Positions 1 through 30,000 of a stretch of DNA of 30,000 bases are shown piece after piece. Below the pieces are notes generated by a model. The model was not told the DNA's origin and made no database searches. It saw only the letters and a list, made by a program, of their open reading frames with translations. Source of the DNA: a virus; IMG/VR virus record IMGVR_UViG_3300042691_021030, positions 1-30,000 of that record; one strand, given 5' to 3'. Position 1 is the first letter of the stretch; each line of letters begins with the position of its first letter. The position numbers were made by a program, and so were the translations under genes.

Positions 1-2
1 GC

Positions 3-2213
3 ATCGCTATCATCTGCGGAGCTGTCTCCTGTAACCTCGAGGTCATCGATGTGGATTGCAAATACGGCATCAACTTCGACCATTACATTGAGAGAATAAT
101 GGAGGCAAACCGCGAGCTGTTGAGCCGCCTATTAATCATCGAGACTAAGTCAAAGGGATATCATATTTATTACCGATGTGAATGCATTGAGGGCAACCAA
201 AAGCTCGCAGAGCGACCAGCAACAGATGATGAGCTCAATGACAATCCAAATGTCAAGCAATGCGTTTTGATTGAGACGCGAGGCGAGGGTGGGTATGTCA
301 TTGCTCCTCCAACTGCCGGGTACAACCCCATTCAAAAAAATGAGATACCTCTCATTACCATTGATGAGCGTGACACTTTGCTCAGTATCGCGCGCAGTTT
401 CAATCAGATAGTTGAGCAAATCAAACAGCCGACCATACCCCACAACAATGACAAGCTCACAGTTTGGGATGACTACAACAAACGCGGTGATGTGGTTGCG
501 CTATTGGAGAAACATGGTTGGCGCAAAGTCAATGAGTATGACAACAAAACATATTTCCTCAGACCGGGCAACACTACCAGTGCATCCTCTGCTGTGCTGT
601 TCAATGACAGCAGAATATTTTATGTACACACAACATCCTCCATATTCGAAACAAAGGGATACAATCCATTTGGAGTGTACACCATGCTTGAGTGCAAAGG
701 TGACTACAAAAAGGCAGCGCGTGAGCTCAGCGACATATACGGTGTAAAGAATGACAATGGATGGTTTTGGACATACACCAAATCGGGAGCTGTGCAAATA
801 TCAAAATACAACCTGCAACAATGGCTATACTCAAACCATTATCAATTGTATTTTCATGACTCAAAATCAGGTGTGTACAGGCTCATCCATGTCGACAACA
901 AAGTAGTGCGCGAGGTGTATGCTGAGGACTTAAAAAAGTACATCAAAACAAAGCTCATCGATGCCGGTCATTATGATGTCATGGAGTCAATCATTAGGCA
1001 CACCAACAGCATTTTCAATGACTCATTCTTTGAGTACATCGACCGCTCAGACATAAAGATACTGCGCGACAAAGCAGACACATGCTATTTCCCATTCAGC
1101 AATGGCATTGTTGTCACCAACAAAGACAAAGTCAACATCATCAAATACGGCAGCATAAATGAGGCAATATGGAGCACACAGATCATTGACTTTGACATTT
1201 ACATCAATGACCAGTTTGAGCCTAAAATGTCAAAGTATTACGAGTTTATTGAGAAAATCAACGGTGATGATCCTGAGCGCATTGAGTATGCAATGACACT
1301 CATCGGCTATGTCCTACACTCTTACAAAGATCCATCGAAGCCATTTGCACCAATACTCGCAGAGGAGACGGATGATGAGGCAAAGGGAGGAGGTACCGGT
1401 AAAGGGATATTTTTTCAGGCCATCAGCAAGCTCATACCAACAGTGCGCATTGATGGCAAAAACTTTAAGCCGGACAAAACATTTGCATTTCAGCGCGTGA
1501 GCTTAGGTACAAAATTGGTTGTCATTGAGGACTGCCCTAAAAATGTGGACTTTGAGAAGTACTACCCAACCATTACTGAGGGTATGACCATTGAGAAGAA
1601 AAACAAAGATGAGCTGTTTTTGACCTATTCAGAGAGTCCAAAGATTGCATTTACAACAAACTACTCCATCGCTAACAACGCAGAGCACGCAAAGCGCAGG
1701 CAGAAGGTATTGGAGTTTGCTCCATTTTTCTCGAGTCAGCGCACACCATTGGATCACTTTGGGCACAAATTATTTGATGACTGGGACAATGATGAGTGGC
1801 AAAAGTTTTACAATCTGATGTTTTACTGCGTTAAATTGTATCTTGACAAAGGTGTCAAGTCAATGCACAACAGCGACAAATTGAGGAAAAAACAAATCAA
1901 ACAGCAATTTGGGGAGGACTTTTTGGAGTATTTGACCGACCTCATAGAGCATCAGGGAGAGTGGAAATTCATGACTGATGAGTGGAAAAATTATCTGCAA
2001 AGGTATGAGCTGGACAAAAAAGAGTACTCCCTCAAACGATTTAAAAAGGGTTTAGAAATCGGTAGTAAGATTATGGAAATCAATTTTATCGATCGTAAAA
2101 ATCAGCAAAACAATGGTTTGAAGGAGTTTAAGATAGGGAAAAATATTGATACGTGGAAGCCAATGGAGACGGAAAGTATCGATTTGAGTGATGGAAATAC
2201 CGATTTATTTTAA
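3..2213 (+). CDS. Primase-polymerase / superfamily 3-type helicase, 5' partial
   Basis: Replication protein predicted to make primers and unwind phage DNA. The frame is open to the left edge, so the true start lies outside the window. The GTG at 51 is unlikely as start because it falls inside a VIDVD segment (45-59) that looks like the catalytic hhhDhD motif of archaeo-eukaryotic primases. The TRGEGGYVIAPP segment (about 273-312) also fits the primase-polymerase domain. A helicase domain follows: a Walker A-like GGGTGKG (about 1387-1407), a Walker B-like VVIEDC (about 1519-1536), and a sensor-like KIAFTTN (about 1639-1659), as in D5-type phage helicases. The C-terminal tail is charged. It is followed by a 121-base AT-rich gap with repeated AGTATCRAT sites. 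The domain reading is strong; coupling to a specific polymerase is not visible here. Confidence 0.9.
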   Translation: MAIICGAVSCNLEVIDVDCKYGINFDHYIERIMEANRELLSRLLIIETKSKGYHIYYRCECIEGNQKLAERPATDDELNDNPNVKQCVLIETRGEGGYVIAPPTAGYNPIQKNEIPLITIDERDTLLSIARSFNQIVEQIKQPTIPHNNDKLTVWDDYNKRGDVVALLEKHGWRKVNEYDNKTYFLRPGNTTSASSAVLFNDSRIFYVHTTSSIFETKGYNPFGVYTMLECKGDYKKAARELSDIYGVKNDNGWFWTYTKSGAVQISKYNLQQWLYSNHYQLYFHDSKSGVYRLIHVDNKVVREVYAEDLKKYIKTKLIDAGHYDVMESIIRHTNSIFNDSFFEYIDRSDIKILRDKADTCYFPFSNGIVVTNKDKVNIIKYGSINEAIWSTQIIDFDIYINDQFEPKMSKYYEFIEKINGDDPERIEYAMTLIGYVLHSYKDPSKPFAPILAEETDDEAKGGGTGKGIFFQAISKLIPTVRIDGKNFKPDKTFAFQRVSLGTKLVVIEDCPKNVDFEKYYPTITEGMTIEKKNKDELFLTYSESPKIAFTTNYSIANNAEHAKRRQKVLEFAPFFSSQRTPLDHFGHKLFDDWDNDEWQKFYNLMFYCVKLYLDKGVKSMHNSDKLRKKQIKQQFGEDFLEYLTDLIEHQGEWKFMTDEWKNYLQRYELDKKEYSLKRFKKGLEIGSKIMEINFIDRKNQQNNGLKEFKIGKNIDTWKPMETESIDLSDGNTDLF

Positions 2214-2277
2214 ATCAATCCGTTGTAATCAATTGATACTCAATGCGAAAATTAAATTTAGTATCAATAGTATCGAT
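2175..2277. promoter_or_regulatory. Cluster of AGTATCRAT sites, possible operator
   Basis: Four copies of a 9-base motif lie at the end of the primase gene and in the gap after it: AGTATCGAT at 2175-2183, its inverted form ATTGATACT at 2232-2240, AGTATCAAT at 2260-2268 and AGTATCGAT at 2269-2277. The second and third form a perfect 9-base inverted repeat with a 19-base spacer; the third and fourth are direct tandem copies. Such an arrangement could bind a regulator controlling the genes from 2335, or form an RNA stem. No good Bacteroidota promoter was recognised in the gap. The pattern is seen directly; the regulatory role is inference. Confidence 0.4.
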
Positions 2278-2334
2278 TATTTATAATTATTTAACTAAAG
2301 TAATAAAATATAATAAATAATAAAGAGTAAGAAA

Positions 2335-2697
2335 ATGGCAAAAATCGATAAAATCAATCCGAAGTGGTTTGGAAAGTCAATTTACCGATACCATTTGAGG
2401 AGCTCAGAGAGTAAATACAGTTATCGGTTTGTTTCAACCGAAATAACACCAATTCAAGCCATTGAGATCATGAGGGATCACATCCCTCCTAATGGAGCTT
2501 ATCGGTTATTTTGTAACGGTGAACAGATTTACAACTACTCAGCACGCAAAAATCCCGGTGTGAAAAATAAAAAAACTGGGGACACTTGGAAAAATATTGT
2601 TGAATTTTGTATTGACAACGGATATACACGAAAAAAAGCACAGGAAGTCATAAGACGCAAAACAGATATTTATGAGTACATATATTTTGACAATTGA
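2335..2697 (+). CDS. Hypothetical phage protein, 120 aa
   Basis: I do not recognise this family. The protein is small, basic and rich in Tyr, Lys and Arg, with no membrane segment or signal peptide. Residues 80-112, including TWKNIVEFCIDNGYTRKKAQEVIRRKT, look like a short helical unit that could be a helix-turn-helix, hinting at nucleic-acid binding. The ATG at 2335 follows an AT-rich leader with AAAGAGTAAGAAA just upstream and is the first start after the primase. Its end overlaps a possible 41-residue gene in another frame. Its position between the primase and a sigma-like protein suggests a replication or regulatory accessory. That role is inferred from position only. Confidence 0.65.
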   Translation: MAKIDKINPKWFGKSIYRYHLRSSESKYSYRFVSTEITPIQAIEIMRDHIPPNGAYRLFCNGEQIYNYSARKNPGVKNKKTGDTWKNIVEFCIDNGYTRKKAQEVIRRKTDIYEYIYFDN

Positions 2698-2797
2698 GGT
2701 GGCAGTGGATGCCGATGACATTTTACAAGCAATTAAAATGGGAGAAAAAATATCTGAGGAAAACAATGGAAATCTCAAAAATATTGTTGAAATTTGA
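2672..2797 (+). CDS. Small hypothetical protein, 41 aa
   Basis: This short frame starts at an ATG inside the end of the preceding gene (26-base overlap) and stops just before the ATG of the sigma-like gene. The product begins MSTYILTIEVAVDADDILQA and continues as an acidic amphipathic helix. That pattern, a short beta strand followed by alternating acidic and hydrophobic residues, is common in tiny phage proteins of unknown function. Tight packing between neighbours supports it, but the length is too short to be certain. An internal GTG at 2705 is an alternative start. Confidence 0.45.
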   Translation: MSTYILTIEVAVDADDILQAIKMGEKISEENNGNLKNIVEI

Positions 2798-2802
2798 TAT
2801 TA

Positions 2803-3291
2803 ATGCGAAACGATATCATCAGTGAGCTGTACCAGTCCAAAGAGGTCAACGAGTTGATATCGAAAATCCGTCCGGTAGAATTACAGGATGATTTAAAACA
2901 ATATGCATTTGCTGTACTACTGGAGAAGCCTGAGGCATTTATCATCGATTTACACAATAAAAAACAGCTGAGGTATTTTCTTGTAAAAATTATCACGAAT
3001 AGTGTTTTTACAAACCGCTCAGGTTTTATGACACTTCATAAACTTACAAAGGATTTAGATGTTGATTGCATTAGTGATGTTGAGAATGAGTCAAGTAATT
3101 ATCATGATTTACTTGACAGCTGCAATACTGAGATTAAAAATGTGTACTGGTACAATGCTGAGCTTTTGAATTTATATGCTCAACATGGATCATATCGCAA
3201 AGTGAGTGAGGTCACAAACATACCAGTCAAGTCAGTGTACAATGCAATCAAAAAGGCAAAAGAAACAATAAAGCAAAAAATATGGAAATAA
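2803..3291 (+). CDS. Sigma factor-like helix-turn-helix protein
   Basis: Predicted DNA-binding protein of 162 residues resembling phage proteins related to sigma-70 factors. The C-terminal 40 residues contain YAQHGSYRKVSEVTNIPVKS followed by VYNAIKKAKETIKQ, a helix-turn-helix like sigma region 4. The N-terminal two thirds are helical and acidic and could be a reduced region 2. The ATG at 2803 is preferred over an in-frame TTG at 2794, which would overlap the small upstream gene. It overlaps the next gene by 10 bases. It could steer host RNA polymerase to late promoters or act in packaging regulation. The helix-turn-helix is clear; the sigma assignment is a family-level guess. Confidence 0.65.
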   Translation: MRNDIISELYQSKEVNELISKIRPVELQDDLKQYAFAVLLEKPEAFIIDLHNKKQLRYFLVKIITNSVFTNRSGFMTLHKLTKDLDVDCISDVENESSNYHDLLDSCNTEIKNVYWYNAELLNLYAQHGSYRKVSEVTNIPVKSVYNAIKKAKETIKQKIWK

Positions 3292-3506
3292 TCTACGCGG
3301 TATGCTTAGCATACATTTGGGTAAATGTTTTACTCGTACCCTATCGGTTTAAACAAGTGTTTAATTTCAAACCAATGAATTGTACAACGTGCTTGAGCGG
3401 TTGGCTCACACTTGCATTTGTTGGGTTTAAATGGGAGGTACTTCCAATGATGGCGGTTGCAATGGTACTCCAAATATTATTGGATGGTTTAATTCGCAAA
3501 CTATGA
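3282..3506 (+). CDS. Small membrane protein with CxxC motif
   Basis: A 74-residue protein with an N-terminal hydrophobic segment (about residues 4-20), a middle CTTC motif followed by a second hydrophobic stretch (about 37-48), and a third (about 53-70). This predicts an inner-membrane protein with two or three spans. The CxxC could bind metal or be redox active, but nothing decides this. It overlaps the gene before by 10 bases and the glycosyltransferase after by an ATGA junction. That coupling suggests coexpression, and perhaps cooperation in a membrane-linked glycosylation step. Function is not recognised. Confidence 0.7.
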   Translation: MEIIYAVCLAYIWVNVLLVPYRFKQVFNFKPMNCTTCLSGWLTLAFVGFKWEVLPMMAVAMVLQILLDGLIRKL

Positions 3507-4531
3507 TGAGGATAATCGGTTTAGTCAATCAGAAGTCAGCACCTGATTATCACAGGGTGTATACTCCTCTAATGAATATGGAGGCTGATGTATTCATTAC
3601 CAACAAACTAACTGAGGAGCATTTGGAGAAGGGATGTGATGTGTTGGTTGTCAACCGGTTTGCGTTTTACAATCCTGCGGATGATATTTATGCATGGCGT
3701 GACAAATATGGTTTCAAGCTCGTTATTGATATTGATGACTTCTGGATATTGGAGGCAGGGCATATACTCGCACCATACTGGGAGGTTAACAATGTTTCCA
3801 ATGTTATCATTGACAACATGATCAGGGCGGACATTGTCACGTGTACTCATTGGAGGTTGGCAGAGCACATATCAGTGTACAACAAAAATGTGTACATACT
3901 ACCCAACGCTATACCAATGGGATTTGAGCAGTACAATATTGACCGCATATACTCAGACAAAGTGAGGTTGATGTGGCAGGGATCAATCACGCACATTGAT
4001 GATGTTGCAATACTTCGCAATCCAATGAAGCGCATATCAGGTGACAGTCACCTGTCCAAAAAAATACAAACTGTGTTTGGAGGGTATGTGCCAAAGATGG
4101 ATGACTGCGATCACATGCTGTCATCATTTACCTGTGGGTTAAAATTGGATACAAAGATATTCAATGCGATGTCCTCATTTGATTATTTCCAAATTTACAA
4201 TCATGCCGATGTTTGCATGATTCCATTGGTTGAGAATAGGTTTAACAAACACAAATCAAACCTCAAAATATTGGAGGCAGCTGCGGCAGGTTTGCCGGTC
4301 ATTGTCAGCCATGTTGATCCTTATCTCGATTTTCCTGAGCATTGTGTGTACTATGTCAAAAAGCAATCGGACTGGTACAATGGGGTGAAGTACATGACAT
4401 CCATCGACATGACACGCGACATATTTGCAAAAAATTTATCTGAGTATTGCGAGTCACAATACAACTTTAAAAAGATTAATAACCAAAGAGCTGATATTTA
4501 TGCAGGAAAACAACAGGGCATTTTTGGATAG
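3503..4531 (+). CDS. GT-B fold glycosyltransferase (GT1/GT4-like)
   Basis: A 342-residue protein expected to move a sugar from a nucleotide-sugar donor. The C-terminal half has the GT4-type donor-site signature KSNLKILEAAAAGLPVIVS (about 4255-4311), with the conserved glutamate before the small-residue run, and an earlier VYILPNAIP segment (about 3892-3918) typical of the domain linker. The N-terminal half contains LVIDIDDFW and a TCTHW segment consistent with the acceptor domain. The start at 3503 is chosen because ATG overlaps the upstream TGA as ATGA; an upstream in-frame start would run through the previous gene. The acceptor could be a virion protein, phage DNA or a host surface glycan; sequence alone does not decide. 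Confidence 0.85.
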   Translation: MMRIIGLVNQKSAPDYHRVYTPLMNMEADVFITNKLTEEHLEKGCDVLVVNRFAFYNPADDIYAWRDKYGFKLVIDIDDFWILEAGHILAPYWEVNNVSNVIIDNMIRADIVTCTHWRLAEHISVYNKNVYILPNAIPMGFEQYNIDRIYSDKVRLMWQGSITHIDDVAILRNPMKRISGDSHLSKKIQTVFGGYVPKMDDCDHMLSSFTCGLKLDTKIFNAMSSFDYFQIYNHADVCMIPLVENRFNKHKSNLKILEAAAAGLPVIVSHVDPYLDFPEHCVYYVKKQSDWYNGVKYMTSIDMTRDIFAKNLSEYCESQYNFKKINNQRADIYAGKQQGIFG

Positions 4532-4808
4532 TCAAAGAGGCCACTACATCACATTGACACAGGCAGGCTTTATTCAAAACCTGACCAATGACATCAGGCA
4601 ACAATTTGTGAACGTGATCCGGGAGGAGTTCAATCCGGGTTACCTGTGCTGCTTGCATTGTCAGGCGGATGTGGCTGAGATGATCAGGTTTGCCTATACA
4701 CAATACGATTTAAAACTGGAGCAATATGGAAAGGAGCAAAACACAGCTGAAAGTTCTGATGATAGCGGACGAGCTGGAAAAACTGCAAAAAGAAAACGTA
4801 AAATATAA
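4500..4808 (+). CDS. Hypothetical protein with CLHC motif, 102 aa
   Basis: Begins at the ATG at 4500, overlapping the glycosyltransferase end by 32 bases, and overlaps the small terminase start by 83 bases. The central part contains YLCCLHCQADVAEMIRFAYT. A paired-cysteine helix of this form appears in small proteins next to terminase genes in Bacteroidota phages, from memory of the families. The C-terminal 30 residues are polar and end in a basic KTAKRKRKI tail, which might bind DNA or simply be frame-constrained by the overlap. Function is unknown. An in-frame start at 4425 would overlap even further and is not favoured. Confidence 0.65.
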   Translation: MQENNRAFLDSQRGHYITLTQAGFIQNLTNDIRQQFVNVIREEFNPGYLCCLHCQADVAEMIRFAYTQYDLKLEQYGKEQNTAESSDDSGRAGKTAKRKRKI

Positions 4809-5196
4809 AGATAGCGACATTTGGCAAAAAATGGCGTTAGCTCCTCGAACGTATCAACGCCTAAAATCAAAAGCCCTCGCAGAGCTACAGAAACGCGCCA
4901 AAATTCGCGAAACGGCGTTAAATAGTACTATCACCCTCGAAACCATAGAGAAGGCGAAAAACGGGCTAAAAACAACCTTAGAATTGGAGGAGCAATTATG
5001 CCGCATTGCGATGGGTGATATTGATGTGACAGAAACAACGTTGACACCGGATGGAATGATTGACCATCAGCGCAAACCATCCCCATCCGAAATGACGGCA
5101 GCCATCAGGGAGCTGCTCAAACTTAGGGGTGCTTATGCGCCTGAGAAAATCGACCATCAAATCAGCCAATATCAAGTGACATTAAATCTAAAATAA
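4726..5196 (+). CDS. Terminase small subunit-like protein
   Basis: A 156-residue, mostly helical and charged protein expected to recognise phage DNA and recruit the large terminase. The N-terminal part (about residues 10-60) can form a helix-turn-helix region including DSDIWQKMALAPRTYQRLK. The second half carries a beta segment (DVTETTLTPDGMIDHQRKPS) and a helix, EMTAAIRELLKLRGAYAPEK, a pattern typical of small terminases in Bacteroidota phages. It lies in the packaging module but is separated from the large subunit by two sugar/methyl-transfer genes. It abuts the next gene directly (TAA then ATG). Family assignment is by pattern rather than a diagnostic motif. Confidence 0.7.
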   Translation: MERSKTQLKVLMIADELEKLQKENVKYKDSDIWQKMALAPRTYQRLKSKALAELQKRAKIRETALNSTITLETIEKAKNGLKTTLELEEQLCRIAMGDIDVTETTLTPDGMIDHQRKPSPSEMTAAIRELLKLRGAYAPEKIDHQISQYQVTLNLK

Positions 5197-5877
5197 ATGA
5201 ATAAGTTTATCCATTCAGGCGCAACCGGTGACCTCATCTTCTCACTGCCAACCATCAGGACGATGGGAGGAGGAGATTTGTACATCACCAATTTTGACAA
5301 GCAACGCTCAGAGTCAATCAAAAAGCTGATTGAGTTACAACCGTACATCCACAATGTTGTGGTCACTGATCATCCGCCTGAGGGCATTGACCTAAATTTG
5401 TTCAGGCAGCATGCAGGGCACCATTCCAATTTGGTTGAGGCGCATTTCAAAGGTCAGGGCATCCCCATTGATGAGACATGGAGGGATGGATGGCTGACAC
5501 TACCTGAGCCAAACTTTCAATTGTTTCCCGGCAAAAAGTACAGCGTCATCAACCGAACAACTAATTATGCCGATCCAAACTTCGACTGGGCAAAGGAGGT
5601 TGAGTATTTGTTGACCATATCAGATAAGGTGTATTTTTTGGGGTATGTAAAGGAGTGGCAGTTGTTCAATAACACATTCGGCACAAATGTCGAGTTTGCC
5701 GATTTGGATTTCAAGCATGGCGCATACCTGATTAAAAATGCGGTTATGTTTACAGGGTGTTATTCTGCATGGTCAACCATTGCGATGGGGTTGGGGTTGA
5801 CATACCGACTCGAGCAAGCTCCCGGACACACATGCTCATCATTATTAATGGAAAGAGAAACAATTGTAAATGTATAG
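5197..5877 (+). CDS. GT9-like glycosyltransferase (heptosyltransferase-like)
   Basis: A 226-residue protein resembling a compact GT9 enzyme. It opens with a GATGDLIFSLPTIRTMGGGD segment (residues 8-27) like the N-terminal Gly-Asp loop of ADP-heptose:LPS heptosyltransferases. It ends with a MFTGCYSAWSTIAMGLGLTY region (about 184-203) equivalent to the GT9 donor-binding segment that precedes a small-residue helix. It is shorter than cellular heptosyltransferases (usually over 300 residues), so one domain is reduced. The ATG directly follows the stop of the small terminase, and the end overlaps the methyltransferase by 8 bases. It probably acts with the neighbouring GT-B enzyme and methyltransferase; substrate unknown. 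Confidence 0.7.
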   Translation: MNKFIHSGATGDLIFSLPTIRTMGGGDLYITNFDKQRSESIKKLIELQPYIHNVVVTDHPPEGIDLNLFRQHAGHHSNLVEAHFKGQGIPIDETWRDGWLTLPEPNFQLFPGKKYSVINRTTNYADPNFDWAKEVEYLLTISDKVYFLGYVKEWQLFNNTFGTNVEFADLDFKHGAYLIKNAVMFTGCYSAWSTIAMGLGLTYRLEQAPGHTCSSLLMERETIVNV

Positions 5878-6385
5878 TCAAGCGAAACAGGATGATTTTG
5901 TGCTTCACATGATGGGGGGCAAAATCGGTGATTATTTGGAAATAGGTGCATCGCATCCTATTAATATCAATAACACATATCTATTGGAGCAACACGGATG
6001 GACAGGGTTGAGCATTGATATTGATGATTGTTGCAAAGATATTTGGGCAGAGAAACGAAAGAATCCTTTAATTATTGCAGACGCATTAACATTTAATTAC
6101 CCACATAAAGAGCGCATTGATTATTTACAGATTGATGTCGAGCCATCAGAAACAAATTTCAAAGCATTGCTGCAAGTTCTAAAAAGCAAAACAAGATTTT
6201 CAATAATTACGTATGAAACAGATGCGTATCTTGATGACAGCTTTGTGCAGCCCAGCCGACAAATACTGCAAAGTCATGGGTACAAATTGATATATCCCGA
6301 TGTGCTTTGTGAGTTTGGCGCATTTGAGGACTGGTACATTGATACATCAGTTATTGATATAGATTTATTCAAAACATTCAATTGA
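5870..6385 (+). CDS. FkbM-like SAM-dependent methyltransferase
   Basis: A 171-residue protein with the hallmarks of an FkbM-type methyltransferase. It starts YSQAKQDDFVL, then has GDYLEIGASHPININNTYLL (residues 20-39), matching the SAM-binding motif I. WTGLSIDID (44-52) holds the acidic residue expected to bind the SAM ribose. IDYLQIDVEP (about 83-92) matches the later acidic strand. FkbM enzymes often O-methylate sugars, which fits placement directly after two glycosyltransferases: a methyl cap on a transferred glycan is a reasonable guess. The Glu codons include more GAA than in the neighbouring large terminase. The stop overlaps the TTG start of that gene. Confidence 0.8.
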   Translation: MYSQAKQDDFVLHMMGGKIGDYLEIGASHPININNTYLLEQHGWTGLSIDIDDCCKDIWAEKRKNPLIIADALTFNYPHKERIDYLQIDVEPSETNFKALLQVLKSKTRFSIITYETDAYLDDSFVQPSRQILQSHGYKLIYPDVLCEFGAFEDWYIDTSVIDIDLFKTFN

Positions 6386-7572
6386 AAAAAATAGCATATA
6401 CCCGGCCATTCATTTACAACTACCAGCGCGCCATCTTAGACAGCGATGCGAGGTTTACCGTCACTGAGGCATCCACAAAGGTTGGCAAAACAGCCAGCCA
6501 TATCATTTGGCTGTTTGAGCAGGCATTGACACTTAAAGAGAATCAATCAGTATGGTGGGTGGCACCAGTGTACAGTCAGGCAGAGATAGCATTCAACAGG
6601 ATGAGGGCACAGGTCAGCGACAAAGGATTTTTCAAAGCCAATGAGACAAAGCTCAAATTGACGCTACCAACAGGATCACACATCCAGTTTAAGTCAGCAG
6701 AGAAGCCGGACAACCTGTATGGCGATGATGTGTATGCTGCGGTGTTTGATGAGTTTACCAGAGCACGTGAGGAGTCATGGTATGCATTGAGGTCAACGCT
6801 CACAGCTACCAATGGCAAATGCAAGTTTATCGGTAACGTAAAGGGCAAAAAGAATTGGGGGTATAGGATGGCACAAAAGGCAAAGTCAGGTGAGCCAAAC
6901 TTTGCACACTTTAAAATAACGGCATACGATGCAGCAGCTGAGGGGCTGTTGACAATGGATGAGATTGAGCAGGCCAAACGTGATTTGCCTGAGGCGGTGT
7001 TTAAGGAGCTGTATTTGGCGGAGGCGGCTGAGGATGGCAGCAATCCATTCGGGTTGGCATACATCAACCAATGCACATATCCCATCAGCACACTGCCGGC
7101 TGTTTGCTTTGGTGTGGATTTGGCAAAGTCGAGTGACTGGACTGTAATCATCGGACTCGACAAAAATGGAGCGGTGTGTCATGTGGATCGCTTCCAAAAG
7201 GATTGGCGGCAGACAACGCGCACCATCCTCGATTTGCCGATGGCTCAGATAGCCATTGACTCCACAGGTGTTGGTGATCCGATAGCTGAGGACATTGCCC
7301 GGATACGTGATGTGGAGATGTTCAAATTTACGAGCAACAGCAAACAACAAATCATGGAGGGGTTGGCATTAGCAATACAACAGCGGCTCATCCAATTCCC
7401 TGAGGGACACATCAAAGATGAGCTCGAGCAGTTTGAGTTTGAGTTCACGCGTACTGGGGTGAAGTACTCTGCGCCTGCCGGGTTGCATGATGACTGTGTT
7501 TGCTCGCTGGCATTGGCATGGCATAAGTACAGGAACGGCGCGAGGGGATCAGGGCATTACGCAATAATATAG
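6382..7572 (+). CDS. terL: Terminase large subunit
   Basis: The packaging motor: an ATPase that pumps DNA into the prohead and a nuclease that cuts the concatemer. In 396 residues the ATPase shows Walker A ASTKVGKT (30-37) and Walker B YAAVFDEF (118-125, D123/E124). The RNase H-like nuclease has acidic residues in CFGVDLAKSSDW (D246), AIDSTGVGDP (D293) and GLHDDC (D370/D371). Length is near the shorter end for the family. The start is TTG at 6382, overlapping the previous TGA; there is no in-frame ATG before the Walker A motif, and an in-frame TGA lies at 6355, so the unusual start is well supported. Every Glu codon I checked in this gene is GAG. Confidence 0.95.
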   Translation: MKKIAYTRPFIYNYQRAILDSDARFTVTEASTKVGKTASHIIWLFEQALTLKENQSVWWVAPVYSQAEIAFNRMRAQVSDKGFFKANETKLKLTLPTGSHIQFKSAEKPDNLYGDDVYAAVFDEFTRAREESWYALRSTLTATNGKCKFIGNVKGKKNWGYRMAQKAKSGEPNFAHFKITAYDAAAEGLLTMDEIEQAKRDLPEAVFKELYLAEAAEDGSNPFGLAYINQCTYPISTLPAVCFGVDLAKSSDWTVIIGLDKNGAVCHVDRFQKDWRQTTRTILDLPMAQIAIDSTGVGDPIAEDIARIRDVEMFKFTSNSKQQIMEGLALAIQQRLIQFPEGHIKDELEQFEFEFTRTGVKYSAPAGLHDDCVCSLALAWHKYRNGARGSGHYAII

Positions 7573-7588
7573 AAACAAATCAGTAAAA

Positions 7589-8332
7589 ATGATATTTACA
7601 TTTAGGATACCGAAGTGGTCAAAGATTAGCGTTGAGATGTATCAGTACATCAACGATATCAATGACAGCGAGATGGATGAGACCGACAAGCTATTGATGA
7701 CATTGACAGCGTTGACCGGTAAGACAGAGAGGCAACTGGATAAACTTGGGATGAGCAAGCTGGGGATGTTGAGGTTTACGATGTTGGTTAACCGGTTAAA
7801 AAAGAGGTTAAAGGTATTGGCAGTAAAGGGCAAACCAGTACAAAAGCTCTCGGGGTTTAAATTCATTGGTGATGTTGAGCGGTTGACATTTGGTAAGTAC
7901 ATTGAAATACAGCATTTTTTTAAGCTCGGGCAAGTTGAGAGTTTGCATTTTGTTGCGGCATCAATGTGTGAGAATGAGGATATAAGTCACCAACAAAGGG
8001 CGGCTCGTATTTTACAGCTCCCATTTTTGCCTGTGTTTTGGACTGTGGTCAATATGCTCGAGCAATTGACGGCATTCAATAACGAGTACAAAGGATTGCT
8101 GGGCATTGATGAGGAGGTTGATGAGGAGTTGAAGCCTGAGCAAAACAAATTCAATGAGCGGTATGGATGGATTTACTCAGCAAAAAAAGTGGCTGATTTT
8201 GAGGGGGTAAAATTGGAGGAGGCGTTTGATTTACCAGTTAGGCAGGCATTCAATGATTTGGCATATTTAAAAGAGTTAAGCAATTACGAATACGAGTTAA
8301 ACAAAAAACAACTTGGCGGCATCATCAATTAG
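7589..8332 (+). CDS. Putative tail assembly chaperone-like protein
   Basis: A 247-residue, soluble, helix-rich protein. The N-terminal half has the pattern of a short beta-rich start followed by MTLTALTGKTERQLDKLGMS, then FKFIGDVERLTFGKYIEIQHF (a residue run typical of proteins that handle tail components in Bacteroidota phages). The C-terminal third, including RYGWIYSAKKVADFEGVKLEEAF, is conserved in style with proteins found near tail genes. Chaperone assignment is a guess from position and appearance. The end overlaps the next gene by 20 bases at an A-rich tract. It may alternatively be a head-tail joining protein of unknown type. Confidence 0.45.
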   Translation: MIFTFRIPKWSKISVEMYQYINDINDSEMDETDKLLMTLTALTGKTERQLDKLGMSKLGMLRFTMLVNRLKKRLKVLAVKGKPVQKLSGFKFIGDVERLTFGKYIEIQHFFKLGQVESLHFVAASMCENEDISHQQRAARILQLPFLPVFWTVVNMLEQLTAFNNEYKGLLGIDEEVDEELKPEQNKFNERYGWIYSAKKVADFEGVKLEEAFDLPVRQAFNDLAYLKELSNYEYELNKKQLGGIIN

Positions 8333-8975
8333 CAGACGGCAACAGCAGGCAATCGAAAGAAATTTGATTGACCTTAATAGTGATGAGCCATACCAGTACA
8401 AAGAGCTTGACGCACAACCATTGGAGATTGCATTGTACAATGTTGCGGCAGCTTTTATTGATGCGGCAGCGACTAACTTGAACGAAGCTGACCGGGTATC
8501 CTCAGGCGATCTGTTAAATTCAATCAAGCCATCAGAGATACAAGTGCTCGGCAAAGTATTTACCATTGACATATCGGTACTCGATTACTACAAATTTATC
8601 GACAAAGGTGTAAAGGGTTGGCAGTCAGGTGCGCCATCAGATAGTCCGTATGCATTTAAAAAACCTGAGAAGGGAGGCAGTGGGCAAAAGAAATCAGAGA
8701 TGGTGACCGCCATCCGAAAGTGGTTGATCAAAGAGGGACTGGCATCACGTACACTCAGCCGCAAGTCACCAACACATGCCATCAGCTCACGTGAGAAGCG
8801 CAGGCAGAAAATCACAGATACATCCACATCGCAAGCCATTGTCATCAGTGGAATGATCAGAAGACATGGATTGAAAAAGACAAACTTCTGGACTGATGCA
8901 GAGGCAACAGCTACAAAGGCAGCAGAGGCGGAGTTTGATCAAGCATTGCAAATTAGTATAATAAACAGTTTATGA
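8313..8975 (+). CDS. HK97 gp10-like tail/neck component
   Basis: A 220-residue protein with a segment VLDYYKFIDKGVKGWQSGAP (about residues 90-109) followed by a Gly/Lys-rich loop and a helical tail. This pattern, in which a hydrophobic strand reads YY.F...G..G, is characteristic of HK97 gp10-like putative tail or tail-completion proteins. The only start codon in the open frame is TTG at 8313, because an in-frame TAA lies at 8298 and the first internal ATG is far downstream (about 8700). Expression may therefore depend on coupling to, or frameshifting from, the previous gene through a 20-base overlap. It ends in an ATGA overlap with the next gene. Confidence 0.6.
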   Translation: MAASSISRRQQQAIERNLIDLNSDEPYQYKELDAQPLEIALYNVAAAFIDAAATNLNEADRVSSGDLLNSIKPSEIQVLGKVFTIDISVLDYYKFIDKGVKGWQSGAPSDSPYAFKKPEKGGSGQKKSEMVTAIRKWLIKEGLASRTLSRKSPTHAISSREKRRQKITDTSTSQAIVISGMIRRHGLKKTNFWTDAEATATKAAEAEFDQALQISIINSL

Positions 8976-10168
8976 GTTACGATTTAAAATATGAGCCAGT
9001 TGAGTTCTCATCCGCGCATGGGGATTTGGTGTATGTGGTATTTGATACGGTGAAAGCAAATTCGCCATCATTCCCAAATTTCAAATATGTGGCGGATGTG
9101 TATGTCGGTGGGGTGATGGTCAGCAGGCTAAAGGCATTTCCTGATCCTGTCAACAACTTTGGTGTGTTCAATATTGGTAACATTGTGCGTAATTATGTTG
9201 ACAGTCAATTGAGCAATCCTGATTTCACATCAATACAGAGTGACGTACTCGACAACTATTTTGCATCTGTACAGGTGAAGTTTGGCAATGAGTATGGAGC
9301 GACTCCAACACTTACAACAAACTTGCTATTGTCTGATCTTACAAATTTTTACAGTTACTACACTGGTAGGTTGGTAGGTACTGCGCAACAAAACCTCTCA
9401 ACATATTATGGAAACTTTGCGACAACGAGGCCAACGCGTACGAGTGTGATGTCAAATGCAACAATCAATCTGTTGTCATTGTTTCCAAATGACAGCAATG
9501 GTACATTGACAGTCATCACATACAATCAGGCAGGCTCAGTATTAGCAACTGAAACAGCAACTATTGACATCAATGATCCTGATTATTTAAATGTATTGAA
9601 TTTATCTCCATCCGTTTTGTCTGATATATTGAGTTTATCATTTGACAATGCAGCATATTACACTGTGCAGTATGTACCTGATGATGAGCCAGCTGAGTAT
9701 GTCAGCAGGGTGTATCGTTTTGATTTGGATTGCGAGCCGCGATATGAGGTGTATACATTGCATTTTTTAAATCGGTTGGGAGGATATGAGTCATACTCAT
9801 TTAGCAAAAGGTCAAAGCGGTCAATTGACATCCAGCGCAAAGATTTTACAAAATTGAAGTATACCATTGACAGCAATGGTGACATGCAGTACAATAATGG
9901 GGTTGTCATGAATGATGACTCTGTTACCTATTACGGCAACTTTAAAGAGAAATTGGAGCTCAATTGCGATTGGCTGACTGAGGATCAATTGACATGGTTG
10001 AGTGAGCTGGTGAAAAGTCCACAGGTATACATTCAGAGCAATGGGTATCTCGTACCGTTCAAAATTACAGATCAGTCCTTTGAATATAAGCAAAGGGCAG
10101 GCGATAGGAATTTCAATTTGAAAATAGCCGGTGAGTATGGCGATGTAAAAAATGTACAATACAGATGA
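8972..10168 (+). CDS. Putative tail structural protein, 398 aa
   Basis: A mainly beta-rich, acidic protein without membrane segments. Its beginning (ATG overlapping the prior TGA) is LKYEPVEFSSAHGDLVYVVF, followed by long stretches of alternating strand residues, Ser/Thr-rich regions and a C-terminal domain with KEKLELNCDWLTEDQLTWLSE. Position between a gp10-like protein and a large hub-like protein, before the tape measure, suggests a tail-tip or baseplate component. I know no catalytic motif here. The next gene starts at an ATGATAA junction, so the two products are probably made in coordinated amounts. Confidence 0.6.
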   Translation: MSYDLKYEPVEFSSAHGDLVYVVFDTVKANSPSFPNFKYVADVYVGGVMVSRLKAFPDPVNNFGVFNIGNIVRNYVDSQLSNPDFTSIQSDVLDNYFASVQVKFGNEYGATPTLTTNLLLSDLTNFYSYYTGRLVGTAQQNLSTYYGNFATTRPTRTSVMSNATINLLSLFPNDSNGTLTVITYNQAGSVLATETATIDINDPDYLNVLNLSPSVLSDILSLSFDNAAYYTVQYVPDDEPAEYVSRVYRFDLDCEPRYEVYTLHFLNRLGGYESYSFSKRSKRSIDIQRKDFTKLKYTIDSNGDMQYNNGVVMNDDSVTYYGNFKEKLELNCDWLTEDQLTWLSELVKSPQVYIQSNGYLVPFKITDQSFEYKQRAGDRNFNLKIAGEYGDVKNVQYR

Positions 10169-12645
10169 TAACTGAGTTATTTGTTGAGAATTATCCGGTC
10201 GACATATCATCAGAGATTGATGCGCTGATGACGTACTGCATCGATGATATTAAGGATTTCAGCAGCCGCAATACATCATTCAGTAAAACCATCATCATAC
10301 CGGGTACTGCCAAAAACAACAAAGCATTTGGCAATATCTTTGAGATGGGCTCAGGGACATTTACCAGTGATGACTCCCCAAACATTGGAGCGAATTACAA
10401 TATCGCAAAGGCGGCAAAGTGCATTATGTTTCAAGGCAATTTGCAAGTGTTTAAAGGTGTCATTCGCATCCTTAAAATTGTTATTGATCGTAACCGCATA
10501 GAGTATGAATGTGCTTTATTTGGAGAGCTCGGAGGTTTTATCAGCGCGTTGGGTGTAAAGAGGTTAGAGGATTTGGATTTCTCAGCGTATGACCACACGT
10601 TTAATTTGACAAATATTGAGGACAGCTGGAATACTTTATTTGAGTTCACATTTGAGTACTATATTGATTATGGGTATCCTGTAAATGCTGCGGTATTCTC
10701 ATCATTTAACAGCGCGCAGAGCAAAATATATTTGTCAACAACAGTTGATTTGAATGTGTGGCAGGTTGGATTGACATTCACTGTGTCAAACTATCCAGCA
10801 AACAATGGCACGTACACAATAACAAATGTTGAAAATGTGAATATCCCATCCAATGTGGCTGGTGTTATTTCACCATTTTACAGAGCTGTGATAACTGTTG
10901 ATGAGGCGATACCAGCAACAGGATGGGACATTGATACTTTATTTACATTGAATGCACAAAAGGGCGCAGGGTATTATTACCCATTGATTGACTATGGCAA
11001 AGCGAGCACCGACAAACATGATTACAAATACACAACATTTCGCCCTGCGTTATTTGTAAAGGAATACATTGACAAAATAATAACTGGCAGCGGTTACACA
11101 TACGAGTGTGCGTTTTTTGATACTGAGTTTTTTAAGAGGTTAATTGTACCAAATAATAGAAATGCTTTAGAAAAAAATGAGCAGCTGAGTATTGAGGGGA
11201 ATATTGATAACTTTTTCAATATTAATAATCTCGGTGTAATTGATACATATTTACCAATTGATTATACAACTTTAACAGGGTTTACAACTGCCGATGATAT
11301 TAATTTTACAAACACATCACTAATTGGTACACAATTTAGTTTTAGTGCATCAGGTACTTTAATAATAAAAACAACATATTTCAACAATCCTAATTTTATT
11401 GTCGGGTTATATTTAGATGTCAATGGTACTGAGAATGCTGTAATATACAGCGCAACAGTTAATGTCATAAATAATGTAGCATATTATACATTAAATTTTA
11501 ATCATTCTTTTACTGCTGGGTTACAAACAAATGATGTAATAAGATTTAGATTAAGAACGGACAATGTTTTGGAGGCTACATTTACAGGCACATCAGTGAG
11601 TGTAAATTCAAATCAGATATTGCCATTGCCAGTGACGGTTGGTGATCCAGTTAAGCTAAACGAAAACCTACCCAAAAACATACTGCAAAAAGATTTTTTC
11701 TCATCCATTGTAAAGATGTTCAATCTGATGATTGTGGAGGATAAAAATATCGCAAACCATCTGATCATCAGTCCTTACAATGATTTTTATGACATTGATC
11801 CCGACAATGCTTTGGACTGGACATACAAGCTGGACAGAGCAAAGCCATTGCAAATCACTCCGATGTCAGAGGCAAATGCGAGATATTACAATATCAAGTT
11901 CAAAACTGACTCTGATTTTTACAATGACAAATACAAAAAGAAGTACAATACCGGTTATGGTGATGTTATTTTTGACAATGCTTTGGACTTTGCTAAAGAG
12001 AGCATCACCAAAGAGGTGATATTCTCATCATCGCCATTGGTTGGGTATCCTGAGGAGGACAAAATTGTGTGTCCTATTTTCAAATGGGATGGGGTGCAAC
12101 CTGAGAATGAGGAGCAAATCGGCTCAACCATTAGGATCATGCAGGTCAAAAAAATTGAGGATGTGACATCATGGGATATATTGGATACCGACAATGATGT
12201 GCTCGGCAGCTTTACCGATTATCCCTATGCAGGGCATTTTGATGATCCGGACAATCCTGCCAGTGATGTAAATTTTGATGTGACAAAGGAGCTGTACTAC
12301 CAATTGACTGAGGGTATTTTGACAAATAACCTATTCAATACGTTTTGGTTGCCATACATGTATGAGATAATTGACAAAGACAGCAAGCTATTAACGGCAA
12401 CATTTAGATTGAATGAGCAGGATATTAATCAGCTCGATTTCTCAAAATTGATATATATAGATGGAATACTTTACAGGCTCAGCAAAATCATTGACTACAA
12501 TGCCAGTCAGCGCGATGTGTGCAAAGTGGAGCTGTTAAAGGTGATGCAGTTAACATACACAGCGGCAAATGCTTTTAATTGTATTGCGACTGAGGATGCT
12601 GAGTGTATCAATACTGAGCTGGATGATCCATTAACTGTGGAATAA
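10165..12645 (+). CDS. Large tail/baseplate hub-like protein, 826 aa
   Basis: The largest protein in the window. The N-terminal 150 residues contain RNTSFSKTIIIPGTAKNNKA and KGVIRILKI followed by YECALFGELGGFI, which I associate with tail-tip or hub-type proteins of Bacteroidota phages. The middle (about 170-480) is rich in Asn, Thr and aromatic residues in beta-repeat style. The C-terminal third, with FFSSIVKMFNLMIVEDK and LQITPMSEANARYYNIKFK, looks like another globular domain. No hydrolase motif was identified. It follows the preceding gene with a four-base overlap, and its product likely forms part of the distal tail, but whether it is hub, Dit/Tal-type or fibre base is not determinable here. 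Confidence 0.6.
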   Translation: MITELFVENYPVDISSEIDALMTYCIDDIKDFSSRNTSFSKTIIIPGTAKNNKAFGNIFEMGSGTFTSDDSPNIGANYNIAKAAKCIMFQGNLQVFKGVIRILKIVIDRNRIEYECALFGELGGFISALGVKRLEDLDFSAYDHTFNLTNIEDSWNTLFEFTFEYYIDYGYPVNAAVFSSFNSAQSKIYLSTTVDLNVWQVGLTFTVSNYPANNGTYTITNVENVNIPSNVAGVISPFYRAVITVDEAIPATGWDIDTLFTLNAQKGAGYYYPLIDYGKASTDKHDYKYTTFRPALFVKEYIDKIITGSGYTYECAFFDTEFFKRLIVPNNRNALEKNEQLSIEGNIDNFFNINNLGVIDTYLPIDYTTLTGFTTADDINFTNTSLIGTQFSFSASGTLIIKTTYFNNPNFIVGLYLDVNGTENAVIYSATVNVINNVAYYTLNFNHSFTAGLQTNDVIRFRLRTDNVLEATFTGTSVSVNSNQILPLPVTVGDPVKLNENLPKNILQKDFFSSIVKMFNLMIVEDKNIANHLIISPYNDFYDIDPDNALDWTYKLDRAKPLQITPMSEANARYYNIKFKTDSDFYNDKYKKKYNTGYGDVIFDNALDFAKESITKEVIFSSSPLVGYPEEDKIVCPIFKWDGVQPENEEQIGSTIRIMQVKKIEDVTSWDILDTDNDVLGSFTDYPYAGHFDDPDNPASDVNFDVTKELYYQLTEGILTNNLFNTFWLPYMYEIIDKDSKLLTATFRLNEQDINQLDFSKLIYIDGILYRLSKIIDYNASQRDVCKVELLKVMQLTYTAANAFNCIATEDAECINTELDDPLTVE

Positions 12646-12655
12646 AAAAAATAAT

Positions 12656-13117
12656 ATGTCGATAAAAATATCTGAGCTTGATCCTGTGGTTACCATAAGC
12701 GGTGGCGAGTTTATCCCGGTAGTGCAGGATGGAGAAACAAAAAAAGCAAAGGTTGATGATACACTTGGATACAAAGTTTATCGAGCTGTTGTCAGTTATA
12801 ATGCAACAACTGATGTAATAACAACAACAGTTGAGCAGGATAATTTTTTGGATATTAATATCACAAAGCCATTGAGTGGTGTATTTTATATCAATTCAGA
12901 TGATGACCAATACACAGAAAACAAAACACTTGTATTTATTAGTCAAAACAATAACAAAAACAATATCATACCATACAATTTTGTGTTTTATACAGCATTT
13001 AGGCAAAATGCAGGGCGCATCATTTTAACCGCTCGCGGTATTAATTTAGGGGAGCAAGAGGTTGATTTTGTCGATTTAGTAACTGATTTATCAATCGAAA
13101 TACGAGTTTATCCATAA
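12656..13117 (+). CDS. Tail-associated protein, tandem paralogue 1
   Basis: A 153-residue protein beginning KISELDPVVTISGGEFIPVV and continuing TKKAKVDDTLGYKVYRA, a module typical of the attachment segment of phage fibre or baseplate proteins. It then becomes beta-rich and ends LSIEIRVYP. The next gene encodes a clear relative with the same opening, a shared VFISQ/NN loop and the same ending (LSIEVRVYP), so this is a tandem duplication. A run of A precedes the ATG. Small size without a fibre shaft suggests a baseplate plug, adaptor or decoration protein. Function by position only. Confidence 0.65.
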   Translation: MSIKISELDPVVTISGGEFIPVVQDGETKKAKVDDTLGYKVYRAVVSYNATTDVITTTVEQDNFLDINITKPLSGVFYINSDDDQYTENKTLVFISQNNNKNNIIPYNFVFYTAFRQNAGRIILTARGINLGEQEVDFVDLVTDLSIEIRVYP

Positions 13118-13128
13118 AATAAAAAAGA

Positions 13129-13587
13129 ATGCCAAAGATTAGTGAATTGACAAGCGTGTCAAGTTTAACAGGAACGGAGGAGCTGCCGGTTGTTCAAAGT
13201 GCATCAACCAAAAAAGCAACAGTAAATGATTTGCTGGGGTACAAAGTTTATGTCGCATTGGTTGCATACGATACACTTGGTGATCAGATGGTTGTCCAAA
13301 CATTTAGGGATGACTTTGGTGATATTACCGTCACACGAGTAAGCGCAGGGCAATATAATATTGCGAGCTCAGGAGGGTTATTTGAGACAAATAAAACACA
13401 GGTATTTATCAGTCAGGACAACAATACTGGTGGTGGTGGTGATGGTAATTTTGTTTATAATCAAGCATTTAGGGAAAACAGCAGCAATATAAAGATATTA
13501 ATTAATGATGTTGATGTTGTCAATGGAGGGAATACAGCTGGTGATTTTATGAGCGGTTTATCAATTGAGGTTAGGGTTTACCCATAA
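13129..13587 (+). CDS. Tail-associated protein, tandem paralogue 2
   Basis: A 152-residue relative of the preceding protein. Shared features are the opening KISELTSV/GTEELPVVQ, TKKATVNDLLGYKVYVALVAY, KTQVFISQDNN in the middle and LSIEVRVYP at the end. A Gly-rich GGGGDGN loop replaces the Asn-rich loop of the first copy. Sequence divergence across most of the middle suggests an old duplication, or independent acquisition and specialisation, rather than a recent copy. It sits 11 bases after the first, with an A-rich leader, immediately before the tape measure. A role as partner subunits of a hetero-oligomer in the tail is a possibility. Confidence 0.65.
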   Translation: MPKISELTSVSSLTGTEELPVVQSASTKKATVNDLLGYKVYVALVAYDTLGDQMVVQTFRDDFGDITVTRVSAGQYNIASSGGLFETNKTQVFISQDNNTGGGGDGNFVYNQAFRENSSNIKILINDVDVVNGGNTAGDFMSGLSIEVRVYP

Positions 13588-13598
13588 AAATATAAAAT

Positions 13599-15758
13599 AT
13601 GAGTCAGGTTGAAATAGGAGCAAAGGTCTCGGTCGATACCGGAAGTGCGGCGCAGAATGTGTTGACATTGCAGCAATCGGTTGCTAAATTAAAAGAGGAG
13701 TTTAAAAATTCAGCGACTGGATCGGAGGAGCAAAAACAGGCATTTATAAAATTACAGCAAGCTCAAAACGAGTTAAAGAAAGCCAACGGAGATTTACAAA
13801 AATCAATGAAGGGCACAGAGGATGCAGCAAAATCCGGAGGTGAAAAGTTCTCAAATCTAAAGGGACAAATGTCTGCCATCAGTCCAGCAGCAGGCGGAGC
13901 AGCTGATGCAGCCAGTAAATTCAATGGGGTGTTAAATATCCTCAAAGCAAATCCCATCATCGCGATATTGACCATATTGGTTGCCATCATCATTGGACTG
14001 GTAAATAAGTTTAAGGAAATGGATGGCGCAGCTGATGCGATGGGTGATGCATGGGCAGAGGTAAGCGGTATATTTCAGAAGTTTTTGAATATGGTGTTAA
14101 CACCATTGATTGATGGGTTTGTTGCGCTCATTGGATTTTTGACAACCGCTGTTGAGTGGATTGCCGACAAAATGGGGGTAGCATCTGTTGAGACATCAAA
14201 GCGCATGGGCACATTGGCAAAGACAATCAGGGAGCTGGAGGATGCGCAAAAGGATCAAGCTCTCGCAACTGCTGAGTCAAACAGGAAATTGCAGGAAGCG
14301 CGTGAGATTGCAGGCGATGCCAATGTACCAATCAATGAAAGGATAAAAGCATTAAAGGAAGCAGGGCGAATTGAGAAGGAGGAGCTTGACAAAGTGGTTG
14401 CATTAAATGTCGCAAAGACAGCGGCACAAATGGAGCAAATGGCATTGGAGATGGGAGCACGTGCCAGTGTTATTGCACAAATCAAACAGGGTACTTTAGA
14501 GTCATTGAAGGCGGCGAGGGCGGAATTGTTGAGCATGAAAAATGTCAACAAAGACAAATTGTATGCGTTGGATCAACAGATTATTGATGCTGAGAATGCA
14601 GCTGCACAATCCGCAAAAATTGGTAAAAAAGTCAATTCACAAATCGAGGGTTTAAATAGGGAGCAAATCCAAAAGGACAAAGAGGCTGCAAATGAAAGAA
14701 AAAGGATTGCAGCTGAGGCGCAAAAAGAAAGGGAAAGGGTTGCAAAGGAGGAGGCTGACAAAAAGAAAAAATTTGATGATGATGTTGCTGCGAGGGTTAA
14801 GGCATGGAATGATAATTTTATCGCACAGGCAAATGAGACGGATGCGCTAATATTAAAAAATAGATTGAGTGCAATCACTGATGCAAATGTAAGGGCGCAG
14901 ATGGAAATTGAGGTGGCAAGACAGGCAGAGATTGACAAGCAAATGGAGTATTTGAACAAAGGACTCATTGATCAGGAAACATACAATCAGCGCAAAGCAT
15001 TAATCGATGAAAACTACAACAGGCAGCAAGCCACACTCAGTGATAAAATAAGAGCTGACAAAAAGAAAAAAGAGGATGAGGATGCAGCGGCAGAGTTAAA
15101 AAAGAAACAGGAAAAAGCGCAGGCGGATATTGATGAGCAAAATGCATTGGCAAATGATGAAGCATTGTCATTAATATTGAGGCAACAGGCATTAGACAAA
15201 GAGGTTTTATTGGTTAAGGATGCCTATGATAAAAAGCTGTTGTCTGCTGATGCATATAAAAAGAAAATGAAGGAGCTGGAGGACTCCCAAACTAAAATAA
15301 CACAAAAGGGATTTGAAGCAAGAGCACAATTGTTGCAGGAATGGTCGAAGGCATTGAATGCTGTCTCTGATGTTGTGGGCAAACAAACAGTTGCAGGAAA
15401 GGCCATGTCTGTTGCAGCAGCTTTGATTGATACTTATCAAGCAATTGCAAAAGCTAACAAATTGGGATTTCCTATAAATATACCGGCTACGATAGCAGCG
15501 GCGGCAACTGGGTTTGGAGCTGTTAAAAATATCTTATCTGTTAAAGTGCCGGGACAGGGTGGCGGCGGTAGTATGCCATCGGGATCAATGCCATCAGCAC
15601 CATTGGCACCATTGGCAAATACATCAACAACATCACTTAGCGGTCAAACACTTGCAAGCATGCAGGCAACACCAGCGAGAGCGTATGTTGTTGAGGCGGA
15701 TGTTACAAATAATCAGGAAAGAATAAGCCGCATAAACAGGGCGGCACGTATTGACTAA
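13599..15758 (+). CDS. Tape measure protein
   Basis: Sets tail length and sits in the tail lumen; 719 residues. An N-terminal coiled-coil region (about 15-75) is followed by hydrophobic segments ANPIIAILTILVAIIIGLVN (117-136) and LTPLIDGFVALIGFLTTAVE (168-187), as expected for tape measures that insert in the host membrane. The centre (about 350-590) is a long Lys/Glu/Ala-rich coiled coil with many KKK and AEAQKERER-type runs. The C-terminal region KQTVAGKAMSVAAALIDTYQ and AAAATGFGAVKNILSVKVPG is typical for Bacteroidota phages. A Gly/Ser/Pro-rich linker leads to the tail. The size suggests a fairly short siphovirus tail. Confidence 0.9.
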   Translation: MSQVEIGAKVSVDTGSAAQNVLTLQQSVAKLKEEFKNSATGSEEQKQAFIKLQQAQNELKKANGDLQKSMKGTEDAAKSGGEKFSNLKGQMSAISPAAGGAADAASKFNGVLNILKANPIIAILTILVAIIIGLVNKFKEMDGAADAMGDAWAEVSGIFQKFLNMVLTPLIDGFVALIGFLTTAVEWIADKMGVASVETSKRMGTLAKTIRELEDAQKDQALATAESNRKLQEAREIAGDANVPINERIKALKEAGRIEKEELDKVVALNVAKTAAQMEQMALEMGARASVIAQIKQGTLESLKAARAELLSMKNVNKDKLYALDQQIIDAENAAAQSAKIGKKVNSQIEGLNREQIQKDKEAANERKRIAAEAQKERERVAKEEADKKKKFDDDVAARVKAWNDNFIAQANETDALILKNRLSAITDANVRAQMEIEVARQAEIDKQMEYLNKGLIDQETYNQRKALIDENYNRQQATLSDKIRADKKKKEDEDAAAELKKKQEKAQADIDEQNALANDEALSLILRQQALDKEVLLVKDAYDKKLLSADAYKKKMKELEDSQTKITQKGFEARAQLLQEWSKALNAVSDVVGKQTVAGKAMSVAAALIDTYQAIAKANKLGFPINIPATIAAAATGFGAVKNILSVKVPGQGGGGSMPSGSMPSAPLAPLANTSTTSLSGQTLASMQATPARAYVVEADVTNNQERISRINRAARID

Positions 15759-15775
15759 TAAATAAAAAAATAAAA

Positions 15776-16972
15776 ATGGACAAAAAAATACCAACGTATT
15801 TACTGGTGATTGATGACTCAGTCGATAGTGAGCTACAAGTTGACGCGATTGCAATGGTTGACGCGCCTGCCATTGAGCGTAATTTTTTAGCATTTAAGGA
15901 GCAATTTGTTGAGCCTGCAAAGGGGGAGCATAAAGACAAATTTGTACCTCGTTGCATTGAGTATGTCATCGGTGAGGGCAAAGAGCCTGATCAGGCGGCA
16001 GCCATTTGCAACAGCATTTGGGAGGAGCATTTTGCTGCGGACTCATACACTGACTATCCAAAGGCGGCGAGTGAGAATGCAAAGACAGCATTGAGATGGG
16101 CAGAGGAAAACGGATGGGGTGATTGCGGAGAGGCTTCCGGGAAAAATCGTGCCCATCAGCTCGCAAATAATGAGCCGATCAGCCGCGACACGATTGCCCG
16201 GATGGCAGGATTTGAGAGACACCGTCAAAATTCAAATAAGCAATTAGGTGATGGATGTGGGAGGTTGATGTGGTTGGCATGGGGAGGTGATGAGGGTATT
16301 GAATGGGCACAAAGGAAATTGGAGCAAATCGACAAAGTAAAGCTGTCTGTTGGTGTACCGCATTACACAAAGGATGGCAAGTTGTGGGATGGTGCAACAC
16401 ATAAAGATGCAGACGGCAATTTGATGACTGGTGCTGAGCATACACCTGAGTCGGAGTATTTATACCATTACGAGGACATAAAAGCATTGAAAAAAACAAA
16501 TCAGCAGTTCGCGATCAACGAACAAAAAATGGAGCTTTTCGGTGCAGCCATGTTGGCCGATGTCCCCATCTACCGCAACGACCAGCAGCTCGGCGAGTAT
16601 TATGTTGTGTTTGACAAAGCAACAATATACACCATAGCGCAAAAGTTTTTTGAGAAGGGATTTTATCAAAACTTCAACCTGATGCATGATCCTGCGCAAA
16701 AGACACCGGGAGTATTTGTATTCCAGTCCTACATTGTTGACAGCGCAGAGGGCAGGATGCCACCGAAAGGATTTGAGGATGCAAAGGACGGCTCATGGTT
16801 TATCGGTGTAAAGGTGAACAATCCTGAGGTGTGGGCAAAGGTTAAGAGCGGAGAGATTAAAGGTTTTAGCGTTGAGGGTGTATTTGAGTACAAAAAGAAA
16901 GGATTGACCGCTGAGCAAATTTATAACGAGATAGGCAAATTGTTGGCCGGTTTAAATGACACAGCGCAGTGA
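15776..16972 (+). CDS. XkdF-type putative phage protease with inserted domain
   Basis: A 398-residue protein whose second half (about 245-375) matches the XkdF-like putative serine protease domain: DVPIYRNDQQLGEYYVVFDK, FQNFNLMHDP-type loop, FVFQSYIVDSAEG, and a closing VKSGEIKGFSVEGVFEY. Such proteins mature the prohead. Between the short N-terminal strand (ending near residue 50) and that domain is an extra region of about 185 residues. It includes FVPRCIEYVIGEGKEPDQAA and YTDYPKAASENAKTALRWAE with WAWGGDEGIEWA, a unit seen elsewhere in phage head proteins. Bases around 16510-16600 are visibly richer in G and C than the neighbours, hinting that the domain was recombined. Placement just before scaffold and capsid supports a maturation role. 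Confidence 0.8.
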   Translation: MDKKIPTYLLVIDDSVDSELQVDAIAMVDAPAIERNFLAFKEQFVEPAKGEHKDKFVPRCIEYVIGEGKEPDQAAAICNSIWEEHFAADSYTDYPKAASENAKTALRWAEENGWGDCGEASGKNRAHQLANNEPISRDTIARMAGFERHRQNSNKQLGDGCGRLMWLAWGGDEGIEWAQRKLEQIDKVKLSVGVPHYTKDGKLWDGATHKDADGNLMTGAEHTPESEYLYHYEDIKALKKTNQQFAINEQKMELFGAAMLADVPIYRNDQQLGEYYVVFDKATIYTIAQKFFEKGFYQNFNLMHDPAQKTPGVFVFQSYIVDSAEGRMPPKGFEDAKDGSWFIGVKVNNPEVWAKVKSGEIKGFSVEGVFEYKKKGLTAEQIYNEIGKLLAGLNDTAQ

Positions 16973-16997
16973 TTGTGTTATCTATAAAAAAAGCATT

Positions 16998-17552
16998 ATG
17001 AATTATCAGGAAACTATCAACAAAATTAAGCAGCTATTTGAAGCGGCTGCGCCTGAGGTTGGTGTTGCACCTGTTAGCCCTGACGTAACAGCATTGGCGG
17101 ACTACATCCTGCAAGACGGGACAAAGATCAATGTTGACAAATTAGAGGTTGGCGGTATGGTAACAATCAATGGCACACCGGCTCCGGATGGTGAGCATCA
17201 ATTGCAGGATGGCACAGTCATCGAGACAAAGGATGGTGCAATCATCGAGATCAGTACTCCGGCTGAGGAGGTATCTGATGAGGAGGTTACATCGGATTTG
17301 AAAAAACAAAAAATGGAGGAGGTTGACAAATCACTTGCAGACAACACCGCAAAAATCAAAATGATTGAGGAAGCGTTGGCAAAGCAAAATGAGGCAATCA
17401 AATCAATGATGGAATTGGTTGAAAAGATGGCACAAGCTCCGATCAGTGAGCCGGCTGCAACTGTAAAAAATCAGTACACATCACAGGCACCAATGACCAA
17501 AAATGAAAAGTTTGAGGGTATTGTTAATGCAATCGCTCAATTGAAAAAATAA
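16998..17552 (+). CDS. Scaffold-like head assembly protein, 184 aa
   Basis: Placed between protease and major capsid, as scaffolds are. The N-terminal part is a short helix, NYQETINKIKQLFEAAAP. A beta-rich central unit follows, DGTKINVDKLEVGGMVTING (about 41-60), repeated loosely as LQDGTVIETKDGAIIEIS, a pattern known in proteins upstream of capsid genes in Bacteroidota phages. Residues 100-150 form a likely coiled coil rich in Lys and Glu, and the end is flexible. The ATG at 16998 fits an A-rich leader, in preference to an upstream start inside the protease. Scaffold function is inferred from location and architecture. Confidence 0.65.
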   Translation: MNYQETINKIKQLFEAAAPEVGVAPVSPDVTALADYILQDGTKINVDKLEVGGMVTINGTPAPDGEHQLQDGTVIETKDGAIIEISTPAEEVSDEEVTSDLKKQKMEEVDKSLADNTAKIKMIEEALAKQNEAIKSMMELVEKMAQAPISEPAATVKNQYTSQAPMTKNEKFEGIVNAIAQLKK

Positions 17553-17577
17553 TCTTAACCTATTAAAACTAAACAAA

Positions 17578-18531
17578 ATGGGATTTAATGTAGACGCTCT
17601 GACTAACTACGTAATTCAGAACGAAAAACTTTTGGTGACTAAGTCACTATTCGATGCAAAGACGCAAAGCGTTATTCAAGCATCAGGAAATGTAATGGCT
17701 GGGGTAAAATCAGCAGAGACAATCAACGTATTGGATACCGATGCAATTTTCCAAACTGGTGGCACCTGCGGTTTTACCAGCAGTGGATCCAGTACGTTTA
17801 CACAGCGTACGTTGACAGTGGGCAAATTTAAAGTGCATGAGTCATTGTGTCCAAAGACATTGGAGACAAAATATACTCAGTTAGCTTTGGCGGCCGGTAG
17901 CAATCCTCAGGCAATGCCATTCGAGCAGCAGTATACTGATTTAAAATCAGGTGTAATTGCTGAGCAATTGGAAACAGCGTTGTGGCAGGGTATAACATCA
18001 TCAGCTGATGTAAACCTTAATAAATTTAATGGTATCGCCAAATTGCTTTTGGATAGTGGTGTGAGTGTAAATGGTAACACAACCGGTATCACTGTTGCAA
18101 CTGGTATCACTTCAACAAATGCATTGACAATTATCAACAACATTAAGAATGCTTTGCCTGCAAGAGTAAAAGGTAAAAAAGACGTTCGCGTTTGGTGCGG
18201 TTGGGATACATTTGACAAATTGGTTGATGCTTATGTGACTGCAAATTACTTCAACTATGGTGCTGCAAATTTGATGTATGAGAATGGTGAGTTCATCATA
18301 CCGGGTACAGCTTACAAAGTGACTGCCGCTCATGGTTTGGATGGTACAAATAAGCTCTACGCAATGAGAGATAGCAATTTGTATTTGGGTTGCGACATAT
18401 TAGGAGAAGAAGATAAGTTTGAAATTTTTTATGCGAGGGAAGCTATGGAAATTAGATTTGTCGCAGAATGGAAACTTGGCGTACAACTGGCGTTCCCAAA
18501 TGAGACAGTGAGCTTTATTTTGGTACCGTAA
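17578..18531 (+). CDS. Major capsid protein
   Basis: A 317-residue protein in the expected position between scaffold and tail tube. The N-terminal helix (NVDALTNYVIQNEKLLVTKS) is followed by an E-loop-like stretch with CGFTSSGSSTFTQRTLTVGK (about residues 64-83). An A-domain/P-domain style C-terminal half contains KDVRVWCGWDTFDKLVDAYV and ends in EMIRF-like EAMEIRFVAEWKLGVQLAFP. This is compatible with an HK97-like fold, although the fold itself can only be tested structurally. Its leader is AT-rich, and an intrinsic terminator candidate follows the stop, a common means of giving the capsid high dosage. Glu codons switch from GAG to GAA for about 70 bases near the end. Confidence 0.85.
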   Translation: MGFNVDALTNYVIQNEKLLVTKSLFDAKTQSVIQASGNVMAGVKSAETINVLDTDAIFQTGGTCGFTSSGSSTFTQRTLTVGKFKVHESLCPKTLETKYTQLALAAGSNPQAMPFEQQYTDLKSGVIAEQLETALWQGITSSADVNLNKFNGIAKLLLDSGVSVNGNTTGITVATGITSTNALTIINNIKNALPARVKGKKDVRVWCGWDTFDKLVDAYVTANYFNYGAANLMYENGEFIIPGTAYKVTAAHGLDGTNKLYAMRDSNLYLGCDILGEEDKFEIFYAREAMEIRFVAEWKLGVQLAFPNETVSFILVP

Positions 18532-18546
18532 TTGGATAGTAACAAT

Positions 18547-18570
18547 GGGGGAGGATTTAAAACCTCTCCC
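18547..18570 (+). terminator. Intrinsic terminator-like hairpin after the major capsid gene
   Basis: GGGGGAGG (18547-18554) pairs with CCTCTCCC (18563-18570) across an 8-base AT loop, giving eight pairs with one G-U. The following ATATTTTAAAAATTTT has only a weak T tract, so termination is likely partial. It lies between the capsid gene and the tail-tube candidate and could set higher capsid than tail expression. Confidence 0.65.
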
Positions 18571-18599
18571 ATATTTTAAAAATTTTAAATATATACATC

Positions 18600-19112
18600 A
18601 TGCCATGCGCATTAACACAGGGATATAACCTCGATTGCCGCGATAGTATCGGAGGCGTTAAAGAGGTCTATTTTATGGAGCTTGGAAATTTAAGCTCTTA
18701 CACTGAGGCATCTGGTGTGGTTACTGCCATTACCAAAGCCGCAGGCAAAAAGTTTTACAAATATAATTTGGTGAAGCAAACAGCCATGTTTGAGGATACA
18801 TTGACCGTATCTGAGGAGAATGGTACTGTATTCGCTGATCAAAAGTTGAGCATCATCCTCAACAAATTGCAGGCAAACACTCGCAACGAATTGCTTTTGT
18901 TAGCTCAGAATTTGTTGGTTGCTGTTGTTGCTGATCGTAATGGTAAATACTTCATCTTAGGTTTAACCAATGGACTTGTCATCACAACTGCAAAAGGTGA
19001 GTCAGGTACAAAGATGGGCGATCGTAACGGATACACAATTGAGTTTGTGGGAGCTGAGCCGGCTCTCGCTCAAGAGGTTGCATCAGGTATCATCGCAGGA
19101 CTTACATCATAA
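18600..19112 (+). CDS. Putative major tail tube protein, 170 aa
   Basis: A beta-rich soluble protein of 170 residues, the size of a tail tube subunit. It begins CALTQGYNLDCRDSIGGVKE and continues VYFMELGNLSSY, a family commonly found downstream of Bacteroidota phage capsid genes. Later parts such as QKLSIILNKLQANTRNELLL and GDRNGYTIEFVGAEPALAQE fit tube-protein strand-helix-strand architecture. It is flanked by two intrinsic terminators, which makes it a separately dosed gene like other abundant structural proteins. The tube assignment is inference; a different virion role such as a head decoration protein cannot be excluded. Confidence 0.6.
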   Translation: MPCALTQGYNLDCRDSIGGVKEVYFMELGNLSSYTEASGVVTAITKAAGKKFYKYNLVKQTAMFEDTLTVSEENGTVFADQKLSIILNKLQANTRNELLLLAQNLLVAVVADRNGKYFILGLTNGLVITTAKGESGTKMGDRNGYTIEFVGAEPALAQEVASGIIAGLTS

Positions 19113-19132
19113 GATATTCCCGAATGAAAATA

Positions 19133-19165
19133 AAATGCTCGGCTAAATGGCCGGGCATTTTTTTT
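19133..19165 (+). terminator. Strong intrinsic terminator after the tube gene
   Basis: AAATGCTCGGC (19133-19143) pairs with GCCGGGCATTT (19150-19160) over a six-base loop, giving eleven pairs with one G-U, and is followed by an eight-T run ending at 19165. This is a canonical rho-independent terminator. Downstream late genes must therefore depend on read-through, antitermination or a promoter I could not recognise in the short space before 19199. Confidence 0.9.
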
Positions 19166-19198
19166 GACACAAAACAGCCATTGTGATATTTATTTTCG

Positions 19199-19576
19199 AT
19201 GATACAATTGGTTAAAGGTGTCAATAAAAATGTAGTACTAACATTGTCGGAGTTTACAACTTTGACAAATGCGTATTATCTTTTTATATTTCAGCACGTT
19301 ACAACAAAACAAACAATCAGCTTTGTGCTACCAATGAGCGCGGATTTAAGCACGCACCAATGGAGATACAATGAGTTTTTGATTGCAGCATCCCATTTCA
19401 ACAGCGCACCAGTCGGCAAATATCAATATCACATATACGAACAGGCAAGCAGCTCAAATACAAATCCATCAGGGTTGACATTGGTTGAGCAGGGCAAAAT
19501 GGATTTAAACAATGCAGCAGCTTTTGAGTTTACTCAATACGAAACTGCAACAAATTACACTCAATATGGAGGATAG
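19199..19576 (+). CDS. Virion-associated hypothetical protein, 125 aa
   Basis: A 125-residue beta-rich protein. It begins MIQLVKGVNKNVVLTLSEFT, carries HQWRYNEFLIAASHF in the middle, then KYQYHIYEQASSSNTNPSGL and VEQGKMDL near the end. From memory this set of motifs marks a small structural family in Bacteroidota phages and prophages, next to head or tail genes, whose precise role is not assigned. The Ig-like strand pattern could make it a decoration or connector protein. Its end overlaps the portal start by 11 bases, which couples the two translationally. Confidence 0.65.
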   Translation: MIQLVKGVNKNVVLTLSEFTTLTNAYYLFIFQHVTTKQTISFVLPMSADLSTHQWRYNEFLIAASHFNSAPVGKYQYHIYEQASSSNTNPSGLTLVEQGKMDLNNAAAFEFTQYETATNYTQYGG

Positions 19577-21803
19577 GCAAATTATTGTACTCAAATTTGA
19601 GGATAGCAAAATCCCCGAATTTAAGGAGGTAAGAGGTAAAGAGTGGGTATACTATGGGGATGACAATTTATACCCGGAATACCTCACAAAGTTATTTAAC
19701 AAATCAGCAAAGCACAACGCCATCATCAATGGAAAGGTGACATATATTGTCGGCGAGGGTTTGTACACAAAGGTTGATGATGCAGAGGCAGAGAAAATGA
19801 TGTTCAGAGCAAACAGCGCAGGCGAGAGCTTAAATGACATCATGAAAAAATGTGCTTTGGATGTTGAGATATTTGGAGGCTTTTATTTAAACATCATCCC
19901 AAACAAACTGGGTGGCATTGCTGACATTTACCATTTGGATTTTGAGCGCGTGAGAAGCAATGAGGATGGCTCGATGTTTTTTTACAAAAATGATTGGAAG
20001 CTCGGCAACAGGGACAAAGCTATGGAGTTTAAGGCATTCAATCCAAAGGACATGACCAGCTCCTCCATTTTCTCATATAAAGAATACAGACCGGGACTCC
20101 GCACATATTGTCTGCCAAATTACATTGGTGCAATGAATTACATCGAGGCAGACATGGAGGTATCAAAGCATACATTGACCAATGCAAAGGCTGGTTTCTC
20201 GGCAACTAAGTTAATAAATTTTTACAACGGAGAGCCTGCACCAGAAATGCAACGCGACATTCAAAAGAGAATGGAGCGCAAATTTACCGGTGCTGATGGC
20301 TCAAAGATAATTATTGCGTTCAACAATGATCCTGCAAAAGCACCAACAGTACAGGACTTAGGTCAGAGCGATTTGACAAAAGAGGATTTCCAGCAAGTGG
20401 ATGCGCTCATCACTCAAAATCTAATGGCAGGGCATCAGATCACAACACCTGCATTGTTTGGTATTAGTGAGCCGGGCAAATTAGGTCAGCGCAACGAGCT
20501 CAAAATGGCCTATGAGATATTCCAAAACACTTACATCAATCACAAACAAAGGTCATTAGAGAAGGTATTTAATTATTTGGCAAAGTACAAAGGTGTAAAA
20601 ACTGAGCTGTATATCAGGCCATGTGATCCGGTTGGTATTGAGGTGACTGAGAGCATGATCATTCAGACAGCTCCAAAATCATGGATACTCGACAAGATTG
20701 GTGTTGACACAGAGAAATACAATGACTCAAATATTGCAGGTGTGCCTATAAAAAAACCAACAATTGAGGATACGGATGCATCTCAAAAGGTTATAGATAG
20801 TATCAATTCATTGTCTCCATTGGTAGCAAATAAAGTACTCGAGACAATGACAGCTGATGAGATACGTGCTCTCGCGAGCTTATTGCCAAATCCGGCAGTA
20901 AAGACACCAACAGAGCAGGCAAATGTACCTGAGCAAATGGAGTCAGAGTCATCGACAAATGTCAATAGTGTGTTAACCAATTTAACAGGCAGACAACACC
21001 AACAAATCAGCCGCATTGTGCGTCAATATACACAAGGTAAATTGTCGCTGTCACAGGCATCCATCATGCTCAAAAACGGGTTTGGGTTTACTGATGATGA
21101 TGTGACAGCTTATTTAGGATTGAACGATCAAAAGTTTAGTAAGGAGTACACTGAGGAGGAGGTTGCGCATCTATTAAATGAGATGGGTGAGCAGCGCGAG
21201 ATGTTCCATGTCATCCACAGCAGGGAGAACAAATTTACCAGTGATGCGGACATGGTTGCATTTGAGGAGGCATTTTTTAAAAAGGAACAGTTTGCCATCA
21301 CTGAGAAGGTGACTGATTTGGAGGCAAATGTTTTGAAGCTCATCCAAAAAAATCCAAACATCACAACGGCAGACATTGCCACAGCAACTGGTGTTGAGAA
21401 GGCATATGCTGAGGAGGTAATATCAAAACTTACTGAGCGTGGTTTCATCACATCAACTGAGGTTAGTGGTGTTGGCGGTACATTGGTGACTCGCAAACTT
21501 ACTGATACATTGCCATCACTTGTCGGTAAGATTAGCAAAAAGCTACCTGAGATTGTCATCCGTTACAGCTACGAGGTAAAGCCGGGTGTTGGTGCGCCTA
21601 TTATTCCCGGCACACGCCCATTTTGCAGAGAGATGCTGCGCAAAGACAGGCTGTTTTCGAGGCCACAAATTGAGGCATTGAGCGTTGTGTTGGGGTATTC
21701 TTTATGGGATCGCAAAGGAGGATTTTGGAATAAGGGCAAAGGCAAAGGCATATCAGCCGACTGCCGCCACATGTGGAAAACAAATATACTTGTAAAAAAA
21801 TGA
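19566..21803 (+). CDS. Portal protein with C-terminal winged-helix and CRH-motif domains
   Basis: Forms the DNA gate at the capsid vertex; 745 residues. The N-terminal half has portal-type features: GKEWVYYGDDNLYPEYLTKL, a hydrophobic helix region, GFYLNIIPNK, and DLTKEDFQQVDALITQNLMA leading to ATPALFGISEPG-like stem residues. It is longer than typical portals (about 450-550 residues). The extra C-terminal part contains a winged-helix-like LEANVLKLIQKNPNITTADI region, and ends with RPFCREMLRKDRLFSRPQIE and DCRHMWKTN, which resembles domains seen in head morphogenesis (Mu gpF-like) proteins. The start at 19566 overlaps the previous gene. It may thus be a fused portal and minor head protein. 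Confidence 0.8.
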   Translation: MEDRQIIVLKFEDSKIPEFKEVRGKEWVYYGDDNLYPEYLTKLFNKSAKHNAIINGKVTYIVGEGLYTKVDDAEAEKMMFRANSAGESLNDIMKKCALDVEIFGGFYLNIIPNKLGGIADIYHLDFERVRSNEDGSMFFYKNDWKLGNRDKAMEFKAFNPKDMTSSSIFSYKEYRPGLRTYCLPNYIGAMNYIEADMEVSKHTLTNAKAGFSATKLINFYNGEPAPEMQRDIQKRMERKFTGADGSKIIIAFNNDPAKAPTVQDLGQSDLTKEDFQQVDALITQNLMAGHQITTPALFGISEPGKLGQRNELKMAYEIFQNTYINHKQRSLEKVFNYLAKYKGVKTELYIRPCDPVGIEVTESMIIQTAPKSWILDKIGVDTEKYNDSNIAGVPIKKPTIEDTDASQKVIDSINSLSPLVANKVLETMTADEIRALASLLPNPAVKTPTEQANVPEQMESESSTNVNSVLTNLTGRQHQQISRIVRQYTQGKLSLSQASIMLKNGFGFTDDDVTAYLGLNDQKFSKEYTEEEVAHLLNEMGEQREMFHVIHSRENKFTSDADMVAFEEAFFKKEQFAITEKVTDLEANVLKLIQKNPNITTADIATATGVEKAYAEEVISKLTERGFITSTEVSGVGGTLVTRKLTDTLPSLVGKISKKLPEIVIRYSYEVKPGVGAPIIPGTRPFCREMLRKDRLFSRPQIEALSVVLGYSLWDRKGGFWNKGKGKGISADCRHMWKTNILVKK

Positions 21804-22384
21804 GTAAAAACATCTTAATGCTGTCCGTAGCTTTATTAAAGGAGCGCACAGCAATACATGACAACATCGATGAGAAGTTGATATATCCTGAGATTAAGGC
21901 AGCACAGGACATGTTTATCCTGCCAGTGCTCGGCTCTGCGTTATTCAATAAGATACTCGATGACATCGACTCAAATACATTGGCAGGCAACTACAAAGAT
22001 TTGGTTGATGATTATATACTGGACACGCTCATCAATTACACAATCAGTGAGCTGCCGCTCGGATTGACATATCAGTTTTGGAATAAGGGTGTAGCACAGA
22101 AAACAACAGATCAAAGTTTGACACCGTCAATGTCTGATTTGTTTAGTGTTGCGAGTAAGTACAAGCGCAGAGCTGAGGAGTATGCGCAGAGGTTGAGATT
22201 GTTTTTGCGTGAGAATGCTGACACTATGTTTCCTGAGTATATCAATCCGGGCAGCGGTGTTGATACGGTGATACCTGAGACACAGGGGTACTCAAATCCG
22301 ATTTATCTCGGGGATGTATCACCATACAGCACAGAGTACAAAACATACGAGAGTAAATATCAGGGTAATTTACCGCGATGCTAA
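21800..22384 (+). CDS. Head-tail connector-like protein (DUF6712-like)
   Basis: A 194-residue helical protein beginning SKNILMLSVALLKERTAIHD and DEKLIYPEIKAAQDMFILPV, with LGSALFNKI, followed by more helices and a polar tail. This matches, by memory, a Bacteroidota phage family (DUF6712) located after portal genes and thought to act as a head-tail adaptor. The ATG at 21800 overlaps the portal TGA as ATGA and is preferred over an in-frame ATG at 21773 inside the portal. The C-terminal 40 residues are Gly/Pro/Tyr-rich and probably flexible. Confidence 0.75.
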   Translation: MSKNILMLSVALLKERTAIHDNIDEKLIYPEIKAAQDMFILPVLGSALFNKILDDIDSNTLAGNYKDLVDDYILDTLINYTISELPLGLTYQFWNKGVAQKTTDQSLTPSMSDLFSVASKYKRRAEEYAQRLRLFLRENADTMFPEYINPGSGVDTVIPETQGYSNPIYLGDVSPYSTEYKTYESKYQGNLPRC

Positions 22385-22388
22385 AAAC

Positions 22389-22508
22389 ATGAGTAAAAAC
22401 ATCAAACGAACAAACGAGGCAAAATTAAAATTGTACCTCGCAAAGTTGAAAAAAAATGACACTAAATCAGGTAGTACAAAAGCTGGAGCAGCTCGCTCTA
22501 AGCCATAA
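22389..22508 (+). CDS. Small basic hypothetical protein, 39 aa
   Basis: A 39-residue, very basic frame (MSKNIKRTNEAKLKLYLAKL followed by Lys/Ser/Ala/Arg residues) lies between two connector genes. Its first 15 bases are identical to the start of the preceding gene (21800-21814). It overlaps the next gene by 53 bases. A basic helix of this kind could bind DNA or scaffold, or could simply be a short nonfunctional frame. The matched start and close packing argue weakly that it is translated. Confidence 0.45.
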   Translation: MSKNIKRTNEAKLKLYLAKLKKNDTKSGSTKAGAARSKP

Positions 22509-23187
22509 ACAAATTAACCATTTCTTTTTTGGTGAGGTTGTTGACTGGTTGGCGAATGGGGACATAAGATACCCGGCATGTTGTGTTGAGGTAAATCCTT
22601 CGACAATCAGTAAGGATGACCATCAGACAATTTACAGCTTTGAGATATGGTTTTTGGATTTGGTGAATGTGGATATGGAGGCAAATGAAAATGAGCTCGA
22701 GGTTATGAGTGATCTCACCAGTATTGCGGAGGACTACATTGCCATGCTTAATTTCAGTCAGTATCAAGATATTTGGACAATTGGTACAACATATCAGTTG
22801 GAGTATTTCAGAGAGAAGTTTGAGGATTTGACAATCGCTGTGAGGTTTACATGCAGCATTGGTGTTGACAATACAACAGACAGATGTCAGGTGCCTGCAA
22901 CAGGGGTGACATTTGAGAGCGGTACTGAGTATCCTCCACAAATACAAATACAGGAAAATACTGTGTACACTTACACGTACACATGTGACGGCTCAGAACT
23001 TTATGCAATCAGTGCGGCTGATGTTGTGAATAAGGAGGTTTTATTGGTTTTTGTTGGTGATAAAAGATTGAGCGAGGCGGCACACAGTCCGGGAGTTAAT
23101 GAGTATGAGTATGATGCTGCGCTCGGTGAGTTCACTTTTTGTGTTGAATTACAAGCTGGTCAAGTAATACAAATTTTATATAGATGA
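22456..23187 (+). CDS. Putative tail completion / neck protein, 243 aa
   Basis: A 243-residue protein with an N-terminal helix MTLNQVVQKLEQLALSHKQI followed by FFFGEVVDWLANGDIRYPAC, a beta-strand region YSFEIWFLDLVNVD, and a helix AEDYIAMLNFSQYQ. This alternation fits a tail terminator or completion protein family that closes the tail at the neck. A distinct C-terminal domain (about 145-243) contains beta strands with TYTYTCDGSEL and ends in VIQILYR, probably an added domain. The start lies within the small upstream gene, and the end overlaps the fibre gene as ATGA. The function is inferred from order and fold-like pattern. Confidence 0.6.
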   Translation: MTLNQVVQKLEQLALSHKQINHFFFGEVVDWLANGDIRYPACCVEVNPSTISKDDHQTIYSFEIWFLDLVNVDMEANENELEVMSDLTSIAEDYIAMLNFSQYQDIWTIGTTYQLEYFREKFEDLTIAVRFTCSIGVDNTTDRCQVPATGVTFESGTEYPPQIQIQENTVYTYTYTCDGSELYAISAADVVNKEVLLVFVGDKRLSEAAHSPGVNEYEYDAALGEFTFCVELQAGQVIQILYR

Positions 23188-25025
23188 GATTGATATTTTT
23201 ATTTTTATTGTTGCCATTTGTTGGCAAGTCACAAAATGACACTACCAAATACTACAAGTCATTTGACTATGGATGGAATTATCAAAGATTAAAAGCTCGC
23301 GCAGCAATGGTGTTGCCATCGGACACAATCGCAAACAAGCTCGGTATTGTGACAATCGACACATCCGTATTTGTGGGCAATGGTGTGAGATGGGCAAAGG
23401 TTGGCGGCGCAGGCGGAGGAGGTATATCAGCTGACTCCTTAACCTATTACACAAAGTTTCGCAGTGATACGAGCCGCACAAATATATACAATGCAATAGG
23501 TAATAAATTAAATACCTCAGACACAACAAATGCATTCCTGATTAGTGTCTCACAACCAAATGACAGCTCGTTGACATTTGTCAAAGGCACAACCAGTACA
23601 AACTACATCATCAGGGCATCAACAGCAGGATCAGCAACGCGGTTGATTACGAGGGTTTACAATAGCACAGGCAGCACAATTTCGAGGGGAAGCGTTGTGT
23701 ACATCAGCGGAAGACACTCAAGCAATTTGCCGACAATAGAGCTTGCACAGGGCAACAATGAGGCGAATAGTTACAAGACATTTGCTGTGGTTGAGAGTGA
23801 CATCCCAACGAGCAACAGCGGTGTTGTGGTGCAAGCCGGCAATGTGGGCAATCTTAATTTGCCGACATCATCATACACTGATGGGGATGTTGTGTACCTA
23901 AGTCCAACAGTGCCCGGAGGCATTACAATAGTCAAGCCATTGGCACCATTTCACATTTGTAAGATAGGCAGCATCACACGTGCCCATCCTACCTTCGGAA
24001 GTTTGGAGGTAAAAATCGAGAACGGATGGCAGATGGATGAGCTGAGTGACGTGTCAATACCTTTGTATCCAAATGACAGCGTATTGTTGCAGTTCAGCCG
24101 GGTTGACTCACTATGGCATGATGTGAGCGTGACAAATGCCATTGGCAACAAATACCTCAAACCATCAGACAGCACAATATATCAGCCTAAATTTCGCAGC
24201 GACACAGCACGTACAAATACGTACAATGCCATAAGTACAAAGGTAAATTCGTCAGACAGCACACTTTATCAAACGAAATTTCGGAGTGACACAGCACGTA
24301 CAAATACGTACAGCGCAATTGCTGGCAAATTTACTTTGCCATCACTTACAAGTGGCTCAGTTTTATTTTCTGATGGTACAACCATCGCGCAGAAAAATGC
24401 AAACTTTTTTTGGGATAATACAAATAACCGGTTAGGACTGGGGACAACATCACCAGCAAATGCATTTGATGTTGTGAGAGGCACAGCTGGCACAATGGGC
24501 AGGGGTACATTTGAGAGTGGATCATTCTCATTTAATGGGGATGCAAAAGTCGGAGTGTACACATCATCAGCAACGGCAACTGATGGAGCAGGCATTGCAT
24601 TCGCTCAAACTAATTTGCAGGCAAATAGTCGGTATCCGGGTTTTGAGATGCAGTATGTTTATTCCAGTACAGTTGCGAATAATGCATGGAGAGTTAATTA
24701 TACCGAAAGGTCAAGTGCTGGTGCTGTACAAAATTATACTGCAAATGTATTAGCTGCCTATGCTAATGGTACTGTTATGATAAATCCAACAGCAAGTGGA
24801 GTGACTGCATCCGCAAAATTATTGGTAGGCAGAGCGAGCTCAACATTTACTTTTGATGTAAATGGTAGTGCAAGAGCAAACCAATTTTATTTGTCAGCTT
24901 TAAACACAGCACCTGCATCAGCATCAGCAACCGGTACAACTGGTGAGATACGGATTGACGCAAATTATATTTATATATGCACCGCGACAAACACATGGAA
25001 GCGCGTTGCAATAGCAACATGGTAA
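23184..25025 (+). CDS. Tail fibre-like protein with N-terminal signal peptide
   Basis: A 613-residue protein. The first 16 residues, MRLIFLFLLLPFVGKS, form a classical signal peptide with a hydrophobic core and small residues before a possible cleavage site at SQ-ND. A host-style secreted start on a virion protein is unusual. The rest is Ser/Thr/Asn-rich and fibre-like, with repeats around FRSDTARTNTYNAI, then NRLGLGTTSPANAFDVV, a segment typical of fibres and host surface proteins of Bacteroidota, and a C-terminal beta domain. No S74 chaperone domain was identified. It probably contacts the host surface, but an exported, non-virion protein is also possible. Confidence 0.7.
   Translation: MRLIFLFLLLPFVGKSQNDTTKYYKSFDYGWNYQRLKARAAMVLPSDTIANKLGIVTIDTSVFVGNGVRWAKVGGAGGGGISADSLTYYTKFRSDTSRTNIYNAIGNKLNTSDTTNAFLISVSQPNDSSLTFVKGTTSTNYIIRASTAGSATRLITRVYNSTGSTISRGSVVYISGRHSSNLPTIELAQGNNEANSYKTFAVVESDIPTSNSGVVVQAGNVGNLNLPTSSYTDGDVVYLSPTVPGGITIVKPLAPFHICKIGSITRAHPTFGSLEVKIENGWQMDELSDVSIPLYPNDSVLLQFSRVDSLWHDVSVTNAIGNKYLKPSDSTIYQPKFRSDTARTNTYNAISTKVNSSDSTLYQTKFRSDTARTNTYSAIAGKFTLPSLTSGSVLFSDGTTIAQKNANFFWDNTNNRLGLGTTSPANAFDVVRGTAGTMGRGTFESGSFSFNGDAKVGVYTSSATATDGAGIAFAQTNLQANSRYPGFEMQYVYSSTVANNAWRVNYTERSSAGAVQNYTANVLAAYANGTVMINPTASGVTASAKLLVGRASSTFTFDVNGSARANQFYLSALNTAPASASATGTTGEIRIDANYIYICTATNTWKRVAIATW
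24165..24338 (+). repeat. Two tandem 87-base repeats in the fibre gene
   Basis: Copies start near 24165 and 24252. Each encodes 29 residues of the form SDSTxYQxKFRSDTARTNTY, and a 25-base core (24201-24225 and 24288-24312) is identical. A diverged third copy occurs near 23443-23530 (FRSDTSRTNIYNAIGNK). The units likely build a rod segment, and near-identity of two copies indicates a recent duplication that may let the fibre change length. Confidence 0.8.
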
Positions 25026-25035
25026 AAAATATACA

Positions 25036-25296
25036 ATGATACAAATACAACCTTTAAGCATTCCGACACAGGGCACAGCAGTGGCCATGATCCTCAAATG
25101 TCAAGTGCTTGACATGACAGCGACAACAGCTGACTTTTATTTTGAGCTCATTAGTGCAGGCACATACAATTCACCGCATAAAGTTTTGACATCAGGAAAC
25201 ATCAGCATGACTGAGGCGGAGTATGACCAATGGGGAGCGGACAACACATATTGCATACAATGGGCAGCAAATAAACTTGGTTTAACTTTAATCTAA
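25036..25296 (+). CDS. Hypothetical phage protein, 86 aa
   Basis: A small beta-rich acidic protein, without membrane segments, beginning MIQIQPLSIPTQGTAVAMIL and ending EAEYDQWGADNTYCIQWAAN followed by KLGLTLI. Small proteins with a YxxWGxDN-type end are frequent after fibre genes in Bacteroidota phages. The role is unknown. It is preceded by a short A-rich leader and followed, two bases after its stop, by the first holin-like gene. Confidence 0.6.
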   Translation: MIQIQPLSIPTQGTAVAMILKCQVLDMTATTADFYFELISAGTYNSPHKVLTSGNISMTEAEYDQWGADNTYCIQWAANKLGLTLI

Positions 25297-25297
25297 T

Positions 25298-25468
25298 ATG
25301 AAACAGCATTTTGACTTACTGGGAGTTTGGTTGCTATCGATTGCAACATTTCTGACATCATCTGAGGTACTCGGTTTTTTTGCAATTGCAGCCAGTGTGA
25401 CAACAATTGTGAGCAATATGCCGGGAGTAATTAAATTTTTCAACAAATACATAAAAAATGAAAAGTAG
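25298..25468 (+). CDS. Small membrane protein, holin-like candidate 1
   Basis: A 56-residue protein beginning MKQHFDLLGVWLLSIATFLT. It has two hydrophobic segments (about residues 7-20 and 24-45) and a basic end (KFFNKYIKNEK). Two short spans with a charged C-terminus fit a class II holin or an antiholin. It stops inside the next gene (11-base overlap), so the pair is probably co-translated. With the next gene it may form a holin pair, but neither has a motif that proves it. Confidence 0.6.
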   Translation: MKQHFDLLGVWLLSIATFLTSSEVLGFFAIAASVTTIVSNMPGVIKFFNKYIKNEK

Positions 25469-25637
25469 CAAAACAACAGTTTTCGGGGTTATTTTAGCGG
25501 CATTGGTTGCAATCCAGCCGATTGTTGAGGGTACAGGTTACCATTTGGATGGTGCGTCATTTGTAAAAATCCTATTCGCGGCATCACTTGCTGTGTTTGG
25601 ATATTTGGCAAAGGACTACGATGTGACCGGTAAATAA
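25458..25637 (+). CDS. Small membrane protein, holin-like candidate 2
   Basis: A 59-residue protein starting MKSSKTTVFGVILAALVAIQ, a first hydrophobic helix with a positively charged start, and a second helix FVKILFAASLAVFGYLAKDY near the end. A GTGYHLDGAS turn joins them. Two-span proteins of this form are common as putative holins in Bacteroidota phages. The ATG is within the upstream gene. A hairpin follows a few bases after the stop. Holin function is a reasonable call by topology and closeness to the lysis genes. Confidence 0.65.
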   Translation: MKSSKTTVFGVILAALVAIQPIVEGTGYHLDGASFVKILFAASLAVFGYLAKDYDVTGK

Positions 25638-25641
25638 AAAA

Positions 25642-25663
25642 GGAGAGAGTAAATACTCTCTCC
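25642..25663. terminator. Perfect 10-bp inverted repeat after holin-like gene
   Basis: GGAGAGAGTA (25642-25651) and TACTCTCTCC (25654-25663) form a perfect ten-base stem around two A bases. On the + strand no T run follows; an A run precedes it, so read on the - strand it would look like a terminator. No - strand gene is seen to its right. It may be an RNA stability or pause element between the holin-like genes and the exonuclease. Confidence 0.5.
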
Positions 25664-25710
25664 GATACCCCTGTAAACGATAACCATGTTTGCATCACAA
25701 ATATATATAA

Positions 25711-26454
25711 ATGCGCACAAACCGCAAAAGATTATTTTTTGACATCGAGGTCGCACCAAACATCGGATTGTTTTGGGATGCCGGATACAAAAAAAATATC
25801 TCGCCTGAGAGCATTATAAAGGAGCGCGCAATTATATGCATTTGTTATAAGTGGGAGGATGATGAGGAGGTGCAATGGTTGACATGGGATACCCGGCAGA
25901 ACGATAGAAAAATGTTGCAGGAATTTATCGCTGTTGCCAACAAAGCTGATGAGATTGTCGGGCACAATGGTGACAAATTTGACCTCGCATGGATCAGGAC
26001 TCGATGCCTGTTTCATGGCATCCCAATGTTTCCCAAATATGTGACTGTTGACACACTTAAAATAAGTAGGTCACAGTTTAAATTCAACAGCAACAAGCTC
26101 GACTATATTGCCAAATTTTTAAATTTAGGCGGCAAAACAAATACTGAGTACTCCATGTGGTCTGACATACTTCTCAAAAATGACCGCAAACAATTGGACA
26201 AAATGGTTGATTATTGTGTCAATGATGTGGTTGTGCTTGAGAATGTGTACAAAGCAATGGCAAATCATATCGCGCCAAAAACACATTTTGGTGTGATATT
26301 TGGCAGCTCAAAGCATGATTGCCCTGAGTGTGGCTCCGATTCCTTATTAAAAGATGGTTTTACATACTTGGCAAGTGGAGCAATGAGGCAGCGTTATCAA
26401 TGCAAAACATGTCACAAATACTTCACAGCAAATGAGAAAAAAAATAAAAATTGA
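25711..26454 (+). CDS. DEDD-type 3'-5' exonuclease-like protein with zinc ribbon
   Basis: A 247-residue protein of the RNase H-like, DnaQ/PolB-type exonuclease group. FFDIEVAP gives the DxE motif (D11, E13), EIVGHNGDKFDLAWI gives the second motif (N86, D91) and VDYCVNDVVVLE gives YxxxD (Y168, D172), so all four metal-binding acids appear present. The end carries DCPECGSD and CKTCHKYF (C204/C207/C231/C234), a likely zinc ribbon for nucleic-acid binding. No polymerase domain is attached. It is odd in a lysis region, between holin-like and spanin-like genes. It could degrade host DNA or RNA, or resolve replication ends. Confidence 0.85.
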   Translation: MRTNRKRLFFDIEVAPNIGLFWDAGYKKNISPESIIKERAIICICYKWEDDEEVQWLTWDTRQNDRKMLQEFIAVANKADEIVGHNGDKFDLAWIRTRCLFHGIPMFPKYVTVDTLKISRSQFKFNSNKLDYIAKFLNLGGKTNTEYSMWSDILLKNDRKQLDKMVDYCVNDVVVLENVYKAMANHIAPKTHFGVIFGSSKHDCPECGSDSLLKDGFTYLASGAMRQRYQCKTCHKYFTANEKKNKN

Positions 26455-26779
26455 CCAGTACAATTGTGATCTCATTGTTGCAGTTAGCGATAAAATCAAA
26501 GAGGACACCAATAAGATACTCAAAAAATACAAATTAACGCAGCGCATTGACTACGAGATTGAGGGCATTTTTTTGTTTCATGACATCGACAAATACTATT
26601 TGCTGTTAAGCTCACAGCATTTGAGCCACAATACTATTGCTCATGAGATTTACCATGCTGTTGTCAGGATTACAGAGGACAGAGACATCTCAGATGAGGA
26701 GGCACAGGCATGGTTGATGGGATATTTAACTGAGATGGTTTACCAATTTTTAAATAAAAAGGATGTCAAAATTAAATAG
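26432..26779 (+). CDS. HExxH putative metallopeptidase-like protein, 115 aa
   Basis: A compact protein with HEIYHAV at residues 71-77, a zinc-binding HExxH motif, and acids in ISDEEAQAWLMGYLTE (about 86-101) that could supply the third ligand and a helix, as in small phage zincin-like proteins. Residues before it form a beta-strand set. The start lies 23 bases inside the exonuclease gene, and the end overlaps the spanin-like gene by 17 bases. A peptidase activity is probable but its target is unknown. There is no signal peptide, so it acts in the cytoplasm unless released at lysis. Confidence 0.7.
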   Translation: MRKKIKIDQYNCDLIVAVSDKIKEDTNKILKKYKLTQRIDYEIEGIFLFHDIDKYYLLLSSQHLSHNTIAHEIYHAVVRITEDRDISDEEAQAWLMGYLTEMVYQFLNKKDVKIK

Positions 26780-27188
26780 GATATTATTTGTCTGCGTTAT
26801 CATCGCAGGATGCTATACTCAGAAAACTGCGCTCAAGCATTTAGAGAAAGCGAAGCTAAAGGAGCCGGGAGTGACATCAAAGTTTGTGGCCGACAACTAT
26901 CCTCCGGGAGTATCAAAGATTGACACCATCACCAATGTTGACACAGGGTATATCATGGTGCCAGTTTACAATACTGATACAATCCATTTGACAAAAAATG
27001 AGATTGTCAAAGTTGACAAAATAAAAGTAGTAACGAAAACCGTCACTATTACAAAGTCGATTGTTGACTCTGCGAGGGTAAATGACCTAATGCATCAATT
27101 GAGCCTGTGCAAAGCTGACAAAGACAAAATAAAAGACAAAGGCAACAATCTGATGTTTTGGTTGTTTGTCGCGTTGTGTGTGAGCTAG
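26763..27188 (+). CDS. Spanin-like lipoprotein (unimolecular spanin candidate)
   Basis: A 141-residue protein. The N-terminal hydrophobic segment ends in the lipobox-like IIAGC (residues 13-17), predicting an outer-membrane lipoprotein. The middle is polar, with a run TKTVTITKSIVDSARV, and a coiled-coil like part. The end, NNLMFWLFVALCVS, is the start of a transmembrane segment that is only about 12 residues long. An N-terminal lipid anchor with a C-terminal span is the plan of u-spanins, which fuse inner and outer membranes at the last step of lysis. The short end may mean truncation at a TAG. It neighbours the endolysin, consistent with that role. Confidence 0.65.
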   Translation: MSKLNRILFVCVIIAGCYTQKTALKHLEKAKLKEPGVTSKFVADNYPPGVSKIDTITNVDTGYIMVPVYNTDTIHLTKNEIVKVDKIKVVTKTVTITKSIVDSARVNDLMHQLSLCKADKDKIKDKGNNLMFWLFVALCVS

Positions 27189-27208
27189 ATTATTAACCAC
27201 ATAATCTA
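27186..27208 (+). promoter_or_regulatory. Hairpin overlapping the spanin stop, before the endolysin
   Basis: TAGATTAT (27186-27193) and ATAATCTA (27201-27208) form a perfect eight-base stem around TAACCAC. The stem begins exactly at the TAG stop and ends ten bases before the endolysin ATG. It may affect endolysin translation or stop-codon read-through; no T run follows, so it is not a terminator. Confidence 0.5.
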
Positions 27209-27217
27209 TATTATTAA

Positions 27218-27724
27218 ATGATCGCAATCACATCACCGGGAGCTCAGGCCATCATCAAACACTGGGAGTCAAAACCATTATTGAAGGACAAAAGATGGCT
27301 GGCATATATACTCGCCACAGCATACCATGAAACAGCTCACACGTTTGATCCTGTGCGCGAGATAGGCAGAGGCAGGCTCAGGCCATACGGCAGGAAACGC
27401 AAATTGACTGGTGAGCCATATACCATTGACCAAATATACTATGGTCGCGGCCATGTACAGTTGACATGGTATGAAAACTATGAGAAGTTTGGGAAGCTGT
27501 TGGGTATTGACTTACTCAACAATCCTGACCTCGCTCTCGACATGAATACATCAATACGCATCATGTTTGCAGGCATGACGCGTGGATTGTTTACAGGGGT
27601 TAATTTAAGCCGATATTTTAACGATCAGCGTGAGGACTGGGTAAATGCTCGAAAGATAATTAATGGCTTAGATTGTGCCGATAAAATTGCTGAATACGGC
27701 AAAGAATTTTTAACTTTGGTTTGA
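27218..27724 (+). CDS. GH19-like endolysin
   Basis: A 168-residue enzyme predicted to cut peptidoglycan glycan strands at lysis. [19 protein letters not shown] (residues 35-53) contains the likely catalytic Glu (E38) and a second acid (E48). [20 protein letters not shown] matches the lysozyme-like core of the chitinase-19 family, and later residues ([32 protein letters not shown]) complete the small helical fold. There is no signal peptide, which fits release by a holin. It is preceded by the spanin-like gene and followed by a strong terminator, marking the end of the late region. Confidence 0.85.
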
Positions 27725-27749
27725 TTTTGGAATTTGTGTTTTTGATTTG

Positions 27750-27778
27750 CTCCGGTGTTTCTACATCGGAGTTTTTTT
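27750..27778 (+). terminator. Intrinsic terminator after endolysin
   Basis: CTCCGGTG (27750-27757) pairs with CATCGGAG (27764-27771) over a six-base loop, eight pairs with one G-U, followed by seven T (27772-27778). It is a canonical terminator for the late operon. Confidence 0.9.
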
Positions 27779-27779
27779 A

Positions 27780-27826
27780 TTGGTGGTTTTGGTGGTAACA
27801 AAAGTGGTTTTGGTGGTTTTGGTGGT
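27780..27826. repeat. Two G-rich 17-base direct repeats, 30 bases apart
   Basis: TTGGTGGTTTTGGTGGT occurs at 27780-27796 and again at 27810-27826. Each copy contains four GG pairs, enough for a two-layer G-quadruplex in principle, with an extra TGGTTT just before the second copy. There is no coding sense in it. Possible roles are a protein-binding site, part of an origin, or a transcript-end structure. Confidence 0.7.
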
Positions 27827-27844
27827 GTAAATACTTTCCCAATC

Positions 27845-27877
27845 TTCCCAAATGTGCAAATTGGGAATGTTTTTTTT
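27845..27877 (+). terminator. Second terminator-like hairpin
   Basis: TTCCCAA (27845-27851) pairs with TTGGGAA (27861-27867) around a nine-base loop, then TG and an eight-T run follow. The stem is AT-rich and weaker than the first. It may back up late termination. Confidence 0.6.
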
Positions 27878-28027
27878 GTCTGATTTCTCGGTCATTATCT
27901 ACAAAAAACATAGGTTATTGCATGAAATATGCGACATGTGAATAACTTTTTTTTCCTCTGAAAGTATTGATTTTATTGAGTTTTGTCGGTTTATATTTTA
28001 CTACCATAAAAAAAACTATTAAAAATG

Positions 28028-28058
28028 TTTGGAAAATAGGAAAGAGGGTGTATCTTTG
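28028..28058 (+). promoter_or_regulatory. Bacteroidota-type promoter for the early region
   Basis: TTTG at 28028-28031, a 19-base spacer, then TATCTTTG at 28051-28058 match the Bacteroidota -33 (TTTG) and -7 (TAnnTTTG) consensus in sequence and spacing. A start of transcription near 28064-28068 is expected, giving a short leader to the ATG at 28080. Terminators lie directly upstream, so the following genes probably start a separate transcription unit read by the host sigma factor. Confidence 0.85.
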
Positions 28059-28079
28059 GTATTCCAAAAACAAAACACC

Positions 28080-28286
28080 ATGTCAAAATCAAAAGAAACT
28101 TACCGCCTGACACACATGCTACCGGCATACACTGAGCAACAATGGTTGCGCAGTTACAATGATTATCTTGCATTATATTTTGCAACACCAGTTGAGAAAA
28201 GAAAATCACATACCTTTCAACAAATGGTGCAGCTTATGCAGGACATCAAAACTTTTCTAAAATCAAAAGGACACAAATTTTTTTAA
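28080..28286 (+). CDS. Small hypothetical protein, 68 aa
   Basis: First gene of the unit after the promoter. The start is the ATG at 28080; a longer in-frame reading would begin inside the promoter and is not credible. The product opens MSKSKETYRLTHMLPAYTEQ and is helical and basic, with a TFQQMVQLMQDIKTFLKSKG end. It has no membrane segment. Early phage genes in this position often encode host-takeover proteins, but this family is not recognised. Its stop is followed by a leader that contains the repeat CAAATCAACACAACCATG. Confidence 0.65.
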   Translation: MSKSKETYRLTHMLPAYTEQQWLRSYNDYLALYFATPVEKRKSHTFQQMVQLMQDIKTFLKSKGHKFF

Positions 28287-28288
28287 AC

Positions 28289-28306
28289 CAAATCAACACA
28301 ACCATG
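28289..28306 (+). repeat. Repeated gene-start leader, copy 1
   Basis: CAAATCAACACAACCATG, ending with the ATG of the small membrane gene, is identical to bases 28805-28822 at the start of the nuclease gene. The C/A-rich leader lacks a Shine-Dalgarno sequence and may be a shared translation-start signal. Confidence 0.75.
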
Positions 28307-28396
28307 AAAAAAGCAATCATCATCATCGGCCTGTACATCGGCATTCTCGCAGTCATCGCATTCACTCATTTTATTTACCAAATATTTCATTCATGA
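28304..28396 (+). CDS. Tiny single-span membrane protein, 30 aa
   Basis: A 30-residue frame beginning MKKAIIIIGLYIGILAVIAF followed by THFIYQIFHS. Two lysines precede a long hydrophobic stretch, a textbook single membrane span. It overlaps the next start (ATGA). Such tiny early membrane proteins may interfere with host functions; this one is not recognised. The repeated start leader and the clean membrane profile make it a real gene candidate in spite of its size. Confidence 0.6.
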   Translation: MKKAIIIIGLYIGILAVIAFTHFIYQIFHS

Positions 28397-28563
28397 AAAA
28401 AGGCAGAAAACCAATCACCGACAAAAAACAACCAGTGACAATCTTTGTGAGACAATCACTCATAAAACAACTGGGCATCGACAACCTCAAAAACAAACTT
28501 CATGCGTCTATTCAACATCATCAATGCGCTCCTCAAAGAGAAACAAATCAAAGTATTTGTTGA
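28393..28563 (+). CDS. Small ribbon-helix-helix-like protein, 56 aa
   Basis: Starts at ATG within the previous stop. The first 36 residues, KKGRKPITDKKQPVTIFVRQ followed by SLIKQLGIDNLKNKL, show a basic arm, a short strand (VTIFV) and a helix, as in ribbon-helix-helix regulators and in small phage proteins of that style. The rest overlaps the next gene by 62 bases and looks frame-constrained (HHQCAPQRET). It may be a DNA-binding regulator of the early genes, but only the first half is convincing. Confidence 0.5.
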   Translation: MKKGRKPITDKKQPVTIFVRQSLIKQLGIDNLKNKLHASIQHHQCAPQRETNQSIC

Positions 28564-28765
28564 GCCTACAAACTATTTTGCTGCAAACATTTTTTACATC
28601 GACAACAACAACTTCACTAAATTCCTGCATGAGACACTCGCCATTGATGGATCAGTACAGGACTACTTTGCAGAGAATCCGCTCGACATTGTCATTGATG
28701 GCATATATTGCTATCTTATTTTTAATAACGAAATAATCATCAATGACAAAAAAGAGACAGCTTAA
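28502..28765 (+). CDS. Hypothetical phage protein, 87 aa
   Basis: An 87-residue acidic protein, MRLFNIINALLKEKQIKVFV then EPTNYFAANIFYIDNNNFTK, with GSVQDYFAENPLDIVIDGIY near the end. The strand-helix-strand pattern and lack of membrane segments suggest a small globular cytoplasmic protein. It overlaps the preceding gene by 62 bases. Function is not recognised. The neighbouring early genes suggest a host-interaction or replication accessory role. Confidence 0.65.
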   Translation: MRLFNIINALLKEKQIKVFVEPTNYFAANIFYIDNNNFTKFLHETLAIDGSVQDYFAENPLDIVIDGIYCYLIFNNEIIINDKKETA

Positions 28766-28804
28766 AAAAGAATATTACCGACCAATAGTCAAACTTTTAT
28801 TAAT

Positions 28805-28822
28805 CAAATCAACACAACCATG
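28805..28822 (+). repeat. Repeated gene-start leader, copy 2
   Basis: Identical over 18 bases (CAAATCAACACAACCATG) to 28289-28306, ending in the ATG of the PD-(D/E)XK nuclease gene. It probably marks a shared translation initiation element or an old duplication of the leader. Confidence 0.75.
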
Positions 28823-29560
28823 TCAACCTATTTCATTAACACCAACACGAAACAAATCACGTTCACAGACAACCGGTTTTACACGAACGAAGCCGGGCAG
28901 CATGTGCCATCAGTTACAACAATTTTGCAGGCGTATCCTAAAGACGCGCATTTTTTCAAATGGCTAAAGGAGGTAGGCGAGGATGCCGACACCATCAGAG
29001 ATGAGGCAGGGCGCAGAGGCTCAATAGTCCACAAACTTACTGAGGAGTACGATGCAGGGATGGAGATAAACCTCCTCAACACCGATGGCAATATCGGGTA
29101 CAAGCTCGCGGAGTGGTCAATGTTTGAGAGGTATGTTGACTTCCGTAAATCTCATGAGCTCGAGGTATTACTCAGCGAGGTTAACATCATTGATCCAAAG
29201 CTCGGATATGCCGGCACAGTTGACCGCGTGATCAGGTACAATGGCAAAACCATATTGGTTGACATCAAAACCTCAAACGCCATTCATGATCAGTACTGGT
29301 TGCAATTGGCCGCATACAGCGAGCTGATAAAAAAGAACGCCAAAAAAATAAAGATTGACAATGTTGCCATCCTGTGGCTGAATGCAAAGACACGCACATC
29401 AAAGCAATTTCAGGGCATTGGCTGGCAGTTAGTGTTTAGAGATAACAAAGACAGACCAAATGACTTAGAGCTGTTTAAAGCGACTCAAAAGCTGTGGACA
29501 GCACAAAACAAAACTTTACAACCAAAATCATTACAATACAATTTAAGCCACAAATTATGA
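28820..29560 (+). CDS. PD-(D/E)XK nuclease (RecB/Cas4-like exonuclease)
   Basis: A 246-residue protein of the PD-(D/E)XK group, likely a DNA exonuclease acting in phage recombination or host DNA breakdown. GSIVHKL (residues 68-74) provides the conserved His. SEVNIIDPKLGYAGTVDRVI holds an upstream Glu (E120) and D135; ILVDIKTSN gives the DxK core (D148, K150), and QYWLQLAAYSELI supplies the trailing Q-x-x-x-Y. The length and motif order fit phage lambda-exonuclease-like or Cas4-like families. It starts at the second leader repeat and ends in an ATGA junction. No recombinase (RecT, Erf or single-strand annealing type) is visible in the window; it may lie beyond the right edge. Confidence 0.85.
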   Translation: MSTYFINTNTKQITFTDNRFYTNEAGQHVPSVTTILQAYPKDAHFFKWLKEVGEDADTIRDEAGRRGSIVHKLTEEYDAGMEINLLNTDGNIGYKLAEWSMFERYVDFRKSHELEVLLSEVNIIDPKLGYAGTVDRVIRYNGKTILVDIKTSNAIHDQYWLQLAAYSELIKKNAKKIKIDNVAILWLNAKTRTSKQFQGIGWQLVFRDNKDRPNDLELFKATQKLWTAQNKTLQPKSLQYNLSHKL

Positions 29561-29778
29561 GCGAGATAATAACAGACAACCACATCCTGCAAATCAAATA
29601 CGAGCAATTTGTAAGGACATCAACCAGACGGGAGGAGTGTCATGGTTACCATTATTTTGAGGATGTCGATGTCAAAAACATCATTGAGTCAATCACCATT
29701 GGTGTAAATGGTGTTGAGATAGACATCACCGATAGATTAACCGATATTGAGAAACAACAAATCAGCGAAAATTTATGA
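29557..29778 (+). CDS. Hypothetical phage protein, 73 aa
   Basis: Starts at ATG overlapping the nuclease stop. The product contains ECHGYHYFEDVDVKNIIESI and a following ITIGVNGVEIDITDRLTDIE, alternating strands typical of a small alpha-beta protein. Cys and two His residues near position 32-36 could bind metal. It ends in an ATGA overlap with the next gene. Function is not known. Coupling to the nuclease suggests a partner or regulator in the early replication cluster. Confidence 0.65.
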   Translation: MSEIITDNHILQIKYEQFVRTSTRREECHGYHYFEDVDVKNIIESITIGVNGVEIDITDRLTDIEKQQISENL

Positions 29779-29972
29779 CATCAATCGACTACCTATTCAA
29801 CGAGCTATGGGATACCCCAAAGGACAAATTTGAGTGGCATGCCATACTGGACAAAGCAAAGGAAATGCACAAAGAGGAGATCATCAATGCATACAATGAG
29901 GGGGACTGTTTCCCTCAGGACTATTATCATGGAGCTGATTACTACAAAAAGAATTTTTTAACCAAAAGCTGA
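29775..29972 (+). CDS. Hypothetical phage protein, 65 aa
   Basis: A 65-residue acidic protein, MTSIDYLFNELWDTPKDKFE followed by WHAILDKAKEMHKEEIINAY. The helix WHAILDKAKEMHKEE followed by an acidic, tyrosine-rich loop (YHGADYYKKNF) is a pattern seen in many small phage proteins found in early regions. No function is assigned. It overlaps the gene before (ATGA) and the start of the next gene by one base. Confidence 0.65.
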   Translation: MTSIDYLFNELWDTPKDKFEWHAILDKAKEMHKEEIINAYNEGDCFPQDYYHGADYYKKNFLTKS

Positions 29973-30000
29973 TGGGTAAGCCATCACAACAATTATGGGA
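29972..30000 (+). CDS. Start of a further gene, cut by the right edge
   Basis: ATG at 29972 overlaps the last base of the previous TGA (TGATG), and reads MGKPSQQLW before the window ends. The coupling and lack of stops support a continuing gene, but nine residues do not permit a function. It lies in the early cluster next to the nuclease genes. Confidence 0.4.

Follow-up and report, generated by a model that had tools for sequence, protein, structure and literature searches.

Phage glycosyltransferases acting on virions, on hosts and on DNA are known; such enzymes are widespread, and their targets are rarely known. In mycobacteriophages, glycosyltransferases of the phage are known to glycosylate the virion (Che8 gp110, Corndog gp38 and Myrna; Freeman et al. 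2023, cited in PMC12363180). The locus presented here shares with these phages phage-encoded glycosyltransferases and, as we propose, their use on structural proteins of the phage itself. It differs in its hosts and phages, in that glycosylation is demonstrated there and proposed here, and in that its island keeps a fixed place beside terL while the GT9-methyltransferase part of it can be exchanged; the enzymes are likened by description, not by sequence. A likeness in sequence is offered by Escherichia phage phi92 (Justusliebigvirus), which carries homologues of the GT-B enzyme of our island (phrog_7162; 30-32% identity over 96% of the length) within gp163-gp166, a run of adjacent predicted glycosyltransferases. 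In contrast to our locus, phi92 is a large E. coli phage whose cluster, of predicted function only, lies near a DNA polymerase gene, and its run has no annotated GT9-like or FkbM-like gene. Finally, the metagenomic phage islands of Bellas et al. (2020, PMC7468147) likewise consist of flexible genes that recombination exchanges; these include terminase genes and a small number of glycosyltransferases. The excerpted sections of that paper count 6 glycosyltransferases, read as superimmunity or anti-restriction functions, and, unlike the case below, describe no conserved glycan island.

The island between the sigma-like gene and terL

The window is a stretch of 30,000 nucleotides of DNA from a small virus of Bacteroidota (IMG/VR record IMGVR_UViG_3300042691_021030, positions 1 to 30,000). 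A first-pass annotation had placed four genes with coupled starts before terL, encoding a small membrane protein, two glycosyltransferases and a methyltransferase; inspection of the open reading frames confirmed all four at their coordinates, between a sigma-like gene and terL:

2800..3291, + strand: sigma-70-like regulator (TIGR02937, E 1.1e-4, below cut-off), the island's left edge in 85 loci
3282..3506, + strand: memb, small membrane protein of 74 aa, overlapping the sigma-like gene by 10 nt
3503..4531, + strand: GTB, GT-B glycosyltransferase, conserved core enzyme of the island, ATGA overlap with memb
4500..4808, + strand: ORF for a 102-aa CxxC protein between GTB and terS, function not assigned
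4726..5196, + strand: presumed small terminase (terS), named from position only
5197..5877, + strand: miniature glycosyltransferase of predicted GT9 fold, 226 aa, first gene of the exchanged pair
5870..6385, + strand: short FkbM-type SAM methyltransferase, 171 aa, second gene of the exchanged pair, 8-nt overlap with the GT9-fold gene
6382..7572, + strand: terL, large terminase (PF03237 and PF17289 over cut-off), the island's right edge, TTGA overlap with the FkbM gene

The start of the GT9-fold gene abuts the stop of the presumed terS (TAAATG), and no terminator-like site was found on the coding strand from 2600 to the start of terL. The island genes overlap within the terminase operon, and the island is probably expressed together with the late genes. 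The presumed terS had no family match in the profile libraries searched; its counterpart in the relative L002 is 74% identical. The ORF at 4500-4808 is absent from the first-pass annotation; the CxxC protein has homologues in several of L002-L009 and in L102-L104.

Whether the proteins co-occur across phages, a question raised with the original annotation, was answered with a set of 85 non-redundant intervals, taken from uncultivated relatives whose host is Bacteroidota according to MAG matches; the same site is occupied throughout. This recurrence argues that the arrangement is not due to chance. GTB is present in 83/85 intervals, GT9 in 73/85 and a class-I methyltransferase in 66/85; GTB and GT9 stand together in 71/85, and all three activities in 57/85. 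Among the 40 loci found by TerL alone, for which sugar genes were not selected, GTB occurs in 39, GT9 in 28 and a methyltransferase in 36. Some intervals have GTB and GT9 and lack a methyltransferase (13 of one type), and GT9 is missing in 12/85, so that the pathway is not strictly required. Nonlabens phage P12024S, a candidate for an ancestor lacking the island, was rejected; its sigma and terminase proteins were unmatched by our profiles, and it serves as an analogue only.

Such counts bear on the alternative that these are unlinked morons, independent host-takeover or metabolic enzymes gathered at a recombination-prone spot by terL. The same spot also gathers HNH nucleases, ParB/DNA methyltransferases and small unknown genes, and the excerpted sections of PMC7468147 describe the surroundings of the terminase as a known variable island in phages of Bacteroidota and others. 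FkbM relatives without GT9 occur in other viruses, and one GT9 lies in an unrelated genome context (L176). The steady presence of GTB and GT9 nevertheless speaks against independent acquisition, as do the make-up of the methyltransferase slot and the joint recombination of GT9 and FkbM described below, and we regard this alternative as quite unlikely.

The small membrane protein stands apart. It is present in 85/85 intervals whatever sugar genes accompany it, with the invariant residues P31, C34, C37, L38 and W41 in the alignment (KPxxCxxCLSxW). Membership of DUF1360 was not supported, 3/16 members showing a weak resemblance (best E 0.09).

The island's enzymes

By profile score, GTB belongs to GT-B glycosyltransferase group 1 (PF13692, 28.8 bits against a curated cut-off of 27), and it matches phrog_7162 in PHROGs with E 1.4e-54. 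Relatives occur in 144 phage records, phi92 gp164/gp163 among them. GTB alone as a query found no close relatives in viral_contigs, and these were reached via synteny.

The neighbouring GT9-fold protein (P0002) was classed from its predicted structure. It had no sequence match in Pfam, PHROGs or PDB, nor in 50,697 phage records, and GT9 profiles matched 0/21 members of its family at E <= 0.1; we therefore label it GT9-fold rather than a GT9 member. The AF2 model (pLDDT 88.9) returned GT9 enzymes as all of its top 29 Foldseek matches. Its best folds were 3tov, WaaF, WaaC and TibC (Z 14-16, over the whole length); for VIA, the values were Z 15.9, rmsd 3.2 and 217 residues aligned. TibC is a protein heptosyltransferase. 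The likeness extends to an N-terminal GxxGD motif whose Asp12 is invariant in 21 sequences and across both phage subfamilies; the Asp of this motif is the base in WaaC. The window protein differs from the solved GT9 structures in its size (226 aa versus about 320-390), in sequence identity of 10-16% and in its want of a profile match. An alignment of the family against 84,980 genomes found no relative and hence no sign of recent acquisition from a host. The top viral structure match, BFVD A0A6J5NY32, comes from a phage, has 467 aa and bears the name 'Methyltransferase FkbM'; about half of its length was matched. This modelled match suggests a GT9-FkbM fusion, and it is the only such hint, as no direct GT9-FkbM fusion ORF was found across all loci.

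The FkbM-type protein falls below the PF05050 cut-off (E 0.0016; 19.1 bits against 22.7), hence the label FkbM-type, while 8/20 members of its family match PF05050 at E <= 0.1 (best 8.5e-7). It shares with FkbM methyltransferases a YSQxxQD start, an IDYLQ[IL]D motif and a class-I SAM methyltransferase fold (pLDDT 91.8), and differs in being short. Its top folds are class-I methyltransferases (Z 12-14.5), among which the fold search does not separate FkbM from the others. In other phages (L131, L135, L139, L140), more distant relatives belong to large clusters of sugar genes. Across the relatives of the window, the methyltransferase slot is filled by at least five non-homologous Pfam families: Methyltransf_21, _23 and _11, RMNT_CmcI (rhamnosyl O-methyltransferase) and Methyltransf_14 (C-methyltransferase), the last typical of deoxysugars. 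The slot has been refilled repeatedly by a methyltransferase, two of these families being of a sugar-methylating type.

Exchange of the GT9-FkbM pair

Comparison of whole contigs by blastn showed that the backbone of the window is 79% and 83% identical in DNA to L002 on the two sides of a segment that L002 lacks:

5191..6387, + strand: recombination unit comprising the GT9-FkbM pair, 71-72% nucleotide identity to L082/L084, absent from L002

The donor-like phages have a TerL only 42% identical to that of the window. The window is a recombinant with a gene-precise exchange of the GT9-FkbM pair. In Mantel comparisons, GT9 and FkbM distances correlated with r 0.80, against 0.53 and 0.44 with TerL. 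The relatives keep such enzymes at one site but swap them as modules, which suggests that cassette trading changes the sugar decoration of the particle or of the host surface.

We consider it probable that the island is a glycan-decoration cassette with an exchangeable cap. Supporting this are the fixed site, the GT9 family folds including TibC, the sugar-type methyltransferases in the slot, the gene-precise exchange, A0A6J5NY32, the FkbM relatives in sugar clusters and the overlapping genes. The earlier suggestion that all four genes jointly build and cap a glycan therefore holds in part: co-occurrence, movement of GT9-FkbM as a unit and non-homologous refilling of the slot support a joint role of the enzymes, while memb is found regardless of sugar genes, and its occurrence does not tie it to the pathway. 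The claim of an undescribed system was too strong given the phage glycosyltransferases already known on virions, hosts and DNA; a literature search found no fixed-site, exchangeable arrangement of this kind.

As a mechanism, the island would sit inserted between regulator and packaging genes. GTB would put a first sugar from a host nucleotide-sugar onto the acceptor; the GT9-fold enzyme, going by its predicted fold, may add a further sugar, perhaps heptose-like; and the FkbM-type enzyme, whose methyltransferase class is supported, would cap that sugar by methylation. GTB and memb would stay with the backbone while the outer part is traded between phages, as the exchange in the window and the slot variation in relatives indicate. 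The variants of this outer part are GT9 plus methyltransferase, GT2 plus methyltransferase, or methyltransferase alone. This fixed slot, where the first enzyme is constant and the cap can be exchanged, amounts to a natural experiment, in which similar phages bear different caps (the window versus L002).

Acceptor of the proposed glycan

Three targets had been put forward: a virion protein, phage DNA and the host surface glycan. The second would imply hypermodified phage DNA, with sugar on hydroxymethylated bases, further methylated, as protection against restriction; the proximity to the terminase would then reflect modification before packaging. The island of L084 does contain a TET/JBP-like protein (PF12851 over cut-off) beside a relative of the phrog_842 beta-glucosyl-HMC-glucosyltransferase, and ParB-linked DNA methyltransferase-like genes are frequent in the island. 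Yet these DNA-type genes of L084 come on top of GTB-GT9-FkbM. Unlike known DNA hypermodification, moreover, hydroxymethyl-base synthesis is not apparent: thymidylate-synthase/hydroxymethylase (PF00303) was found in 0/31 records, which may be incomplete, while GTB and GT9 are near-universal, and PF12851 in 2/31 of these records, neither being the window. DNA as the target is very unlikely.

The main alternative to the virion is that the enzymes work from the cytoplasmic side and, late in infection, remodel a host surface glycan such as the LPS core; this would keep progeny from re-adsorbing to the dying cell or its debris, or would shut out rivals. The GT9 fold fits it equally well, because WaaC and WaaF, among the nearest folds, are LPS heptosyltransferases that modify the core on the cytoplasmic face of the membrane; every interval, moreover, encodes a small membrane protein. 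That protein nevertheless accompanies any set of sugar genes, superinfection exclusion would call for expression earlier than that of a late packaging operon, and no surface-glycan acyltransferase or polymerase was seen among the window proteins scanned. In contrast to GtrA/GtrB-type serotype conversion, the GtrA flippase (PF04138) was found in 0/31 records, with the control positive in 7/14 genomes. Overall, host glycan remodelling is possible but rather unlikely. Phage DNA and GtrA-type serotype conversion are thus disfavoured, which leaves proteins of the virion or a host glycan of the inner leaflet.

For decoration of the virion itself the prospects are about even, supported by the lack of GtrA and of hydroxymethyl-base synthesis in the window and by the mycobacteriophage precedent. 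The acceptor would most likely be a virion protein, and a cassette swap would alter the glycan on the particle. The complete proposal, a glycan-decoration island with a fixed GT-B core and a swappable GT9-methyl cap acting on virion proteins, we place just short of even. With the virion as target, cassette exchange would be the means by which these phages vary their surface chemistry; with the host as target, comparing the window with L002 would expose a late modification of the host surface.

One further feature touches on both targets:

23184..25025, + strand: mosaic tail-fibre-like protein (phrog_17312 tail protein at the C-terminus), a possible cassette partner and a lead

On the host-glycan alternative, the cassette would have to match host and receptor-binding fibre, which would explain why both came from the same donor lineage. 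The N-terminus of the fibre is like L007/L008, and residues ~102-613 resemble L082/L084, as the cassette does and most of the genome does not. This link comes, however, from one recombinant and is confounded by lineage. Fibre and cassette were linked in 7/17 versus 0/15 (Fisher p 0.008), a contrast likewise confounded by lineage, and the rank correlation within the group was not significant (rho 0.46, p 0.18); for these reasons the fibre link is kept as a lead. A speculative and unlikely extension of the virion proposal is a two-part 'glycotype' system, in which the backbone GT-B would add an invariant core sugar to the virion and the GT9- or GT2-methyltransferase cassette at the terS/terL junction would set the outer methylated sugar, exchanged with the receptor-binding fibre. 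If true, particle coat and host recognition would change in step. The fibre has a Ser+Thr content of 23%, the highest among the window proteins tabulated.

Layout and enzyme families of the island

In the left part of this 30,000-base virus record, the genes for sugar and methyl transfer lie between a sigma-like gene and the large terminase gene (terL), in the following order:

primase/helicase-like gene
2800-3291, sigma-like gene
small membrane protein
3503-4531, GT-B glycosyltransferase (GTB)
102-aa ORF
presumed small terminase
5197-5877, GT9-like glycosyltransferase
5870-6385, FkbM-like methyltransferase
6382-7572, terL
structural genes thereafter

Adjacent genes here abut or overlap by 4 to 83 bases, and no terminator-like site was found on the coding strand between 2600 and the start of terL. 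This bears out the first-pass annotation; only its small-terminase label has no family match behind it.

GTB scores above the curated cut-off of PF13692 and also matches the phage glycosyltransferase family phrog_7162. The GT9-like protein had no profile or sequence match anywhere searched, even as a 21-member family. The model predicted from that family (pLDDT 88.9) has as its top structural matches the GT9 enzymes 3tov, WaaF, WaaC and TibC, over the whole length (VIA Z 14-16), and its GxxGD motif, with an invariant Asp12, is common to a second, distant phage subfamily at the same site. For the FkbM-like protein, of which the window copy falls under the cut-off of the FkbM Pfam profile while family members score as well as 8.5e-7, structure prediction gave a class-I methyltransferase fold. 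Among viral structures, GT9 was best matched by a phage protein of 467 aa that is named FkbM methyltransferase (~240 columns matched) and looks like a GT9-FkbM fusion. Distant FkbM relatives in other phages lie within sugar-nucleotide and glycosyltransferase clusters.

A conserved gene set with an exchangeable slot

Loci were collected from viral-contig scans with TerL (80), GT9 (29, then 80) and FkbM (31), the sets partly overlapping. The membrane protein, two glycosyltransferases and methyltransferase had been proposed to build and cap a glycan jointly, and the genes do co-occur: across 85 contigs with a complete sigma-to-TerL interval, duplicates removed, the membrane protein is present in all 85, GTB in 83, GT9 in 73 and a methyltransferase in 66, with GTB and GT9 together in 71/85 and all three activities in 57/85. 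The 40 loci found via TerL alone, a choice blind to sugar genes, give 39/40 for GTB, 28/40 for GT9 and 36/40 for the methyltransferase. A large subgroup has GTB on the opposite side of the small terminase-like gene; the order varies, the gene set is kept. The commonest other annotated island gene is ParB-like (cluster c5, 63 members), situated between GT9/methyltransferase and TerL in the relatives L013, L017, L026, L082 and others; many of its products are long enough to hold a DNA methyltransferase part.

The slot before terL accommodates FkbM-type, Methyltransf_23, Methyltransf_11, RMNT_CmcI (rhamnosyl O-methyltransferase) and Methyltransf_14 enzymes, and in some relatives a GT2 glycosyltransferase replaces GT9. 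That unrelated methyltransferases replace one another here, two of them from families known for sugar methylation, is the strongest hint that sugar methylation is the activity kept.

DNA identity marks the window itself as a recombinant. The contig of the uncultivated relative L002 matches it at 79% over 1-5200 and at 83% over 6385-8200, with no match between, and carries a Methyltransf_23-like protein where the window has the GT9-FkbM pair. Two other relatives, L082 and L084, match at 71-72% over exactly 5191-6387, and their TerL and MCP are 42% and about 40% identical to those of the window. With L002 matching both flanks and L082/L084 matching this segment, the comparison shows that GT9 and FkbM moved together in one exchange, its edges gene-precise. 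Across 19 sequences, the distances of GT9 and FkbM agree best with each other (r 0.80) and least with those of TerL (0.53 and 0.44).

In phi92 and its kin, relatives of GTB are arranged as a run of glycosyltransferase genes. In cryoconite phages, variable islands have been described that involve terminase genes and a small number of glycosyltransferases (PMC7468147), and a glycosyltransferase was noted in the structural module of Cellulophaga phage phi18:1 (PMC11946311). No description of a fixed GT-B with an exchangeable GT9-methyltransferase island was found in the literature searched.

Candidate targets of the modification

Virion, DNA and host glycan had all been suggested as targets. As regards DNA, all 31 records, among them the window, lack a thymidylate-synthase-like gene, and a TET/JBP domain occurs in only two of them, in the same island:

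L084:9755-11388, region with a TET/JBP-like dioxygenase
L026:4989-6453, region with a TET/JBP-like dioxygenase

In the former the dioxygenase has its own HMC-glucosyltransferase relative next to it, related to phrog_842 (beta-glucosyl-HMC-glucosyltransferase). In the latter it adjoins a second FkbM methyltransferase, which shares 49% identity with a protein encoded by Prochlorococcus phages MED4-117/184; the match site there also touches a gene annotated as queuine tRNA-ribosyltransferase.

The sugar enzymes may act on a host glycan, since WaaC-type members of GT9 modify the LPS core in the cytoplasm, but a GtrA flippase is absent from all 31 records. We infer that the virion is the favoured target, because of the packaging-operon position, the soluble enzyme families and the precedent for virion glycosylation in mycobacteriophages (PMC12363180).

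The following protein is a candidate partner of the GT9-FkbM cassette because it is a mosaic, with an N-terminus resembling the relatives L007/L008 and a remainder resembling L082/L084 at 78-84%, though the statistical support is weak and lineage confounds it:

23184-25025, tail-fibre-like protein

It begins with an apparent bacterial signal peptide (MRLIFLFLLLPFVGKSQ), unusual in a tail protein, and contains 23% Ser+Thr and FRSDT[AS]R repeats.

Host and relatives

A search of 84,980 species genomes found five TerL relatives. As all five of these genome-derived sequences sit in Bacteroidota MAGs, a Bacteroidota host is very likely. The major capsid protein matched no record in the phage collection; the portal matched Nonlabens phage P12024S at 27%. 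TerL falls into two classes, 65-95% versus about 40-45% identical to the window (L082-L110, L147-L216), with like neighbouring gene order, and since this order is shared, terL itself may have been exchanged as a module. On the Bacteroidetes MAG contig L141:1-21254, tail genes follow a TerL of 68% identity; the sigma-like gene is on the opposite strand, no sugar-gene match falls between it and TerL, and the contig is possibly a rearranged prophage. In the window, the portal-like protein (19557-21800) bears a winged-helix (TrmB/HTH_24/MarR) domain at residues 585-657, after the portal region, and two adjacent, similar tail-region proteins of 153 and 152 aa (12656-13117 and 13129-13587) are poorly conserved in the closest relatives.
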